64,000 bases of DNA, taken from the NCBI RefSeq assembly GCF_001676785.2, contig NZ_CP015910.2, forward strand, positions 2,356,001 through 2,420,000, in the 5' to 3' direction. This document shows, one piece after another, positions 1 to 64,000 of this stretch. The first letter of the stretch is position 1; each line of letters opens with the position of its first letter. This DNA comes from Brachyspira hyodysenteriae ATCC 27164. Its GTDB lineage: Bacteria > Spirochaetota > Brachyspiria > Brachyspirales > Brachyspiraceae. Position numbers and translations under genes: made by a program. The notes under the pieces were generated by a model. The model had not been told where the DNA came from, made no database searches, and saw nothing but the letters and a program-made list of their open reading frames with translations.

Positions 1-1
1 T

Positions 2-55
2 GAAGCTCAAAAAATAGATATAATAAAAAATGTAAATGTAAGTTTCATGCCTTAA
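2..55 (+). CDS. 3' end of an upstream gene (partial)
   Basis: The second frame is open from the window edge and ends at a TAA at 53-55, giving the short C-terminus EAQKIDIIKNVNVSFMP. It is followed by a promoter-like sequence and then the first complete gene. With only 17 residues visible neither coding status nor product can be judged; the coding-like residue mix and its position just before a promoter make a gene end plausible. Confidence 0.35.
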   Translation, partial: EAQKIDIIKNVNVSFMP

Positions 56-75
56 ATGCAATTTACTCTATTATA

Positions 76-102
76 TTGACATATACACTTCTATAGTATA
101 AT
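76..102 (+). promoter_or_regulatory. Sigma-70-type promoter for the ankyrin-repeat gene
   Basis: A perfect -35 TTGACA (76-81) and a perfect -10 TATAAT (97-102) are separated by 15 bases, a little shorter than the usual 16-18. The start codon lies 34 bases downstream of the -10. In DNA this A/T-rich the -10 alone means little, but the exact -35 makes this credible. Confidence 0.55.
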
Positions 103-135
103 ATAAAACCTTTCTAATATTTATGAGGGTAAAAT

Positions 136-2010
136 ATGTTAAAAAATAAAAATATTTTTATAATAATTGTATCTTTTATTTTCTTAATAATAACATCTTT
201 ATTTCTATATTCTCAGGAATATGACACCAATTACTATAAAAATCTTTTTGATAAAATGTTTACAAATAAAGATGAATTAAAAGAAATGGCAAAAGACCCT
301 AAAGAATATATGGAAAACTTAGCAAAAAAGGCAGTAGAAAAAGTATTAAAAGAAAAAATAGAACTTTATAAAAAATATAATGTTATAGAAATAGAAAGTT
401 TAGAATATGAATATCAAAATACTGCAGAAGGTTATGGGGATTTAGAAGATGTTAAGAAGTTTATACAGAAATATGATATAAACGGAGTATATGACGGATA
501 TACCTTGCTTTATACTTATTCAGGATATAGAGGCAGCACTGATATAGTAGAGTTCTTACTTGAAAATAATGCTGATGTTTATCAAAAATCTATTAATGGT
601 AAAACAGCCCTTTACAGTGCTGTAGATGATTATGCTTATGATGTTGTTGAAATTATCTTGAAACATTATAAAAACGATGATGATATAAATGATGAGTTTT
701 TGTTGGCAGTTAATCAAGAAAATGAACCTATGTTAAAAAGGCTATTAAAAAAGAAATTTTTATTCTTTGGAAATAAATTCAAAATGGACTTAGACAAAGG
801 GCTTGAAATAGCACTTGATAAAGGCAATGAAGATATAGCTGCCATATTGGTTTTAAACGGAGCTAAAACTGATAATTTTTTATATTATTTTAAATTGGTA
901 TTTGGTAAATATTTAATTCTTATAGCTATTCTTATAGCTGTTATTATTATTTTTATTAAAGCATATAAAAGAAGATATATTCCTACTATTTATCAAAATA
1001 CAGTAACGTTTATAACTTTTAAAGATAAAGTAAATAATATGTATATTTACTGTTATGCTTATTATGGCAGACTATTATCTGTAATTAGTGGTTGTTTTGG
1101 AAATATATTTATAAATAATGATAAGATAAAAGGGTATTATAATATACTCAGTAATTTTATGGATAATTATATTTCTATTTATTGTTTTGATGATAATAAA
1201 CAAAATGACAAAGAATATTTTAGCTGGTATGATATTATTATAGAAAGAAATGAAAAAGCCATTATAAAATTTGATTGTTCTCTTTATGATTTTATAAATA
1301 GTGATAAAAAGGAAATTAACTATATTGTGGAAATATCTGATTCTAAAATTATAAATGGAGTTTTTGAAGTTAATAGAAATCCTGATATTAAGGTAGAATA
1401 TTTTAAATTAATATTTAAAAAGATAGCAAAATCTAATCATTTGATAAATATTCTTCGCTATTTATTTGATCTCTATCATTTCAATATAAAAAACAATGAT
1501 AAAATTAATTCATATATAAACGGAGATAATAAATCATTTTCTGAGAAAACAAATGAATTGAAGATAAATGTTGAACAGATTTTAAAGAAACATGAGAGTA
1601 TGTTATTTAATGATATTAAAACTAAATACTATGATAAACTTAAAGATTTTTATAATGCTGATAATATAGTTTATTTTGATGATAAAACAATATGCGTATA
1701 CAAGAGATTTGCTAAGATAGAAGCTAATAATAATCTTATAGTAAATAATATATCGCTCATAATTGATTTAGATAATGAAAAATTAATAAGTCCTTATTTT
1801 AAAGATTTTGTTAATAATGCTGATGAGATATTAAAAAGATATAATGTTCCTAAAAACTTTTATAATGATACAGACAATTTAATTTTTCTTATAACAGAAG
1901 CCGGTATCATATTAATGAAAGATAAGGGGCATAAAAAAATATTTATTCCTTTAGATGATATAAAATATAATATTAATAAAGATCATTATTTGTCTTATTT
2001 ATTTGATTAA
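136..2010 (+). CDS. Ankyrin-repeat membrane protein, founder-like member of the tandem family
   Basis: A 624-residue protein in three parts. Residues 1-26 are a signal peptide or signal anchor ending in LYSQ. Residues about 90-250 are ankyrin-like repeats (for example GSTDIVEFLLENNADVYQK followed by GKTALYSAVDD, and NEDIAAILVLNGAKTD). A membrane span lies at about 254-275 and is followed by KAYKRRY, so by the positive-inside rule the ankyrin part is periplasmic and the C-terminal part cytoplasmic. The last 340 residues (FKDKVNNMYIYCYAYYG near the span, then YFDDKTICVYKRF and a tail with LIFLITEAGIILMKDKG) match the domain shared by the next four large genes. A ribosome site (GAGGG) precedes the ATG. 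The C-terminal domain was not recognised. It could be a receptor whose ankyrin part binds an envelope ligand; that is inference. Confidence 0.8.
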   Translation: MLKNKNIFIIIVSFIFLIITSLFLYSQEYDTNYYKNLFDKMFTNKDELKEMAKDPKEYMENLAKKAVEKVLKEKIELYKKYNVIEIESLEYEYQNTAEGYGDLEDVKKFIQKYDINGVYDGYTLLYTYSGYRGSTDIVEFLLENNADVYQKSINGKTALYSAVDDYAYDVVEIILKHYKNDDDINDEFLLAVNQENEPMLKRLLKKKFLFFGNKFKMDLDKGLEIALDKGNEDIAAILVLNGAKTDNFLYYFKLVFGKYLILIAILIAVIIIFIKAYKRRYIPTIYQNTVTFITFKDKVNNMYIYCYAYYGRLLSVISGCFGNIFINNDKIKGYYNILSNFMDNYISIYCFDDNKQNDKEYFSWYDIIIERNEKAIIKFDCSLYDFINSDKKEINYIVEISDSKIINGVFEVNRNPDIKVEYFKLIFKKIAKSNHLINILRYLFDLYHFNIKNNDKINSYINGDNKSFSEKTNELKINVEQILKKHESMLFNDIKTKYYDKLKDFYNADNIVYFDDKTICVYKRFAKIEANNNLIVNNISLIIDLDNEKLISPYFKDFVNNADEILKRYNVPKNFYNDTDNLIFLITEAGIILMKDKGHKKIFIPLDDIKYNINKDHYLSYLFD

Positions 2011-2059
2011 TTTTTGTACATACCTAAACAAATAATATTTTTAAAATTTAAAATATTTG

Positions 2060-2300
2060 CAGGGCTTTGCCCTTACGAAGTACACGGAGTGCAGCACCCC
2101 ACTTCTTTTGTTGCCACAAAGAAGCAAAAAGGCTATATTTTAGCTTAAATTTAATATTTTATCTTACAAGTAAGACAAAATTAATATTATTTAGTACTAA
2201 TTTTATACTTGCACTTTCGCGAAGCGTATCCGAGTTTATCGAGGATATAAGGTTCTTTGACGAAGTCAGCAGAGCGTATGCGGCGGGAAAAAAAAACAAC
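2060..2300 (-). repeat. Dispersed G+C-rich intergenic repeat, inverted copy
   Basis: Two parts. The left part (2060-2130) begins GCAGGGCTTTGCCCTTACGA and contains the hairpin-forming GGGCTTTGCCC. The right part (about 2170-2285) is the reverse complement of a sequence at 60830-60936: both contain CGCTTCGCGAAAGTGCAAGT followed by TAAAATTAGTACTAAATAAT. Related but more diverged copies are at 4647-4738 and 6392-6476. Base composition stands out sharply from the A/T-rich surroundings. No transposase or clear terminal repeats are visible. Confidence 0.8.
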
Positions 2301-2420
2301 AAAAAATTGACAAATTTAAAAATTTGCAGTATATATTATTTTTAGTATGATTCAATACTATATTTTTTAATGAAGATAAATAAAAAAATATAAAATATTT
2401 TAGTATAAAATGAATTTTCA

Positions 2421-2448
2421 TTGACATAATTCTAATTTTTTATATAAT
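2421..2448 (+). promoter_or_regulatory. Sigma-70-type promoter for the small lipoprotein gene
   Basis: Exact TTGACA (2421-2426) and exact TATAAT (2443-2448) with a 16-base spacer, 25 bases upstream of the lipoprotein start codon. This is among the best promoter matches in the window. Confidence 0.75.
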
Positions 2449-2473
2449 ACCATACCATAGGAGGTTATATGAT

Positions 2474-2920
2474 ATGAAAGGTAGAATTTTAAAATTTTCA
2501 TTCTTTTTATTAATTTCAACTTTTTTATTTGTTAATATTGCATGTGCTAAAAAAACAGAAAAAAACACAAATATCCCCGAAGACCTATACGGTCAATATT
2601 TTATGTCGGCTGATGAAACCTATATGAAATCGCTTCTTATAATTGTGGGTTATGATGGTATAGAAATTAACTACCCTAATGATGAATCTACAATAGAAGT
2701 TGTAAAAAAGTGTGTAGACATTGTAATGGAAAGCGACAGAGCTATAAAAGGAGATATAGGAAATAGTAAATTATCACAAGCAGCAGACAATCATTATAAA
2801 ACTATATCTTCAAACGATGCTCACTTAGAATTTAAATTTACTAATGAAGCACTTGAACTATCTGTTTATGATGGAACACAGCAAGTTAACTCAATTAGTC
2901 TTAGTAAATTAGGAAAATAA
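2474..2920 (+). CDS. Small putative lipoprotein, unknown function
   Basis: 148 residues. A Lys/Arg start and a hydrophobic stretch end at FVNIACAKK, a weak spirochaete-type lipobox with the likely lipidated Cys at about residue 24. The mature part is acidic and globular with no recognised domain. A strong ribosome site (AGGAGG) lies 8 bases before the ATG. It sits between the ankyrin member and the remaining paralogues but is not one of them. It has its own promoter and is followed by a long hairpin, so it is probably monocistronic. Confidence 0.7.
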   Translation: MKGRILKFSFFLLISTFLFVNIACAKKTEKNTNIPEDLYGQYFMSADETYMKSLLIIVGYDGIEINYPNDESTIEVVKKCVDIVMESDRAIKGDIGNSKLSQAADNHYKTISSNDAHLEFKFTNEALELSVYDGTQQVNSISLSKLGK

Positions 2921-2926
2921 TATTTT

Positions 2927-3000
2927 AAGTGAATAAAATTATAATTAGATACGATAAGTGTGGCATATAAAAAATCGTATTTTTAAATTTTTATTCACTT
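2927..3000. repeat. Nested inverted repeat (hairpin) after the small lipoprotein gene
   Basis: Outer arms AAGTGAATAAAA (2927-2938) and TTTTATTCACTT (2989-3000) pair perfectly over 12 bases. Inside, AGATACGA (2947-2954) pairs with TCGTATTT (2975-2982), leaving a 20-base apical loop. It may act as a terminator for the lipoprotein gene or be a small structured element; there is no immediate long T-run. Confidence 0.6.
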
Positions 3001-3132
3001 TATTAGTTTTTTAATAATGGATTTATATTTAATCCTAACAAAAATAAGTGAGCCTAAACCAGCTAGCTTATATATGGCGAACTGAGTAGGCACACTTTGT
3101 GTGGGCGAGCATAACAACAATAGGAGTTTATT

Positions 3133-4563
3133 ATGATAGATAATATATTTGATTTTCTCTTGAATCAAAATGAAAATACAAAGTTTATTCTAGGTATAGT
3201 TTTTATTGTTATTTTTTATATTATTTTTATGTATATAAAGAAGCGTTCCAAGAAATGGTATTCTCAAAATAAAATAATAGTAGATGGAAAAGATTTTTTT
3301 ATGCTTAAAGATAAAGTAAATAATATATATATTAATTGCTATAGATATAAAGATAATGCTTATGCCAAATGGTTTAATGACAACAAATCTAAAATGGAGG
3401 ATATACTATCATTAAACAATAATTGGGCAGAAGATGAAAGTAGAATAAAAAGACAATTTGACGGTTTTGCAAATGAATATTTTGACCGTTTCCCAAGTCA
3501 AATATTTATAAATAACGGCGATGAATTAATTATCCGTGAAACTAGTAAATTATACATAGATGAAATGGTGGTTTACCATGATTATGACAAAAAATATTTT
3601 AAGGATTTATATTACAGACAATACGAAATAGAAACCCCTTTTCAATATTATGAATTTAATCCAAATGATAAACCTAAATTTGAGGGTTGGTATTCAAAAG
3701 AAGATGTAAGAGATCAGTTGGCAACTATAAAATTCAGAAAAGAATTAGATTATGAAAGAACATCTAAAATTGAATATACAATGGATATTGAAAATAAAAG
3801 AATAGAAGGAGTTTTTGAAGTTATTAGAAAGCCTGAAATAGAAGTAAAACAATTTTATATTCCAATTGAACAGATGAGTTTTCCTGATAAACTGTCTTAC
3901 AAATATGATGGTTTGGGAGTTGATGAAACAAAGAAAATGCTTACTAATTATTTATTTAATTTCAATTATCCTTTTATTAAAGGAAAAGAAAAAATAAATA
4001 TGGCTATCAGCGGAGCTTATAATTTTGATGAAAGATTCAAACAAGAAAAAGGAAAAAAACTTGAAGAGAAATTGAACCATAAAAATGCTCTTTTTGATAT
4101 ATTCTGTCCTTTAGATTATATTGGTCTTATATATTATAGGAAATTTAAAGACTTTAGATGCCTTGATATATCATACTATGATAATGAAGTAATATGCGTA
4201 TACAAAAGAACTGTAGAAGCAGATGCAGAAAGTAAAGAAGCTATGGTAAAGAATAATTCTCTTATATTTGAATTGGATAGTGAAAGAAGTATAAGTTCTT
4301 ATTTAAGAGATTTGGTTTCTGATAGTAAAGAATTATTATCTAATTATGAACTTACTGATAATTTTTATAATAATATGAGGAAATTAATATTTCTTTTAAC
4401 AGATACAGGAATTATAGTAATGCCTGAATATCCTGATCTAGATATTAATGACTCTGCAGATGAATATGAAGAAATTGCAGAAAGAATATTCATACCTACA
4501 GAGCATTTAAAAAATTATCTAAATAAAAGTCATTATTTATTTAATTTTTTTGATAGGCAATAA
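3133..4563 (+). CDS. Tandem-family membrane protein, copy 2
   Basis: 476 residues. A single N-terminal membrane span (about 17-36) followed by KKRSKKW places the rest in the cytoplasm. Family landmarks are MLKDKVNNIYINCY (about 56), KIEYTMDIENKRIEGVFEVI (about 212), NYLFNFNYPFIKGKEKIN (about 277), YYDNEVICVYKR (about 349) and a tail with FLLTDTGIIVMPE followed by NKSHYLFNFFDRQ. It is closest to the next gene, with which it shares upstream sequence. A ribosome site (AGGAG) lies 7 bases before the ATG. The domain is not recognised; there is no signal peptide, catalytic motif or nucleotide-binding loop. Confidence 0.8.
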   Translation: MIDNIFDFLLNQNENTKFILGIVFIVIFYIIFMYIKKRSKKWYSQNKIIVDGKDFFMLKDKVNNIYINCYRYKDNAYAKWFNDNKSKMEDILSLNNNWAEDESRIKRQFDGFANEYFDRFPSQIFINNGDELIIRETSKLYIDEMVVYHDYDKKYFKDLYYRQYEIETPFQYYEFNPNDKPKFEGWYSKEDVRDQLATIKFRKELDYERTSKIEYTMDIENKRIEGVFEVIRKPEIEVKQFYIPIEQMSFPDKLSYKYDGLGVDETKKMLTNYLFNFNYPFIKGKEKINMAISGAYNFDERFKQEKGKKLEEKLNHKNALFDIFCPLDYIGLIYYRKFKDFRCLDISYYDNEVICVYKRTVEADAESKEAMVKNNSLIFELDSERSISSYLRDLVSDSKELLSNYELTDNFYNNMRKLIFLLTDTGIIVMPEYPDLDINDSADEYEEIAERIFIPTEHLKNYLNKSHYLFNFFDRQ

Positions 4564-4879
4564 TTATTTTTATAATTAATTTTCATATACTGAAACAATT
4601 ATTTTTGTAAATTTCTATATTTTTATAGATATATTATCAACTTTTTTGCCGCACACGCTCTGCGGGCTTCGCCAAAGTTGCTGCCGACACCGCAGGTGGA
4701 CTTCGTCGGCACGCTTTGCGAAAACGCAAGTACTTTAACTCTATATGTAGAGAATATATCTTAAATGTAGTATAAATACGCTGAAATTCAAGTTACACAT
4801 TGCCGCACACACATAGCAGTAAGTTCACTCACTAGCTTATATATGGCAGCGGCGGGCAGAGCAACAATAGGAGTTATTT
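4564..4879. other. 316-base intergenic unit, duplicated at 6299-6646
   Basis: No gene. From end to end it resembles the next intergenic region (6299-6646). Shared stretches include TATATTATCAACTTTTTTG, the G+C-rich repeat, CAAGTACTTTAACT, TTACACATTGCC, GTAAGTTCACTCACTAGCTT and an AATAGGAG ribosome site before the next gene. This is the sign of a duplicated gene-plus-spacer unit. Confidence 0.75.
4647..4738 (+). repeat. Dispersed G+C-rich intergenic repeat, copy 2
   Basis: Runs from GCCGCACACGCTCTGCGGGC to GCGAAAACGCAAGTACTT. Nearly identical to 6392-6476 and related to 60830-60936 through the shared core GACTTCGTCGG followed by ACGCTTCGCGAAA. Contains several short hairpin-capable stretches. 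Confidence 0.8.
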
Positions 4880-6298
4880 ATGATATCATTTGGAATATTG
4901 GAACCATTAAGACTTTTTCTTATTAGTGACTATTTTTGGCCTGTTTTGTTTGGAGCTGTTGCCATTTTTTTAGTTGTAATTTTTAAAATTGAGAAGGAAG
5001 CAAAAAAATGGTATGCTAAAAATAAAATATTGGTGTATGAAAAAAAAATTTTCATGCTGAAAGATAAAACAAATAATATATATATTAATTACTATAAATA
5101 TAAAGATAATAATTATGATGAATGGTACAGAAAACATAGCGGTAAAATTAAGCATGTATTGAATGTAAAATTTGATAATTTCGCACATGAATATTTTGCT
5201 TCTTTTACAGGTCAAATGTTTATAAATAGTGAAAATAAATTAATGATTCGTGAAACTAATGAATTAAATAATAATGAAATTAATGTTTACCGTGATTATG
5301 ATATGGATTATTTTGAAAGACTAAAGGAAAAGCAATTTAAATCATATCTTCCTTATGAAACGTCATGGAAAGAATCATTTAAATTTAATAAATGGAATTC
5401 AAAAGAAAAGAATAGAGAAATTTTATTAAAGATAAAATTCAAAAGAGAATTCAATTATGAAAGAACATCAGAAATTGAATATACTATGGATATTCAAGGC
5501 GGAAAAGTAGAAGGGGTTTTTGAAGTTATTAGAAAACCTGAAATTGAAATAAGAGAGTTTTATATTCCAGTAGAACAGACTACTTTTACTAATGATAAAT
5601 TTTCAGCTTACCTTGGTATGGATGAAGTAAGAAAAATGCTTACTAATTATTTATTTAATTTCAATTATCCTTTTATTAGAGGCAAAGAAAGAATAAATTC
5701 AGTTATCAGCGGAGCTTACAATTTTGATGAAAATTTTAAAGAAAAAAAAGGAAGAGAACTTGAAGAAGAATTAAAAAATAAAGAGCTTATTATAGAAAAA
5801 TTCCATCATTATGATCAAAATAAAGGGTATTATGCTGATGAAATTGGTATTATATACTATAAGAAGCTTAAAGACTTTAGATGCTTTGATATATTATACT
5901 ATGATGATGAATTAATATGTATATATAAAAGAACTGTAAAAGCAGATGAAATAAGAGATGAAGCTACAGTAAAGAATCATTCTTTTATATTTGAATTAAA
6001 CGGAGAAAAAAGTATAAGTTCTTATTTAAGAGATTTAGTTCCTGATAGTAAAGAGTTATTATCTAAATATATAGTTCCTGACTATTTTTATGACAATATA
6101 TATAGTTTAATATTTCTTTTAACAGATACAGGAATTATAGTAATGCCTGAATACACGAATCTAGTTCTTAATGATAAAGATTATGATTTAGAAAATACAC
6201 ATGAAAAAATTGCAAGTAGAATATTTATTTCTTCAGCTGATTTAAAAAATTATTTAAATAGAAGTCATTCTTTATTTAGTTTTTTTGATAGGCAATAA
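4880..6298 (+). CDS. Tandem-family membrane protein, copy 3
   Basis: 472 residues, the closest relative of copy 2. It shares near-identical blocks such as YERTSEIEYTMDI, GVFEVIRKPEIE, MLTNYLFNFNYPFIRGKE, LICIYKRTVKADE and the terminal FFDRQ. One N-terminal membrane span (about 17-38) is followed by EKEAKKW, predicting a cytoplasmic body. A ribosome site (AGGAG) precedes the ATG at the same distance as in copy 2. Function unknown. The strong similarity of coding and upstream DNA suggests a recent duplication or ongoing gene conversion. Confidence 0.8.
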   Translation: MISFGILEPLRLFLISDYFWPVLFGAVAIFLVVIFKIEKEAKKWYAKNKILVYEKKIFMLKDKTNNIYINYYKYKDNNYDEWYRKHSGKIKHVLNVKFDNFAHEYFASFTGQMFINSENKLMIRETNELNNNEINVYRDYDMDYFERLKEKQFKSYLPYETSWKESFKFNKWNSKEKNREILLKIKFKREFNYERTSEIEYTMDIQGGKVEGVFEVIRKPEIEIREFYIPVEQTTFTNDKFSAYLGMDEVRKMLTNYLFNFNYPFIRGKERINSVISGAYNFDENFKEKKGRELEEELKNKELIIEKFHHYDQNKGYYADEIGIIYYKKLKDFRCFDILYYDDELICIYKRTVKADEIRDEATVKNHSFIFELNGEKSISSYLRDLVPDSKELLSKYIVPDYFYDNIYSLIFLLTDTGIIVMPEYTNLVLNDKDYDLENTHEKIASRIFISSADLKNYLNRSHSLFSFFDRQ

Positions 6299-6646
6299 TT
6301 GCTTTTATAATTAATTTTTATATACTGATACAATTATTTTTATAAATTTCTATATTTTTTATAGAATTTTTATAGATATATTATCAACTTTTTTGTCGCA
6401 CACGCTCTGCGGGCTTCGCCAAAGTTGCTGCCGACACCGCAGGTAGACTTCGTCGGCACGCTTCGCGAAAACGCAAGTACTTTAACTATATATGTAGAAA
6501 ATATATTTTAAATGTAGTATAATACGATGAAATTCAGGTTACACATTGCCACAGTCACACATAGTAGTAAGTTCACTCACTAGCTTATTATAGGCGTACC
6601 AAGTAGGTACACTTCGTGTGGGCGAACATAACAATAATAGGAGAAC
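6299..6646. other. 348-base intergenic unit, duplicate of 4564-4879
   Basis: No gene. A second copy of the preceding spacer with small insertions. It includes the G+C-rich repeat, a possible -10 TATAAT (6518-6523) and a leader (TAGCTTATTATAGGCG, then AATAATAGGAG) also seen before copies 2 and 3. No clear -35 pairs with the -10. Confidence 0.7.
6392..6476 (+). repeat. Dispersed G+C-rich intergenic repeat, copy 3
   Basis: Differs from the 4647-4738 copy by only a few substitutions across the compared length, and carries the same core TTCGTCGGCACGCTTCGCGA. Located at the same place relative to the flanking paralogues. Confidence 0.8.
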
Positions 6647-7936
6647 GTGAAAACAATGAAAAATTTAATAACTAAATTTATGGATAAAGATATAATAATT
6701 TTGCTAGCAGTAGTAATTTTAATAGCTGCTGTCATAATAATTATTAATATACCTAAAAATAAGGCTAATAAAAATCCTGTAAGATTTTATAAAAATAATT
6801 TTTTTATGCTTAAAGACAAAGTTAACAATATATATGTTTATGCTTATGAACACCAAAAAAATGATAATTATAATAATTTATATTTTCCTAGAGATAATGT
6901 GTTTCCATATTTAGGAAGAGTATATATAAATAATGATAATGGCTTTATTATAAATGATGTTTACTTTTCATCTGAAAGAATAGGAGTTGATAATTATTAT
7001 GATAAAGATAATCCAATTTTAATTAATAAACACTCATCAGAGGGTAATAAATCTTCTAGATATGATGCTGAAACTTTTGCTGAAATAAAATTCAAGACAA
7101 AATTAGATGATACATCAAAATCAGAAATTGAGTATGTTATTGAGTTTAAGCCTTATGACAGTATTGTTGACTATGTTGGCGATAATATTAAAAAAACTTT
7201 AAGAGAGCCTGTAAAAATAGAAGGAACTTTTGAAATCATAAGAGAAGATGAAGCAGAAATAATAAGACTGCATAATACAGACATATTGGGGTTGTATAAT
7301 GATAAAAGTATTTTATTCAGTTCTGAGAGAATATTTTCTCTCAATGTATTTAATTTTGATTATCTTTTTATAAATGGAAAAGAAAAAATAAATTCTTCTA
7401 TTAATGGAGTTGAAAAATTTTCAGATAAGTTTTTGAAAGATAAAATAAATGAAAATAAGGATATAGTAGAATCGTATGTAAAAGAGTCTAAAAACAGACA
7501 TTGGAAATCATTAATGGATGAGAGTATATTAAATTATATTGATAATTATGCTGATTATTATAATGAACTTAAAGAGTTTAAAAGTTTTAATATATTATAC
7601 TATGATGATAAAACAATATCTTTATATAAAAGAGTTTCAAAGCTAGAAGATTTAAAACTTTCTGAAATAGATAATATGTTTATGACATTTGAGTTAGAAA
7701 GTCAAAAATTAATAAGCCCTTATCTTAAAGACTTAATAAATGACCCCGAAGCATTATTAAAAAAATATAATGCCCCTAAAGATTTTTATTCTAATATAGA
7801 TAGTTTAATTTTTGGTGTAACTGATTCATTTATTATAATAATGAAAGAAAAAGGCTATGGAAAAATATTTATAGATTATAATAATATGAAAGAGTATATA
7901 AATAAGGAGCATTATTTGGCTTATTTGTTTAATTGA
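6647..7936 (+). CDS. Tandem-family membrane protein, copy 4
   Basis: 429 residues from a GTG start; an in-frame ATG three codons later (6656) is an alternative. The AGGAG site is 3 bases from the GTG and 12 from the ATG, so neither spacing is ideal and the start is uncertain. An N-terminal membrane span (about 15-35) precedes the body. Landmarks are MLKDKVNNIYVYAYE, KIEGTFEIIRED, NFDYLFINGKEKINSSING, ILYYDDKTISLYKR and FGVTDSFIIIMKEKGYGKIF, ending INKEHYLAYLFN. It is more diverged from copies 2 and 3 and closest to copy 5 at the C-terminus. Function unknown. Confidence 0.75.
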   Translation: MKTMKNLITKFMDKDIIILLAVVILIAAVIIIINIPKNKANKNPVRFYKNNFFMLKDKVNNIYVYAYEHQKNDNYNNLYFPRDNVFPYLGRVYINNDNGFIINDVYFSSERIGVDNYYDKDNPILINKHSSEGNKSSRYDAETFAEIKFKTKLDDTSKSEIEYVIEFKPYDSIVDYVGDNIKKTLREPVKIEGTFEIIREDEAEIIRLHNTDILGLYNDKSILFSSERIFSLNVFNFDYLFINGKEKINSSINGVEKFSDKFLKDKINENKDIVESYVKESKNRHWKSLMDESILNYIDNYADYYNELKEFKSFNILYYDDKTISLYKRVSKLEDLKLSEIDNMFMTFELESQKLISPYLKDLINDPEALLKKYNAPKDFYSNIDSLIFGVTDSFIIIMKEKGYGKIFIDYNNMKEYINKEHYLAYLFN

Positions 7937-8025
7937 TTTTTATATCTAAAAAATTTAGTTTTTTAATTTTTACTATTTGTATTAATTGACTATTAAATTA
8001 TAATTTTTGGAGTTAAATAAAGATT

Positions 8026-9105
8026 ATGAAAGAATTATTATATAGTATTCTCTATAACGAATATCTTGTTTTGATTATTTCTATTATTATTTTGATTATT
8101 ATTTTTAAATTATTAATGAGAAATAAATACCGTCCTTATTTTGAAATAAAGGATATAACTTTTACAATACTTAAAGATAAGATTAATAATATATACATTT
8201 ACTGCAATAAATTTGAAAATGTTGATGATGGCATACATTACTTATATCTGGGTAAAATTTTTATAAATAATGCAGATTTATTTGGTATTTATGAAATTAG
8301 AGGAAACAGCAGTAAAATAGAAGTTTTTGATTATGATAGTAAAGAAGAATTTAGAATATCTAATATAAAAAATATCGCAGAAATCAATTTTAAAAATAAT
8401 AATATTTCAAAAGCTGAGTACATTATTGAGATTAATTCCAAAAAAATAGAAGGAGTTTTTGAATTAATAAACGAGCCTAAAATAAATATAAAAAAATTTA
8501 ATATATACAAATTTGGATATTTAAAAAACTATAGAAAATTAATTATAATTCTTAACTATTTATTTAATTTTTATTATGCATTTATAGACAATAAAGAAAA
8601 GATAAATTTTGATATTAACGGAGAATCTAGTTTTTCAAAAGATTTTCAGTATAAAAAAGAGAATGAACTTTCAGATGAAATTAATTCATTTTTGAAAAAA
8701 TTTTCTGTTTATGAATTACAAAAATATTTTGTTGATATCAAAGATTTATATGCTTTTAATATATTATACTATGATGAAAAAACTATTTGTATTTATAAAA
8801 GACTTATAAAAACAGAAGATAGTAAAGAAATTATAATAAATAATGTTTTTCTAATTTATGATTTGAATAATCAAAAATTAGTTACTCCCTATTTAAAAGA
8901 TTTAGTAAATGATACTGAAAAATTACTAAAAGAATACAATGCTCCTAGTGATTTTTATTCTAATATAGATAATTTAATTTTTTTAGTGACAGATTCATTT
9001 ATTATAATAATGAAAGAAAAAGGCTGCGGAAAAATATTTATTGATTATAAAAATATAAAAGACTATATAAATAAAGAACATTATTTGGCTTATTTATTTA
9101 ATTGA
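8026..9105 (+). CDS. Tandem-family membrane protein, copy 5 (shortest)
   Basis: 359 residues. A membrane span at about 12-30 is followed by RNKYR, again predicting a cytoplasmic body. Landmarks are ILKDKINNIYIYCNKF, KKIEGVFELINEPKI, NYLFNFYYAFIDNKEKIN, ILYYDEKTICIYKR and LVTDSFIIIMKEKGCGKIF with the tail INKEHYLAYLFN. It follows copy 4 by only 89 bases without the G+C-rich spacer, so the two may be co-transcribed. It lacks the roughly 70-residue insert seen in copies 2 and 3 before the EIEYTMDI block. Function unknown. Confidence 0.8.
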   Translation: MKELLYSILYNEYLVLIISIIILIIIFKLLMRNKYRPYFEIKDITFTILKDKINNIYIYCNKFENVDDGIHYLYLGKIFINNADLFGIYEIRGNSSKIEVFDYDSKEEFRISNIKNIAEINFKNNNISKAEYIIEINSKKIEGVFELINEPKINIKKFNIYKFGYLKNYRKLIIILNYLFNFYYAFIDNKEKINFDINGESSFSKDFQYKKENELSDEINSFLKKFSVYELQKYFVDIKDLYAFNILYYDEKTICIYKRLIKTEDSKEIIINNVFLIYDLNNQKLVTPYLKDLVNDTEKLLKEYNAPSDFYSNIDNLIFLVTDSFIIIMKEKGCGKIFIDYKNIKDYINKEHYLAYLFN

Positions 9106-9276
9106 TTTTAATTTCTTAAAAAGTAAATTATTAGATTGTTATATATTTTAGAAAAGTTTGTAGTTAAAAATAAAATAGTAAAATAAATTATACAATTTTT
9201 AGATAAACAATAAATAAAGATGAATAATAAAAATTTAAAATATTATGACAGTACTATACTATAAAAGAAACAAAAA

Positions 9277-9310
9277 TATCTCAGCTAATTATTAATTATC
9301 AGCTGAGATA
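9277..9310 (-). terminator. Terminator after rpmA
   Basis: Arms TATCTCAGCT (9277-9286) and AGCTGAGATA (9301-9310), followed on the minus strand by TTTTTG. It lies directly downstream of the ribosomal protein operon. Confidence 0.75.
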
Positions 9311-9333
9311 TAATATTTTCAATAGTTCATTTA

Positions 9334-9588
9334 TTATTCAGTTACAACAGAGATAGTTTTCTTTCCGAATTTATTAGTATGGAACTTCACATAACCAGAA
9401 GCAGTAGCAAATATAGTATGATCGCGACCTATATCAACATTTCTTCCAGCATGGAATTGAGTACCGCGCTGTCTAACTATAATATTGCCTGATATAACTT
9501 TCTGACCGCCGTAAACTTTAACACCTAAACGTTTAGATTGACTATCGCGTCCGTTTTTAGAACTTCCGCCGCCTTTTTTATGTGCCAT
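9334..9588 (-). CDS. rpmA: 50S ribosomal protein L27
   Basis: 84 residues beginning [16 protein letters not shown], with the diagnostic [10 protein letters not shown] and [10 protein letters not shown] blocks; normal full length. It starts at the ATG behind AGGAG (9596-9600). No upstream in-frame extension is possible: a TAA lies eight codons upstream with no start codon between. The N-terminus therefore has no cleavable leader, although a Prp protease gene sits immediately upstream. Last gene of rplU-prp-rpmA; its start overlaps the end of prp. Confidence 0.97.
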
Positions 9589-9934
9589 TTTTATACTCCT
9601 CTTTATATTTTATAAAATCAGGATACTCTTTAATTAAAGATTTTATACCTATCAAATATCCATTACTAACTATTTTATACTCTATTTTTTTATCATTTTC
9701 AAGTTTATCAAAATTAACAAGTTCTAAACTCAAAAATCCATCTTTTATTTTATACTTTAGAAATCTATTTTCAACTATAGATAACAAAGCTTTATACATA
9801 GCCTGTGTTAATGCACTCAAAGCTATACAAACTTCATAACCTTCACCCGACTTTTTAATACCTGCATGCCCTTCAACTGTTATGCTTTGTATAATAAATT
9901 CTGTATTATATACTACATTAACAAAAGAAGCCAT
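9578..9934 (-). CDS. prp: Ribosomal-processing cysteine protease Prp (YsxB family)
   Basis: 118 residues. The family motif VEGHAG carries the putative catalytic His23, and [15 protein letters not shown] carries the putative nucleophile Cys36. It lies in the conserved position between rplU and rpmA. The start overlaps the rplU stop in a TAATG arrangement and its 3' end overlaps rpmA by 11 bases, so all three are translationally coupled. In Firmicutes Prp removes an N-terminal extension from L27; the L27 here has none, so its substrate here is unclear. Confidence 0.88.
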
Positions 9935-10245
9935 TAAACAGCTATATCTTCAATAGTTATCTTATGGTATTTATGTCTATGACCTGTTTTTCTTCTATAG
10001 TCTTTTCTTCTTTTATGTTTTCCGATAACTACTTTATCGCCTTTCATCATTTCTACTATTTTAGAGCTTACTTTAACGCCATCAACATAAGGTGTACCTA
10101 CTAAAACACTTTCATCATCTTTTTTAAGAAGAAGAGTTTTAATTTCAGGAGCTTCTTTAGCATCATCGCCTAGATATTCTACTAAAATATCCTGACCTTT
10201 TTCCACCTTGTATTGCTTACCTTTTACTTCTACGATTGCATACAT
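9934..10245 (-). CDS. rplU: 50S ribosomal protein L21
   Basis: 103 residues, standard length, starting MYAIVEVKGKQYKVEKGQ and ending in the basic RNA-binding tail with HKRRKDYRRKTGHRHKYHK. First gene of the operon, with a ribosome site (GGAGATAAGCAATA) and a well-placed promoter upstream. Confidence 0.97.
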   Translation of the reverse strand: MYAIVEVKGKQYKVEKGQDILVEYLGDDAKEAPEIKTLLLKKDDESVLVGTPYVDGVKVSSKIVEMMKGDKVVIGKHKRRKDYRRKTGHRHKYHKITIEDIAV

Positions 10246-10302
10246 TATTGCTTATCTCCAATTTATATATATTTTTATTTTATACAATACTATGAGTACT
10301 CT

Positions 10303-10331
10303 ATATTACTACATTAAATTAATTTTGTCAA
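10303..10331 (-). promoter_or_regulatory. Promoter of the rplU-prp-rpmA operon
   Basis: On the minus strand, exact TTGACA (10331-10326), a 17-base spacer and TAATAT (10308-10303). It lies about 60 bases upstream of rplU. Confidence 0.75.
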
Positions 10332-10410
10332 GCATAAAAACAAAAAACTATCATAAATTACTGCTTAAAATAAATAGATTTTTTTACAAAAATATTGTAA
10401 TATATATTGA

Positions 10411-11877
10411 ATGAGTAAAAAAATTATAGAAAAAATTAACGAATTGCATAATCAAAATAAGCATCAAAAAATAATAGAACTTATTTATTCTATAAATGAG
10501 AATGAAAGAGATTATGAAATAATTTTATTATTTGCAAGAGCTTTAAATAATGTACATAATTATGATGAAGCATTAGACAATCTAATGTATATAAGAGAAG
10601 AGGGATTATTCGATCCTTTATGGTATTATAGAACAGGATATGCTTATTATCATAAAAATGAAAAAAATACAGCTAAACAATATTTTAGTAAAGCTATAGA
10701 ATTATTTGAAAATTATGATAAAAAAAATATAGAAAATTTCTCAGAAATATCAAACAATATAAAGAATTTATATTCATTATGTTTTGAAAATGAAGATAAA
10801 GAATTAAGTTTCGCTCAAAGAGTAAAATTATTTTGGAAATGGTTTGAAGAAAATGAAACAGAAATTGATGATATAATAAAAAATAAAAATAAAGATATAA
10901 TTCATTTTCTCTCTCATGGCGTAAAAATAATATCTGATAATTTAGCATTTAATATAGGAAGAAACTATAATTTTACTTTTAATATAGATGGTAAAAATTA
11001 TCTATTTTATCTCACCCCAAGAATAATATCTGATATGCCTGAAAAATTAAAAGAAAAATGGACTTTTCTTCCATATATTCCTAGTTCTAATGGTGTAAAC
11101 TTCACTATTGAAATTCATAATAAAAGAATAGAAATTCAGGATGTATTTGTAAAAATAGAATTTGATGATGAAAATGATAAATTTGATTTAGTTTTTTATA
11201 ATAAAGATTTAAATAATTTAGATAAAGAAGAAGCTTATAATATATTTTTCCTCATTATGGAAAATTCTATAGGAGAAGGTTTATCCAGAGTATATATAAG
11301 ATATGCTGATATAAGTAATAGAAAATTAAATAATATGCTACCTCTCACAGAATTAGAAAAATACATGAAAAAAACATTATCATTCCATAGAAAAAAAATA
11401 ATAACTGATCCTATAAACCAATATTTAGCATACACCTCTGAACCTAGACAATCTGATACATTAAGATATGACATAATAGCAGGAACTACATCATATTATG
11501 AAACTGTTAATGATTATTATAATGAAAATACAGATGATATAATAGAAATATCAAAATGCGGGGCAAAGGCAATATTTTTATATTATACTTATGATTATAA
11601 AAATGATGATGAATCAAGAAAAACAATACTTAATGAAAGATATGAAATACAAGAAAGATTAGAAAAAGAAGTTCTAGCAAGCGGAGAAAAAGAATATGAT
11701 ATAGGTATTGTACTTGGCGGAGCTATGGGAGTATACAATATTTATATAGATTTGATTGTTTATGATGAGGATGAATTTATAAAAAGAGCTAAAATACTTC
11801 TGGCTGAATATGAAAGAAATTTCTATGTATCTAAATTCAGAAAAAATTCAGATATAATAAGCATATTTGATTTATAA
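10411..11877 (+). CDS. TPR-repeat protein with a C-terminal domain of unknown function
   Basis: 488 residues. The first ~130 hold tetratricopeptide-type helices (YDEALDNLMYIREEG, then WYYRTGYAYYHKNEKNTAKQYFSKAIELF). The rest is an acidic globular part with FTFNIDGKNYLFYLTPRIISD and a segment near the end reading EKEYDIGIVLGGAMGVYNIYIDLIVYD. There is no signal peptide, so it is probably cytoplasmic. No Shine-Dalgarno sequence is visible before the ATG. Similar TPR-plus-unknown proteins occur in several bacteria, where they have no assigned role. It is divergent from rplU. Confidence 0.75.
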   Translation: MSKKIIEKINELHNQNKHQKIIELIYSINENERDYEIILLFARALNNVHNYDEALDNLMYIREEGLFDPLWYYRTGYAYYHKNEKNTAKQYFSKAIELFENYDKKNIENFSEISNNIKNLYSLCFENEDKELSFAQRVKLFWKWFEENETEIDDIIKNKNKDIIHFLSHGVKIISDNLAFNIGRNYNFTFNIDGKNYLFYLTPRIISDMPEKLKEKWTFLPYIPSSNGVNFTIEIHNKRIEIQDVFVKIEFDDENDKFDLVFYNKDLNNLDKEEAYNIFFLIMENSIGEGLSRVYIRYADISNRKLNNMLPLTELEKYMKKTLSFHRKKIITDPINQYLAYTSEPRQSDTLRYDIIAGTTSYYETVNDYYNENTDDIIEISKCGAKAIFLYYTYDYKNDDESRKTILNERYEIQERLEKEVLASGEKEYDIGIVLGGAMGVYNIYIDLIVYDEDEFIKRAKILLAEYERNFYVSKFRKNSDIISIFDL

Positions 11878-11890
11878 TAAGATATAATAA

Positions 11891-12889
11891 TTACTGAGAT
11901 ACTGAAGTACTTATCATTCTCTCATCAAATTTTCTTTTTATTCTGTCAAATTTTTCTCTTGTTCTGCTAACAGCTGAATTCATTTTATTTATTGCTTTCT
12001 GATTGGCTGTATATAGAGCCAATGATTTTCTTGCATATTGTATTAATTCATTTCTTTTTTCAGGGTATAAATTTATTAATTTTACTATAGTATTATAATA
12101 TCCTTCATTAGCAGCTATCATTCTATAATGCTTCATTTCAAGATCATTGATTTTACTCTCACCCTCTTCCATGTTAACTAATGAAACAAAATTTTCATTA
12201 TTATTTACATCTGATATTCCTTCCATAGCAGTCATTAAATTTTCTATAGTATATTTATAATCTTCTCTTGAAGCTTCTTCTCCCCTATTTAAGAATACTA
12301 TAGGATCACTGTCAGAACTTTGATTTATAATTTTAGATTGATCATCTATTGTATTTATATAAGCCTTTTTTGAATTTAATACTTCTTTGTCATTATCAGT
12401 AACAACATCTATAACACCATTATCAAGAACAACTATAGTAGAACCATCTTCTGCAAAAGCAACTTCAAAAGTAGTACCTCTTACCACAGAAGTTGTAGTA
12501 GGAGTATGTATTTCAATCAAAGCTCCTGCATCCTTATTTACATCTACTTTTATATAACCTTCTAACAAAGATATAGAAACTTTGCTATCATATTTTGAAA
12601 TAGGCTCATTAACAAGTAATATACTATTTTGAGGAACTATTATAGTTCCTATTTTATCTCCCCTTCTATTTAAAGTAAGTTCTACTTGAGTATTACTTGA
12701 TGTTCTTAATCTATATTCTTTATGTATTTCACTTCCTCTGAAAGCTCTTAATGATTTATTTATGTCAGGTCTTTCTATAAAAGCTATGCCGGATATTCCT
12801 GTAACTTTAAAAGAGATATCCTGTGATAATAAAATATTGCTAAATGACAAAGCAAATAATATTGCTGATAAAAATATTCTATTAAGCAT
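11891..12889 (-). CDS. Secreted FecR-domain protein
   Basis: 332 residues. A signal peptide (about 1-22, ending ILLSQ) leads into a FecR-like domain (about 25-165), recognised by LTLNRRGDKIGTIIVPQNS, LLEGYIKVDVNKDAGALIEI and the hallmark TPTTTSVVRGTTFEVA followed by TIVVLDNGVIDV. The C-terminal ~130 residues are helical and charged. There is no membrane span after the signal, so it is likely periplasmic rather than a classical anti-sigma regulator. A ribosome site (AAGGAG) precedes the ATG, and a TTGACT / TATACA promoter-like pair lies near 12945-12964. Confidence 0.8.
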   Translation of the reverse strand: MLNRIFLSAILFALSFSNILLSQDISFKVTGISGIAFIERPDINKSLRAFRGSEIHKEYRLRTSSNTQVELTLNRRGDKIGTIIVPQNSILLVNEPISKYDSKVSISLLEGYIKVDVNKDAGALIEIHTPTTTSVVRGTTFEVAFAEDGSTIVVLDNGVIDVVTDNDKEVLNSKKAYINTIDDQSKIINQSSDSDPIVFLNRGEEASREDYKYTIENLMTAMEGISDVNNNENFVSLVNMEEGESKINDLEMKHYRMIAANEGYYNTIVKLINLYPEKRNELIQYARKSLALYTANQKAINKMNSAVSRTREKFDRIKRKFDERMISTSVSQ

Positions 12890-12980
12890 AAATATACTCC
12901 TTAGTTTTAATACATAATACCACTAAGTAATATAAGTGTATAATTTAGCATAAAAAAAGTCAATAGCAATAAAATCAAAT

Positions 12981-13592
12981 TTACATATTTATATTTATAT
13001 TAGGTAATACAGGATAAGCAAATAGCATATTCAAATTAAAATCCTGAATGTTTAAATCAACATCATTTTTTGTATCAAAACATATACTTATTATATATGA
13101 ATCATCAAGTATAAAAGAAGCAAAAAATATATTATCAGCATTTCTTACTTCCCTCTCAATTAAATCAACTTCTACAGAATTTTTTATATCAAAAATAGTT
13201 TTTCCAAGCATTTTTATATACGCTTCTTTAATAGTCCATATAGTAAAAAAATCTATTTCTAATTTATGAGTATTTTTAAGGTATTCAATCTCGCTTTTAT
13301 AAAAATATTCTTCAGCAATGGCAAAATAATCTCTTTCTCTTATCTTTTCAGCATCTATCCCAACATTGTATTCATCGCTCATAACAGCAGCGAATAAATC
13401 TGAACTATGTGTACCGTTAAAATATAAATTATTTGCATTTTTAAAATAAGGCTTTTTATTCTCTTCTCTTTCTATAATAAGATTATTTTTATTATAATGA
13501 TTTTGAGCCATAGAAATAATTAAATTCTCTAAATTTTTCCTTGCTTCTGCCCTACTTTCATTATCATTGAAATTATATTCTAAATAAGTCAT
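12981..13592 (-). CDS. 4'-phosphopantetheinyl transferase, Sfp type
   Basis: 203 residues. It transfers the 4'-phosphopantetheine arm of CoA to carrier proteins. The two signature motifs are present: VGIDAEKI (residues 77-84, metal-binding Asp80 and Glu82) and WTIKEAYIKMLG (119-130, with the Lys-Glu pair). An upstream THSSD (61-65) fits the substrate-binding region. It is last in a tight run with coaD and miaB (18-base gap). Whether its main target is fatty-acid ACP or a secondary carrier cannot be told; no polyketide or peptide synthetase is in the window. Confidence 0.88.
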   Translation of the reverse strand: MTYLEYNFNDNESRAEARKNLENLIISMAQNHYNKNNLIIEREENKKPYFKNANNLYFNGTHSSDLFAAVMSDEYNVGIDAEKIRERDYFAIAEEYFYKSEIEYLKNTHKLEIDFFTIWTIKEAYIKMLGKTIFDIKNSVEVDLIEREVRNADNIFFASFILDDSYIISICFDTKNDVDLNIQDFNLNMLFAYPVLPNININM

Positions 13593-13610
13593 AAATTGCC
13601 TTTTGATAAT

Positions 13611-14921
13611 TTAATCAATGAAATTTCCTATCAATGTATGGCTTTTTATCTCTGTAACTTCAGCATTGAAAATATCGCCCATATTGAGTTCTTTATCTTT
13701 TTTTACAAGTATTATTCTGTTTTCCTTGCTCCTGCATAAATAATGCATATTATCTTTGGCTATATCATCTACCATTACAGATGTTTTTTTGCCTACCTGT
13801 TTTGATAATAATTTCTGAGCCAATTCTCTTTGATAATTTACAAGATTAGTAAGTCTTCTTGCCCCAGCAGCTTTATCATACTGTACATTTTTTTTATACG
13901 CAATAGAGCCTTCTCTCTCTGAATATTTATACAGGTAAGCCTCTTCAAAACCTATACTCTCAAGTAAATTTAATGTTTCTTGATACTCATCTTCTGTTTC
14001 ATCAGCATACCCCACTATTATATCAGTAGAAATAGGAAAATCATCAGCATAATTTCTCAAGTATGATACTTTTTTTACATATTCATCTTTAGTGTATTTT
14101 CTATTCATTAAATTTAATATTCTATCTGAACCGCTTTGGAAAGGTAAATGTATATGCTTACATAAACTATTCAAATTCCATATAGCATCAGCCAAATCTT
14201 TATCAAAATCTTTAGGGTGAGAGGTTAAAAATCTTATCCAAACCTTATCTTTAGCCTTTTCATAAATAATTTTGTCTAATTTGTATAATAATTCTGTAAA
14301 ATTAATCTCATTATCAATATCAAGCCCATAAGAATTAACATTCTGCCCAAGTAAAGTTATCTCTTTAGCTCCGTCATCTATCAATCTTTTTAATTCTTCT
14401 ATTATTTCATCCGATTTTCTGCTTACCATTTTTCCTCTGGTATGAGGTACTATACAATAAGTACACCAATTATTACAGCCATGCGATATAGGTATGAATG
14501 CTTTATGAGGCTTATCTTCATCTACATAAGATTTATTAAATATATAATTATCATTAAATTTTCTTACAAATACTTCCTCATCCTTCAAATAATCTATAAT
14601 ATTAACTTCATTATATACATCAAATATCTTATCAACACCAAGATTTTCAAGATGTTCCTTGGAAGTTTGAGCCATACAGCCCATAATTATTATTTTTGTG
14701 TCTTTTTTATTCTTTTTTCTATTTGCATTGAATAATTTAACTCTTGAAAACACTCTTTCTTCGGCATGAGCTCTCACACTGCAGGTATTTATTATTATAT
14801 TATCAGCATTTTCATGATTTTCTGTTTGTATAAAACCTTCCTGCATAAGAGAATTTATTAAACTATTCGAATCCGCCTTATTCATTTGGCATCCGTAATT
14901 TTCTAGGTAAAAATTCTTCAT
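13611..14921 (-). CDS. miaB: tRNA-2-methylthio-N6-dimethylallyladenosine synthase
   Basis: 436 residues. A radical-SAM methylthiotransferase that converts i6A37 to ms2i6A37 in tRNAs reading U-starting codons. The N-terminal domain has Cys11, Cys47 and Cys82 for the auxiliary [4Fe-4S] cluster. The radical-SAM motif is HGCNNWCTYC (Cys149, 153, 156). NYGCQMNKADS and NTCSVRAHAE are typical of MiaB rather than RimO or MtaB, and a C-terminal TRAM domain follows. It lies between coaD and the phosphopantetheinyl transferase. rimO, its paralogue, is at 41501-42823. Confidence 0.95.
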   Translation of the reverse strand: MKNFYLENYGCQMNKADSNSLINSLMQEGFIQTENHENADNIIINTCSVRAHAEERVFSRVKLFNANRKKNKKDTKIIIMGCMAQTSKEHLENLGVDKIFDVYNEVNIIDYLKDEEVFVRKFNDNYIFNKSYVDEDKPHKAFIPISHGCNNWCTYCIVPHTRGKMVSRKSDEIIEELKRLIDDGAKEITLLGQNVNSYGLDIDNEINFTELLYKLDKIIYEKAKDKVWIRFLTSHPKDFDKDLADAIWNLNSLCKHIHLPFQSGSDRILNLMNRKYTKDEYVKKVSYLRNYADDFPISTDIIVGYADETEDEYQETLNLLESIGFEEAYLYKYSEREGSIAYKKNVQYDKAAGARRLTNLVNYQRELAQKLLSKQVGKKTSVMVDDIAKDNMHYLCRSKENRIILVKKDKELNMGDIFNAEVTEIKSHTLIGNFID

Positions 14922-14939
14922 ATTCTGATCTTTATTTTG

Positions 14940-15428
14940 TTATTTTTTTATGAATTTGGATCTTATATCTTCAACTAGTATTTCCGGCACTAATCCGTCT
15001 ATAGGTCCATTAAATTTAAGTATTTCCTTTATTAAAGAAGAACTTACATAAGCATAATGCTCTGATGTATGTAAAAATATAGTATCCATCTCTGGATATA
15101 ATAATTTATTCATTCTAGACATTCTTAATTCATAGTATAAATCTTCACTGTCTCTGATCCCTCTAGCCAATACTTTTATATCATTCTGCTTCATATATTC
15201 TGTTACAAGTCCGGATATAGTTACAATTTCTATAGTATCATTATCCCCTATTACTTTTTTAATCATATTTTTTCTTTCATCTATACTAAAAGTAGGAGAT
15301 TTATCCAAATTAACAGCTACAGATATATAAACCTTATTGAAAATATCAGCAAGTCTGTAAAGGACATCGAGATGTCCCAATGTGAAAGGGTCAAAAGTAC
15401 CCGGAAATATTACTTTTCCATTTTTCAT
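14940..15428 (-). CDS. coaD: Phosphopantetheine adenylyltransferase
   Basis: About 162 residues from the chosen start. It makes dephospho-CoA from 4'-phosphopantetheine and ATP. The nucleotidyltransferase motif [14 protein letters not shown] holds the T/HxGH-type signature, and [21 protein letters not shown] plus the ISSTLI-equivalent VSSSLIKEI are family hallmarks. The frame extends 17 codons upstream to 15479 but this adds only a hydrophobic tail not found in CoaD, so the ATG at 15428 is preferred. No Shine-Dalgarno is evident there. First gene of coaD-miaB-PPTase. Confidence 0.95.
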
Positions 15429-15612
15429 AATGATAAAGTATATACAAAATTGATATAATATCAATATAAAAAATAACATTTATTTAAATACTTCGACAAT
15501 TTATACATAAATATAGTGTTTTTCTATTTTAGAATAAAAAATAGAAAAAAAATAAATATTTTTTCTATTATATGTTATAATTTAAAGAATAAATATTCAT
15601 TAGGAGTTATTT

Positions 15613-16026
15613 ATGGCTCATGTTAATAAAACTGAAATAAGAGTGATATATGCAGATACTGATCAAATGGGGGTTGTTTATCATTCAAACTATTTAAGAT
15701 ATTTTGAGATAGGAAGGACAGAGCTTTTAAGAGAATTAGGCATTTCCTATAGAGATATGGAAGAAAAATATGATATAATGCTTCCTGTAAAAGAGGCTTT
15801 TGTAGATTATAAAATTTCTATAAAATATGATGATGTTATAGTAGTTTATACTAGTGTTGAAAAATTAAAAAATGTATCATTAAAACTGAAATATGAAATA
15901 AGAAGCAAAGAAGATGAAAAAATACTATACTCTACAGGTTATACTCTTCACCCTTTTGTAAATAAAAAAGGACAAATAGTAAAACCTGATGAATATCTGT
16001 ATAATATAATGGCTAAAGGTAAGTAA
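15613..16026 (+). CDS. Acyl-CoA thioesterase, YbgC / 4-hydroxybenzoyl-CoA thioesterase family
   Basis: 137 residues, the normal size of a single hot-dog-fold domain. The signature IRVIYADTDQMGVVYHSNYL includes the catalytic Asp of the DxDxxGxxxxxxY motif, followed by YFEIGRTELLRELG. The substrate is unknown; relatives act on short acyl-CoAs or acyl-ACP. A good ribosome site (AGGAG) precedes the ATG. The next small gene starts 5 bases after the stop, suggesting co-transcription. Confidence 0.88.
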   Translation: MAHVNKTEIRVIYADTDQMGVVYHSNYLRYFEIGRTELLRELGISYRDMEEKYDIMLPVKEAFVDYKISIKYDDVIVVYTSVEKLKNVSLKLKYEIRSKEDEKILYSTGYTLHPFVNKKGQIVKPDEYLYNIMAKGK

Positions 16027-16031
16027 AATAT

Positions 16032-16337
16032 ATGAGTTGGCTAAATGTTATATTAACAGTTTTGTCATCTGCTAATATGGTTGGAGACTTGGTAAAAACT
16101 ACAACTATGGAAAGCAGAACAAAGAAACTGTATAGTAAATTAGATGAAAAAGAAAAAGAAATAATAGAAAAAGTAGAATCTAAAACAAAAAAAGAATTTC
16201 AATATATATATTCTGAAATAAATTCATTAAAAATAGTTGTAAGATTTTTATTTTTTATTTCATTAATATTGTTAATTTTATTTATCATTTCATTGATATT
16301 TATAATTTTTGTTTTAAAATATAAAAATATAATTTAA
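16032..16337 (+). CDS. Small tail-anchored membrane protein, unknown
   Basis: 101 residues. The N-terminus is mildly hydrophobic. The centre is a charged helix likely to be coiled coil (SKLDEKEKEIIEKVESKTKKEF). The last ~35 residues are a strong membrane span (VVRFLFFISLILLILFII) with a short KYKNII end. It lies between the thioesterase and the atpC-like gene with 5- and 15-base gaps, so all three probably share a transcript. No family recognised. Confidence 0.6.
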   Translation: MSWLNVILTVLSSANMVGDLVKTTTMESRTKKLYSKLDEKEKEIIEKVESKTKKEFQYIYSEINSLKIVVRFLFFISLILLILFIISLIFIIFVLKYKNII

Positions 16338-16352
16338 TTTTGAGGGTTTTAT

Positions 16353-16781
16353 ATGGCTACTACTACTGCAGTAAAAAAAAATAAAAAAGCTTTAACTTGC
16401 TCTGTAATTACAAGAAACGGTCCTATATTAAGATCCATAAAAATAGATCATGTAGAAATACCTTCGCATGACGGTTATGTTTCAATACATTTGGATCATT
16501 GCCCATATATAGTAAGAATAGGTTATGGAGAACTCAAAATATATAATGAAGATAATAAACTTATAAATATGTATGTAGAAGACGGCATAGCCGAAGTTAC
16601 AAATAATGTTATAGGAATATTAGTAGAAACTGCTTTATATCCAAAAGATATAGATGCTGCTATATTAAAAGATGAAATAAATAAATTGTCCAGCCAAATG
16701 GTTATCAATGCTGAAGAAGCAAGAAGAAATAATGAAAAAATAGCCAAACTTAATAAACAAATAGAAATTTCTTCTAAATAA
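16353..16781 (+). CDS. atpC: F-type ATP synthase epsilon subunit (lone gene)
   Basis: 142 residues. The beta-sandwich domain is recognisable from LTCSVITRNGPILRSIKIDHVEIPSHDGYVSI (in two parts), then IVRIGYGELKIYNE and MYVEDGIAEVTNNVIGILVETA. A short helical C-terminal hairpin (INKLSSQMVINAEEARRN) follows. In typical operons this gene follows atpD; here no other ATP synthase gene is nearby. A GAGGG ribosome site precedes the ATG. The fold assignment is solid; that it works in the ATP synthase is inferred from family membership. Confidence 0.8.
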   Translation: MATTTAVKKNKKALTCSVITRNGPILRSIKIDHVEIPSHDGYVSIHLDHCPYIVRIGYGELKIYNEDNKLINMYVEDGIAEVTNNVIGILVETALYPKDIDAAILKDEINKLSSQMVINAEEARRNNEKIAKLNKQIEISSK

Positions 16782-16818
16782 TATGCTATTGTAATTTTAG
16801 TATTATCCGATAATTTAG

Positions 16819-16847
16819 TTGACATATTTTTATAGCTTAATTATAAT
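16819..16847 (+). promoter_or_regulatory. Promoter for the 1449-residue repeat/TPR gene
   Basis: Exact TTGACA (16819-16824), 17-base spacer and exact TATAAT (16842-16847), 40 bases upstream of the start codon. Confidence 0.8.
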
Positions 16848-16887
16848 TAATATGTTAACTAAAAAATTTATATTAGATGATTGAAAT

Positions 16888-19800
16888 ATGCCTAAAATAG
16901 AAGATTTAGAAAGACTAGGAAGTATTGCTTTTTTAATAGGAAATAAAGCATTACCAAAAGAAATATCACAAAACGACTATGATCGTTTTAAATCAGTTTT
17001 TACAGATGAACATATGGCTAGTTCTATGCCTGCAGAAGATAATGGTTTACCTTCTATTGATGATTTAGATAGTTTAGATTTTCAAGATGATTCAGATAAT
17101 GACAAAGCATCTGATGATCTTGATAATTTAGATTTGCCTGAAGATTTAGACAATGCATTATCTGATGATATTGATGATTTAGGACTGCCTGAAGACTTGG
17201 ATAATAATGCATTATCTAATGATACTGACGATTTAGGACTGCCTGAAGATTTGGATAATAATGCATTATCTAATGATACTGACGATTTGGGACTGCCTGA
17301 AGACTTAGATAATGATAAAGTATCTGCTGATATAGATGATATAGAGCTTCCTGAAGATTTAGAAGATAATGATAAAGTATCTGCTAATATAGATAATCTA
17401 GAACTTCCTGAAGATTTAGAAGACAATGATAAAGTATCTGCTAATATAGATAATCTAGAACTTCCTGAAGATTTAGAAGACAATGATAAAGTATCTGCTA
17501 ATATAGATAATCTAGAACTTCCTGAAGATTTAGAAGACAATGATAAAGTATCTGCTAATATAGATAATCTAGAACTTCCTGAAGATTTAGAAGATAATGA
17601 TAAAGTATCTGCTAATATAGATAATCTAGAACTTCCTGAAGATTTAGAAGACAATGATAAAGTATCTGCTAATATAGATAATTTAGAACTTCCTGAAGAT
17701 TTAGAAGATAATGATAAAGTATCTGCTAATATAGATAATTTAGAACTTCCTGAAGATTTAGAAGACAATGATAAAGTATCTGCTAATATAGATAATCTAG
17801 AACTTCCTGAAGATTTAGAAGATAATGATAAAGTATCTGCTAATATAGATAATTTAGAACTTCCTGAAGATTTAGAAGATAATGATAAAGTATCTGCTAA
17901 TATAGATAATCTAGAACTTCCTGAAGATTTAGAAAATAATGATGAAGTATCTAATGATAATGATGATTTAGGATTGCCTGAAGATTTACATGACGATGAT
18001 TTAGGATTACCTGAAGATTTACATGACGATGATTTAGGATTGCCTGAAGATTTACATGACGATGATTTAGGATTGCCTGAAGATTTACATGACGATGATT
18101 TAGGATTGCCTGAAGATTTACATGACGATGATTTAGGATTGCCTGAAGATTTACATGATGATGATTTAGGATTACCTGAAGATTTAGAAGATAATGATAA
18201 AGTATCTGCTGATATAGATAGTTTAGAACTTCCTGAAGATAAAGAATTGGAAGATAAAATAGCAATGGATATTAATGATGATAATTCATCTAAAAATGAT
18301 ATTCATTCAGAAAAATTACCTGTATTGGATGATTTACCTTTACCTGATACTTTACCTGATATAGAAGATGAAAAAAATATAGATAATGAAGATTTACCTG
18401 ATATAAAATCTGATGATAATTATGGTGCAAATATAAATGACTTAAATCTTGATGATATATCTGACAGCTTAGATGATATATTAGAAGATGATGATTCAAA
18501 TTTAGATAATTTAGAAGATATCTTATCAGATGATAATGAATTACCTTCAGATGATGCTTCTGAAGAGCCTAAAGATGAAGTTAAAGAAGAGGAAGCTAAA
18601 GAAGAGCCTCAGGATATAGATTTAGATGATTTATCTTTAGACAGCATTACAGCAGATGATGAAGAAGAGGATAAAACAGAAGAACCTAAAGATGAAGTTA
18701 AAGAAGAGGAAGCTAAAGAAGAACCTCAGGATATAGATTTAGATGATTTATCTTTAGACAGCATTACAGCAGATGATGAAGAAGAGGATGAAACAGAAGA
18801 ACCTAAAGATGAAGTTAAAGAAGAGGAAGCTAAAGAAGAACCTCAGGATATAGATTTGGATGATTTGTCTTTAGACAGCATTACAGCAGATGATGAAGAA
18901 GAGGATAAAACAGAAGAACCTAAAGATGAAGTTAAAGAAGAGGAAACTAAAGAAGAACCTCAGGATATAGATTTGGATGACTTGTCTTTAGACAGCATTA
19001 CAGCAGATGATGAAGAAGAGGATAAAACAGAAGAACCTAAAGATGAAGTTAAAGAAGAGGAAGCTAAAGAAGAACCTCAGGATATAGATTTAGATGATCT
19101 ATCTTTGGACGATGCTGTAGAAGAATATGAAAAAGAACCTAAAGATGAAATTAAAGAAGATAATTATGATGACATGGATTTAGATGATTTATCTTTAGAT
19201 GATGATGATGCTATAAAAGAAAACAAAAATATTTCTACTAATATAGTTACAGGACAATCATCACTTCCATCTCCAGATAGTGCTAATAATTTACCTGCTT
19301 CTAAATATGATGATGTAGATAAAGATGTTGATCATGATAAAGTTATTAATACAATAAAATATCTTCCTTCTCTTACACAGTATCATGTTTTAGATGCAAT
19401 ACTTAATGAAAAATTAGACAGAATCTCTATGGAAGCATTACTTAATGCTTTAGAAAGAGGAGAGTCTAGTGAAAACATTACAGAATTATTAAATAAAGAA
19501 TTAGGTTTAAGTATTAAAGATGAAGGAAATAAAAATGTACTAGAACTTATACCCATACCTAATTCATTAAAAGACTATGCTAAAATAATAAGAGTTGCAG
19601 CTGTATTTTTAGTATTATTTGTAGCTATAGTAGTTTTATCTTTCCAATTTATTTATAAACCTGTAATGGCAAATAAATATTATGAACAGGGTTTATTAAG
19701 CATATCAAACGGAGCTTATGATGATGCGGAAAGAAACTTTGCTGAAGGTGAAAGATTAAAACCAAAACAGATAAAATGGTATAATAAATATGCTAGAGCT

Positions 19801-21237
19801 TATATTGACAGAGAAACTTTCAATTATGCTTTAAAGAAAATACAAGGTGCTTTAGATATTAAGCCTAGAGATTTTGAGACTAGAATAACTTTCGGATATT
19901 ATTATAGAAAGAAAGGTGAGAAAGAATTATCATTAGAAGATTACACGTTAGGCGAAGAATTATATAATGATATGTTAGTTTATACTGAAAAGAAAAAAGA
20001 AAAAGAAACTATATATGATGAACGCGGGCTTCTTATGATAAGCAGAGCTAAAACTCTATCAGAGCCTAATTATTATGATATAGCTTATAATAATTATAGA
20101 GATATGATTAATTTCTTTGGAGATGGAGTTGTTCCTAGAAAGAGAGCTATGCTTATAAAAATTTATCAGAACGATTATGAGCAGGTTAAAGCACTTCAAA
20201 ATCATATAAACTTATTGAAAAAAGATTATATTGATGATGAGGTTTATCCTAAATTAGCTAAGTACTTACTTGATAAAGATGATTTTTATGGTTCAAGAAT
20301 ATTGTTTGAGAATCTTATAACTGCATATCCTAATAACTTAGAATCTATAGTAGGTTATGCTGATTATGAAGCAAGATTAAAACATTATGACAGAGCTATG
20401 GAAATACTTACTACAGCAGCATTACCTTTATATGAATCTAATCCTTTCTATAGAGGAAAAGAATTTGTATATAATATGTTAGGTCAGATATATTATAATT
20501 TAGGTGAATATGGAAATGCTGTTAAAAACTTTAATGAAGCTTTGACTATAAATGCAGTATATCCTGATGCTAATTATAATTTAGGTAATGTTTATTTCTA
20601 CAGAGAAAAAGATTATGCAAAAGCAAAACAGTATTATCAAACAGCCTATGATAATTTAGCACCTAATCTTAGAAGCGATAAACTTCTATATAACCTATCT
20701 TGGATATATTATTCAGATGGAGAATATGACAGAGCATTTGAAGGATTCAATGCATTATTCCAAAAGAATCCTAGCAACAGTGTTGTTTCTTATGCTTTAG
20801 GTAATTCGCTTCTTCATTTAGATAAAGCTAATTTGGCTAATGGTTTTTATAGAAATGCTTTAAGCCAAGTATTATCTAAAAGAGATAGATTGGGAAGAAT
20901 GGAAATGCGTACAGAAGGTGATTTTATACTTTTAAGTTATTTAGCTAGCCTTTACAATAATATCGGTGTTTCATATGCTTATAACTCTACTGTTACAAAT
21001 ACTATTGTTAATGAGCAGGAAGCATTCAAGTATTTCGTATTGGCAAGTGAATATTTTGATCAAATAAGAACTTCAAATATAGATTTGGAAAGAATTGAAA
21101 AAAGAACTATACTTGTTGATAATCAAAATATAGGAGCTGCTACTTATAATATAATGTCTGTACAGGGAAAAAGAAATTTAAAACAAGCTACTGTTATAGA
21201 TGATTATATACCTAAAGATATGTATTATGTCAGATAA
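16888..21237 (+). CDS. Giant acidic-repeat, membrane-anchored TPR protein
   Basis: 1449 residues. A short N-terminal globular part (1-45) is followed by about 740 very acidic residues made of three repeat blocks: 19-residue units with DNDKVSANIDNLELPEDLE (160-349, ten copies), 11-residue DDDLGLPEDLH units (about 358-434, seven copies) and 39-residue units starting EEPKDEVKEEEAKEEPQD (559 on, four full plus decayed copies). After a folded segment (about 820-890) comes one membrane span (about 897-925), then about 400 residues of TPRs, e.g. YYEQGLLSISNGAYDDAERNFAEGERL and AVKNFNEALTINAVYPDANYNLG. Topology suggests acidic repeats in the cytoplasm and TPRs in the periplasm. Spirochaete flagellar collar proteins are membrane-anchored periplasmic TPR proteins, so a flagellar or envelope scaffold role is possible but unproven. 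Its start has little Shine-Dalgarno sequence. Confidence 0.85.
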   Translation: MPKIEDLERLGSIAFLIGNKALPKEISQNDYDRFKSVFTDEHMASSMPAEDNGLPSIDDLDSLDFQDDSDNDKASDDLDNLDLPEDLDNALSDDIDDLGLPEDLDNNALSNDTDDLGLPEDLDNNALSNDTDDLGLPEDLDNDKVSADIDDIELPEDLEDNDKVSANIDNLELPEDLEDNDKVSANIDNLELPEDLEDNDKVSANIDNLELPEDLEDNDKVSANIDNLELPEDLEDNDKVSANIDNLELPEDLEDNDKVSANIDNLELPEDLEDNDKVSANIDNLELPEDLEDNDKVSANIDNLELPEDLEDNDKVSANIDNLELPEDLEDNDKVSANIDNLELPEDLENNDEVSNDNDDLGLPEDLHDDDLGLPEDLHDDDLGLPEDLHDDDLGLPEDLHDDDLGLPEDLHDDDLGLPEDLHDDDLGLPEDLEDNDKVSADIDSLELPEDKELEDKIAMDINDDNSSKNDIHSEKLPVLDDLPLPDTLPDIEDEKNIDNEDLPDIKSDDNYGANINDLNLDDISDSLDDILEDDDSNLDNLEDILSDDNELPSDDASEEPKDEVKEEEAKEEPQDIDLDDLSLDSITADDEEEDKTEEPKDEVKEEEAKEEPQDIDLDDLSLDSITADDEEEDETEEPKDEVKEEEAKEEPQDIDLDDLSLDSITADDEEEDKTEEPKDEVKEEETKEEPQDIDLDDLSLDSITADDEEEDKTEEPKDEVKEEEAKEEPQDIDLDDLSLDDAVEEYEKEPKDEIKEDNYDDMDLDDLSLDDDDAIKENKNISTNIVTGQSSLPSPDSANNLPASKYDDVDKDVDHDKVINTIKYLPSLTQYHVLDAILNEKLDRISMEALLNALERGESSENITELLNKELGLSIKDEGNKNVLELIPIPNSLKDYAKIIRVAAVFLVLFVAIVVLSFQFIYKPVMANKYYEQGLLSISNGAYDDAERNFAEGERLKPKQIKWYNKYARAYIDRETFNYALKKIQGALDIKPRDFETRITFGYYYRKKGEKELSLEDYTLGEELYNDMLVYTEKKKEKETIYDERGLLMISRAKTLSEPNYYDIAYNNYRDMINFFGDGVVPRKRAMLIKIYQNDYEQVKALQNHINLLKKDYIDDEVYPKLAKYLLDKDDFYGSRILFENLITAYPNNLESIVGYADYEARLKHYDRAMEILTTAALPLYESNPFYRGKEFVYNMLGQIYYNLGEYGNAVKNFNEALTINAVYPDANYNLGNVYFYREKDYAKAKQYYQTAYDNLAPNLRSDKLLYNLSWIYYSDGEYDRAFEGFNALFQKNPSNSVVSYALGNSLLHLDKANLANGFYRNALSQVLSKRDRLGRMEMRTEGDFILLSYLASLYNNIGVSYAYNSTVTNTIVNEQEAFKYFVLASEYFDQIRTSNIDLERIEKRTILVDNQNIGAATYNIMSVQGKRNLKQATVIDDYIPKDMYYVR
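17365..17934 (+). repeat. Ten in-frame 57-bp tandem repeats
   Basis: Exactly 570 bases, ten units of 57, each encoding 19 residues ending LELPEDLE. Units differ only by silent changes such as GAAGAT versus GAAGAC and AATCTA versus AATTTA. Diverged 57- or 60-base relatives extend upstream to about 17110. Confidence 0.95.
17959..18189 (+). repeat. Seven in-frame 33-bp tandem repeats
   Basis: Seven units of 33 bases coding for 11 residues (DLGLPEDLHDD type), nearly identical in DNA. The LPEDL core is the same as in the 57-bp block, so both probably derive from one ancestral unit. Confidence 0.95.
18562..19203 (+). repeat. In-frame 117-bp tandem repeats (four full, two decayed)
   Basis: Four complete 117-base units (18562-19029), each coding for 39 acidic residues ending DSITADDEEEDKT or a close variant, then a fifth that diverges after LDDLSLDD and a shortened sixth. 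Confidence 0.92.
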
Positions 21238-21255
21238 ATAAAATAAATATTAATA

Positions 21256-21292
21256 AAAAAGCAGAGATTTAATTCTCTGCTTTTTATTTTTA
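21256..21292. terminator. Bidirectional terminator between convergent genes
   Basis: Arms AAAAAGCAGAGA and TCTCTGCTTTTT around a 6-base loop, with T-rich runs on both strands. It lies between the plus-strand TPR gene and the minus-strand methyltransferase, so it can serve both. Confidence 0.85.
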
Positions 21293-21313
21293 AATATTAT
21301 TTTAAATATTAAA

Positions 21314-22054
21314 TTATAAATTTCTAAGATGAACCTTACCATTTATATCTATAGTTTTGTTTCCTTTTTTGTACATTATAAATAGATAATTAAATCCCCT
21401 CAAATAAAAATTATTTTCAGCTGCTGCTATATGATAATTACCTTTATTAAGAGTTTTATTATGACGTATAACGGATACTATATCAATAGGCATAAAATAT
21501 TTACTCATAATCTCAAAAAGCTTAAAACCGATTGGCATAAAAGGAAATCCCTTTTCATAAGAATCAGAAACATATAGAGCCATATATCTATCTTTTTTCA
21601 TTATTCTAAATATTTCATTAATAACTTTTTCCATAGCCTCATAATATTCATTTTCTCTAGCTGTCAATTTTCCAATACAGTTTTTCTCATCGGAATAATT
21701 TATATGAGTACTGTAAGGAGGATCTATAAAAACAAAATCTACTTTCTCATCTTCAATAGGTATTTTTCTAGCATCAGCTTTGAAAATATCCTTTCTTTGC
21801 AATGCTTTCGGATTTATATCATAGCCTAAAGCTCGTCTTCCAAGCTCTCTTGCCACATCAATAGTAGTACCGCTTCCAGCCATAGGATCAACTACTAAAT
21901 CTTTTTCTTTTGTATATCTATTTAATAGATTCCAAATTATATATGAAGGTGTTGCACCTATATAATGTTTATGCTTCTCTTCTTCACTTTTTAAATACTG
22001 CTGGGAAGGATAATCCCATAAAGTTGTAGTTTGCAATTCTAATTTTTTTTTCAT
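21314..22054 (-). CDS. Orphan DNA methyltransferase (amino-methylating, N4/N6 type)
   Basis: 246 residues. The AdoMet-binding motif I is DPMAGSGTT (56-64) and the catalytic motif IV is DPPY (111-114), in the order seen when motif I precedes IV. This is the N4-cytosine/N6-adenine DNA methylase fold; DPPY leans towards adenine but does not settle it. No restriction endonuclease or specificity subunit is nearby, and no large target-recognition domain is evident, so it may be a solitary regulatory or epigenetic methylase. An RNA or tRNA guanine methylase is an alternative because some use a similar motif. Confidence 0.75.
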   Translation of the reverse strand: MKKKLELQTTTLWDYPSQQYLKSEEEKHKHYIGATPSYIIWNLLNRYTKEKDLVVDPMAGSGTTIDVARELGRRALGYDINPKALQRKDIFKADARKIPIEDEKVDFVFIDPPYSTHINYSDEKNCIGKLTARENEYYEAMEKVINEIFRIMKKDRYMALYVSDSYEKGFPFMPIGFKLFEIMSKYFMPIDIVSVIRHNKTLNKGNYHIAAAENNFYLRGFNYLFIMYKKGNKTIDINGKVHLRNL

Positions 22055-22189
22055 GTTTCTATTCGCTTTATAAAATTTTTATAAATAATATACTATAACT
22101 ATTTATTAGCAAGTATTGAATAAAAAATTTACTTGTTAAAAATAAATACTTTGATATTATATAATAGTAAATATTAGGGGTTATTATAA

Positions 22190-22957
22190 ATGAGAAAAAG
22201 AATTAAAGCCATAATATGTTCTGCCCTTTCTCTAATATTCGGAGGAATAGGAATACAAAAATTTTATTTAGGTCAAACTAAAAGAGGCATATTATATGTT
22301 CTATTCTGCTGGACTGGTATACCCTATTTGCTTTGCATTATAGACTTAATAAGATTTATATTTATGAGTGAAAAAGATTTTAATCTCACATATAATAAAG
22401 AATATATAGAAAATATAAATTATAAAAATGATAGTTTTGAAGAAAAAAATTATAAAAATAAATTTGATGATGCTATAGATATTGAATATAGTTATGTTGA
22501 TAATAATGATGATATAAATAAAGAAGAGGAAAATAATAATAAAGAGAATATTATCATCAATAAATCATTAGAATATCATAAATTAATTAACAATACTATA
22601 ATTTCCATAAAAGACAATGATTTTTCATTTAAAGTTAAGAATTTAAATCAATTATTTAAATGTATTATTGATAAATCAAAAAGCTCTAAGAATAATGAAA
22701 GAGCATTAAAAGAGCTGGATAAAATGCTCGCATATAATATACCTACAACATTAAAGCTTATTAATTCATATATAGATTTATCATTGAAAAATACATCAGA
22801 TTTACAAAATATTAAATCTGGTATAATAGAATCTATAGAGTCTGTTACAATTTATTTGAATAAGGTATTAGAAAATATAGAAAAAGATGATATTTTGGAT
22901 ATAACAAGCGATATTGATGTACTTAAAGCAGAATTAAAAAAAGACGGATATGTTTAA
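22190..22957 (+). CDS. TM2-domain membrane protein with XpaC-like C-terminal region
   Basis: 255 residues. Residues 1-65 are a TM2 domain: two membrane spans around GGIGIQKFYLGQTKRGILY, with IPYLLCIIDLIRFIF. A low-complexity acidic linker (about 75-125) follows. The C-terminal ~120 residues are helical and contain YNIPTTLKLINSYIDL and a terminal DITSDIDVLKAELKKDGY. That end resembles proteins annotated as 5-bromo-4-chloroindolyl phosphate hydrolysis (XpaC) family, whose real function is unknown. An AGGGG ribosome site precedes the ATG. Probably one transcript with the next small gene (15-base gap). Confidence 0.75.
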   Translation: MRKRIKAIICSALSLIFGGIGIQKFYLGQTKRGILYVLFCWTGIPYLLCIIDLIRFIFMSEKDFNLTYNKEYIENINYKNDSFEEKNYKNKFDDAIDIEYSYVDNNDDINKEEENNNKENIIINKSLEYHKLINNTIISIKDNDFSFKVKNLNQLFKCIIDKSKSSKNNERALKELDKMLAYNIPTTLKLINSYIDLSLKNTSDLQNIKSGIIESIESVTIYLNKVLENIEKDDILDITSDIDVLKAELKKDGYV

Positions 22958-22972
22958 AAAGGAGATAATAAA

Positions 22973-23188
22973 GTGGATAGCGACGGCGTATATAAAAGAG
23001 TAAATATAAACAAAGTTATAAAAAACATTCAAAAAAATAATAGCGATATAACTGAGAGTAAGGCACAGGAAATAGCATATATTATGATAAAGGAACTTAA
23101 TAAAAAGGTTTCATCTATGGTTAGCGATTTTGAAAATGGAGAAGGAGATTTTATGGCATGCTATTTTGATGCTATAGATAAAAAATAA
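22973..23188 (+). CDS. Small acidic/helical protein, unknown
   Basis: 71 residues from a GTG start placed 6 bases after AAGGAGAT, a strong ribosome site that fixes the start. The sequence (ITESKAQEIAYIMIKELNKKVSSM) is helical and soluble with no signal or membrane span. It follows the TM2 gene closely, so the two are probably functionally linked. No family recognised. Confidence 0.65.
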   Translation: MDSDGVYKRVNINKVIKNIQKNNSDITESKAQEIAYIMIKELNKKVSSMVSDFENGEGDFMACYFDAIDKK

Positions 23189-23431
23189 AAAATAATAATA
23201 ATTGTTGGAATCTATATAATTAATATATTATAAACAATTTTTATTAGATATAAATCAATTAAATATTTAAAATGTTTATAATGTTTATCAATAATAATTA
23301 AAACAATAATATTTTTTATAAAATGAAATATAAGAGGTTTTTATTTACAAAAAGTACATTTTTTTATATTGACTTTTTAATTTGCAATGATAAAAATTAA
23401 TTTATTAATAAATAATAATAGGAGGATATTT

Positions 23432-23743
23432 ATGTCTTTATCAGATGATATCAAATCAGGATTTTATTCAAGCATTGGTATGATGCTAAAAGGAAAAGAA
23501 AAATTAGAGGAAGCAGCACGCGAGTTTATCAAAGATAAAAATGTTAGTGCTGAAGAAGGAGAAAAGTTTGTAAAAGAGATGGTTAATAAAGCCAATGAAA
23601 CTAAAGAAGACGTTTCCCAATTTATAGATGAGAGAGTACAAAAAGTTGTTGATAAAATGGGATATGTAAAAAAAGAAGAATATGATGCTATGAGAAAAGA
23701 ATTAGATGAATTAAAACAATCTATAAAGAAAGATGAACAATAA
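23432..23743 (+). CDS. Phasin-like / PhaI-type small helical protein
   Basis: 103 residues from the ATG at 23432, chosen because AGGAGG lies 7 bases before it; the open frame extends 15 codons further upstream without a ribosome site. The protein is amphipathic and helical: KGKEKLEEAAREFIKDKNVS, then EEGEKFVKEMVNKANETKED and a C-terminal coiled coil from YVKKEEYDAMRKELDELKQS. This layout matches the COG3937-type proteins loosely annotated as polyhydroxyalkanoate-granule associated, which occur in many bacteria without such granules. Its role here is unknown. Confidence 0.7.
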   Translation: MSLSDDIKSGFYSSIGMMLKGKEKLEEAAREFIKDKNVSAEEGEKFVKEMVNKANETKEDVSQFIDERVQKVVDKMGYVKKEEYDAMRKELDELKQSIKKDEQ

Positions 23744-23763
23744 TTATAATTTTTAATAATTGA

Positions 23764-23810
23764 AAGGAGTTTTTTTATTTTACAAAAAATAATTAAACTC
23801 CTTATTTTAT
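23764..23810 (+). terminator. Possible terminator after the phasin-like gene
   Basis: Arms AAGGAGTTT (23764-23772) and AAACTCCTT (23795-23803) with a 22-base loop, followed by ATTTTAT. The long loop and poor T-run make this uncertain. Confidence 0.45.
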
Positions 23811-23849
23811 AAAAAAGAGTTATATAAAAAGCGCGGGTGATTAAAGAAT

Positions 23850-25529
23850 ATGAATAATATGAAATCTATAAACAGAGCAAAAGAAATTATATCCATAATA
23901 ATAGCTTATGGATTTAGAGATATTATAGCGGTAACTCCAATATTAAAAATAATAAAAAATCCAATAGATAAAATAAATATAAAATATAAAGGAGTAGACT
24001 TAAGAAAATATACTAAAGCCGAAAGAATAAAAATGGCTTGCGAAGAATTAGGCACTACATTTATTAAATTAGGACAAATACTATCAAACAGAAGCGACAT
24101 ACTTTCAAAAGATATAACAACAGAATTGAGCAAACTTCAAAATCATGTAAAGCCTTTTGATGAGAATACAGCCAAAAGCATCATAGAAGAAGAATTAGGA
24201 GGAAAAATAGAGGATATTTTTGAATCATTCGAATTAACTCCTAAAGCAAGTGCTTCTATATCTCAGGTTCATACTGCTGTATTAAAAAATGGAGAAAAAG
24301 TAGCTATAAAAGTAAAAAGACCTAATATAGAAGAAAATATACTCACAGATATAGAAATTATAGTATGGCTTTCAAATATAATAGAAAAATATAATGAAGA
24401 ATTTGCATTGATGCAGCCTCAGAAATTAATAAGTGCTTTTAAAGCTCAGCTTTTACAGGAATTGGACTTTAATTTTGAAAAGAATAATACTCTAAAATTT
24501 GCCAAATTCTTTAAAAATAATAAAAATATAAAAATAGCAAAAGTATATGATGAATACAGTACAAAAAATATATTAACTATGGAATATATAGAAGGAATAA
24601 AAATCTCTGATATAGCAGAAGATGATACTAGATATGATAGAAAAAAACTTGTTTCTATAGGTGTAGATGCTGTATTGGAGCAGATATTTATGCTAGGTTT
24701 TTTCCATGCTGATCCGCATCCTGGTAATTTAATGGCTTTAGAAAATAATGTACTATGTTTCTTAGATTTCGGTATGATAGGATTTATTCCGCCGAACTCT
24801 AAAGATGCTTTTTCTTCTTTAATTATGAGCATAAGTTCTGCTGATTATTTGGAATTGTCTAAATCGATACTTGATTTATGTTATCATGGAGAAATAAATA
24901 ATATAGATGAATTTAATATGGCTATATTTGTGTTAGTAAGTAAATATGTTGATATGCCTTTAGATAATATTAATATAGAAGATGTATTTAATGAACTTAT
25001 AGGTATAATAAGAGAATTCCGTTTAACTTTACCTAGCAATATTATGCTTTTAATAAAATCTTTGATAGTTCTTGAAGGAGTTGCTAGGAATTTAGATAAA
25101 GATGTAAAATTGATAGAACATATTAAGCCTTTTGCTTTTAGATACGTTAAAGAACAGATGAAGCCTGATAATATATTAAAGCAATTCAAAAAATTATTCT
25201 ATGATTATAGTTATATAATAAAAGAATTTCCATCAGACTTAGAACATTTAGTATCGGTTATAAAGCAAGGAAGTGTCAAAATTCAGCTTGAACATAAAAA
25301 GCTAGAATCATTAGCATCTACTTTAGACGGTTTAGCCGACAGATTAAGCTACTCTATAGTTTTAGCTTCTTTAATATTGGCAAGTGCTTTAATAATAACA
25401 AGTAAAATGCCTCCTCTTTATCATGGTACATCTGTTATAGGAATGATAGGCTTTGCTTTATCAGCTATAATGGGATTTATTATGATTATAAGCAGATTTA
25501 TAAAGAAGTATGTTAAAAAGAATAATTAA
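23850..25529 (+). CDS. ubiB: ABC1/UbiB-family atypical protein kinase
   Basis: 559 residues. The family signature is complete: KLGQ within TTFIKLGQILSNRSD (71-85), the Ala-rich loop ASASISQVH (133-141), the lysine block VAIKVKRP (151-158), HADPHPGN (286-293) and the metal-binding DFG (306-308). Two C-terminal membrane spans (about 505-550) anchor it. In E. coli UbiB supports ubiquinone synthesis, probably as an ATPase acting on lipid precursors. No ubi/men genes are nearby, so the isoprenoid-lipid substrate in this anaerobe is unknown. An ATG three codons downstream is an alternative start. Confidence 0.88.
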   Translation: MNNMKSINRAKEIISIIIAYGFRDIIAVTPILKIIKNPIDKINIKYKGVDLRKYTKAERIKMACEELGTTFIKLGQILSNRSDILSKDITTELSKLQNHVKPFDENTAKSIIEEELGGKIEDIFESFELTPKASASISQVHTAVLKNGEKVAIKVKRPNIEENILTDIEIIVWLSNIIEKYNEEFALMQPQKLISAFKAQLLQELDFNFEKNNTLKFAKFFKNNKNIKIAKVYDEYSTKNILTMEYIEGIKISDIAEDDTRYDRKKLVSIGVDAVLEQIFMLGFFHADPHPGNLMALENNVLCFLDFGMIGFIPPNSKDAFSSLIMSISSADYLELSKSILDLCYHGEINNIDEFNMAIFVLVSKYVDMPLDNINIEDVFNELIGIIREFRLTLPSNIMLLIKSLIVLEGVARNLDKDVKLIEHIKPFAFRYVKEQMKPDNILKQFKKLFYDYSYIIKEFPSDLEHLVSVIKQGSVKIQLEHKKLESLASTLDGLADRLSYSIVLASLILASALIITSKMPPLYHGTSVIGMIGFALSAIMGFIMIISRFIKKYVKKNN

Positions 25530-25543
25530 ATTAAGATAAGAAA

Positions 25544-25570
25544 ATAAAAAAGCCCCTTTAATAGGGGCTT
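25544..25570 (-). terminator. Terminator after tRNA-Asn
   Basis: Perfect arms AAGCCCC (25550-25556) and GGGGCTT (25564-25570) with a 7-base loop, followed on the minus strand by TTTTTATTTT. It lies 8 bases beyond the tRNA 3' end. Confidence 0.85.
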
Positions 25571-25577
25571 AAAAATG

Positions 25578-25650
25578 CTCCGAGAACAGGGCTCGAACCT
25601 GCGACCCGGTGATTAACAGTCACCTGCTCTACCGACTGAGCTATCTCGGA
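25578..25650 (-). tRNA. tRNA-Asn (anticodon GTT)
   Basis: On the minus strand the acceptor arms TCCGAGA and TCTCGGA pair. The D-arm is GCTCAGTCGGTAGAGC. The anticodon stem-loop is GGTGA-CTGTTAA-TCACC, reading GTT. The T-arm contains GGTTCGAGCC. The discriminator base is G, as expected for Asn. The 3' CCA is not encoded (GCA follows). Confidence 0.97.
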
Positions 25651-25716
25651 TTGTTTTTTAATGTTTCAGTATTATAGCATAAACAAAAAAAATGTCAACA
25701 CATAAAACCTATTTTT

Positions 25717-26250
25717 TTATTTATAAGCACTAAAATATTCTAATATTTCCTTATATTTTGATGATTTATTTCCTGATAACACAATATATTTATTTAAATA
25801 TTCATATACATTCTTACCGTATTCTTTTTCTTTATTTGCATCATTTTTCTTTACAGCATCATCAAATTTTTTCTTGTACATAGTTGCCAATTGATAATTA
25901 GAATTTGGATCCGCCCTTAACTCTAATGCTTTTTTATATAATTCAATTATTTTATCCTCTTTATACTCTCTAGACAAATATATAGCACCATACATATATA
26001 CATCGCCTAATTTAGGATATGAAGGATGTTTTTTTAATGCTGCCATTCCTTTAGAATCTAATATATTTATATATGCTTTTAATTTTGTATATGCATTCAT
26101 ACTTCCGTCAAATTCAGATAATGTTCCTGAATATCCCGCTACCCTATCCAACTCCTGATCTTTACTAGGTGTTATAGGTACAGTAAAATCATCCTGAGAA
26201 AATGCTATAATATTACATATAAATAATAAACATATAATTATTTTGTTCAT
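25717..26250 (-). CDS. Secreted TPR-like protein, unknown
   Basis: 177 residues. A signal peptide (about 1-18, ending IIAFSQ) is followed by helical repeats typical of TPR folds (YPKLGDVYMYGAIYLSREYK, then IIELYKKALELRADPNSNYQ). No lipobox, so probably periplasmic. The ribosome site GGAG is 8 bases before the ATG. It stands alone between the tRNA and the divergent DUF4912 gene. Confidence 0.7.
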   Translation of the reverse strand: MNKIIICLLFICNIIAFSQDDFTVPITPSKDQELDRVAGYSGTLSEFDGSMNAYTKLKAYINILDSKGMAALKKHPSYPKLGDVYMYGAIYLSREYKEDKIIELYKKALELRADPNSNYQLATMYKKKFDDAVKKNDANKEKEYGKNVYEYLNKYIVLSGNKSSKYKEILEYFSAYK

Positions 26251-26347
26251 TAATTTTCTCCATTTCTTATAAAATATAGGTATTTACTTATTATCGTAAT
26301 AATTAAAATCTAGTAAAACTAAAAAAGTAAAAAAGTAAATTTAATTG

Positions 26348-26375
26348 TTGACAATAAAAGTATTTGCTCTATAAT
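26348..26375 (+). promoter_or_regulatory. Promoter for the DUF4912 gene
   Basis: Exact TTGACA (26348-26353), 16-base spacer, exact TATAAT (26370-26375), 34 bases before the start codon. Confidence 0.8.
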
Positions 26376-26409
26376 ATTTCTGACAAATATAAATTTATGG
26401 AGATATTTT

Positions 26410-27210
26410 ATGGCTACTAAAAAAACAGAAAAAGCAGCTGAAGATACCATCAAAAAAACTGCTGCTAAAAAATCAGCAACTACAAAAAAAGCTGATGAAG
26501 AAAAAGCCGAAGGTGCACCAAAAAAAGCCGCTGTAAAATCAGCTGCCGCTAAAAAAACTACTTCTGCTGCCGCTAAAAAAACTACTGCTAAAAAAGCACA
26601 AACAAAGAAAAAATCAGAAAAAGAAATAGAAGAAGAGATAGAAGAAATAAAAGAAGAAGCAAAAAAAGATGAATATATTCCTGATGAAGTTGATATAGTA
26701 AGAGAATTGCCTGACAGATATAAAGAAACAAAATTAGTACTTATGATGCGCGACCCTGAATGGTGCTTTTTCTATTGGGATATATCTGATGAAGATATAA
26801 ATTATCATTCTTTGAAAGGAAAAAGAATATCTGTAAGAATATTCCATGTATTTGGATATGATATTACTAATGGAGAAATCCATAAAGAAATAGAAGTTAA
26901 TTATATCTATGGTGATAGATATGTTAATTTAGCTATGCCTCATGCTTATTTTATTGGTGAATTAGGATACTATGATGAAAATAATAGATTTATAGTATTA
27001 GCAAGAAGTAACATGATTTATGCTCCTAGAGATTCTATGAGCAATGTTTATGATGAAGAATGGATGGTTAATGAAGAGATTATAAAACTTTTGAAATCTC
27101 CTAAAGCTTTAAGAGAAAGCTTATCATCTGCTACAATATTTGAACTTATAGATTTAAGAAGAAATCATTTAGCAGGTTCATCATCTTCACTCTTTATGAA
27201 AAAAAATTAA
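26410..27210 (+). CDS. DUF4912 protein with a histone-like Lys/Ala-rich N-terminus
   Basis: 266 residues. The first ~75 are Lys/Ala/Thr-rich (KKTTSAAAKKTTAKKAQTKK), like the basic tails of bacterial histone-H1-like proteins. An acidic linker (EKEIEEEIEEIKEEAKKDE) follows. The DUF4912 domain (about 95-225) is recognised by LPDRYKETKLVLMMRDPEWC, FFYWDIS and VNLAMPHAYFIGELGYYDEN. The last 30 residues are disordered. It is cytoplasmic; the domain's function is not established. The basic tail could bind nucleic acid or anionic polymers (inference). Confidence 0.85.
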   Translation: MATKKTEKAAEDTIKKTAAKKSATTKKADEEKAEGAPKKAAVKSAAAKKTTSAAAKKTTAKKAQTKKKSEKEIEEEIEEIKEEAKKDEYIPDEVDIVRELPDRYKETKLVLMMRDPEWCFFYWDISDEDINYHSLKGKRISVRIFHVFGYDITNGEIHKEIEVNYIYGDRYVNLAMPHAYFIGELGYYDENNRFIVLARSNMIYAPRDSMSNVYDEEWMVNEEIIKLLKSPKALRESLSSATIFELIDLRRNHLAGSSSSLFMKKN

Positions 27211-27283
27211 GAATATTAAGCGGTATTAATTGATAAATACATAATATTAATTTTCTGTTTTTGTAATTATTGGACTCTATAAA

Positions 27284-29029
27284 TTAAATATTAATTAATG
27301 CCGCTAAAAATAATATATAAAGCGGAGAATCTATTAGTATAGAAAATAAATGTCTGCTTGTTATTATCTTCTTCTTCATCACTACAAATGAAATTATACT
27401 GCTATATACAATAGGGATACAGTATTTCAATTTATTAATTTCTAATGGAAACTTACCAATAATAATACCTACCAACATAAATAAAGCTAAAACAATTGGT
27501 ATTATACCGGTTATAAATGCTAATTTATGAGAATCTATATATGTAGTTAAAGTTACAGCTCCTGCTATTTTATCGCTTTGAGAAAATTTTATTTCAATCA
27601 AAGCCTGTCTTATAAACATAAATAAAAATACTAAAAAAGTAGAGAATAAATATAAAAATAATTTTTCTTTTAATATATCTCTATGCAAAATGAATATAGA
27701 GCCATTCAATAACACAGTAACTGCAACAGATATTACTATAGCTTTAAAAGGTATAAGTTTTTTAAATAATCTGAAGAAAAAAGAACTTTCAAATCTAGAT
27801 TTATTTTCAAAACTTATATTATACCCCATTCCAAGCAAACTCGAAAGTATCGAAAGCATTAATATACCTACATTAATCTTATAGGCAAAATAAAACATAA
27901 GTACAGCACTCATCAGTATTAAAAATCTGAAAAATGTTTTATACTCTTGATAAAATAAATATCTTCTTTTATCGCTTATTTTTATGGTATAATTACTGTA
28001 TCCATTTTCTAAACTCATATATAGATAGTATAAAGCTATTATAATGCCTATTTGATATTTAAAAGGCTGTGATAATATATCGTATACGGCATATGACATT
28101 AAAAAAGCACCTACTGAAAAAAATATATAACCATAATTTAAAAAATCAAATATTCTAGATATAAATCTATAGAAATTAGTGGCATATTTATCTTTTATAG
28201 TTTGTGCTATATCTTCTATAAGCCAATCTGGAGTGGATGCCCCTGCCATTATACCTATATTTTTATAGTTTGATAAGTCTATCTTTTCCAAATCTTCTTT
28301 ATATTCAACATAAAATGCTGGTTTAATAGATGATGCTATATTATATAAATTTCTAGTATTAGAACTTTCAGAACCGCCTATTACAAGCACAACATCATTT
28401 CTTTTTGCTATCTCTAATACCTCATTTTGTCTCTGTTCTGTAGCAGCACATATAGTATTTTTAATAATTATTTCTGTATCTTTATATTTATCCTGTATTT
28501 GAGCCACAAATTTATCAAAAGCAGATTTCTGTAAAGTAGTCTGGGCAACTATTAAAGCTTTTTTAGAATCATTAGGAAGTTTATTTAAATCTTCATCTTT
28601 ATAAACAACATATACATCATCAGCATATCCGCATACACCAACAATTTCAGGATGAACAGGATTACCTATAACTATAACTCTATATCCTAGAGAGCTATAT
28701 TTTTTAACAAGACCTTGAATTTTAGCAACATATTTACAGGTAAGATTTACTATTTTTTTGGCATGGCTTGATAGAGCTTCCCTTCTTTTAGGAGATATTC
28801 CATGAGCTCTTACAATAACAGTTTTTCCATCCAAGACAGACATATCCTCATCATCTTCATAAGTTTTAACTCCTATATTTTCCAACATATCAAGAGTTTG
28901 AGGATTATGTATCAAATGTCCATCTATATATATATCGCTATTTTTTTTGGAAGCCTGAGAAAAAGTATTTTCCACAGCATACTTCACACCATCGCAAAAA
29001 CCAGCAAATTTACCTATATCTACATTCAT
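27284..29029 (-). CDS. ispH: IspH fused to a UbiA-like membrane prenyltransferase domain
   Basis: 581 residues in one uninterrupted frame, twice the usual IspH length. Residues 1-285 are 4-hydroxy-3-methylbut-2-enyl diphosphate reductase, the last step of the MEP isoprenoid pathway. They have the three cluster cysteines (Cys12, Cys98, Cys194), HPE (126-128), His41, His76, the QTT segment (163-165) and GGSESSNTRNL. Residues 295-581 hold seven to nine membrane spans. SQSDKIAGAVTLTTYID (484-500) resembles the second Asp-rich motif region of UbiA prenyltransferases; the first (NDxxD) motif is degenerate at ENGYSNYTIKISDKRR. It follows rpmB by 31 bases and has no clear Shine-Dalgarno. IspH is certain; the activity of the second half is inference. 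Confidence 0.88.
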   Translation of the reverse strand: MNVDIGKFAGFCDGVKYAVENTFSQASKKNSDIYIDGHLIHNPQTLDMLENIGVKTYEDDEDMSVLDGKTVIVRAHGISPKRREALSSHAKKIVNLTCKYVAKIQGLVKKYSSLGYRVIVIGNPVHPEIVGVCGYADDVYVVYKDEDLNKLPNDSKKALIVAQTTLQKSAFDKFVAQIQDKYKDTEIIIKNTICAATEQRQNEVLEIAKRNDVVLVIGGSESSNTRNLYNIASSIKPAFYVEYKEDLEKIDLSNYKNIGIMAGASTPDWLIEDIAQTIKDKYATNFYRFISRIFDFLNYGYIFFSVGAFLMSYAVYDILSQPFKYQIGIIIALYYLYMSLENGYSNYTIKISDKRRYLFYQEYKTFFRFLILMSAVLMFYFAYKINVGILMLSILSSLLGMGYNISFENKSRFESSFFFRLFKKLIPFKAIVISVAVTVLLNGSIFILHRDILKEKLFLYLFSTFLVFLFMFIRQALIEIKFSQSDKIAGAVTLTTYIDSHKLAFITGIIPIVLALFMLVGIIIGKFPLEINKLKYCIPIVYSSIISFVVMKKKIITSRHLFSILIDSPLYILFLAALINI

Positions 29030-29060
29030 TGTATTTAGATTTTAAAAAGGAGTAATAATA

Positions 29061-29252
29061 TTATTTAGCTTTAGATATTTTATTACCTTTAATACATTTA
29101 GTGCAAACTAATGCTTTTTTTACAGAACCATTTACTTCTATTTTAACATTTTGTAAATTAGCATTAAAAGAACGCTTAGTTTTTATATTAGAATGGCTTA
29201 CACTATGACCATTTTGTTTGCCTTTACCGCATATTTCACATACTCTTGCCAT
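29061..29252 (-). CDS. rpmB: 50S ribosomal protein L28
   Basis: 63 residues from the ATG at 29252, preceded by GGAGG at the right distance; the frame runs four codons further into the ribosome site, so the longer start is rejected. [21 protein letters not shown] and [10 protein letters not shown] carry two CxxC pairs, i.e. the zinc-binding form of L28. Confidence 0.95.
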
Positions 29253-29452
29253 TTTTTCCTCCAAGAAAAATAATATTATTTAGTTTAGAATTATGATTGA
29301 ATAATTATATATTAAAAATTGATTTTAGTCAATGATTTATTAAAAAATTATTCATGCATATATTAAGTATTATATAAAAATCATATTAATAAATATTAAA
29401 AAAATTAAAAAAAAATCAAATTTATTAAACTATTTGCAGTTTTTATAAAAAT

Positions 29453-29472
29453 TATGCTAATTTTATAGCATA
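29453..29472. promoter_or_regulatory. Palindrome upstream of the lyase promoter, possible operator
   Basis: TATGCTA (29453-29459) and TAGCATA (29466-29472) form a perfect 7-base inverted repeat with a 6-base centre, 24 bases upstream of the -35. The position suits an activator or repressor site. Only one copy is seen. Confidence 0.35.
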
Positions 29473-29496
29473 TTGTTATTTTTTTTATGAAATTAG

Positions 29497-29526
29497 TTTA
29501 CAAAAAAACTATTAATGATGTATAAT
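29497..29526 (+). promoter_or_regulatory. Promoter for the lyase-like gene
   Basis: TTTACA (29497-29502), 18-base spacer, exact TATAAT (29521-29526). The transcript would carry an unusually long leader of about 120 bases. Confidence 0.55.
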
Positions 29527-29649
29527 ATAAGTAATGCACACGGATGCAAAAGTTAATATAAGGTTTAATTAAGATTATTTAATATATTTTTTATAGATGG
29601 AAATAGTATAAAATTTTAATAAAAAAAATAAATTATAGGAGAGACAAAT

Positions 29650-30564
29650 ATGAGAAACCTAGATAAGTACAAAGGAATTATTCCTGCTTTTTATGCTTGT
29701 TATGATGAAAAAGGAGACATAAGCCCTGAAAGAGTTAAAAAGTTTACACAGCATTTAATAGACAAAGGTGTAAACGGTTTGTATGTAGGAGGATCTTCAG
29801 GAGAATGTATTTACCATAGTAAAGAAGAAAGAAAATTAGTATTAGAAAATGTTATGGAAGTAGCAAAAGGAAAAATAACAATTATAGCACATGTAGGATG
29901 TAACAATACTGCTGATAGTGCTGAATTAGCTGCCCATGCTGAAAAATTAGGAGTAGATGCTATAGCTTCTATACCTCCAATATATTTCCACCTTCCTGAC
30001 TATTCTATAGCAGATTATTGGAATGATATAAGTGCTGCTGCTCCAAATACAGACTTTATTATCTATAATATACCTCAGCTTGCTGGTGTTGCTTTAAATG
30101 TTAATCTTTACAAAAAAATGAGAGAAAATCCAAGAGTTATAGGTGTTAAAAACTCATCTATGCCTGTACAGGATATTCAAATGTTTAAAGATGTAGGCGG
30201 CGATGACAGCATTATATTTAACGGACCAGATGAACAATTTGTAGCTGGAAGATTAATAGGTGCTGATGCTGGAATAGGCGGTACTTATGCTGTAATGCCT
30301 GAATTGTTCTTAGCTGCTAACGATGCTGTTAATAAATGTCAATTCGATAAGGCAAGAGATATACAATATAAAATAGACAGAATCATATATGCTATGTGCG
30401 AATGCCATGGTAATTTGTATGCTGTAATGAAAGCAATTCTTAAACTAAAAGGATTAGAATTAGGCGGAGTAAGAAAACCATTAAGCAATATAATAGATGA
30501 AGATAAAGCAAAAATAGAAAAATGTGCAAAAATGATAGATGATGCTATAAACAGTATAAAATAA
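29650..30564 (+). CDS. nanA: N-acetylneuraminate lyase / DHDPS-family aldolase
   Basis: 304 residues, normal length. A class I aldolase of the DapA/NanA family: GGSSGE (47-52), the catalytic Tyr139 in IIYNIPQLAGV and the Schiff-base Lys167 in VIGVKNSS. The YNIPxxxG form is typical of sialic-acid lyases (DapA usually reads YNVPxRT), so cleavage of N-acetylneuraminate to ManNAc and pyruvate is the best guess. That would suit a mucin-dwelling gut bacterium. No nanE/nanK or transporter is adjacent, so related 2-keto-acid aldolase activities remain possible. Strong ribosome site AGGAGAG. Confidence 0.82.
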   Translation: MRNLDKYKGIIPAFYACYDEKGDISPERVKKFTQHLIDKGVNGLYVGGSSGECIYHSKEERKLVLENVMEVAKGKITIIAHVGCNNTADSAELAAHAEKLGVDAIASIPPIYFHLPDYSIADYWNDISAAAPNTDFIIYNIPQLAGVALNVNLYKKMRENPRVIGVKNSSMPVQDIQMFKDVGGDDSIIFNGPDEQFVAGRLIGADAGIGGTYAVMPELFLAANDAVNKCQFDKARDIQYKIDRIIYAMCECHGNLYAVMKAILKLKGLELGGVRKPLSNIIDEDKAKIEKCAKMIDDAINSIK

Positions 30565-30580
30565 TACAAATCTCTTGTAA

Positions 30581-30624
30581 AACCAGTCATTTATTTATAT
30601 TAAAGTGAATGACTGGTTATTTTA
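30581..30624 (+). terminator. Terminator after the lyase gene
   Basis: Perfect 11-base arms AACCAGTCATT (30581-30591) and AATGACTGGTT (30608-30618), then ATTTTATT. Confidence 0.75.
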
Positions 30625-30730
30625 TTGCATAAAATAATATTTTCATTCAGATAATAAAATATATAATATTCGTTAATATTTGGTATATAATCTAGTAATA
30701 AAAAACTTAAAAATAAAAATAATATTAGCA

Positions 30731-30758
30731 TTGATTATATTTAAAATTATAGTATAAT
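30731..30758 (+). promoter_or_regulatory. Promoter for the glutamate-synthase-type gene
   Basis: TTGATT (30731-30736), 16-base spacer, exact TATAAT (30753-30758), 50 bases before the start codon. Confidence 0.6.
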
Positions 30759-30808
30759 CTACGAAAAATAAAATAAAAAGCAAAATACCTAAAATAGGAG
30801 AAATATAT

Positions 30809-32209
30809 ATGCCACCAAGATCAAAATTAGGTGAAATACCTAGACAAGAAATGCCTACTAGAAGTCCAGAAGAAAGAAGGAAAGATTTTAAAGAAGTTCC
30901 TCTTGGATATACTGAAGAGCAAGCATATCAGGAATCTTTAAGATGTTTAGATTGTAAAGTTCCTCATTGTATGGAAGGCTGCCCTGCTAAAGTAAAAATT
31001 CCTGAATTTATAGGACTTATAGCAGAGAAAAAATTTTTAGAAGCAGCTAAAAAAATTAAAGAAACTAATGCTTTACCTGCCGCATGCGGAAGAGTATGCC
31101 CTCAGGAAGAACAATGTGAACAAAGATGTGTTGTTGGTAAAAAATTTGAACCTGTTGCTATTGGTAAATTAGAAATGTTTGTTGCTGACTATGAAAGAAA
31201 ACATGCTCAGCATGAGGATCTAAAAGTAGAAAAAAATGGTAAAAAAGTATGTATAATTGGTGCAGGACCTGCAGGTTTAGCTTGTGCTGGAGACTTAATA
31301 AAATTAGGATATGATGTTACTGTATTAGAAGCTTTACACACAATAGGTGGTGTATTAATGTACGGTATTCCAGAGTTCCGTCTTCCTAAAGAATTAGTAG
31401 CACATGAAGTAGAAAACCTTAAAAAAGATGGTGTAAAATTTAGAATTAATGAAGTTGCAGGTATATCTTTGGATTTTGAAGACTTAAGAAAGGAATATGA
31501 TGCCATATTTTTAGGAACAGGTGCCGGACTTCCAGCATTTGTAAATGTACCTGGAGAGCATTTCTGTGGTGTTTACTCTGCTAATGAATATTTAACAAGA
31601 GTTAACTTAATGGGAGCTTATAAATTCCCTGAAGTTGATACTCCTGTTATAAGACATAAAAAAGTAGCTGTATTAGGCGGCGGTAACGTTGCTATGGATG
31701 CTTGCAGAACTGCTGTAAGATTAGGTGCTGAAAAAGTATATATAATTTATAGAAGAACTGAAAAAGAACTTCCAGCAAGATTAGAAGAAATTCACCATGC
31801 TATGGAAGAAGGTGTTGATTTCAGATTCTTAAGAGCTCCTTTAGAAATATTAGGCGATGAAAATGATAATGTTATAGGTGTTAGAACTCAAGTTATGGAG
31901 CTTGGTGAGTCTGATGCTGATGGAAGAAGAAAACCTGTTGCCGTTGAAGGACAAACAGAAGATATAGAAGTTGATGCAGTTATTGTAGCAATAGGTACTA
32001 CCCCTAACCCACTTATAGCTAGAAAAGTTCCTGAATTACAAACTACTAAAAAAGGTACTTATGTTATAGATGAGGAAACAGGAGCTACTTCTATGGAGGG
32101 AGTATTTGCCGGCGGAGATGCTGCAAGAGGTGCTGCTACAGTTATTTTAGCTATTGGTGATGGTAAAAGAGCTGCTGCAGGAATAGATAAATACTTATCT
32201 AATAAATAA
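30809..32209 (+). CDS. gltA: Glutamate synthase small-subunit-type FAD/NADPH oxidoreductase (GltA/NfnL-like)
   Basis: 466 residues. The N-terminal domain has two cysteine sets for [4Fe-4S] clusters (Cys46, 49, 54, 58 and Cys93, 97, 103, 107). An FAD-binding Rossmann motif GAGPAGLACAG (151-161), an NAD(P)H-binding GGGNVAMDACRTA (about 290-302) and a closing FAD motif GVFAGGDAARGAATVILAIG follow. This is the beta subunit of NADPH glutamate synthase, also annotated as homotetrameric GltA or NfnL/SudA. No large glutamate-synthase subunit or NfnS partner is adjacent, so the physiological reaction cannot be fixed. Ribosome site AGGAG. Confidence 0.88.
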   Translation: MPPRSKLGEIPRQEMPTRSPEERRKDFKEVPLGYTEEQAYQESLRCLDCKVPHCMEGCPAKVKIPEFIGLIAEKKFLEAAKKIKETNALPAACGRVCPQEEQCEQRCVVGKKFEPVAIGKLEMFVADYERKHAQHEDLKVEKNGKKVCIIGAGPAGLACAGDLIKLGYDVTVLEALHTIGGVLMYGIPEFRLPKELVAHEVENLKKDGVKFRINEVAGISLDFEDLRKEYDAIFLGTGAGLPAFVNVPGEHFCGVYSANEYLTRVNLMGAYKFPEVDTPVIRHKKVAVLGGGNVAMDACRTAVRLGAEKVYIIYRRTEKELPARLEEIHHAMEEGVDFRFLRAPLEILGDENDNVIGVRTQVMELGESDADGRRKPVAVEGQTEDIEVDAVIVAIGTTPNPLIARKVPELQTTKKGTYVIDEETGATSMEGVFAGGDAARGAATVILAIGDGKRAAAGIDKYLSNK

Positions 32210-32244
32210 TAATTTGGGTAATAAATATAACAAATATTTTACAA

Positions 32245-32281
32245 AAAAGAGACTTTATTTTTTAAAAAGTCTCTTTTTTTT
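32245..32281 (+). terminator. Terminator after gltA
   Basis: Arms AAAAGAGACTTT (32245-32256) and AAAGTCTCTTTT (32266-32277), followed by more T residues: a textbook intrinsic terminator. Confidence 0.9.
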
Positions 32282-32489
32282 ATAAAAAATAAATAATCTA
32301 ATACATAAATAAATTAAAAAACGACAAAAGCTCTTGACTTTTATACCGTTAATAATAACATAGTTAACATAATTTCATTTTTTTTATATAAAATGTAATT
32401 ATATTTTTTTTCTTATTTTAATAATTATGGTTTTACTTAATTGAAAGCCATAAAACATATTTTATAAATACTGGAGGATTAATCTGATT

Positions 32490-33110
32490 ATGAAACTGAA
32501 GTTGCAAATAGGTTTTATTACCTTAATAGCTTTGATGCTTATTTCATGCGGCGGCTTGCCTACAAAGGAGTATGAAAGGGTAACCGCTCTAAGAGATACT
32601 GTAGTAAACAAATATCCTGAGATACAAACATTTGCTCAGGAAGATTTTGATATAGCAGAAAAAGGTTATGCTGAAGCTGATATCATAATGAAAGAAGAAA
32701 ATAAGGATGAAGCTGAAAAAGCTAAAGAATTATTATTAACTGCTGAAACTAATTATAATTTGGTTTTAGACAAAGGTTTGCCACCATATTCTGAAATACT
32801 TAAAAAACAAACAGATGAAAGTGCAACTAATGCTATTGATATTAAAGCTAGTGTAATGTATGCTGATGAATTTGCTAAAGCTGACACTGTATATCAAGAA
32901 GCTAATGCAATGTATACAGCTGAAACTAAAGACTACAGAATAATGGTAGATAAACTTTATCAAGCCAAAGTAGCTTATACAGATTTATATAACAAAACTA
33001 AAGAACAATTTGATAGAAGTGATGAGGCTTTAAAATTAGTTAAAGAACGTTTAGCTCAATTAGAAAAGATGATGCAGGAAATAGAAGCCTTTGAACAGGA
33101 ACAGAACTAA
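32490..33110 (+). CDS. Helical lipoprotein, partner of the LysM protein
   Basis: 206 residues. A signal peptide with lipobox LISC (Cys20) is followed by GG, then an all-helical charged body, probably coiled coil, ending in KERLAQLEKMMQEIEAFEQE. GGAGG precedes the ATG. The next gene begins 16 bases after the stop, and both proteins have long helical regions, so they probably form one envelope module. No enzyme motif. The pairing of a helical lipoprotein with a LysM protein suggests linking the envelope to peptidoglycan (inference). Confidence 0.78.
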   Translation: MKLKLQIGFITLIALMLISCGGLPTKEYERVTALRDTVVNKYPEIQTFAQEDFDIAEKGYAEADIIMKEENKDEAEKAKELLLTAETNYNLVLDKGLPPYSEILKKQTDESATNAIDIKASVMYADEFAKADTVYQEANAMYTAETKDYRIMVDKLYQAKVAYTDLYNKTKEQFDRSDEALKLVKERLAQLEKMMQEIEAFEQEQN

Positions 33111-33126
33111 TATTTATAAGGAGTAA

Positions 33127-34938
33127 ATGATGAAAATAAAAAAAATAATGGCTACTATAGCTTTATTATCTTTCACATGGTCTATCCTACCAGCACAAAC
33201 TTATGAAGATGCTGCTAGAATAACTCAGGAAGCTGATGATCTTCAAAATCAAGGTCAATATCAGCAGTCTTATGATAAATCTCAAGAGGCATCTTTGAGT
33301 ATAGACAAAGCTCAAATGGCATTATTCTACAGACTTATGAATGCTAGAATAAATAAAACTAAAAATGATGCCAATAATGCAATCACTGAAATAAATCAAA
33401 TGGGTGCTGCTACTGATAATCAATTCAAAGCTCAATATGAAGAAGCTGTAAAATATTTTGAAGAAGGTAATGCTAATATAGGAAGCATACCTGGTCCTGA
33501 TACAGTAGCTCAAAATGATGAAGAATTTAATACTGCTTCTAATACTTTTACTACAGTTTTACAATACTTTGATAACGCATTAGCTTCTGCTAATACAGTT
33601 AAAGAAGGATATTTAGGAAGAGAAAGAGACACTGCTTCTAAAGCAATAGCTGATGCTAGAGGCAAATACAATGCTGCTTTAGGTAAAAGTATAAAAGCAG
33701 GTGATAATAATGATAAAGCAGTATCTGGTGCTTTAACTAAAGCTGATGAGGCTCTACAAGCTGATAACTTTGCAAGCGTACAACAGAATGTTGCTGCTGC
33801 TCTTGCTGGTATAACTAAAGCTGAGGCAGATGCAAAAGCTGCTGCTGAAAGAGCTGCCGCTGCTGCTAAAGCAAAAGCTGAGGCAGAGGCAAAAGCTAAA
33901 GCTGCCGCTGAAGCAAAAGCTAAGGCTGCTGCAGAGGCAAAAGCAAAAGCTGAGGCAGAGGCAAAAGCTAAGGCAGAAGCTGAAGCTAAAAGAAAAGCTG
34001 AAGAAGAAGCTAAATTGAAAGCACAACAGGAAGCTCTTGCTAAAGAAAAAGCTGATGCTATCGCTAAAGCTAAACAAGATATAGCTAATGCTCAGCAAAA
34101 ATATGATAATCTTGTTAATGACAACACTATAACAAGAGGTGATGAAGCAGATCAAAATATATCTACTCTTTTAGCTGATGCTAATAATGTTGTAGAAACA
34201 GATCCTGCAGCTGCTAGTCAAAAAGCATTAGAAGCTTCTCAAGCAATGGACGACTTAGTTAATAATCGTGATAATACTATAGCAAGAGAAGAAAATCAAA
34301 GACAATTAGATGATCTTAAAGCTAGATATCAGCAATTAGTTGATGAAGGTTATATAATCCCAGATAGTGAAGAGGATCAAAACCTTTCTCAAATAATAAA
34401 AGATGCTGAAGATGCTTTAAATAATAATGATAATGCTTTAGCTAGAGAAAAACTAGAAGAAGCTAACAGAACTATGAATGCTATATATGAAATGGGACCT
34501 AAGAGACCTGGAGACGGTGATTTAGTTGATGTAGATAATAACAATGAAACTGGTCAAATCATAGACGCTACTACTGGTCAAACTGTTAATACTGAAGGTA
34601 AAGTTACTGTACTTCCTATGTATTACACTGTAGTACAAAGAACTCCTTTAACTGATGCTTTATGGAGAATAGCTGGTTATTCATTCATATATAATGATCC
34701 TATACAATGGTATAGATTATATCAAGCTAACAGAGACATATTAAGAGATCCTAATAATCCAGACTTAATATTACCAGGTCAGGTATTAACTATACCTAGC
34801 ATGAATGGTGAAGAAAGAGCTGGTACTTATGATCCTAATATGGAATACATAACTTATGATGAAGCTATGATATTAAGAAATCAGCAGCAAAACAATCAGA
34901 ATAATGCTCAAGAAGAGGCTAACACTGCAAATCAATAA
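33127..34938 (+). CDS. Secreted coiled-coil protein with C-terminal LysM domain
   Basis: 603 residues. A signal peptide (about 1-24, ending LPAQ) leads into helical repeats, then an Ala/Lys/Glu-rich single helix (about 228-300, e.g. AEAKAKAEAEAKAKAEAEAK). More helical segments with the repeated theme ...REENQRQLDDLKARYQQLVD follow. The LysM-type domain is at about 498-560: YYTVVQRTPLTDALWRIAGY, NDPIQWYRLYQANRD, LILPGQVLTIP. LysM binds peptidoglycan, so the protein likely spans the periplasm. Co-transcribed with the preceding lipoprotein. Two consecutive ATGs make the start uncertain by one codon. Confidence 0.85.
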   Translation: MMKIKKIMATIALLSFTWSILPAQTYEDAARITQEADDLQNQGQYQQSYDKSQEASLSIDKAQMALFYRLMNARINKTKNDANNAITEINQMGAATDNQFKAQYEEAVKYFEEGNANIGSIPGPDTVAQNDEEFNTASNTFTTVLQYFDNALASANTVKEGYLGRERDTASKAIADARGKYNAALGKSIKAGDNNDKAVSGALTKADEALQADNFASVQQNVAAALAGITKAEADAKAAAERAAAAAKAKAEAEAKAKAAAEAKAKAAAEAKAKAEAEAKAKAEAEAKRKAEEEAKLKAQQEALAKEKADAIAKAKQDIANAQQKYDNLVNDNTITRGDEADQNISTLLADANNVVETDPAAASQKALEASQAMDDLVNNRDNTIAREENQRQLDDLKARYQQLVDEGYIIPDSEEDQNLSQIIKDAEDALNNNDNALAREKLEEANRTMNAIYEMGPKRPGDGDLVDVDNNNETGQIIDATTGQTVNTEGKVTVLPMYYTVVQRTPLTDALWRIAGYSFIYNDPIQWYRLYQANRDILRDPNNPDLILPGQVLTIPSMNGEERAGTYDPNMEYITYDEAMILRNQQQNNQNNAQEEANTANQ

Positions 34939-35363
34939 TTAATTGAATAACAGTTGTAAAAATAATAGCTATGTATGGATATAATTATTCATACATAGCT
35001 TTTTTTATTAGTCTTTATAAATCAAAAATTATGATTATTTCAAAACTAACAAATATTTACACTGTCTTTAATTCTATATTTTATAATTTTTATTAACACC
35101 CTACTGCACTCTAATAGAAATAAGATCTAATCCTAGAATAGTACTAATATCATAAAGAATTAGATTTTAGACAATACATAAAACATTCATTTTAACTAAA
35201 ATTATATTGATAATCATACAACTAATTTTAAAACAACTATATTATTTATATAAAGTTCCATATATAAATACCATATATAAAGTGTATTTTCATAGTAAAA
35301 ATTAAAAAATACATCTTTTAAAAGGTTGTAAGTAAATAAATAAAAAATATAATCCATTATAAC
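34939..35363. other. 425-base intergenic region
   Basis: Contains the terminator of the LysM operon (34967-35007). Beyond it is A/T-rich sequence with no recognisable gene, repeat or strong promoter. A minus-strand open frame (35214-35462) is a low-complexity Tyr/Ile-rich translation and was not accepted. Confidence 0.55.
34967..35007 (+). terminator. Terminator after the LysM gene
   Basis: Perfect 11-base arms AGCTATGTATG (34967-34977) and CATACATAGCT (34990-35000) followed by TTTTTTTATT. Confidence 0.9.
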
Positions 35364-35927
35364 ATGAGAATATATATTTACTGCATAATATCTATAATTT
35401 TTATAATATCTTGCCAAACTAATCAGGTATACAATATAAAAAATGATGATGATAAATCTCATTTTGTAAAAATAAATAGAATAGAATATCTAAAACCTAA
35501 TATAAAATACAATATAAATGGAACTCTATACAGCACTGATAAACGATCAAGAATATACAAAGTCATAAGAAAAGAAAACCTCATACTTTCAAATGCTAAA
35601 AGGAATAATTATGCCCAAAAAAAAGTTGTGGAACTTTATGGTATAAAAGATCATGATCAAGGGGGGCATATAATAGGCAGACAATTCGGAGGATCTCCAA
35701 ATATTGATAATCTTATACCAATAAATAAAAAATTAAACATTGGAGAAATGAGAAAGACTGAAATGGAGTGGAGAGAAAGTATTATAAATGGGGATGAAAT
35801 AAATGATATTGTTATAGATATAAAATATATATATACTAATATGAGACCTAATATAATTATTATTAATTATGATATAGAAAAAGATTATACAAATTACAGA
35901 ATACAAAAAATATTCACAAATGACTAA
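35364..35927 (+). CDS. Lipoprotein DNA/RNA non-specific endonuclease
   Basis: 187 residues. A signal peptide ends in lipobox IISC (Cys17), so the enzyme is lipid-anchored outside the cytoplasm. The nuclease core is KDHDQGGHIIGRQFGG (95-110) with His102 in the position of the general base. NIDNLIPINKKLN (113-125) supplies the metal-binding Asn, and a Glu-rich helix EMRKTEMEWRESI follows. This is the DHGGH-type of the DNA/RNA non-specific (Endonuclea_NS_2) family, also used as toxin tips. No immunity gene is adjacent; nutrient scavenging of nucleic acids is an equal alternative. No clear ribosome site before the ATG. Confidence 0.8.
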   Translation: MRIYIYCIISIIFIISCQTNQVYNIKNDDDKSHFVKINRIEYLKPNIKYNINGTLYSTDKRSRIYKVIRKENLILSNAKRNNYAQKKVVELYGIKDHDQGGHIIGRQFGGSPNIDNLIPINKKLNIGEMRKTEMEWRESIINGDEINDIVIDIKYIYTNMRPNIIIINYDIEKDYTNYRIQKIFTND

Positions 35928-35956
35928 TTTTAATATATATAAAAGTAAAAAATAAA

Positions 35957-36000
35957 AAGACGCCCCAAAATCATAAAAATAATTTTGGAAGCATCACAAA
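35957..36000 (-). terminator. Terminator after clpC
   Basis: On the minus strand GATGCTTCCAAAAT pairs imperfectly, with G-U pairs, with ATTTTGGGGCGTC, followed by TTTTTATTTTTT. Located 20 bases downstream of clpC. Confidence 0.65.
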
Positions 36001-36020
36001 TATTTATAGGAGTATGTTAA

Positions 36021-38507
36021 CTAACTTTTAGATAATTCCTTATTCTCAGTCTTAACTGACTTGTCATAAGAAAATATCAAAGAGCCATCATTAGCATCAA
36101 CGTTAATAGTATCACCATCTTCAATATTACCGAATAATATTTCGGTACTCACATAATCCTCTATCTCTTTCTGTATAGCCCTTCTTAAACTTCTAGCACC
36201 ATACTTCTTATCGAATCCTTTATCTATGATATAATTCTTAGCTTCTTCGCTTAAATTAATAACAATATTTCTTTCTTTAATAGCTTCATTAAGCTCTTTA
36301 AGCATTATATTAATAATATCTTTCAAATCCTCTTTACTTAAAGTATGGAATACTATGATATCATCAATTCTATTTAAAAACTCAGGATTAAAATTCTGTT
36401 TTAATTCTTCTAAAGCAAAATTTTTAATATCATTAGCATCTTTTTCGCTTCCAACAGCATTAAATCCTAAAGAACTTCCTTTTACAATATCTCTTGCACC
36501 TAAGTTACTTGTTATTATTATAATAGTATTTGAAAAATCAACTTTTCTTCCAAAATTATCAGTAAGCTGTCCTTCTTCAAGTACTTGTAAAAGTATATTA
36601 GTAACATCAGGATGAGCTTTTTCTATTTCATCAAAAAGTATAAGAGAATAAGGCTTTCTTCTCACCTTTTCAGTAAGTCCGCCTCCCTCTTCATAACCAA
36701 CATATCCAGGAGGAGCTCCTATAAGTCTGCTTACCGCAAACTTTTCCATAAACTCACTCATATCTATTCTGATAAGAGCATCGCTGTCTCCAAACATAAA
36801 CTCTGAAAGAACTTTAGCTAAAGCAGTTTTACCAACACCTGTAGGTCCCAGGAAAATAAAACTTCCAAGAGGTCTTTTTGATGTTTTAAGTCCTGCTCTG
36901 CTTCTTCTTATAGCCTTAGATATAGAAGATATAGCTTCTTTCTGTCCTACGACTTTCTGATGCAATTCTTCTTCCATACCTATAAGTCTTTTACTTTCTG
37001 AGTTTAATAATCTTTTTATAGGTATATTAGTTATTTCTGATATAACATGTCTTATATCATCTTCTTCAATAAATGTTTCTATCTTTTCTCTTTCTTCACG
37101 CCATTTTTCTTCTTTTTTAGAAAGCTCTTCCTGTAAAGAAGTAATTTCATCTCTTATTTTAGCAGCATCTTCGAAATTCTGACTCTCAACAACTCTTTTC
37201 TTTTGCTGATTAAGCTCTTCTATTTTCTTTTCTAAATCTTTAAACTCCTGAGGTCTTGTCATATTAAGAAGTCTTGCTCTTGAACCTGCCTCATCTATTA
37301 AGTCTATAGCTTTATCAGGCAAATGTCTTTCAAAAATATATCTCTTACTCAATACAGCAGCAGCATTTATTGCTTCATCAGTATATTTTACTTTATGATG
37401 TTCTTCATATTTACCTTTGATACCATTCAATATTTCAATAGTATCCTCTATACTAGGCTCTTCAACATTTATAGGCTGGAATCTTCTAACCAAAGCACCG
37501 TCTTTTTCTATATATTTTTTATATTCATTTATAGTAGTGGCACCTATACATTGAATCTCGCCTCTTGAAAGTGCCGGCTTTAACATATTAGCAGCATCTA
37601 AAGCACCTTCAGCACCGCCTGCCCCTATTAATGTATGAAGCTCATCTATGAATATAATAATATTACTAGCTTTTTTTATTTCTAAAACTATGTTTTTTAT
37701 TCTCTCTTCAAATTCACCTCTGTATTTTGTACCAGCAACAACTGAAGACAAATCTAAAGTTAATACACGTTTTTTTAGAAGTATATCAGGTACATCAGCA
37801 GCTACTATCTTTTCAGCAAGTCCCTCTACTATAGCTGTTTTACCTACACCAGGCTCACCAAGAAGTATAGGATTATTTTTCTTTCTTCTTGATAAAATCT
37901 GAACAACTCTCATTACTTCATTTTCTCTGCCTATAACTCTGTCTAAAGCCTTGTCTCTAGCCATTTTAGTTAAATCTCTGGCAAATTGATCTAAAGTAGG
38001 TGTTTTTACCTTTTTTACATTATCTTCCTGACTTGTCTGTTCCATAGAAGAAATATTACTTCCAGCAACACCAAGCATTTTTAATATTTCTTGTCTTAAT
38101 ATAGTAAGCTCAAGCCCCATACTTGTAAGTACATTATAAGCTGTACCACTTTCTTCTCTTAGAAGTCCAAGAAGTAAATGTTCAGTACCTATATAGTTAT
38201 GACTTAAAGCCCTAGCCTCTTCAGCAGATCTGCTTATAAGTTTCTGTACTCTTGGAGCTGTAGGTAAAGTTCCAAATACTTTTGTAGTTGAAGATTTTAC
38301 CATAGCTGATTCTAATTCTAATTTAAGTCTGTCCAAATCAATTTTCAATCTCATCAAAACACGTGTTGCCAAAGCCTCTGATTCATGAAGAAGCCCCAAA
38401 AGTATATGTTCAGGTGTAACCATATCATGATTTAATCTTTTTGCTTCTTCCTGAGCATATAATTCTATTACCTTTTTTGCTTTGCTTGTTAAATGAAATT
38501 GAAACAT
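36021..38507 (-). CDS. clpC: ATP-dependent Clp protease unfoldase ClpC
   Basis: 828 residues, normal length. Double Clp-N repeat (1-150, e.g. [12 protein letters not shown] and [12 protein letters not shown]). First AAA+ module with Walker [11 protein letters not shown] (about 218) and Walker [14 protein letters not shown]-type coiled-coil region ([20 protein letters not shown], about 420) marks ClpC rather than ClpA or ClpB. Second AAA+ module with [10 protein letters not shown] (about 560) and [13 protein letters not shown]. It unfolds substrates for ClpP and controls stress-protein turnover. It lies downstream of the sigma/anti-sigma pair, separated by a terminator, so it has its own promoter. 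Confidence 0.97.
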
Positions 38508-38586
38508 ATTATAATCCTGTATTATATTTTACGTATATAAAATATTTTAATAATCATTATCGGATATAATAGAAATACTATTATAA

Positions 38587-38634
38587 ATAAAACAAAATTA
38601 TACATTAACATAAAGGAATGCTAATGTATAATTT
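38587..38634 (-). terminator. Terminator between the sigma/anti-sigma pair and clpC
   Basis: Perfect 13-base arms AAATTATACATTA (38595-38607) and TAATGTATAATTT (38622-38634) with a 14-base loop, followed on the minus strand by TTTTGTTTTATTT. Confidence 0.7.
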
Positions 38635-38660
38635 AGAATTTCTATTATAGGTTTTAAATT

Positions 38661-38990
38661 TTAAATAAAACTACTATTAGCTACATTAACAACATTTATG
38701 TTAGTCTTACTAGATGATGCAGTATTAGTCTTATGAGAATTGTCCTTATTAGGGTTTCCATAAAACAAAGATAAAGCTAATACCAAAAGTATTGCTGTAG
38801 ATAGAGCTATAGAAAGCCTAGCAGAACTCATAAAAGCATACAATGGACTTATTTCATTTTTTTTCATACTTTCCATCTTAGCTCTTTGCAACATGTACTG
38901 CCATTCTCTATCAGGCAAACTTGGCAAATCAAAATGATGTCGCTTCTTTTCGATTTTGCTTTTAAATTGCATCATGTCATGTAGTTTCAT
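38661..38990 (-). CDS. Putative membrane anti-sigma factor
   Basis: 109 residues. A charged cytoplasmic N-terminus (1-50), one membrane span (about 57-75, SIALSTAILLVLALSLFYG) and a short Ser/Asn-rich periplasmic tail. The ATG overlaps the stop of the preceding sigma factor by four bases, the classical arrangement of an ECF sigma factor and its membrane anti-sigma factor. No zinc-binding HxxxCxxC motif is present. The role is inferred from position and topology. Confidence 0.65.
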   Translation of the reverse strand: MKLHDMMQFKSKIEKKRHHFDLPSLPDREWQYMLQRAKMESMKKNEISPLYAFMSSARLSIALSTAILLVLALSLFYGNPNKDNSHKTNTASSSKTNINVVNVANSSFI

Positions 38991-39559
38991 AAAAGAGTCC
39001 TTTCTTTTTCTAGGAGCGATTTCATCTTTTTAAGAGCATAAGAATAATTACTCTTAGCTGAATCGCTTGATATATTTAAAATATCTGATATTTCTTTATA
39101 TGAGTAATTCTCATAATATCTCAATATAAAGACATCTCTCTGTTTTCCCTTTAATTTAGTAGAAGCATTGTAAATTTTTTCTTGAAGATATATTCTTTCA
39201 TATTCTTTTTCTGTATTATACCTTTTATCATCAACTATTTCTAATTTTTCTAAATAAGGAGATTCTCTCCTATAAGCTTTAGAATACATATTTATAGCTG
39301 TATTGCTTATTATACGGTATAACCAACCTTTGAAATAATTACGTTCTTCATATCTGTCTATTGCTTTATACACACGTATCAATACATCTTGTGTTAAATC
39401 CATAGCATCTTCATAGTTATGCATAAAACGATATGATAAATTAAATATATAATTTTTATATCTTGTTAATAATATATCTAATGCTTCGCTATCGCCTTTT
39501 TTATGTGCTTCTATTAATTCGTAATCCTTTAATAATTCTTTTTCTTTAGTTACTATCAT
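38987..39559 (-). CDS. ECF-type sigma-70 family RNA polymerase sigma factor
   Basis: 190 residues from the ATG at 39559, which follows GGAG at suitable spacing; the frame's upstream TTG (39574) lies inside that ribosome site. Region 2 is YRFMHNYEDAMDLTQDVLIRVYKAIDRY (in two parts) with FKGWLYRIISNTAINMYSK. Region 4 is KGKQRDVFILRYYENYSYKE followed by ISDILNISSDSAKSNYSYALKK, the helix-turn-helix for the -35 box. It is coupled with the membrane protein downstream and lies between the ClpX-like gene and clpC. The regulon is unknown. Confidence 0.92.
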   Translation of the reverse strand: MIVTKEKELLKDYELIEAHKKGDSEALDILLTRYKNYIFNLSYRFMHNYEDAMDLTQDVLIRVYKAIDRYEERNYFKGWLYRIISNTAINMYSKAYRRESPYLEKLEIVDDKRYNTEKEYERIYLQEKIYNASTKLKGKQRDVFILRYYENYSYKEISDILNISSDSAKSNYSYALKKMKSLLEKERTLL

Positions 39560-39639
39560 CTCTACAAACTCCAATATTACCTGTTCTTAAATAATTATAT
39601 ATACATTATTTATAACAAATAAACAAAAATAAAGTAAAA

Positions 39640-41484
39640 TCAAGCCATGAAAGATTCTTTAGAAAAATTCTTGCTGGAATTATCTAATTTTTTATCTTCA
39701 TTTCCTGAAGTTACAAACTCCTTCTCGCTGAATGCATTCTCTATATCATATTTAGTAAGAGTCAAAGTATTGCCTTTTACTCCGTCTAAATTGAAAAGTA
39801 TATTAACCATTGCTGTTTCAACTATACTTTTTAAAGATCTTGCACCCATATTCATGCTGGAAGCCTTATCAACTATAAAGTTAATCGCTTCCGCAGTTAC
39901 TACCAACTTCTTACCTATACTTTTGAAAAATTCAGTATATTTTATAATAGGAGATTCTGAAGTTTTTGTCAAGATATCTTTCAAATTTTCTTTAGTAAGA
40001 TCATTCAATGTTACTATTATCGGTATTCTGCCTATAAACTCAGGTATCATACCATATTTTTCTATATCTTTAACATCAACCTGACTTAATATCCTATTTT
40101 TCTGCAGTTTATTTATAACAGCATTAGAGCCGAATCCTAAACTGCTTTCTCCTTTCAAACGCATCTTGATTATATCATCAAGACCTACAAAAGCACCTCC
40201 AAATATAAATAATATGTTTTTAGTATTCATAAGTATTCCATCACTTGAATGCATCATTCTTCTATCGCCGAATTCAGGAACTCTTATATCTTCTCCATTC
40301 ATCATAGAAAGAAGTGCTTCCTGTACAGCTTTATCTGAAGGATTACCTGTAGTGGATTGATGAGCATCTGCCTTTGCTATCTTATCTACTTCGTCTAAAA
40401 ATACTATACCATGCTGAGCTTTTTCCAAATCCCCATTAGCTTTTCTATAAAGATTATAAAGAACTACCTCTACATCATCTCCTACATATCCGGTTTCTGT
40501 AAGAGTGGTAACATCTGCTCTAGCAAAAGGAAGTCCTAATATATCTGCTAATGTTTTTACTAAATAAGTTTTTCCAACACCTGTAGGCCCTATCATAAGA
40601 ATATTAGATCTGAATGGTATATCTTTATTACCATTTATTCTCAAACAATGCAAATAAGCATGTACTGCTAATGCTTTTTTTGCTTCGTCCTGACCTATAA
40701 CAGTTTTATCCAGCTGAGCAACTATTTCCTTAGGGGTTAAAATATCTGATGCTGAAGATTTACGTTTACCGCATAGTTTATTTTCTAATGAAATTTTCTT
40801 TATAGCTTCTCCGCTGCTTATGATATTTTCTATAACATTGTAATTATCTTTTTCTAAGAATGCGAATATTACTTTAGAATTTATAAATGTTATCAATGTA
40901 TTTGTTATTTCAAGTATTCCGCTGCTTGGATAAGGCTCATGCGATAAATTGAATATACCGCTTGATATCAATTTACTGCTATTATCAAAATAATGATATT
41001 TGTTTATATATATATCATTATTTAATGTAATAAGCTCCAATATTCTTCTAACAGATATGGCAGACATAGAATCTCCGTAAATAGTATAAACCAATACAGA
41101 GTATAAAATAAATCTTTCATCTAAATCCAAATTTTTATCTGAGATAAATCTTTCTATATTAAAATTATACTTTTTAAAAGAAGATATCTTTCTTACATCT
41201 GTTTTAAGAGAATTTATAAGTATTTCAACTTCATTGCTATTATTGGCTATCTTTTCATTATTGGATATCATCTCATCGTCATAACCTAAAGCCCTATCAA
41301 TATTGCTTGATAGTCTTCTGGTCATATCATTTCTATCAGATATTAAATTCAATGTATAAACTATTTTTGTAACTATTTCAAAATATGCTCTAAAAGCATC
41401 TTCTCTATTAGCATAATTACCAGAGGATTTTTTTTCTTCTTTTTCAATACTGTTAGGTTCATTTTCCTGCTTTTTTTTCTTCAT
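39640..41484 (-). CDS. clpX: ClpX-like AAA+ unfoldase with atypical N-terminal domain
   Basis: 614 residues versus about 420 for ordinary ClpX. From about residue 246 it is ClpX: DILTPKEIVAQLDKTVIGQD, Walker [16 protein letters not shown] (about 298), pore loop GYVGDD, Walker B IVFLDEVDKIAK, ClpP-docking loop SLGFGS, sensor GMIPEFIGRIPII and NMGARSLKSI. The first 245 residues are helical and lack the CxxC-type zinc-binding domain of ClpX that selects substrates and adaptors. The novel domain probably gives a different substrate range (inference). Strong ribosome site AGGAG; 16 bases after rimO in the same operon. Confidence 0.88.
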   Translation of the reverse strand: MKKKKQENEPNSIEKEEKKSSGNYANREDAFRAYFEIVTKIVYTLNLISDRNDMTRRLSSNIDRALGYDDEMISNNEKIANNSNEVEILINSLKTDVRKISSFKKYNFNIERFISDKNLDLDERFILYSVLVYTIYGDSMSAISVRRILELITLNNDIYINKYHYFDNSSKLISSGIFNLSHEPYPSSGILEITNTLITFINSKVIFAFLEKDNYNVIENIISSGEAIKKISLENKLCGKRKSSASDILTPKEIVAQLDKTVIGQDEAKKALAVHAYLHCLRINGNKDIPFRSNILMIGPTGVGKTYLVKTLADILGLPFARADVTTLTETGYVGDDVEVVLYNLYRKANGDLEKAQHGIVFLDEVDKIAKADAHQSTTGNPSDKAVQEALLSMMNGEDIRVPEFGDRRMMHSSDGILMNTKNILFIFGGAFVGLDDIIKMRLKGESSLGFGSNAVINKLQKNRILSQVDVKDIEKYGMIPEFIGRIPIIVTLNDLTKENLKDILTKTSESPIIKYTEFFKSIGKKLVVTAEAINFIVDKASSMNMGARSLKSIVETAMVNILFNLDGVKGNTLTLTKYDIENAFSEKEFVTSGNEDKKLDNSSKNFSKESFMA

Positions 41485-41500
41485 AACAAAGATCTCCTAA

Positions 41501-42823
41501 TTAAATAACATTGCCTATTAAATCATATTCTGTATTATGAGTAACAGCAACCTGCACTATATCGCCAATATTTATATTATTATTAGTATTTTCATTATAA
41601 ACTTCAACATATCCATCAACTTCCGGAGCATCATATATGCTTCTGCCTATAAACTTATTATCATCTTCTTTTTTCTCTATCAATACATCTATAGTTCTTC
41701 CTATAAACCTTTCTAATCTTTTTTCGGATACTTCTATAGCAGCCCTCATAAGTTTTTCTCTAAGCATCAATTTTCTATTTCTGCTCATTTTAGGTTTATT
41801 GATAAGTAAAGCCTTAGTATTCTCCTCTTCAGAATATGTAAATACTCCTACCCTATCAAGTTTAGCATTTCTTACAAACTTTATTAACTTTTTAAATGAC
41901 TCAGCAGTTTCTCCTGGAAATCCTACTATCAAAGAAGTTCTTATAACAGCATCATTATTATAGCTTCTTATTTTGTCTATCATTTCTCTATAGAATTTAT
42001 AGCTTCTTGTGCCTCTGTTCATATCTTTTAATATATCTTTATCAACATGCTGCAAAGGTATATCAAAATAAGGAACAACTTTTTCTGTATTAAAGAATGA
42101 TTCTATTATCTCATCATTCAAAACAACAGGATTCTGATATAATACTCTTATCCATTCAATGCCTTCAACTTTTGAAAGAGCTTTAAGCAAATCTGGTAAG
42201 GCTAGTTTTTTATATATATCATATCCATAGAAAGTTGTTTCCTGAGCTATCAAATTGATTTCTTTAGCTCCATTTTTAGCATAATTTTCAGCCTCTTTTA
42301 CAATATCCTCAATCTTTCTGCTTCTATGCTCGCCTCTTATTCCTGGTATAGCACAAAAACTGCAGTTTGCATGACATCCGTCGCTTATTCTTATATAAAC
42401 GCTATACTTAGTACCTGTATTTACCCTATCGCCATACTCTTTATATTCAGTATTTTCTTTTGCATCATGAAACCCGTCTTCTTCTACAGCTTTTAATATA
42501 TTCTCTAAATCATATATACCTATAGCAGAATCAACTTCCTTGAACATCTCAAGGAAATTTTCTTTATATCTTTCACTCATACAGCCTGATACTATTAATC
42601 TCTTACATTTTCCATATTTTTTATACATAGAATGATCAAATATAGCATCAATAGATTCTTTCTTTGAATCCTCTATAAAAGCACAAGTATTTATAACTAT
42701 TATATCTGCATCTTCTGGGTTATTTGTAATATTAAAGCCTTTTTTCTGTAATATGGCTAATATATGCTCTCCATCAACTGTATTCTTCTCACATCCTAAA
42801 CTATGTAAATATATATTTTGCAA
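41501..42823 (-). CDS. rimO: Ribosomal protein S12 methylthiotransferase
   Basis: 440 residues. A radical-SAM methylthiotransferase acting on an Asp of S12. HSLGCEKNTVDGE (Cys11) and NTCAFIEDSKKESI (Cys47), plus Cys81, bind the auxiliary cluster. The SAM cluster motif is DGCHANCSFC (Cys150, 154, 157), and IPGIRGEHRSR follows. The CEKN and CAFI variants are RimO-specific and separate it from the MiaB at 13611-14921. C-terminal TRAM domain. Lies between rodZ and the ClpX-like gene. Confidence 0.95.
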   Translation of the reverse strand: MQNIYLHSLGCEKNTVDGEHILAILQKKGFNITNNPEDADIIVINTCAFIEDSKKESIDAIFDHSMYKKYGKCKRLIVSGCMSERYKENFLEMFKEVDSAIGIYDLENILKAVEEDGFHDAKENTEYKEYGDRVNTGTKYSVYIRISDGCHANCSFCAIPGIRGEHRSRKIEDIVKEAENYAKNGAKEINLIAQETTFYGYDIYKKLALPDLLKALSKVEGIEWIRVLYQNPVVLNDEIIESFFNTEKVVPYFDIPLQHVDKDILKDMNRGTRSYKFYREMIDKIRSYNNDAVIRTSLIVGFPGETAESFKKLIKFVRNAKLDRVGVFTYSEEENTKALLINKPKMSRNRKLMLREKLMRAAIEVSEKRLERFIGRTIDVLIEKKEDDNKFIGRSIYDAPEVDGYVEVYNENTNNNINIGDIVQVAVTHNTEYDLIGNVI

Positions 42824-42888
42824 ATTAAATTTCCTTTTTAATATTAAATTATGATACTATACTGCAAAAATACCCAAATAATAAATAA

Positions 42889-44256
42889 TTACTTAGTATC
42901 TGACATAATAAGATTATATCTAGTAGAATCATTCAAATTCTTAACCCATTTTATAGTCTTATTAACTGTCTCTCCTGCAGCACCTACATTAATAATCTTG
43001 CCATTAACTTTAACTACAACCTCTCCAGCATTACCTATAGTAAGCATAACAACATCATTGGCTTCTAAATATAATGTTTTACCGCTTAAAAGGTTAGTAG
43101 TTGCCGGTCTGTTAGAATCTATAAAATATCTTATATATACAAAATGCTTAGCAGTTATTTCTATTCTTATATCTACTTTTTCAGTATCCTGTTCTATATA
43201 AGTTTCTCCATTTATCACAACTAAATTAGTAGATACAGTGTCATTATAATTAGTAGTATTTAAAGCAGCTGTTGTTTCAATATCATTAGTATAAGCTGTA
43301 TTAATCATCTGATCTTCTTCAAGTTTTTCCATTTCAACAGTAGCTGAATTATCATAAACTTCTATAACACTTATTTTGAAATCATTTATTCCATTTCCAT
43401 TCAAGTCCAATATTATAGGGCTGCTTTTAGAGAAAGATAAATCCTGTCCATTAATATTGATATGAAGCACATTACCAATACTGTTAAATTTTATAGTAGC
43501 GGATATTCCAAGAGGCTTGAAGTATATAATATCTCCTGATTTTACGCTCTGCTTAGCTTTACTATCAACTATATTTTTTGATATTTCAACTTCATTTCTG
43601 TTTTGTCTTTTATTATTTGAAGGAAATATAAATCCTGTTATATTCTTCCAATTAAACACTATAACCGCTATAACAACTATAACTGCAAGTATAATAATAA
43701 CTGTAGGCATTACAGATCTATTTTTATTTCTTAATTTATATAAATCTCTTCTAGCCATAAAAAGCAAATCAGCTTCAGCACGATTATTGGTATTGGTATT
43801 TTTATTTTTTTTATTTGTTTCTTTTATAGTCTTTTCTTCATGCTTTTCTGTATTTATAGCATCTTTAAGAGATTCTTTTGTATTAACTTCTTTTACTGCC
43901 TCTTTAACAGGTTCTTGTTCTTTATTATCTTTAGTTTCTTTAACTTCTTTTACAGGCTCTTTATTTTTCTTAATATTTTTAATTGCTTTACCGCTTTTTA
44001 ATAAATCCTGATCAGATTTAATGCCGTTTTTCTGCAAATTATATCTCTCAAGAACCATATCAGCATCTAATGATAATTTATCGCTTAAATTCTTTATAAA
44101 ACCCTTAACATATATTTCGCCAGGAAGAACATCAAATTCTTCATTTTCCAAAGCCTTAATAAATTTAGCAACTATATGAGTAGTAGCCTCAAGTTCTTCT
44201 ATAGTAAGCCCTTTCTTTTCTCTAGCATTTTTTAATATTTGACCTATAGTTTCCAT
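42889..44256 (-). CDS. rodZ: RodZ-like cell-shape protein
   Basis: 455 residues. An N-terminal helix-turn-helix of the RodZ type (1-70: IGQILKNAREKKGLTIEELE followed by FDVLPGEIYVKGFIKNLSDK), a long Lys/Glu-rich linker (about 85-160), one membrane span (about 178-200, TVIIILAVIVVIAVIVF) and a periplasmic part ending in a DUF4115-like domain (about 365-440, FVYIRYFIDS, then LYLEANDVVMLTIGNAGEV). In other bacteria RodZ links MreB to the elongation machinery. Starts 14 bases after lolA ends, ribosome site AAGGA. Confidence 0.88.
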   Translation of the reverse strand: METIGQILKNAREKKGLTIEELEATTHIVAKFIKALENEEFDVLPGEIYVKGFIKNLSDKLSLDADMVLERYNLQKNGIKSDQDLLKSGKAIKNIKKNKEPVKEVKETKDNKEQEPVKEAVKEVNTKESLKDAINTEKHEEKTIKETNKKNKNTNTNNRAEADLLFMARRDLYKLRNKNRSVMPTVIIILAVIVVIAVIVFNWKNITGFIFPSNNKRQNRNEVEISKNIVDSKAKQSVKSGDIIYFKPLGISATIKFNSIGNVLHININGQDLSFSKSSPIILDLNGNGINDFKISVIEVYDNSATVEMEKLEEDQMINTAYTNDIETTAALNTTNYNDTVSTNLVVINGETYIEQDTEKVDIRIEITAKHFVYIRYFIDSNRPATTNLLSGKTLYLEANDVVMLTIGNAGEVVVKVNGKIINVGAAGETVNKTIKWVKNLNDSTRYNLIMSDTK

Positions 44257-44270
44257 ATAAATCCTTAAAA

Positions 44271-44993
44271 TTAATTGTTAGGTACCAAACCATCTTTAAG
44301 CACCTGCATATTTTCTGATATTTCAGGTTCAAAATCTTTATTATTATCTTCATAATTAGGATTATATCTAATAGAAGTAAATAAATACTCTACCGGAACA
44401 TTTGTTGTTGTTATTCCTAATATTCTTATAATCATACCTGTATTATCAACCCATAAATGTATCTTTGTAAAACCGGTTCTGTCTACACTAGCCTGCTTTG
44501 AAGTTAAAAGCATATGATAAGCCTTCCTATTATCATTTGCCGCATAAGAACTATTATACTTAGCTATACCTAGTTCAGAATCATTAAAGCTATTTAAAGA
44601 TACCATTTCTCTTTCATTATAAAAATCTATATTAAATTTAGTTGTAAGTCTCATAATTCCTTCAGGAGTGTATATAGCGCCTGAATCACCATAATTTAAT
44701 TTCTGCTCTGCTACTACATTATTTCTAGGAAATATTATCCATAAAGTTTCACCATTGCAGTATATAGACTGTCCGTTTCCTCCGCTTGAATACTGCATTC
44801 TAAATAGATTAGGATTTTTTGTTATAACATTGCCATAAGAAACTTTTTCTCCATTTCTTTCCACAAAATTAGCTGAAAATCCTTTAATAGTTGAAAATCT
44901 GTTGGATATCATACTTACAACTTTTTCTGGAGTCATTATCTGTGAATAGGCTTGAACACTTAATAATATAATAAATAATACAACTTTTTTCAT
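44271..44993 (-). CDS. lolA: Outer-membrane lipoprotein carrier LolA
   Basis: 240 residues. A signal peptide (about 1-18, ending AYSQ), then the LolA fold: FSTIKGFSANFVERNGEKVSYG, PNLFRMQYSS, IYCNGETLWIIFPRNN and IHLWVDNTGMIIRI. It ferries lipoproteins across the periplasm, consistent with the many lipoproteins in this window. First gene of the lolA-rodZ-rimO-clpX run. No LolB is seen, as expected for spirochaetes. Confidence 0.85.
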   Translation of the reverse strand: MKKVVLFIILLSVQAYSQIMTPEKVVSMISNRFSTIKGFSANFVERNGEKVSYGNVITKNPNLFRMQYSSGGNGQSIYCNGETLWIIFPRNNVVAEQKLNYGDSGAIYTPEGIMRLTTKFNIDFYNEREMVSLNSFNDSELGIAKYNSSYAANDNRKAYHMLLTSKQASVDRTGFTKIHLWVDNTGMIIRILGITTTNVPVEYLFTSIRYNPNYEDNNKDFEPEISENMQVLKDGLVPNN

Positions 44994-45305
44994 AAATTAA
45001 TTTGATTTCCTTAAAATATTAAACTTACTTTTTTACTAATATTATATGATATAATAAAAATCTATAAAAAACAAGTATTTTATTTTTTTATTTAAAACAA
45101 ATAAATTCATACTCGTTTTTTATAAAAAAAGCTTATAAATTTCAATTTTTTTTATAAAATATATACTTTTTAATATTTATAGGAACTATATATTACTTCA
45201 CATTAATGACTTATTTAAAATAAAAAGTATATTTTAAATACATAAAAAATAATTATAAATGATTACATTATATTAATTTATATGTGAATCATAAATGGAG
45301 ATAAT
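44994..45305. other. 312-base divergent intergenic region
   Basis: Extremely A/T-rich DNA between lolA (minus) and the small STAS-linked gene (plus). No gene, G+C-rich repeat or confident promoter is visible; candidate -10 hexamers are too common here to choose between. Confidence 0.5.
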
Positions 45306-45542
45306 ATGAAAATAAACAATACAAAATACAATATGAAAAAATCAAGAACCATATATAGCAATAGAAGTGCTGTAATACAAAATGATGAGGAAATAGTGCT
45401 TCTTCTTGGGAATGAAATGAGAAAAGAAAATACGGTGGACGTTGATGCTGCTGTATATTTATCTCTTCCAAGCTTTTTAAGGCTGTATGATACTTTGAAA
45501 GAAAAAGTTGATAAATTTAGAGAAGGAGGAAATCTAATATAA
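45306..45542 (+). CDS. Small protein upstream of the STAS gene, DUF3467-like
   Basis: 78 residues, soluble. SNRSAVIQNDEEIVLLLGNE and VDAAVYLSLPSFLRLYDTLK weakly recall the DUF3467 family of small bacterial proteins. GGAG precedes the ATG. The STAS-like gene begins 25 bases after the stop, so the two are probably co-expressed. The match is by eye and tentative. Confidence 0.6.
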   Translation: MKINNTKYNMKKSRTIYSNRSAVIQNDEEIVLLLGNEMRKENTVDVDAAVYLSLPSFLRLYDTLKEKVDKFREGGNLI

Positions 45543-45567
45543 AATATTTTAATAAAGGAGTAAATTT

Positions 45568-45939
45568 ATGGAAAAAAATATTATAAAAAACAGTATAAAA
45601 GAATACTATATAAATAATGATAAAAATATAATACTGATAATAGAAAAAGACATTAATAAAAGCATATACAATGAACTTTATAATATAGTAAATAGGCTTT
45701 TAGAAAATCATGCAAAAAATATTATTATACATTTTAGAAACAATACAAAATATATAATATCAAATGCGATATATTTAATGCTTGAAGTTCAAAAAGTATT
45801 GGAATTTAGAGGAGGAAATCTAATATTAACGGGTTTAAATGAATATTCAAAATGGTCATTAAAATCATTAGAAGCACATAAAAAGATAAAAATACATGAT
45901 GATATACAAAATGCCATAAAAGAAGTAAAAGCATCATGA
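45568..45939 (+). CDS. STAS-domain protein (anti-sigma-factor-antagonist-like)
   Basis: 123 residues. The pattern of a STAS domain is visible: a strand-rich start (NIILIIEKDINKSIYNELYN), the central strand and loop ENHAKNIIIHFRNNTKYIIS, the helix AIYLMLEVQKVLEFRGG and NLILTGLNEYSKWSLKSLEA with a closing helix. The phosphorylatable Ser of classical SpoIIAA proteins (DSSG) is replaced by YIISNA, where the Ser may or may not serve. No anti-sigma kinase is adjacent. Strong ribosome site AAGGAG. Confidence 0.72.
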   Translation: MEKNIIKNSIKEYYINNDKNIILIIEKDINKSIYNELYNIVNRLLENHAKNIIIHFRNNTKYIISNAIYLMLEVQKVLEFRGGNLILTGLNEYSKWSLKSLEAHKKIKIHDDIQNAIKEVKAS

Positions 45940-45961
45940 TAATAACATCATAATAATAAAA

Positions 45962-45994
45962 AATAAGCAGGGATTTTTGATATCCTTGCTTATT
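45962..45994. terminator. Terminator between the STAS gene and the rhodanese gene
   Basis: AATAAGCAGGGAT pairs with ATCCTTGCTTATT apart from one mismatch. It sits between convergent genes, so it could serve both directions; T-runs are short. Confidence 0.6.
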
Positions 45995-46012
45995 ATTGTA
46001 TTATTAAAAAAA

Positions 46013-46405
46013 TTAATTTTGATTTGTTAATATAGCATTTACAAAATCAGCATAACTTATATTCTGTAAATTATAAACATGTAAAAAACCATTAGTAGCC
46101 ATTATACTTGAAGCTATAGAAGATCTGTTTCCGCTTCTGCAGTATACTATATATTCTTTATTTTTATCTAAAAGATCTATTTTACTTTTGAAATCAGTAT
46201 TAAGAACATCTATATTTATAGAATTAGGAGCACTTCCTCCCATATATTCTTCTGCTGTTCTTACATCTAATAAAACTAAATTTGTTGATTTACTCATTAA
46301 ATCCAATGCTTTTTTCAAATTAATATTATCATATGGTTTTTTAGAGCATGAAAATACAAATAATAATGACACTGAAATAATAAAATATAATAAAATTTTT
46401 TTCAT
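46013..46405 (-). CDS. Rhodanese-domain lipoprotein
   Basis: 130 residues from the ATG at 46405, preceded by AAGGAA; the frame extends nine codons upstream without a ribosome site. A signal peptide ends in lipobox VFSC (Cys20). A single rhodanese domain follows: LVLLDVRTAEEYMGGSAPNS, then the active-site loop YCRSGNRSS with the catalytic Cys. It may handle sulfane sulfur or thiols in the envelope; the substrate is unknown. Confidence 0.88.
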   Translation of the reverse strand: MKKILLYFIISVSLLFVFSCSKKPYDNINLKKALDLMSKSTNLVLLDVRTAEEYMGGSAPNSINIDVLNTDFKSKIDLLDKNKEYIVYCRSGNRSSIASSIMATNGFLHVYNLQNISYADFVNAILTNQN

Positions 46406-46567
46406 TTTTACAGTTCCTTTAAAATTATGCAAATATTATGTTAATAACAATAATATTATATTTATGCTTTTTGTCAAACAATTTTAGTAATAAACTAATT
46501 ATTTTTTATATTTTTGGCGATTATACTGTTTATATAATAAAGTATAAATTTGTTTGCGGATAATATA

Positions 46568-46714
46568 ATGATAAAAAAAATCTATTGTTTATTAGTTTTA
46601 ATTATGTTATTATTGTCTTGTGCTGATAAAAAAGAAACAGATAATAAAAATTCTATCAAAATTATAGAAGATGATGAATATATAAAAAATGTTATAAAGG
46701 ATTCTTCTAAATAA
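46568..46714 (+). CDS. 48-residue lipoprotein (very small gene)
   Basis: A complete short frame MIKKIYCLLVLIMLLLSC with lipobox LLSC (Cys18), then ADKKETDNKN and an acidic end. It stops 13 bases before the transporter gene, so it is probably first in a two-gene unit. A GCGGATAAT sequence before the ATG may be a weak ribosome site. The signal-peptide and lipobox layout supports a real gene despite its size. Confidence 0.65.
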   Translation: MIKKIYCLLVLIMLLLSCADKKETDNKNSIKIIEDDEYIKNVIKDSSK

Positions 46715-46727
46715 TTGGAAAAACACC

Positions 46728-47648
46728 ATGTTTATCAATCAAAATATTAAAGCATACTTATGCACATTTTTCAGTATATTAATGTGGGGTATTACTTTTA
46801 TTTCAACAAAAATATTATTAAGAGATTTTTCTCCTGTAGAAATACTTTTCAGCAGATTTTTATTAGGATTTGCTCTATTATTTATAATATATCCAAAAAA
46901 TAATAAGATATATTCAAAGAAAGAAGAAATATTATTTGCCATTACAGGATTAAGCGGAATAACACTTTATTATCTATTTGAAAATATGGCATTAAATTAT
47001 TCTCTCGCATCAAATGTTGGTATTTTAGTTGCTATAGGCCCATTATTTACAGGAATATTTGCTTCAATGTTTTTAAAAGAAAAACTAAAAACTAATTTTT
47101 TCGTAGGGTTTATATTTGCAATAATTGGAATAGCAGTAATAACTTTTAATGGAAAGTTTATATTAAAAATAAATCCTATAGGAGACATGTTTGCTCTGCT
47201 TGCTGCTGTTATGTGGGGAATATATTCTGTATTGGTAAAGAAAGCAGCAGACTTAGGACATAATTCTATTTTAATAACTAAAAAGACTTTTATGTATGGA
47301 ATAATATTTATGCTTCCTGTAATGTTTTTTATGGGATTTGATATAAATATAAATGATTATTTAAAACCTGTAAATTTGATTAATTTTTTATTTTTATCAT
47401 TTATAGCATGCACTTTATGTTTTATAACTTGGGCTTATGCAACAAAAATATTAGGTGCTGTAAAAACTAATACATACATATACCTAATACCTATAATAAC
47501 TTTAATTACTTCAAAAATAGTATTAAATGAAAATATAACTTTATTTGCTATTATAGGAATAATTTTTATATTGTTAGGTGTTATAATATCTCAGACAAAT
47601 ATTTCATTTAAAAATATAAATCAAAGAAAGATAATAAATAATCAATAA
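46728..47648 (+). CDS. EamA/DMT-superfamily transporter
   Basis: 306 residues with about ten membrane spans in two EamA halves. The first is INQNIKAYLCTFFSILMWGI through the LEPVLAALLAW-equivalent NVGILVAIGPLFTGIFASMF and LKEKLKTNFFVGFIFAIIGI. The second starts at GDMFALLAAVMWGIYSVLVK. Members export amino acids, nucleobases or drugs; the substrate cannot be predicted. It meets nth end to end with a 4-base gap. Confidence 0.88.
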   Translation: MFINQNIKAYLCTFFSILMWGITFISTKILLRDFSPVEILFSRFLLGFALLFIIYPKNNKIYSKKEEILFAITGLSGITLYYLFENMALNYSLASNVGILVAIGPLFTGIFASMFLKEKLKTNFFVGFIFAIIGIAVITFNGKFILKINPIGDMFALLAAVMWGIYSVLVKKAADLGHNSILITKKTFMYGIIFMLPVMFFMGFDININDYLKPVNLINFLFLSFIACTLCFITWAYATKILGAVKTNTYIYLIPIITLITSKIVLNENITLFAIIGIIFILLGVIISQTNISFKNINQRKIINNQ

Positions 47649-47652
47649 GGAT

Positions 47653-48342
47653 TTATTTCTTTTTGCTGGATTTTTTTTCTTTAGTATCTTTATATTCATT
47701 TTTGAAATAATCGCAGTACTGAGAAACTGTACATTTTGAGCATAATGGAGAAATAGGCTTGCATAAATTCTGCCCGTAAACAACCAAAGTATCATTATAA
47801 ACTCTCCAATATTCTTTAGGTAATTTATCTCTCAATGCAAACTCTGTTTCTTCAGGAGTTTTTGTATTAACATACCCAAATCTATTTGATATTCTATGAA
47901 CATGAGTATCTACGCATATACCATCTTTATCAAAAGCTTCAGTTACTACTAAATTGGCAACCTTTCTTCCAACACCTTTGAGTTTCAAAAGTTCATCTAT
48001 TTCATCAGGAACTTGTCCTTTAAAATCATCTATTATCATTTGAGATACTTCTAATATGTTTTTAGCTTTCACTTTATAAAAACCTACAGGATATATTAAC
48101 TTTGCAATTTCTTCTTCTGAAAGTTTAAGCATATCTTTAGGATTACCTGCTTTCTCAAATAATCTCATAGAAGCATCTCTTGTTGTAGGATCTTTTGTTC
48201 TAAGTGAAAGCATTGTAGATATTAAAATTTTATAAGCATCTCTATTTGTTAATAATTTTATTTCAGTTACAACAGGCATAGGCATTTCTTTAGTAACTTT
48301 TGTAAGCTCTTTCATTATTGGGTGAATATCATTATCATTCAT
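47653..48342 (-). CDS. nth: Endonuclease III
   Basis: 229 residues from the ATG at 48342, which follows GAGGA; the TTG at the frame's beginning lies next to that ribosome site. A base-excision DNA glycosylase/AP lyase for oxidised pyrimidines. The helix-hairpin-helix is [15 protein letters not shown] with the catalytic Lys; the catalytic Asp is in [12 protein letters not shown]. The [4Fe-4S] loop is C-x6-C-x2-C-x5-C ([18 protein letters not shown]). A basic tail ends KEKKSSKKK. Confidence 0.95.
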
Positions 48343-48377
48343 AAAATATATCCTCAATCTAACATAACAATAATAAA

Positions 48378-49430
48378 TTATTTATTAAACAAATACCAAA
48401 ATTTAGAATCTTTTCTTATGAAAGGTTTAAGCTCTAAATAAGTAAAATCAATTTCTATAATACCTTGAGCATAATCGGCTATTTTATATAATGGCCATAT
48501 AAATTTCACCCCTGAAGGAGTAATATCATAAATATCGCTAAGTCTAATAGAATAAAAATCAAAAAAGTCTTTTTCTGTAAAATTTCTAAGTAATTTAGCT
48601 CTCATCAAATTAATCAATTCTCTATCATTTTCATTTTCTACAAGCTCAGATAAATTTGTACCTATCTTCTCCCCTGTTGAAATCAAATATATAGAAGGGA
48701 CAATATTATATATTCCATGCATTCCGCCGGTATAAGAATAATTATATATAGAAAATGATATAATATTTTGATCTAAATATGAAACATCTATTTCTTTTAT
48801 AACATGAAAATCATCTTTGTTGTATGATGATCTTTTCCATACATTATACTCATCAATAATTGAATTGTTAAGAATATATGCTATTCTGTTTGTGTTTAAA
48901 GATTTTATTCCATCAACATCTAAAGAAATTCTATCTAAATTATTAAGACTTTTTTCATTTTTTAATATAACAGCATCTTTACTAGATATAAATTTTCTAT
49001 TGTCATCAAAATCTATTTCCAATGTTGAATTTATAATATTCAAATTATCTATAGGATATGACTCATTTTTAGAAAAATAAAAGTCATATTTATTATTACC
49101 ATCATAAGATGACCATTCTCCAGAAAAATATAAATCATTAGAAACTATTCCATTGAAATATCCTGTTATACGATTATTAACTTTTTCCTCAATATATATC
49201 TTATTTTGTTTAATATATCCGTCTATATCTATAAACTGATTTATATTTTTATAATAATATCTTCCAGCAATATTAGTTCCTTCTAAATATAAATACATAG
49301 TTATTTCAGAATTTCCTATATTTCCATTACATATATAAAAATTTACAAAAGAAATTTGAGGCTGCTGAGAAAATAAAATATTTGAACAAAAAACAAATAA
49401 AAATATATAAATAAATTTCAATATCTTCAA
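48378..49430 (-). CDS. Secreted DUF3298-type protein
   Basis: 350 residues from a TTG start (no ATG available nearby; AAAGAG upstream is a weak ribosome site). A signal peptide ends ILFSQ. The first half is beta-rich with unusual Gly/Tyr content ([15 protein letters not shown]). The second half matches the DUF3298/RsiV-type module: [20 protein letters not shown], then [20 protein letters not shown]. That module is common in periplasmic proteins including lysozyme-sensing anti-sigma RsiV, but there is no membrane span here. Function unknown. Confidence 0.75.
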
Positions 49431-49487
49431 ATTATTATGCTCTTTTAAATTTATTTAATAATAAACCTTTATATTATATATTTTTCA

Positions 49488-49526
49488 AAAAATAAAACAA
49501 GGGCAACACTAATAAGCATTGCCCTT
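49488..49526 (-). terminator. Terminator after tpiA
   Basis: AAGGGCAA (49499-49506) and TTGCCCTT (49519-49526) with a 12-base loop, followed on the minus strand by GTTTTATTTTTTG. Confidence 0.85.
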
Positions 49527-49561
49527 AAAAAATAATACAATAATTATATTCTTAAATTAAT

Positions 49562-50323
49562 TTACTTAGCTACATAATTAACTATTCTAGCAAATTTATC
49601 AGCAACCAAAGATGCACCGCCAACTAATGCTCCATCTATATTAGGCATATTAAGTAAATCATCAGCATTTTTCTCATTAACGCTTCCGCCGTAAAGTATA
49701 ATCATACCTTCAGCTACACTATCATTATAAAGAGATTTCAAAGTTTCTCTAATAGTTTTATGTACATCATCTGCATCCTGAGGAGTAGCAGTTTTACCTG
49801 TACCAATAGCCCAAACAGGTTCATAAGCTATAACAACTTTTTTAGCCTCAGCTTCGCTTAAACCTTTAAATGCTTCTTTAGTTTGAGTACTTACTATATC
49901 AGAAGTAATACCTTTTTCTCTCTCTTCTAAATGTTCTCCTACACATAAAACAGGAATAAGATTTTTATCTAAAGCTCTTTTTACCTTTTTATTTATAAGT
50001 TCATCTTTCTCACCAAATATATCGCGGCATTCAGAGTGTCCTATAATAACATACTCACATCCTACAGCTAAAAGCATGTCGGCAGAAATTTGACCAGTGA
50101 AAGCACCTTTTTCCTCAAAATATAAATTCTGAGCACCTAATTTAATATTAGTTCCTTTAATTGCATTATTAACATCACTTAAACAAGTAAATGTAGGTGC
50201 AATCATAATATCTCTGTCTTTAACATCTTTAACTAAGCCCTTCAAACTATTAACTAATTCTAAAGCTTCTTTATTGGAATTATTCATTTTCCAATTACCA
50301 GCAATAAGTTTTTTTCTAGCCAT
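49562..50323 (-). CDS. tpiA: Triosephosphate isomerase
   Basis: 253 residues, the standard length. Interconverts dihydroxyacetone phosphate and glyceraldehyde 3-phosphate in glycolysis. Catalytic and signature residues: Lys in GNWKMNN, His in VIIGHSECR, Glu in AYEPVWAIGTGKTAT, and the phosphate-binding LYGGSVNEKNA with DGALVGGASL. Ribosome site GGAG. Transcribed in the same direction as the hydrolase upstream (23-base gap). Confidence 0.97.
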   Translation of the reverse strand: MARKKLIAGNWKMNNSNKEALELVNSLKGLVKDVKDRDIMIAPTFTCLSDVNNAIKGTNIKLGAQNLYFEEKGAFTGQISADMLLAVGCEYVIIGHSECRDIFGEKDELINKKVKRALDKNLIPVLCVGEHLEEREKGITSDIVSTQTKEAFKGLSEAEAKKVVIAYEPVWAIGTGKTATPQDADDVHKTIRETLKSLYNDSVAEGMIILYGGSVNEKNADDLLNMPNIDGALVGGASLVADKFARIVNYVAK

Positions 50324-50346
50324 TTTATTTCTCCTAAATTATATAA

Positions 50347-50910
50347 TTAATTATCTTTTAATAATTTGCTTACATCTTTAAAACAAGGAACTTTACAATT
50401 TTCTATATGACCAAATATTATCATCTCTGTGCTTACTATATTAGCACCAAGTTTTCTCATTTGTTCCAAACCTATTTCCTTATTTTCTTTTGTTCTTGAA
50501 GTACAAGCATCAGCAACTACATATACATTATAACCATTTTCAAGTAAATGCACAACACTATAATATACGCATACATGTGTTTCTATACCAAAAACTACAA
50601 TATTTTTTTTATTGATTTTATTAAATTCTTCTACAAAATCTTCAGTTCCAAATATGCTGAAATATTCTTTAGCAAATAATTTGTAATTTTTAGGAAATAT
50701 AATTTTTTCGTCAGTGCCTCCAAGACCTTTAGGATACTGTTCTGTAACCAAAACAGGTATATTATGCATATCAGCAGTTCTAAAGAGCATATTAGTATTT
50801 TTGATAACAGTATCTACATCATAAACAGCATTTATTAATTTAGCCTGCTCATCTATACATATATATAAAGTATCATCTTTATTGATCAAAGGTTGTTTCA
50901 TTAATCTCAT
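50347..50910 (-). CDS. Isochorismatase-family cysteine hydrolase
   Basis: 187 residues from the ATG at 50910, which follows AAGGAG; the open frame extends 12 codons upstream without support. The triad is Asp20 in YICIDEQ, a Lys in KLFAKEYFSIF and the Cys nucleophile in GIETHVCVYYSV. Relatives hydrolyse isochorismate, nicotinamide or N-carbamoyl compounds; the sequence does not decide. Probably co-transcribed with tpiA. Confidence 0.88.
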   Translation of the reverse strand: MRLMKQPLINKDDTLYICIDEQAKLINAVYDVDTVIKNTNMLFRTADMHNIPVLVTEQYPKGLGGTDEKIIFPKNYKLFAKEYFSIFGTEDFVEEFNKINKKNIVVFGIETHVCVYYSVVHLLENGYNVYVVADACTSRTKENKEIGLEQMRKLGANIVSTEMIIFGHIENCKVPCFKDVSKLLKDN

Positions 50911-50980
50911 AAATAACTCCTTAAATATAATTTTTAATATAAACAAATTATATTGTAAAATAAAAAAAATACAATAAAAA

Positions 50981-51007
50981 AAGGGGAAACTATTAAAGTT
51001 TCCCCTT
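50981..51007 (-). terminator. Terminator after flaA
   Basis: Perfect arms AAGGGGAAAC (50981-50990) and GTTTCCCCTT (50998-51007) with a 7-base loop, followed on the minus strand by TTTTTATTG. Located 39 bases beyond flaA. Confidence 0.9.
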
Positions 51008-51045
51008 AATCTATTAATTAGCCTTTTATTTCCAAACTAATTTAA

Positions 51046-52008
51046 TTATTGAGCTTGTTCTTGAGCAGCGCCTGTGTCAGCAGCACCTGTATTAGCAGCA
51101 GCACCTTGATCAGCAGCAGTACCGTCGCCTATACGTCTTTGTTCAAGATCTCTTAACTCAGCTTGTTCACGTATTCTAGCAGATTCGATAGCTTGTTTTC
51201 TATCGTTTTCTGTTTTTAATAACTGCCAAGTAGCTTCATCGTCGATATCTTCTTCAAAATCAACAACTACTACGTCATACTCAAGTGTTACATCTTTAAC
51301 GTAAGTGATGAAATCTCCGCCTTTAGTATCTTTAGTTCTATAGAAACCTAAAGAATCTAATTTAACAGAAGGGATCATTCTAGGATAAAGAGGTTCTCTT
51401 ACTAATACTCTGTCGCGAACATTAGGTAAGTATTCTCTGTTTTCCCATCTTACTTGTCTCCAACCGTTGAAGTAAACAGTACCCATTGGATAAGATTTTA
51501 ATTCACCAAATTCATTTTGTAAGTTTACGAAATAACTAATTAAATAGTTACGTCCATAAACCCAAGAACTAATAGATTTGATTTCGCCAACGTTATGTAT
51601 AACACCTTTACCTTCTGTATATTTAGTACCATCAGCACCGCCATACATTTCAAGTTCATATACTGGTTTTACTAAAGCATAACTGTTCCAAGCTGCTAAT
51701 GGGAAATGTACTCTTACACCAAGAACTTTACCTGCTTCCCAAGCACCGTTGTTACCTTTACTGTCTACGTTAGTAACATAAGAATTTCTGCGATTCTCTG
51801 TTAATCTAGCAGATTCATTCAACCATACTACCCAGTTATCATTATAAAGATTTTCTGCAACTGGAACTACTTCATTTGTATCACCTTCTCCAGCTTGTAA
51901 GTTATCAGCATTACCTGTTAAAGCAAAATCAATCAAAGTTGAGTTTGTTAAACCGTAAGCAGATGCAGCGATAAAAATGGAAGTTAATACTACGAATAAC
52001 TTTTTCAT
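51046..52008 (-). CDS. flaA: Periplasmic flagellar filament sheath protein FlaA
   Basis: 320 residues. A signal peptide (1-19, ending ASAYG) marks export to the periplasm, where FlaA forms the sheath of spirochaete flagella around the FlaB core. Family blocks are [58 protein letters not shown] and [20 protein letters not shown]. The C-terminus is an Ala/Gln-rich low-complexity tail ([20 protein letters not shown]). Ribosome site AAGGAG. A consensus sigma-70-type promoter and its own terminator make it monocistronic. Confidence 0.95.
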
Positions 52009-52055
52009 AATTTATTGCACTCCTTGTACTAATTAATAAGCATAATAATACAACT

Positions 52056-52084
52056 TTTATACACTAAATTTCTTAATTTGTCAA
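52056..52084 (-). promoter_or_regulatory. Sigma-70-type promoter of flaA
   Basis: On the minus strand, exact TTGACA (52084-52079), a 17-base spacer and TATAAA (52061-52056). The leader is about 45 bases. No sigma-28-type sequence (TAAA-N15-GCCGATAA) is seen. Confidence 0.8.
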
Positions 52085-52114
52085 GCAAATTTAATCAAAA
52101 AAATAAATCATTAT

Positions 52115-52142
52115 TTGACATTATCTGTTATTAATGTAGAAT
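52115..52142 (+). promoter_or_regulatory. Promoter for the Clp-fold protease gene
   Basis: Exact TTGACA (52115-52120), 16-base spacer, TAGAAT (52137-52142), 46 bases before the start codon. Divergent from the flaA promoter, with about 30 bases between the two -35 boxes. Confidence 0.65.
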
Positions 52143-52188
52143 CTAATGAAAAAATGTAATTATGTAAATTAAAAAAGAGGTTTATGCT

Positions 52189-53199
52189 ATGGCTGACAAG
52201 AAATCGCAAACTAAAACTATAAAACCGCCTATACTATTTTCTAAAACTCAGGAAATTATAAATAAAATTACAAAACAGCTTGATGCTCCATTACTTTCAT
52301 ATTGGAACTCAAATGGAGGAAGCGTATGCCAAAATGATGTTATTGTACTCTCTGATATACTTAAACATATAGGTAAATGCGATAAAATATACTTCTTTAT
52401 AAAAAGCTCAGGAGGAAGCGGACAGGCATCTTTAAGAATAGTACATTTACTTAGGCAGTCTTGTAAAAAAGTTATAGCATTACTTCCTTTAGAAGCTGCA
52501 AGTGCCGCTACTATGCTTTGTTTAGGTGCCGATGAAATACAAATGGGACCTTTAGCTTTTATAACAGCAGTAGATACATCTCTTCAGCATGAATTATCTC
52601 CTGTTAATAAGGATAATAGCCTTGTGTATGTTAGTCAAGACGAGTTAGCTAGGGTTATAAAGTTATGGAAAGAACAATCAAATAATAATGATAATAATCC
52701 TTATGAGCATATATACAAATATATACATCCATTGGTTTTAGGTGCAGTAGACAGAGCTTCAAGCCTCTCTATAAAACTATGCAAAGATATTTTATCATAT
52801 CATATGAAAGATCAAAAATTAATAGATGAAATATCAAATTCTCTAAATTCAGCATACCCTTCACATAATTACCCTATTACCATAAGAGAAGCCAAAAAAT
52901 TAGGACTTAATGTAAAAGAAATGGATGATAAATTAAATGAATCATTAATGTCATTAAATGAATATTATTCAGAAATGGGACAAAAATCCTGCACAGATTA
53001 TGATGAAATTAATTATCATGACAATGAAATATTAAATATACATGAGGGAAGCGGCATACAAATATATTATCAAGAAGATAAAGATTGGCATTACAGAGTT
53101 GAAGAAAGAAGATGGATTCCTATGAATGACAATAGCTCTTGGATAAAAAATACTTTGATTAACGGAAAGCAAAATAGAAGTAAATTTCATATTAGATAA
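52189..53199 (+). CDS. ClpP/SppA-fold serine protease, SDH-proteinase type
   Basis: 336 residues, no signal peptide. The crotonase-like protease core is recognisable: IYFFIKSSGGSGQASLRIVH (the glycine-rich oxyanion region), then ALLPLEAASAATMLCLGADE with the presumed nucleophile Ser105 and MGPLAFITAVD. The best match by eye is the serine-dehydrogenase-proteinase-like family (SDH_sah). The C-terminal ~70 residues (YQEDKDWHYRVEERRWIPMN) are an extra domain. Substrate unknown. Ribosome site GAGG. Confidence 0.75.
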   Translation: MADKKSQTKTIKPPILFSKTQEIINKITKQLDAPLLSYWNSNGGSVCQNDVIVLSDILKHIGKCDKIYFFIKSSGGSGQASLRIVHLLRQSCKKVIALLPLEAASAATMLCLGADEIQMGPLAFITAVDTSLQHELSPVNKDNSLVYVSQDELARVIKLWKEQSNNNDNNPYEHIYKYIHPLVLGAVDRASSLSIKLCKDILSYHMKDQKLIDEISNSLNSAYPSHNYPITIREAKKLGLNVKEMDDKLNESLMSLNEYYSEMGQKSCTDYDEINYHDNEILNIHEGSGIQIYYQEDKDWHYRVEERRWIPMNDNSSWIKNTLINGKQNRSKFHIR

Positions 53200-53201
53200 T
53201 A

Positions 53202-54029
53202 CTATCTGATGCTTTGAGTATAATCATTATCATTTTTCTTTTTAATTTTATTTCTATACCATTTCTTTATTGGTTTGAATAGTATGTCTGTTATCCAGCC
53301 ATTATCAGTTGGAAATACTCTTCTTCTTGATATAAATAATATACATTTTCCTACCCATAAAACCTTACTGCTGGCATCGCATACATCATTTGAATATTTG
53401 GCATCATCTCCGTCTCCGATTCTAACTGTCCAACCGCCTATTTTTTTAGCTATTTCTGTTTTGGTTGCTATGCCTGTTGTATGAGTTCTATTTGGTACAT
53501 TCCATATACTGACAAAACCTTTTTTATTTTTCATCATATTAAACCATTTACAAATCCAAGGAACAAATTGAACAGGAAAACGCTTCATCATAAATCTAGG
53601 ACAATGTCTTATAAAACCAACATAACTTTTAGAATAATTTTCAGGAAGTACATCATAAAATGCCTCTAATACAGCATAAGTTTTGCATAATGTTGTATCT
53701 ACCTTACCATCTACTATAGGTCTTACCATTTTTTCTACAAAATTATCAGATATTGCTATATCAGCATCGCAAAATATTATAACTTTTCCAAGAGCTTCTT
53801 TTAATCCTGTATTTCTCATATATTGTACGTCAGATTTTCTATCATTATGAACTATTCGCACATTTTGATAAGACTTTGCTATATCCAATGTTTTATCTGT
53901 TGATGAATCATCTATTATAAGTATATCTATTTTTAAATCAGTCTTTTGTGCTTTAATAGAATCAAGCAATATAGGCAAATATTTTTCTTCGTTATATGTA
54001 GTTATAGAGAGAGTTACATCATAATCCAT
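53202..54029 (-). CDS. Family 2 glycosyltransferase
   Basis: 275 residues from the ATG at 54029, preceded by AAGGA; the frame's TTG at 54044 lies inside that site. The GT-A fold is shown by VTLSITTYNEEKYLPILLDS, ILIIDDSSTDKT and the metal-binding DAD in VIIFCDADIAISDNF. It overlaps the end of the GT9 gene by 11 bases, so the two are translationally coupled and probably act on the same envelope glycan. Donor and acceptor unknown. Confidence 0.9.
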   Translation of the reverse strand: MDYDVTLSITTYNEEKYLPILLDSIKAQKTDLKIDILIIDDSSTDKTLDIAKSYQNVRIVHNDRKSDVQYMRNTGLKEALGKVIIFCDADIAISDNFVEKMVRPIVDGKVDTTLCKTYAVLEAFYDVLPENYSKSYVGFIRHCPRFMMKRFPVQFVPWICKWFNMMKNKKGFVSIWNVPNRTHTTGIATKTEIAKKIGGWTVRIGDGDDAKYSNDVCDASSKVLWVGKCILFISRRRVFPTDNGWITDILFKPIKKWYRNKIKKKNDNDYTQSIR

Positions 54030-55008
54030 TAATAATTCCTTCAAACTTATTTATAACTTCCTGAGGCTTTATCACTTCTCTGCATTCAAATGTCTGCAAT
54101 TTACATTTTTTACCTCCGCATATACAAGCAGGGTTATCAACATTTTTTTCTATTGCATGACTATTAATACCAATTGGATAATTTCTTCCTGCCGGAGTAG
54201 CAAAATATAATGCTAAAGTAGGTATTCCAACTATAGAAGCCACATGCATAGCCCCTGAATCATTGCCTATAAAACCATCGCATAAACTAAGTATTGCTGC
54301 TATCATATCCAAAGACATATAAGGTATTATTGGATCTTTTAAAAGCATTGCTGATATTTTATCGGATATCTCTTTTTCATTAGGTGTAGTAATAAATAAA
54401 GTTAAAGCATCATATTTATTTGATAAATAATTAGCAACTTCTGCAAAATATTCCTCTTTCCAAATTTTACCAATACTGTTAGTTGCCCCTATTCCATAAG
54501 CAAATATCTTTTTATTTTCAGGATTAACAGTTTTTAAATACTCTTTTGCTTTATTCAATATATCTTCTTTTATTTTTAATTTAAAAGTAGGTCTTTTTTC
54601 ATCTATACCAATAGCTTTAAGCAAATTAACATAATAATCAGAAGTATGTATCCATCTTACTTCTTTTCTATCAACAGCTTCTGTAAGCATAAAATTTCTA
54701 TAATCAGCTTTATACCCTATACGCATTTTTATACCATGCCCAAATACTCTGAAAGCACTTTCAAATGAATTAGGAAAAATTAAAACTGCATCAAAATTAT
54801 ATTTTCTTAATCTTGGGAAATTTCTTAATTCTATGCACTCATCAACTAAATCGCCAGCAGCAAAAATTCCAGCCATAGATTTTTTTGTCATTACTGTAAT
54901 CTTTATATCTTTATATTTTTCTTTGATTAAATAAATTGCCGGCATAGACATAATTATGTCTCCAAGCCAATTAGGTGAATGTATAAGTAAATTGTTAATA
55001 TTTTTCAT
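54019..55008 (-). CDS. Family 9 glycosyltransferase (heptosyltransferase-like)
   Basis: 329 residues. The ADP-heptose:LPS heptosyltransferase family is shown by NWLGDIIMSMPAIYLIKEKY, the donor-site region YGIGATNSIGKIWKEEYFAE and GFIGNDSGAMHVASIVGIPT. It resembles WaaF (heptosyltransferase II), which builds the LPS/LOS inner core; Brachyspira makes a lipooligosaccharide. A C-terminal Cys cluster (ACICGGKKCKLQTFEC) is seen in other GT9 proteins. Coupled with the downstream GT2 gene. Confidence 0.88.
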   Translation of the reverse strand: MKNINNLLIHSPNWLGDIIMSMPAIYLIKEKYKDIKITVMTKKSMAGIFAAGDLVDECIELRNFPRLRKYNFDAVLIFPNSFESAFRVFGHGIKMRIGYKADYRNFMLTEAVDRKEVRWIHTSDYYVNLLKAIGIDEKRPTFKLKIKEDILNKAKEYLKTVNPENKKIFAYGIGATNSIGKIWKEEYFAEVANYLSNKYDALTLFITTPNEKEISDKISAMLLKDPIIPYMSLDMIAAILSLCDGFIGNDSGAMHVASIVGIPTLALYFATPAGRNYPIGINSHAIEKNVDNPACICGGKKCKLQTFECREVIKPQEVINKFEGIINGL

Positions 55009-55034
55009 AAAATAATTCTATTATAAAAATATAA

Positions 55035-55799
55035 TTAAAAATCATCTAAATCTATGAAATCATCCATAAACTTCTCATATCCAGATATTATACTTTTATA
55101 AACACTTCCTTCTATAATTAAATTACTAGACTTTCTAATATTTTGAAAATACTCATAAAGCATAGAAAAATCATTTTTAAAAATATTTTTCCAGGCATCT
55201 TTAGCAGATTCAATAACTTCAATATTATTAGAATTTATTATCATATATTTCAGCTTATTAGTGTTATGATGCTGCGTCGAAATTACAATATCTATATGTT
55301 TATCATTGACAAAAGACAATTGATCCTGACAATATATAGAATTTATAGGACTTTCATCTGTAGGTATTAATTTTTCATTTTCATCTATATAGTTATTAGA
55401 ATAATAATTAATACCTTTAAATACTAAAGTAACATAAAAAGGCTCTAACTTTACATCCATAGATTTTATATCTATTAAAGTATTAGCCAAATTAGTTAAA
55501 ATTATATCGTTTAATTTCATGGATATATCATTTTCTGTTATTTTCATATCTTCTATTATAGAACTATGCATTTGATTAAGACCTATATAATCAATACTTT
55601 TTCCAAGACGTATAGCATTAGAAAACAGGAAATTTTTATAAACATTATCAGATACATGGCATCTTTCAAATGTTTCATCATCCAAAATTATAGCGTCTTT
55701 ATCTGAGCGTCCTTGATATTGACTATAGAATATAGTTTCATATACGCTAGGTGATAACATAGAAGCTATCTCATATAATCTGACATTACTATAATCCAT
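55035..55799 (-). CDS. Unknown cytoplasmic protein
   Basis: 254 residues, acidic, no signal or membrane span. Starts MDYSNVRLYEIASMLSPSVY and ends in an acidic EKFMDDFIDLDDF. No recognised motif. It lies between the GT9 gene (26-base gap) and the ATPase gene (21-base gap) on the same strand, so it is probably in one transcript with them. No ribosome site is obvious. Confidence 0.65.
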   Translation of the reverse strand: MDYSNVRLYEIASMLSPSVYETIFYSQYQGRSDKDAIILDDETFERCHVSDNVYKNFLFSNAIRLGKSIDYIGLNQMHSSIIEDMKITENDISMKLNDIILTNLANTLIDIKSMDVKLEPFYVTLVFKGINYYSNNYIDENEKLIPTDESPINSIYCQDQLSFVNDKHIDIVISTQHHNTNKLKYMIINSNNIEVIESAKDAWKNIFKNDFSMLYEYFQNIRKSSNLIIEGSVYKSIISGYEKFMDDFIDLDDF

Positions 55800-55820
55800 A
55801 AATAAACTATATAATATTTC

Positions 55821-56495
55821 CTATATTTTATTTTTTATATCATAATCCATTATAAATAAATCATATTTAGTAAATATTTTAGAATTATTATGATAAAATT
55901 TGTTATTAATACAAGTAAATTTTATCGGAATATTTTTCTCTTTAGATAATTTATCTGCAATAATTTCACCTTTTTCTATATCATCAAGAGAAGTATCGTC
56001 CATTAAATGAGTATTATTTATTATGCCAGTAACTTTTAATCCAAGAACTGACTCTATATCAATTAAATATCCTAATGCCAATTCAAAAGTAGAATTTTCT
56101 TTTCTATTAGCATTAAAAACAAAAAAAACATCTGTTTCATTAACATCTGCATTATTACGGAAAGAAGCAAATGATAAACTTCCGGCAGAATTTCCTCCCA
56201 TATCAATTATTCCTATAACATCTTTCTTATCAAATATAGAATAAACTTCAGCAGATACTGCCGGTATATCAGCACCTGATTGAGGAAGATAACTGCCTAT
56301 AACTTTTATGTTTTTTTCTTCTAAATATGAGGAATGCTCTCTGGATCTGAAATAAGGGTTTACAACATCTAAATCTGCAATATAAATATTTTTGGATGTA
56401 TAATTTCTAATGTACATACTATAGTTAATAGAGAAAGTTGTTTTCCCGACTCCATAATGACCGCACACTATTGTAACCCTATTATATTTATTCAT
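55821..56495 (-). CDS. P-loop ATPase, MinD/CobQ-like
   Basis: 224 residues from the ATG at 56495, behind AGGAAA. Walker A is GHYGVGKTTFSINYS. IYIADLDVVNPYFRSREHSS carries the switch-type Asp, and VIGIIDMGGNSAGSLSF is the DxxG-type Walker B region. This is a deviant-Walker, SIMIBI-class ATPase. Similar stand-alone ATPases occur in anaerobes without a known job; it has no partner gene typical of plasmid partition or septum placement. Confidence 0.78.
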   Translation of the reverse strand: MNKYNRVTIVCGHYGVGKTTFSINYSMYIRNYTSKNIYIADLDVVNPYFRSREHSSYLEEKNIKVIGSYLPQSGADIPAVSAEVYSIFDKKDVIGIIDMGGNSAGSLSFASFRNNADVNETDVFFVFNANRKENSTFELALGYLIDIESVLGLKVTGIINNTHLMDDTSLDDIEKGEIIADKLSKEKNIPIKFTCINNKFYHNNSKIFTKYDLFIMDYDIKNKI

Positions 56496-56638
56496 AACCA
56501 ATTTCCTAAAAGCCTTTCATATCTAAAATATAATATATTTCATAATTTTTTCAATTTTTTTTAATTAAATAAATATATCTAAATTACATAAATTTGCAAG
56601 TATATGCTCTATAAAAGCTATAAAATAAATTTACTATT

Positions 56639-56667
56639 TTGAAATAAAATATAACCGATACTATATA
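56639..56667 (+). promoter_or_regulatory. Possible promoter for the secreted-protein pair
   Basis: TTGAAA (56639-56644), 17-base spacer, TATATA (56662-56667), 54 bases before the start codon. A modest match in A/T-rich DNA. Confidence 0.4.
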
Positions 56668-56721
56668 ACAAGATTGTATTTATAAGGTTTTAAAAATAAA
56701 ATAAAAAATTTGGGATAAAAA

Positions 56722-57381
56722 ATGAAAAGATATATATTTATTTTGATATTTTTATTTGGATGCAATTTATTTTCTCAATATGCCACAAATGATCTTTATA
56801 TTCCTCCAAATAATAATAATACACAAACAGAAGAAAATAATCAAAATAATAATGAATATATAACTAATGACGCTATAATGGGCAGACAACCTGCTGTAAT
56901 AGATACTCCTATCACAGGATTTAAAAATATTACTTTAGGCGCAACAAGACAAGACACAATAAATGCTATATTAAGCGATAACACAATGACTTTGCCTAAA
57001 CAATATATGACAGGTACTGTTGATTTGAATGCTGAAGAAAGTGCAACATTTCTTGCTCTAGAAGAAAATAAATTTTATAAAAGCGGATATTTTATATTTA
57101 AAAATGATGCTTTATATTCTATAACTATAAACTTTCAGCCTAATCAAGTTGATTTTCTTGAATTATTATCTGCATTAAATGCAAAATATACTAAAGGAGC
57201 ATTTTTGAATGCAAATACTGTAGCTTGGCAGAATGGAGATATAAGAATAATATTAGAAAGACCTAGCGTTGTGAAATATATAGATATGAACAATGTTACA
57301 ACAACTTCTGATACAAGAATAAAAGAAAAAGAAGCTATGCCTCCTCAAAATACAAGAAAATCTATATTAGAAGGACTTTAA
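56722..57381 (+). CDS. Secreted protein, possible lipoprotein
   Basis: 219 residues. The signal region MKRYIFILIFLFGCNLFSQ contains LFGC, which could be a lipobox (Cys14), but the following NLFSQ also fits a normal cleavage site. An Asn/Gln-rich linker (about 24-45) precedes a globular domain with ITGFKNITLGATRQDTINAI and FKNDALYSITINFQPNQVDF, which resembles the short repeat-like folds of periplasmic proteins. Unknown function. The next lipoprotein starts 3 bases after the stop. Confidence 0.7.
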   Translation: MKRYIFILIFLFGCNLFSQYATNDLYIPPNNNNTQTEENNQNNNEYITNDAIMGRQPAVIDTPITGFKNITLGATRQDTINAILSDNTMTLPKQYMTGTVDLNAEESATFLALEENKFYKSGYFIFKNDALYSITINFQPNQVDFLELLSALNAKYTKGAFLNANTVAWQNGDIRIILERPSVVKYIDMNNVTTTSDTRIKEKEAMPPQNTRKSILEGL

Positions 57382-57384
57382 TAA

Positions 57385-57885
57385 ATGTTTAAATATATAT
57401 TATTAATATCGTTTGCTGTATTAATATCATGCAGCAATAGCAATAATAGTAATAATAAAGAAAATATTAAAAGAGTGGAAATAATCCTCACTGATGAAGA
57501 TTTCAGAGAAAATATTGAAGTTAAAGAATATGATGAAGATAAATTAAAAAATCTAGCTTTATCATCTTTAAAAGAATTTTATTCTTTACCTTATACTCAG
57601 GACAGTGTAAGAATAGCTTATGAAAAATTTTATTCAACAAATTATAAAGAAGTATTAAGAAAAAGCAGAAATATAAAAAATGCTGATGAATATGTACAAA
57701 GTGATCCTTCATTAGATTTTGAATTTGAAACTAAAATAGAAAAAGTTTATGATATAAAATTAGAAGGACAAAAGGCTTATATAGATGCCGATTCATCTGT
57801 ATATGACAGAGTGGAAGATACAACTTCAAAAGCTAGACAAACATTTGTAATGTCTTATGAAAATAATAAGTGGGTTATCTTATAA
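57385..57885 (+). CDS. Small lipoprotein, unknown
   Basis: 166 residues. Signal peptide with lipobox LISC (Cys16), then a Ser/Asn-rich linker and a mixed alpha/beta domain (LALSSLKEFYSLPYTQDS through ARQTFVMSYENNKWVIL) that recalls NTF2-like folds used as ligand-binding modules; this is a weak impression. Its ribosome site (AAGGAC) lies inside the end of the preceding gene, so the two are coupled. Confidence 0.75.
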   Translation: MFKYILLISFAVLISCSNSNNSNNKENIKRVEIILTDEDFRENIEVKEYDEDKLKNLALSSLKEFYSLPYTQDSVRIAYEKFYSTNYKEVLRKSRNIKNADEYVQSDPSLDFEFETKIEKVYDIKLEGQKAYIDADSSVYDRVEDTTSKARQTFVMSYENNKWVIL

Positions 57886-57905
57886 TTTAATAAATTATAT
57901 TGATT

Positions 57906-57944
57906 AAATCATAATAATTAATCATAAAAATAATCATTAATCAT
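57906..57944. repeat. Short TAATCAT-type direct repeats upstream of ftsA
   Basis: TAATCAT occurs at 57919, 57931 and 57938, with AAATCAT at 57906. They lie 54-92 bases before the ftsA start and could be protein-binding sites, although chance is possible in such A/T-rich DNA. Confidence 0.35.
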
Positions 57945-57997
57945 ACTTTTATTTTTACCGAGAATATTAACATAATATTATCATTTAGGAGTTTACC

Positions 57998-59245
57998 TTG
58001 AAAGAGCCAATCTTAGCAGGATTAGATGTCGGAAGTGCATCAATAAAAACTGTCATTGCCCGTGTTAATAATGACAAATTAGATGTTATAGGTATAGGCG
58101 AAAGTGAAAGTGAAGGCATCAAAAAAGGAGTTATCATCAATATAGATGCCGCTGCTAATGCTATAGAAAAATCTATCAATGAAGCAGAACATATGGCCGG
58201 ATTACAAGCTCCTGATATAATTGCCACAATAGGCGGAGATCATATAAAAGGATTAAACAGCAAAGGTGTAATAGGTGTTAATACAAAAGATAAAGAAGTT
58301 ACTCCTGCTGAAATAGAAAGAGTTTTAGAAAGTGCAAAAAATATATTGATACCTGCCGACAGAGAAATTATTGAAGCTATAGAACAAGAATATTCTTTGG
58401 ACGGACAAGATGAAATAAAAAATCCTGTTGGTATGTCAGGAACTAGACTTGAAACTAAAGTACATATCATAACAGGGCTTAAACATGTAAGCGAACATTT
58501 AAGAAAAACTTTAAATAAAATGCGTTTTTCAGGAAAAGATTTTATAGTTAATATAAGAGGAAGTTCTGAAGCTTGTCTTACTGAAGATGAAAAAGAACTT
58601 GGTGTAGTAGTATTTGATATAGGACATTCAACTACTTCTCTTATGGTATATTTGGAAGGATCAGTTTGGCATACTGCTGTTATACCTGTAGGAAGCCAAC
58701 ATATAACTAATGATATAGCAGAAGGACTTAGAATTACAATACCTTCTGCAGAAAAATTAAAAAGAGATCATGGTTTTGCATTCATAGATATGGTAGGAGA
58801 AAAAGAAATTATTGAAGTGCCTACTGCAAGCGGACAAATGCGTACAATACCAAAAAGAGTATTAACTGAAATAATACAGCCTAGAGTAGAAGAAATATTC
58901 AGTTTATGCGGAAAAGAATTAAGCAAAATGAAATATATTGATTCGCTTTCTGCAGGAATGGTATTTACAGGAGGAGGTGCATTGCTTCCTGGCTTGGTAG
59001 AGCTTGCCAAAGCTTATCAGACTGCTGTTAAAGGTGCTGCTCCTATTACTGCAAGAATAGGTGTGCCTGATAAAATAGAAGGCATAAGAGATATAGCAAA
59101 TAACCCTGCATATTCTGCAGTTATTGGAATACTTATGATGAGTTTAGATGAGGCTACTCAAGTTAATATACCTCATAAAAAAACATCTGAAAAAGGAAGA
59201 TTTAAATTCAACTTCAAAAATCCTTTCTCTGAGTTTTTTAAATAA
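57998..59245 (+). CDS. ftsA: Cell division protein FtsA
   Basis: 415 residues from a TTG start fixed by AGGAG seven bases upstream. Actin-fold motifs: LAGLDVGSASIKTVIARV (phosphate 1), GVVVFDIGHSTTSLMVYLEG (phosphate 2) and GMVFTGGGALLPGLVELAKA (adenosine). The 1C domain segment IATIGGDHIKGLNSKGVI separates FtsA from MreB. The C-terminal KGRFKFNFKNPFSEFFK is the amphipathic membrane-targeting helix. It anchors FtsZ at midcell. ftsZ is not next to it (a small membrane protein follows). Confidence 0.93.
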   Translation: MKEPILAGLDVGSASIKTVIARVNNDKLDVIGIGESESEGIKKGVIINIDAAANAIEKSINEAEHMAGLQAPDIIATIGGDHIKGLNSKGVIGVNTKDKEVTPAEIERVLESAKNILIPADREIIEAIEQEYSLDGQDEIKNPVGMSGTRLETKVHIITGLKHVSEHLRKTLNKMRFSGKDFIVNIRGSSEACLTEDEKELGVVVFDIGHSTTSLMVYLEGSVWHTAVIPVGSQHITNDIAEGLRITIPSAEKLKRDHGFAFIDMVGEKEIIEVPTASGQMRTIPKRVLTEIIQPRVEEIFSLCGKELSKMKYIDSLSAGMVFTGGGALLPGLVELAKAYQTAVKGAAPITARIGVPDKIEGIRDIANNPAYSAVIGILMMSLDEATQVNIPHKKTSEKGRFKFNFKNPFSEFFK

Positions 59246-59306
59246 TACAATATTGATTTTTATATCTTTATATGTAATAATTAGTCATTATACGAGGCTT
59301 TAAAAT

Positions 59307-59570
59307 ATGAATCAAGAACCGGATAATGATGATATACTTGCTATAACAATGCAGCTTATATTGGCAAGAGTAATTATGATTAGCAATCTTGTAGCTTCTA
59401 TAAGCTTAATTGTAATTAATGAAGGTATAAAAAGATATTATTTCATTGCAACATTAATTTTTGCTTTATTTTTAGTAATATATTTTCTTAAGTCTATAAA
59501 AATAAAAATGTCTTTAATATATAGTATTATTCTAGCTGTAATAATATTTGCAGCTAATTATTTTTTATAA
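59307..59570 (+). CDS. Small membrane protein, unknown
   Basis: 87 residues with three predicted membrane spans (about 13-35, 43-60, 65-86). A short acidic N-terminus (MNQEPDNDDILAIT) precedes them. A GAGG site lies before the ATG. 61 bases after ftsA on the same strand. No family recognised. Confidence 0.65.
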   Translation: MNQEPDNDDILAITMQLILARVIMISNLVASISLIVINEGIKRYYFIATLIFALFLVIYFLKSIKIKMSLIYSIILAVIIFAANYFL

Positions 59571-59613
59571 AAAATATTATTATTTTAAATAAATATTATA
59601 AGGATTATTTTAT

Positions 59614-60129
59614 ATGGGTTGTTTAGGTGTATTCTTTGCTTTAAGCGATAGAGATTTAAATAAATTATTAAAAACTTCAAGGTTTGAAAGACCTGATTTT
59701 ATTTCTGAAGATTTAGAAGAAATTTATTTTGAAAAGCATACAAAATATATTTATGAGCTTGATAAATCTTGGGACGCTATGCATAGATGTCTTTCTAATG
59801 ATGGGCTTTTAGTATTTGGCGATGATAATTATCCTTTTGGCTCTATCATAATGGGCGGAGATGTTTTATATGGAAACGGAGATGATGAGGAAGATTATAT
59901 TATAACATTAAAAAAAGCAAATGTAGTTAAAGATATTGCCTCAAAAATAGAAACTATAACAAAAGAAAAGTTCAAAGAAAAATATTTTAAAATTGATGAA
60001 AAAGATTATGAATATCCTTTAAGCGATGAAGATTTTAAATATACTTGGGATTATTTTTATAGAAGTATAGAATTTTGGAAAAATGCTTCGGATTCAAACA
60101 GAGCCGTTATATTCACAGTAGATCAATAA
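59614..60129 (+). CDS. DUF1877-family protein
   Basis: 171 residues. MGCLGVFFALSDRDLNKLLK, LDKSWDAMHRCLSNDG and FGSIIMGGDVLYGNGDDE match the DUF1877 (YfbM) family, soluble proteins of unknown function that often occur in variable genomic regions. Starts behind AAGGA. The next gene begins 10 bases after the stop. Confidence 0.85.
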   Translation: MGCLGVFFALSDRDLNKLLKTSRFERPDFISEDLEEIYFEKHTKYIYELDKSWDAMHRCLSNDGLLVFGDDNYPFGSIIMGGDVLYGNGDDEEDYIITLKKANVVKDIASKIETITKEKFKEKYFKIDEKDYEYPLSDEDFKYTWDYFYRSIEFWKNASDSNRAVIFTVDQ

Positions 60130-60139
60130 TAAATAAAGA

Positions 60140-60766
60140 ATGATTAAACATTTCATTTTTATAATATTCATTTATTGTTTAAATGCCTATTCTATAATGT
60201 CTGATGATATTTATAAACTAAACGATTTAAAATATAATGGTTATGATATATACAGAGAAAAATCTCATATAAGCGGATTTCATAAAGATGAATACAATTA
60301 TAATTTATTCTTAGAAGATGATAATTTCGATACTAATAAATTATTCGTTCAAACATTCGACAGAGATGCAAATATAGAATTAAAAATTAATGATTCAAAA
60401 CAAAATCAAAAATATAATATAAAAATTTTAGAAATAAATATAATTAAGTTAGGAAAAATATTAAACACATATAATATAAATATATACCCTACCCTATTTA
60501 ATTTAGAAATTACAGACGGATACAATAACTATAAATCTATAAAAGAAAATAAAACATTCATAATAAAAATACCAAAACAAATTATTGATAATATAAATGA
60601 AAGAAATATTAATTCATTTTTAAAAATGGATTTTTATTTAAATGGCAGTAAAAAAATAAAAAATTTTAAAGAAATAAATAACAATACAAAAACTTTTGAT
60701 ATAGAACTTTTCAGCAGATATCCATACTATTTTAATGTTTATAATATCAAAGTAATTTCTGAATAA
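60140..60766 (+). CDS. Putative secreted protein, unknown
   Basis: 208 residues. The N-terminus MIKHFIFIIFIYCLNAYS looks like a signal peptide cleaved after AYS. The body is beta-rich and full of Asn/Lys/Ile (KYNIKILEINIIKLGKILNT), typical of A/T-driven composition. No domain recognised. Follows the DUF1877 gene by 10 bases. Confidence 0.6.
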   Translation: MIKHFIFIIFIYCLNAYSIMSDDIYKLNDLKYNGYDIYREKSHISGFHKDEYNYNLFLEDDNFDTNKLFVQTFDRDANIELKINDSKQNQKYNIKILEINIIKLGKILNTYNINIYPTLFNLEITDGYNNYKSIKENKTFIIKIPKQIIDNINERNINSFLKMDFYLNGSKKIKNFKEINNNTKTFDIELFSRYPYYFNVYNIKVISE

Positions 60767-61086
60767 TATTATATTGCTAATATATACTGAAAATTTTTAA
60801 GTTTGTAAATTTTTTTTATTCAACTTTTTACCGCCGCACACCTGCCGAAGGCACGCACAGCGAGGTAGACTTCGTCGGTACGCTTCGCGAAAGTGCAAGT
60901 GTAAAATTAGTACTAAATAATACTAACTTTGTTTTATATATAATATAAATTATTAACTTTTGTATATTAATAAGTAATCAGCCGCACGTATAGTTGACTA
61001 TCCATAATAATTTGCAGTACCGTGCGGAAAGCCCATATGGCTAATATTTGACAAAATGTAATTGTTTAGGTATATACTCATCTATA
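60767..61086. other. 320-base convergent intergenic region with repeat and hairpin
   Basis: No gene. Contains the G+C-rich repeat copy 4 (60830-60936) and a possible long hairpin whose arms are CCGCACG (60982-60988) and CGTGCGG (61021-61027). Confidence 0.6.
60830..60936 (+). repeat. Dispersed G+C-rich intergenic repeat, copy 4
   Basis: Contains GTAGACTTCGTCGG, ACGCTTCGCGAAAGTGCAAG and TAAAATTAGTACTAAATAAT. The right half is the reverse complement of 2170-2235 with few differences; the left half resembles 4647-4738. It is 50 kb away from the other three copies. Confidence 0.8.
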
Positions 61087-61941
61087 TTATCTATTGTCAG
61101 GATCGAATCTCTGTAAAAGCCTTATAAGAAAATAAGCTGCCAAAAACATTATAGGACATAAAGCCCATTCTATGCCTTTTGGAAGTCCAGGAAAAACCTG
61201 TATAATAGAGCCTAATACAAAACCTGATATTATCAAATAAGATGATTTTACATAATGCTCCATCCAATATTCCAAAATTTTCGTAGTAAGCACAACTCCT
61301 AAAATAGAGCCTATAGCCAAAGGTGCTAAATATGGAATATATAAATCATGTACGGCATCAATAGTTTCCTGATAAATACCTAAAAGCAAAAACATGTATG
61401 ACACACTTATACCAGGAAGTATCATAGCAATTGCCACAATCAATCCTGCCACTATAAGTATAAAATACATAAACATTTCACTTCTATCCCCTGTGCTGCT
61501 GAAAAATCCTTCTGGTATTATGGATATTAAATATACTATTCCTGCTCCCAAAAGAATATATATAATGCTTAAAAAATCGAATTTATAAGATTTGGTTTTA
61601 TTATAAACTGTATTGAATCCGCCAAGTGCAGCCCCCATAAAAAAGAATGAAGAAACAGTATAATATTTTTCTATCAAATTTGATAACGGCTTTGAAATTA
61701 TCACCATACCCAAAACAGAGCCTACACAGAAAAATATCAAAAATAAAAAATTAAGTTTGTTTTTTATAAAATAATTTTCATTTTTTGAAAATGTTAAAAC
61801 ACCGCTTAAAGAAGCAATTAATTTATCATATATGCCGAGTATCATAGCCATAGTGCCGCCGCTGAATCCCGGTACAAGCATTGAAGCTCCTATGATAAAA
61901 CCTTTTATTATAGTGTAAATATAATTGCCTAAAATTTTCAT
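61087..61941 (-). CDS. DUF368 membrane protein, PopT-like undecaprenyl-phosphate translocase
   Basis: 284 residues from the ATG at 61941; an in-frame TTG three codons upstream or at 61974 are alternatives. Eight to ten membrane spans in two similar halves, each with the family motif: GASMLVPGFSGGTMAMILGI near the N-terminus and AMILPGISVSYMFLLLGIYQ in the second half. DUF368 proteins have been shown in other bacteria to recycle undecaprenyl phosphate across the membrane for cell-wall synthesis. The assignment is by family; local genes add no context. Confidence 0.88.
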   Translation of the reverse strand: MKILGNYIYTIIKGFIIGASMLVPGFSGGTMAMILGIYDKLIASLSGVLTFSKNENYFIKNKLNFLFLIFFCVGSVLGMVIISKPLSNLIEKYYTVSSFFFMGAALGGFNTVYNKTKSYKFDFLSIIYILLGAGIVYLISIIPEGFFSSTGDRSEMFMYFILIVAGLIVAIAMILPGISVSYMFLLLGIYQETIDAVHDLYIPYLAPLAIGSILGVVLTTKILEYWMEHYVKSSYLIISGFVLGSIIQVFPGLPKGIEWALCPIMFLAAYFLIRLLQRFDPDNR

Positions 61942-62111
61942 AATTTTCAATAAACCTCTTAATAAGAAACTCAAAAAATCATCAATTATTAGAAAAATGA
62001 TGATATATTATATAAGAATTTTAAGCAAGTATTTTTTACAATTATTTTACTATTTTTTTACAAAGCTATTTATGATAATTATTTTTAAATAGTTTTTATA
62101 AAAAATCCATT

Positions 62112-63346
62112 TTATAATTTATTATCTTTTAATAATGTATATAAATTAATCATATTATTTTTAGCATTTTCAATTTCTTTTTCTAAATTATCTAAGTTTA
62201 ATGTATAATCAATATACCATTTGCTATCAATATATTCTTCAGGTTTTGATAAACAACCATCTTTATCAATATTTTTTAAACATGCTAATATATTATCTTC
62301 TATATTTCTTAATAGTTCTATTTTATTTTTATCATTAAACCTAATTCCATAGTATAATATAAAATTACTACCATCACTTCCAATTTCAAAAACTACTCTA
62401 AAAAATTTAGTTTCCAATGATACAGCTTCAATATATAGTTCATCAGATTTATATATTTCCTTTTTTACTTTTTCTTTATTATATTCTATTTTATTATTTT
62501 TTTTATTTCACTATCATTTATTAATTTTAATATATAGTACTCTATATTATTTTCAAAATAATTATAAAATATATCTGCAACTGCTTCAATTGCAGATTTT
62601 AGAAGTTTGGTATAATTAATTACTTCAGGATATTCTTTAAATTTATTTGGATATTTATTATTGAAATACTTTTTTATTTCCTCTTTCATAATATCTCCTT
62701 CCAATGAATTAGTAATTATTTGTTCTGTTTCTATTATTTGAATAATAGCTGAATATAGAGAATCATTATTTTTTACTTCTTCTTTTTCTTTAATACTTTC
62801 AAGCCAATCTATTATTGTTTTATGTGAAAGTAATATTAACTTTTCTTTATTATAAAAATTATTCTTAGGTTCATCACCATTACGAGTTAAATATATAAGA
62901 TAAGTATTAGTTCTATTGGGTATGGCATTATAATATTTCTGAAGCTGATTTTCACTATCTCTAGTATTTATTTTATTTTCTATAATGATATTATAGTTAT
63001 CTGATGTTAATAATATATCTATTTTACCCTTTTCTTCTTTATTAATAACAACTTCTTTTTCTATATTAATAGTTATATATTCATTATAAAAATCTATTTC
63101 TTTAAAACTATCAATATTACAATTATTTTTTATATATTCCAATAAACTATTTATAAACTTATAATCTTTTTCAAATATGCAGTCTAAAAAACTACCTAAT
63201 AGTTTAGTATTTGATGTTTCTTTATGTGCACCTACAATAGAATCCACTATATTAAATCTTGTAGGTAATTTTGCTATTTCTTCTTCAATATATGATTTTA
63301 AATTAAATATATCAGTTAAAATATTTTTAGCTTCAGTTTTATTCAT
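62112..63346 (-). pseudogene. PD-(D/E)XK nuclease gene split by a frameshift in an A8 tract
   Basis: The first part (63346-62486) codes for 286 residues of a PDDEXK_4-type nuclease. It has HKETSNTKLLGSFLD (Glu43), GKIDILLTSD (Asp110) and IIENKIN (Glu123, Lys125), the complete catalytic set. It stops at TAG 62488-62486, shortly after an A8 run (T8 at 62497-62504 on the plus strand). Adding one A joins it without stops to the downstream frame, which continues ...KNNKIEYNKEKVKKEIYKSD and then the 101-residue stretch ETKFFRVVFEIGSDGSNF to the TAA at 62112. So the ancestral gene was about 410 codons. The catalytic core is upstream of the break, so the truncated protein could still be active. It overlaps the preceding protease gene. 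The start (63346 ATG or 63355 TTG) is uncertain. Confidence 0.8.
62497..62504 (-). repeat. A8 homopolymer at the frameshift point
   Basis: Eight consecutive A on the coding strand. Nine would restore a single frame; the sequence as given is one short. Such runs are typical sites of slippage. Confidence 0.85.
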
Positions 63347-63351
63347 ATTTA

Positions 63352-63870
63352 TCAATATCCATTATTTTTATTAACTTTATTTGCTTTTTCTAATAAATCT
63401 GTAGGATTATCAAAAGGAGGTATTGCAAAACTAAATATCGTCTTATTGTTTTTATTAGATATTGCTAAATCTCCAAATTTAATAATATCCATTCCAATAA
63501 GCATATCACATCCGCCAATATCACAAACACCAGCCCTAACATTTTTTATATTAACTTTATTTGATAATGATATATCTATTAATACTATATCAACTGTATG
63601 AATTCCGCTATTAACACCTCTAACCTTACAACTATCAATAGGCTTTAAATTTAGTTCTTGATATACTTTATGAGTAATAGCTGTATTAGTTGCTCCTGTA
63701 TCCCATATAGCATCATATTCTTTTTCTACTCCGAATTTATTTTTGATTAATACTTTTGTTTTTAATTCTACAGGTATATGATTATATTCTACTCTAAATG
63801 CAAAATGGTATTGCTCATTTTTATTAAAAATTGACACGGGAATAGAATCTCCAATTAGTATCTTCATCAT
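63352..63870 (-). CDS. Retropepsin-like aspartic protease
   Basis: 172 residues. The active-site motif is AIWDTGATNTAI (Asp57-Thr-Gly-Ala), and the partner CDMLIGMDIIKFGDLAI is the typical second element of single-domain (dimeric) retropepsin folds. Gly-rich VRGVNSGIHTVDIVLIDISL is the flap-like region. No signal peptide, so cytoplasmic. The start overlaps a truncated frame upstream by 47 bases and its stop overlaps the TTG codon at the head of the nuclease frame, so translation is probably coupled along the locus. No Shine-Dalgarno before the ATG pair. Confidence 0.82.
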   Translation of the reverse strand: MMKILIGDSIPVSIFNKNEQYHFAFRVEYNHIPVELKTKVLIKNKFGVEKEYDAIWDTGATNTAITHKVYQELNLKPIDSCKVRGVNSGIHTVDIVLIDISLSNKVNIKNVRAGVCDIGGCDMLIGMDIIKFGDLAISNKNNKTIFSFAIPPFDNPTDLLEKANKVNKNNGY

Positions 63871-64000
63871 TACTAGATACTATTTTTACAGCAAAAGTAC
63901 CTAGCTCCATAGTTTTTATTGATTCATTAATAGCTTCTTCATCGCTATTATATATGCCTTTTAATTCATTACCTTTTATTACTATATGTTTGCCTAGATA
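63824..64000 (-). CDS. 3' end of a small gene cut by the window edge, DUF5678-like
   Basis: 58 residues are visible (YLGKHIVIKGNELKGIYNSD through EEAINESIKTMELGTF to a TAA at 63826-63824). The GKxVxI...G.Y.s.eEA layout resembles small DUF5678-type proteins often encoded directly before retropepsin-like genes. It overlaps the protease gene start by 47 bases in another frame. Only the C-terminal part is in the window. Confidence 0.6.
   Translation of the reverse strand, partial: YLGKHIVIKGNELKGIYNSDEEAINESIKTMELGTFAVKIVSSNDEDTNWRFYSRVNF

Follow-up and report, generated by a model that had tools for sequence, protein, structure and literature searches.

Proteins in which IspH is joined to a UbiA-type domain are already known as a kind. 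A total of 47 IspH-UbiA fusions were reported by Rao et al. (2015; PMC4746011), who placed them in sulfate reducers and assigned the UbiA part to PT_UbiA_5; the full-length protein was not obtained on expression. Spirochaetes are not mentioned in that paper, and a literature search on IspH-UbiA returned nothing beyond it and one paper citing it. The UbiA of A. fulgidus binds two Mg through Asn68 and Asp72 of the first Asp-rich motif (motif 1) and Asp198 and Asp202 of the second (motif 2), and Asn68, Tyr139, and Ser140, which surround the reacting bond, have been proposed for catalysis (PMC4106721). The fusion described here, treated as new in the initial annotation of the locus, belongs to a kind that has been in print since 2015. 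What is new, judging by the sequences compared, is a spirochaete branch that carries the fusion and in which the UbiA site is remodelled yet constrained.

The fusion gene lies in the window, a stretch of 64,000 nucleotides from Brachyspira hyodysenteriae ATCC 27164 (NZ_CP015910.2, positions 2,356,001 to 2,420,000), to which all coordinates below refer (Table 1). It is read on the minus strand from an ATG at 29029 through 581 codons to a stop at 27284–27286, and one chain holds IspH (residues 1–279) followed by a UbiA-fold membrane domain (residues 292–581). The joining of IspH to a multi-span domain in one frame, first noted from the letters of the DNA, is therefore real, and the SQSDKIAGAVTLTTY noted in the multi-span domain is also present, at about residues 483–497. 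It had been asked whether all Brachyspira share the fusion; all 26 sampled genomes of the genus do, each as a single open frame of 577–594 amino acids. Because these 26 genomes agree, a frameshift, chance, or an assembly artefact can be dismissed as the source of the fusion.

Table 1. Features of the ispH-ubiA-like locus, in positions of the window, with the evidence for each.
Feature	Position	Strand	Evidence
Whole fusion gene ispH-ubiA-like, 581 aa	27284..29029	-	Single open frame; fused in 26/26 genomes of the genus
IspH domain, residues 1–279	28193..29029	-	Pfam LYTB (PF02401) 2.7e-79, 266.7 bits against a cut-off of 24.5; invariant columns; Z 33.5 to E. coli IspH
UbiA-fold membrane domain, residues 292–581	27287..28156	-	PF01040 weak; predicted fold, Z 17.2–17.5 to A. 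fulgidus UbiA (4tq4)
First Asp-rich motif position, residues 342–346, NGYSN (canonical NDxxD)	27992..28006	-	Alignments
Tyr403, equivalent of catalytic Tyr139 of A. fulgidus UbiA	27821..27823	-	Kept in 50/51 fused proteins
Second Asp-rich motif position, residues 474–490, RQALIEIKFSQSDKIAG	27560..27610	-	Alignment, invariance
rpmB (L28), directly upstream of the fusion gene	29061..29252	-	Pfam Ribosomal_L28 1.8e-19; landmark shared with G066 and G074
Convergent DUF4912 gene, downstream	26410..27210	+	Pfam DUF4912 3.9e-26; landmark shared with G066 and G074

The IspH half had been described as complete on the strength of Cys12, Cys98, and Cys194, and this description is borne out by Pfam LYTB, by TIGR00216 (259 bits against a cut-off of 188), and by the cysteine positions themselves. 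Besides these three cysteines, the half keeps His41, His76, His126, Glu128, Thr165, Ser222, Asn224, and Ser265, which we take to match the corresponding positions of E. coli IspH. The cluster-binding cysteines and the substrate-binding residues form invariant columns in alignment A5. By alignment and model, every active-site residue of IspH is accounted for. Since the residues of an active IspH are all present and the fusion gene is the sole IspH match in the window genome (G000), the IspH half of the fusion should be the maker of IPP and DMAPP in this organism.

The identity of the second half is weak by sequence and clear by predicted fold. PF01040 gives 18–21 bits on the window protein, below the curated cut-off of 34.2, and 48–52 bits, above that cut-off, on three relatives in the same aligned family (L097, L101, and L106). 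An AlphaFold2 model of the whole protein, made with a 16-sequence alignment, has a mean pLDDT of 85.4 and a pTM of 0.77; its first half compares with E. coli IspH at the Z given in Table 1, and its second half with A. fulgidus UbiA plus DMAPP (4tq4) at Z 17.2 over 262 residues. The second half modelled alone has a pLDDT of 83.4 and a pTM of 0.82, and the top six chains in its fold comparison are all UbiA homologues (Z 15.8–17.5 over 248–259 aligned residues), the best reaching Z 17.5 over 257 residues. Next in the ranking are trans-prenyl synthases, described as having the same fold as UbiA (PMC4106721), at a Z of about 14; values up to about 13–14 for helical proteins may reflect a common arrangement, and the UbiA rows lie above that. 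The initial annotation had called this half UbiA-like, had proposed a structural comparison with UbiA, and had named a better fit to another membrane family as the result that would speak against it. UbiA is the best match both by profile and by fold, so another membrane family is rejected and the second half is, as modelled, a UbiA fold.

According to the sequence searches, the fusion occurs in no fewer than eight families of spirochaetes and in one bacterial group besides. Besides the genus of the window, it was found in two of the three sampled genomes from other genera of the same family, in two genomes of the same order, and in one of another family (G036). Fusions of weaker similarity occur in families f20, f28, and f41, while an IspH search of 393 genomes of the phylum, combined with reading of the protein tails, added f9, f38, f46, and more members of f20; a more divergent UbiA-like tail is attached to IspH in G201 (f31). 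Almost all other IspH proteins among the matches listed are about 300 amino acids long. Outside the phylum, the fusion was detected in L097 and eight further genomes of the same group, and a scan of genome contigs, aimed at the published Desulfobacterales fusions, returned spirochaetes and one other bacterium. The 52 sampled fusions make up a single clade, interrupted by one loss, in a tree built from 79 IspH domains (support of the fused clade 95/87), and one gain plus one loss suffices, a single origin that holds only against the unfused IspH sampled, which are mostly from spirochaetes.

The loss is represented by G074, which belongs to the same genus as the fusion-bearing G066. Its IspH protein is retained and stops where the UbiA domain would start, and no UbiA match was found elsewhere in the G074 genome. 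The gene order rpmB, ispH, and convergent DUF4912 is common to the window, G066, and G074, and the DUF4912 neighbour in the window shares 53–62% identity with that in G074. Because G074 keeps IspH in the same synteny without the UbiA half, this half is dispensable for IspH.

Several further arrangements were encountered during the survey. G036 encodes two IspH proteins, a standalone one (L168), placed by the tree with that of E. coli, and a fused one (L079), and from this pair it would seem that the fusion can play a role of its own. In G118, an IspE-like GHMP kinase lies in frame before IspH (L128:1118-2845), an IspE-IspH fusion of two MEP enzymes, and the same genome also carries an IspH-UbiA fusion (L062). 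Standalone UbiA-like proteins in the group of L097 (L109, L110, L111, and L112) have a degenerate motif 1 (for example, WDAGNGITRED and SFDRIIDAG) and an intact motif 2, and may possibly be relatives of the fused domain that stayed unfused. Beyond the family of the window, most spirochaetes have the fusion gene immediately after type II secretion genes (J, K, PilM-like, M, and one unassigned gene; L062, L066–L068, L071, L072, and L083–L095). Because this linkage is absent from the family of the window, it tells little, and conserved neighbours were discarded as a functional hint.

The UbiA half was aligned with canonical UbiA enzymes at 10–20% identity, a level at which individual positions outside the motifs are uncertain. 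At motif 1, the window protein has lost the canonical NDxxDxxxD: Asn342 is kept, and the two aspartates are replaced by Gly343 and Asn346. Asn342 and Asn346 are invariant in the clade of the window, and position 2 of the motif (the equivalent of Asp69) is not Asp in any of the 51 fused proteins, which agrees with the degenerate state of this motif noted in the initial annotation. A preserved Asp in the second motif had been named there as a sign that would support activity; of the two in DxxxD, the last is kept as Asp486, and the first is replaced by Phe482, giving FxxxD. Across the fused proteins, the last Asp is present in 51/51 and the first in 7/51; Arg474 and Gly490 are as invariant as Asp486. 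A second carboxylate besides Asp202, either at position 198 or three residues before it, was found in 49/51, and in the window it is Glu479, seven residues before Asp486. The conserved catalytic Tyr of TM4 is present as Tyr403, which is adjoined by Asn404 in the clade of the window. Of the three residues put forward as catalytic in A. fulgidus UbiA, two are matched in position, by Asn342 and Tyr403. Counts for the equivalent of Ser140 were left out because the columns beside Tyr139 were split by the alignment method.

Three clades of fused proteins differ in what remains of the site. In clade I (L097, L100–L106, and L121), Asp or Glu occupies position 198 in 9/9, and most of motif 1 is gone. 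In clade II, which includes most other spirochaetes, Asp or Glu is found at position 72 in 22/30 and Ala or Gly at 198 in 28/30. In clade III, that of the window, all 12 proteins have Asn at 68 and 72, Tyr at 139, and Asp at 202, and none has Asp at 198, where Phe, Thr, Ser, or Asn stands instead, leaving one of the five motif aspartates. Bacteriochlorophyll synthases have no acidic residue at 198 and are nevertheless active, so the loss of Asp198 alone is no proof of inactivity. The related chlorophyll synthase 9sau has DFKSVEGD at the place of the first Asp of motif 2.

With most motif aspartates lost, the UbiA half may be a pure membrane anchor, a catalytically dead UbiA relic that only localises IspH. 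That G074 has cleanly shed the entire domain and retained IspH is in line with such a role, and membrane localisation is also among the likely roles of the UbiA part listed by Rao et al. (2015; PMC4746011). However, an anchor has no need for invariant Asn, Lys, Arg, Gln, and Asp residues inside helices. In the UbiA half of clade III, 15 of the 21 invariant positions are polar (odds ratio 4.0, p 0.003), those within helices including Asn342, Lys429, Asn442, Arg474, Gln475, and Asp567, and helical polar positions are conserved more than apolar ones (p 0.01). Across 25 genomes of the genus, pairwise dN/dS has a median of 0.113 in the UbiA half, close to the 0.082 of the IspH half; both are simple pairwise estimates with dS near saturation in many pairs. 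Decay of the UbiA half is rejected on this ratio and on the invariant polar residues. Conserved polar residues in the helices are, at the level of sequence, predicted by a ligand site and not by a plain anchor; the polar conservation could also come from packing or from contact with IspH. The conservation of Arg474, Asp486, and Gly490 throughout the fused proteins likewise argues against an anchor. Because the deviations of the UbiA half from canonical UbiA are themselves conserved, the anchor derived from a dead UbiA, one of two roles put forward in the initial annotation, is disfavoured, and we regard it as unlikely but still worth weighing.

The other role put forward was the coupling of isoprenoid supply to prenyl transfer. 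Were the UbiA half a canonical Mg-dependent prenyltransferase, such as the one that makes the quinone of the organism, this would agree with the UbiA fold and with the metabolic context of the genome. One trans-prenyl synthase match is present in the window genome, and a prenyl diphosphate synthase is present in all eight genomes tested. At the sensitivity of the searches used, no other UbiA-family match was detected in the window genome, and the other sampled genomes of the family resemble it in this as in their IspH, menA, and trans-prenyl synthase matches. On the other hand, these searches also detected no menA match in the window genome, motif 1 is replaced in all fused proteins, and motif 2 is reduced to one Asp in the clade of the window. 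Moreover, fusion carriers outside the family possess separate UbiA enzymes above the Pfam cut-off, and for this reason the fused domain is not simply their quinone enzyme. Since the first Mg site is replaced by an amide pair and motif 2 would hold at most one metal, the UbiA half is unlikely to be an aromatic prenyltransferase of the canonical two-Mg kind that serves quinones. Canonical prenyl transfer by the UbiA half is thus doubtful, and its service as the organism's quinone-making enzyme seems very improbable. As first worded, neither of the two roles in the initial annotation fits. An ABC1/UbiB-like gene (23850–25529) sits in this genome, which lacks a menA or canonical UbiA match at the search sensitivity given above; as a partner of the fusion it is unsupported, given that G074 keeps ABC1 without the UbiA half.

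The reading that we favour, with confidence that is about evenly balanced, is a functional and separable UbiA-fold module that would bind isoprenoids and is possibly catalytic, combined with an IspH held at the membrane. The fusion would then consist of two working modules in one membrane protein, inherited as a unit. The UbiA module may tether IspH on the cytoplasmic side of the membrane and may keep a polar cavity that binds, and perhaps acts upon, an isoprenoid or its phosphate. In this cavity, the amide pair Asn342/Asn346 would take the place of the Mg site of motif 1, and Glu479 and Asp486 of motif 2 could bind one metal at the most. The second function would be fed by the local product of IspH and could be lost without the loss of IspH.

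Alternatively, the UbiA cavity may serve as a non-catalytic product sensor: prenyl diphosphate bound there would control IspH activity by feedback, or the cavity would route substrate. The conservation of the predicted cavity residues without a full metal site is compatible with a sensor, as are the single polypeptide and its one apparent origin. However, the IspH of G074 exists without the domain, so that control of this type would be dispensable, and we consider a sensor improbable. A bolder proposal, to which we attach a low probability, is that the UbiA half, devoid of motif 1, acts directly, by a one-metal or metal-free mechanism, on DMAPP/IPP or farnesyl-type products supplied by its own IspH half, and that spirochaetes of the Brachyspira type gain a new membrane isoprenoid from this reaction.

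In the MEP pathway IspH is essential, and it is also a drug target; in the fusion it forms part of a membrane protein, and the genus concerned has gut pathogens of pigs and of people among its members. A natural comparison is offered by G066 and G074, two close relatives that share the gene neighbourhood and of which only G066 has the UbiA half, and the fused proteins provide a graded series from a nearly complete metal site to a nearly absent one. Together, the pair and the series therefore make the question raised in 2015, the role of the UbiA half, testable.

Compared with known systems, the fusion of the window resembles those of Rao et al. (2015) in domain order, approximate size, the C-terminal position of UbiA, and occurrence in anaerobes, and we infer a common descent. 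The reported fusions carry two DXXXD motifs (PMC4746011), whereas neither is complete in the clade of the window. The IspH-RPS1 fusions (NF000907; Rao et al., 2015) likewise consist of IspH with a C-terminal extension, and NF000907 is the best NCBIfam match of the IspH half; unlike that of the window, their extension is made of S1 RNA-binding repeats and includes no membrane domain. The decaprenyl-phosphate phosphoribosyltransferase Rv3806c uses the UbiA fold for another chemistry with a single Mg (PMC10994848). Its structure (8j8j) resembles the UbiA half at Z 12.6, but it keeps the Mg-binding Asp of motif 1 and is without IspH. The UbiA prenyltransferases (A. fulgidus 4tq4, A. pernix 4od4, E. 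coli UbiA, and MenA) share with the window protein the nine-helix-type fold (Z 16–17.5), the Asn of motif 1, the conserved Tyr, and the last Asp of motif 2. In contrast to the fused proteins, all 51 of which have replaced it, they have Asp at position 2 of motif 1, and where the clade of the window has Asn at position 5 of motif 1 and Phe, Thr, Ser, or Asn at the first position of DxxxD, the prenyltransferases have Asp.
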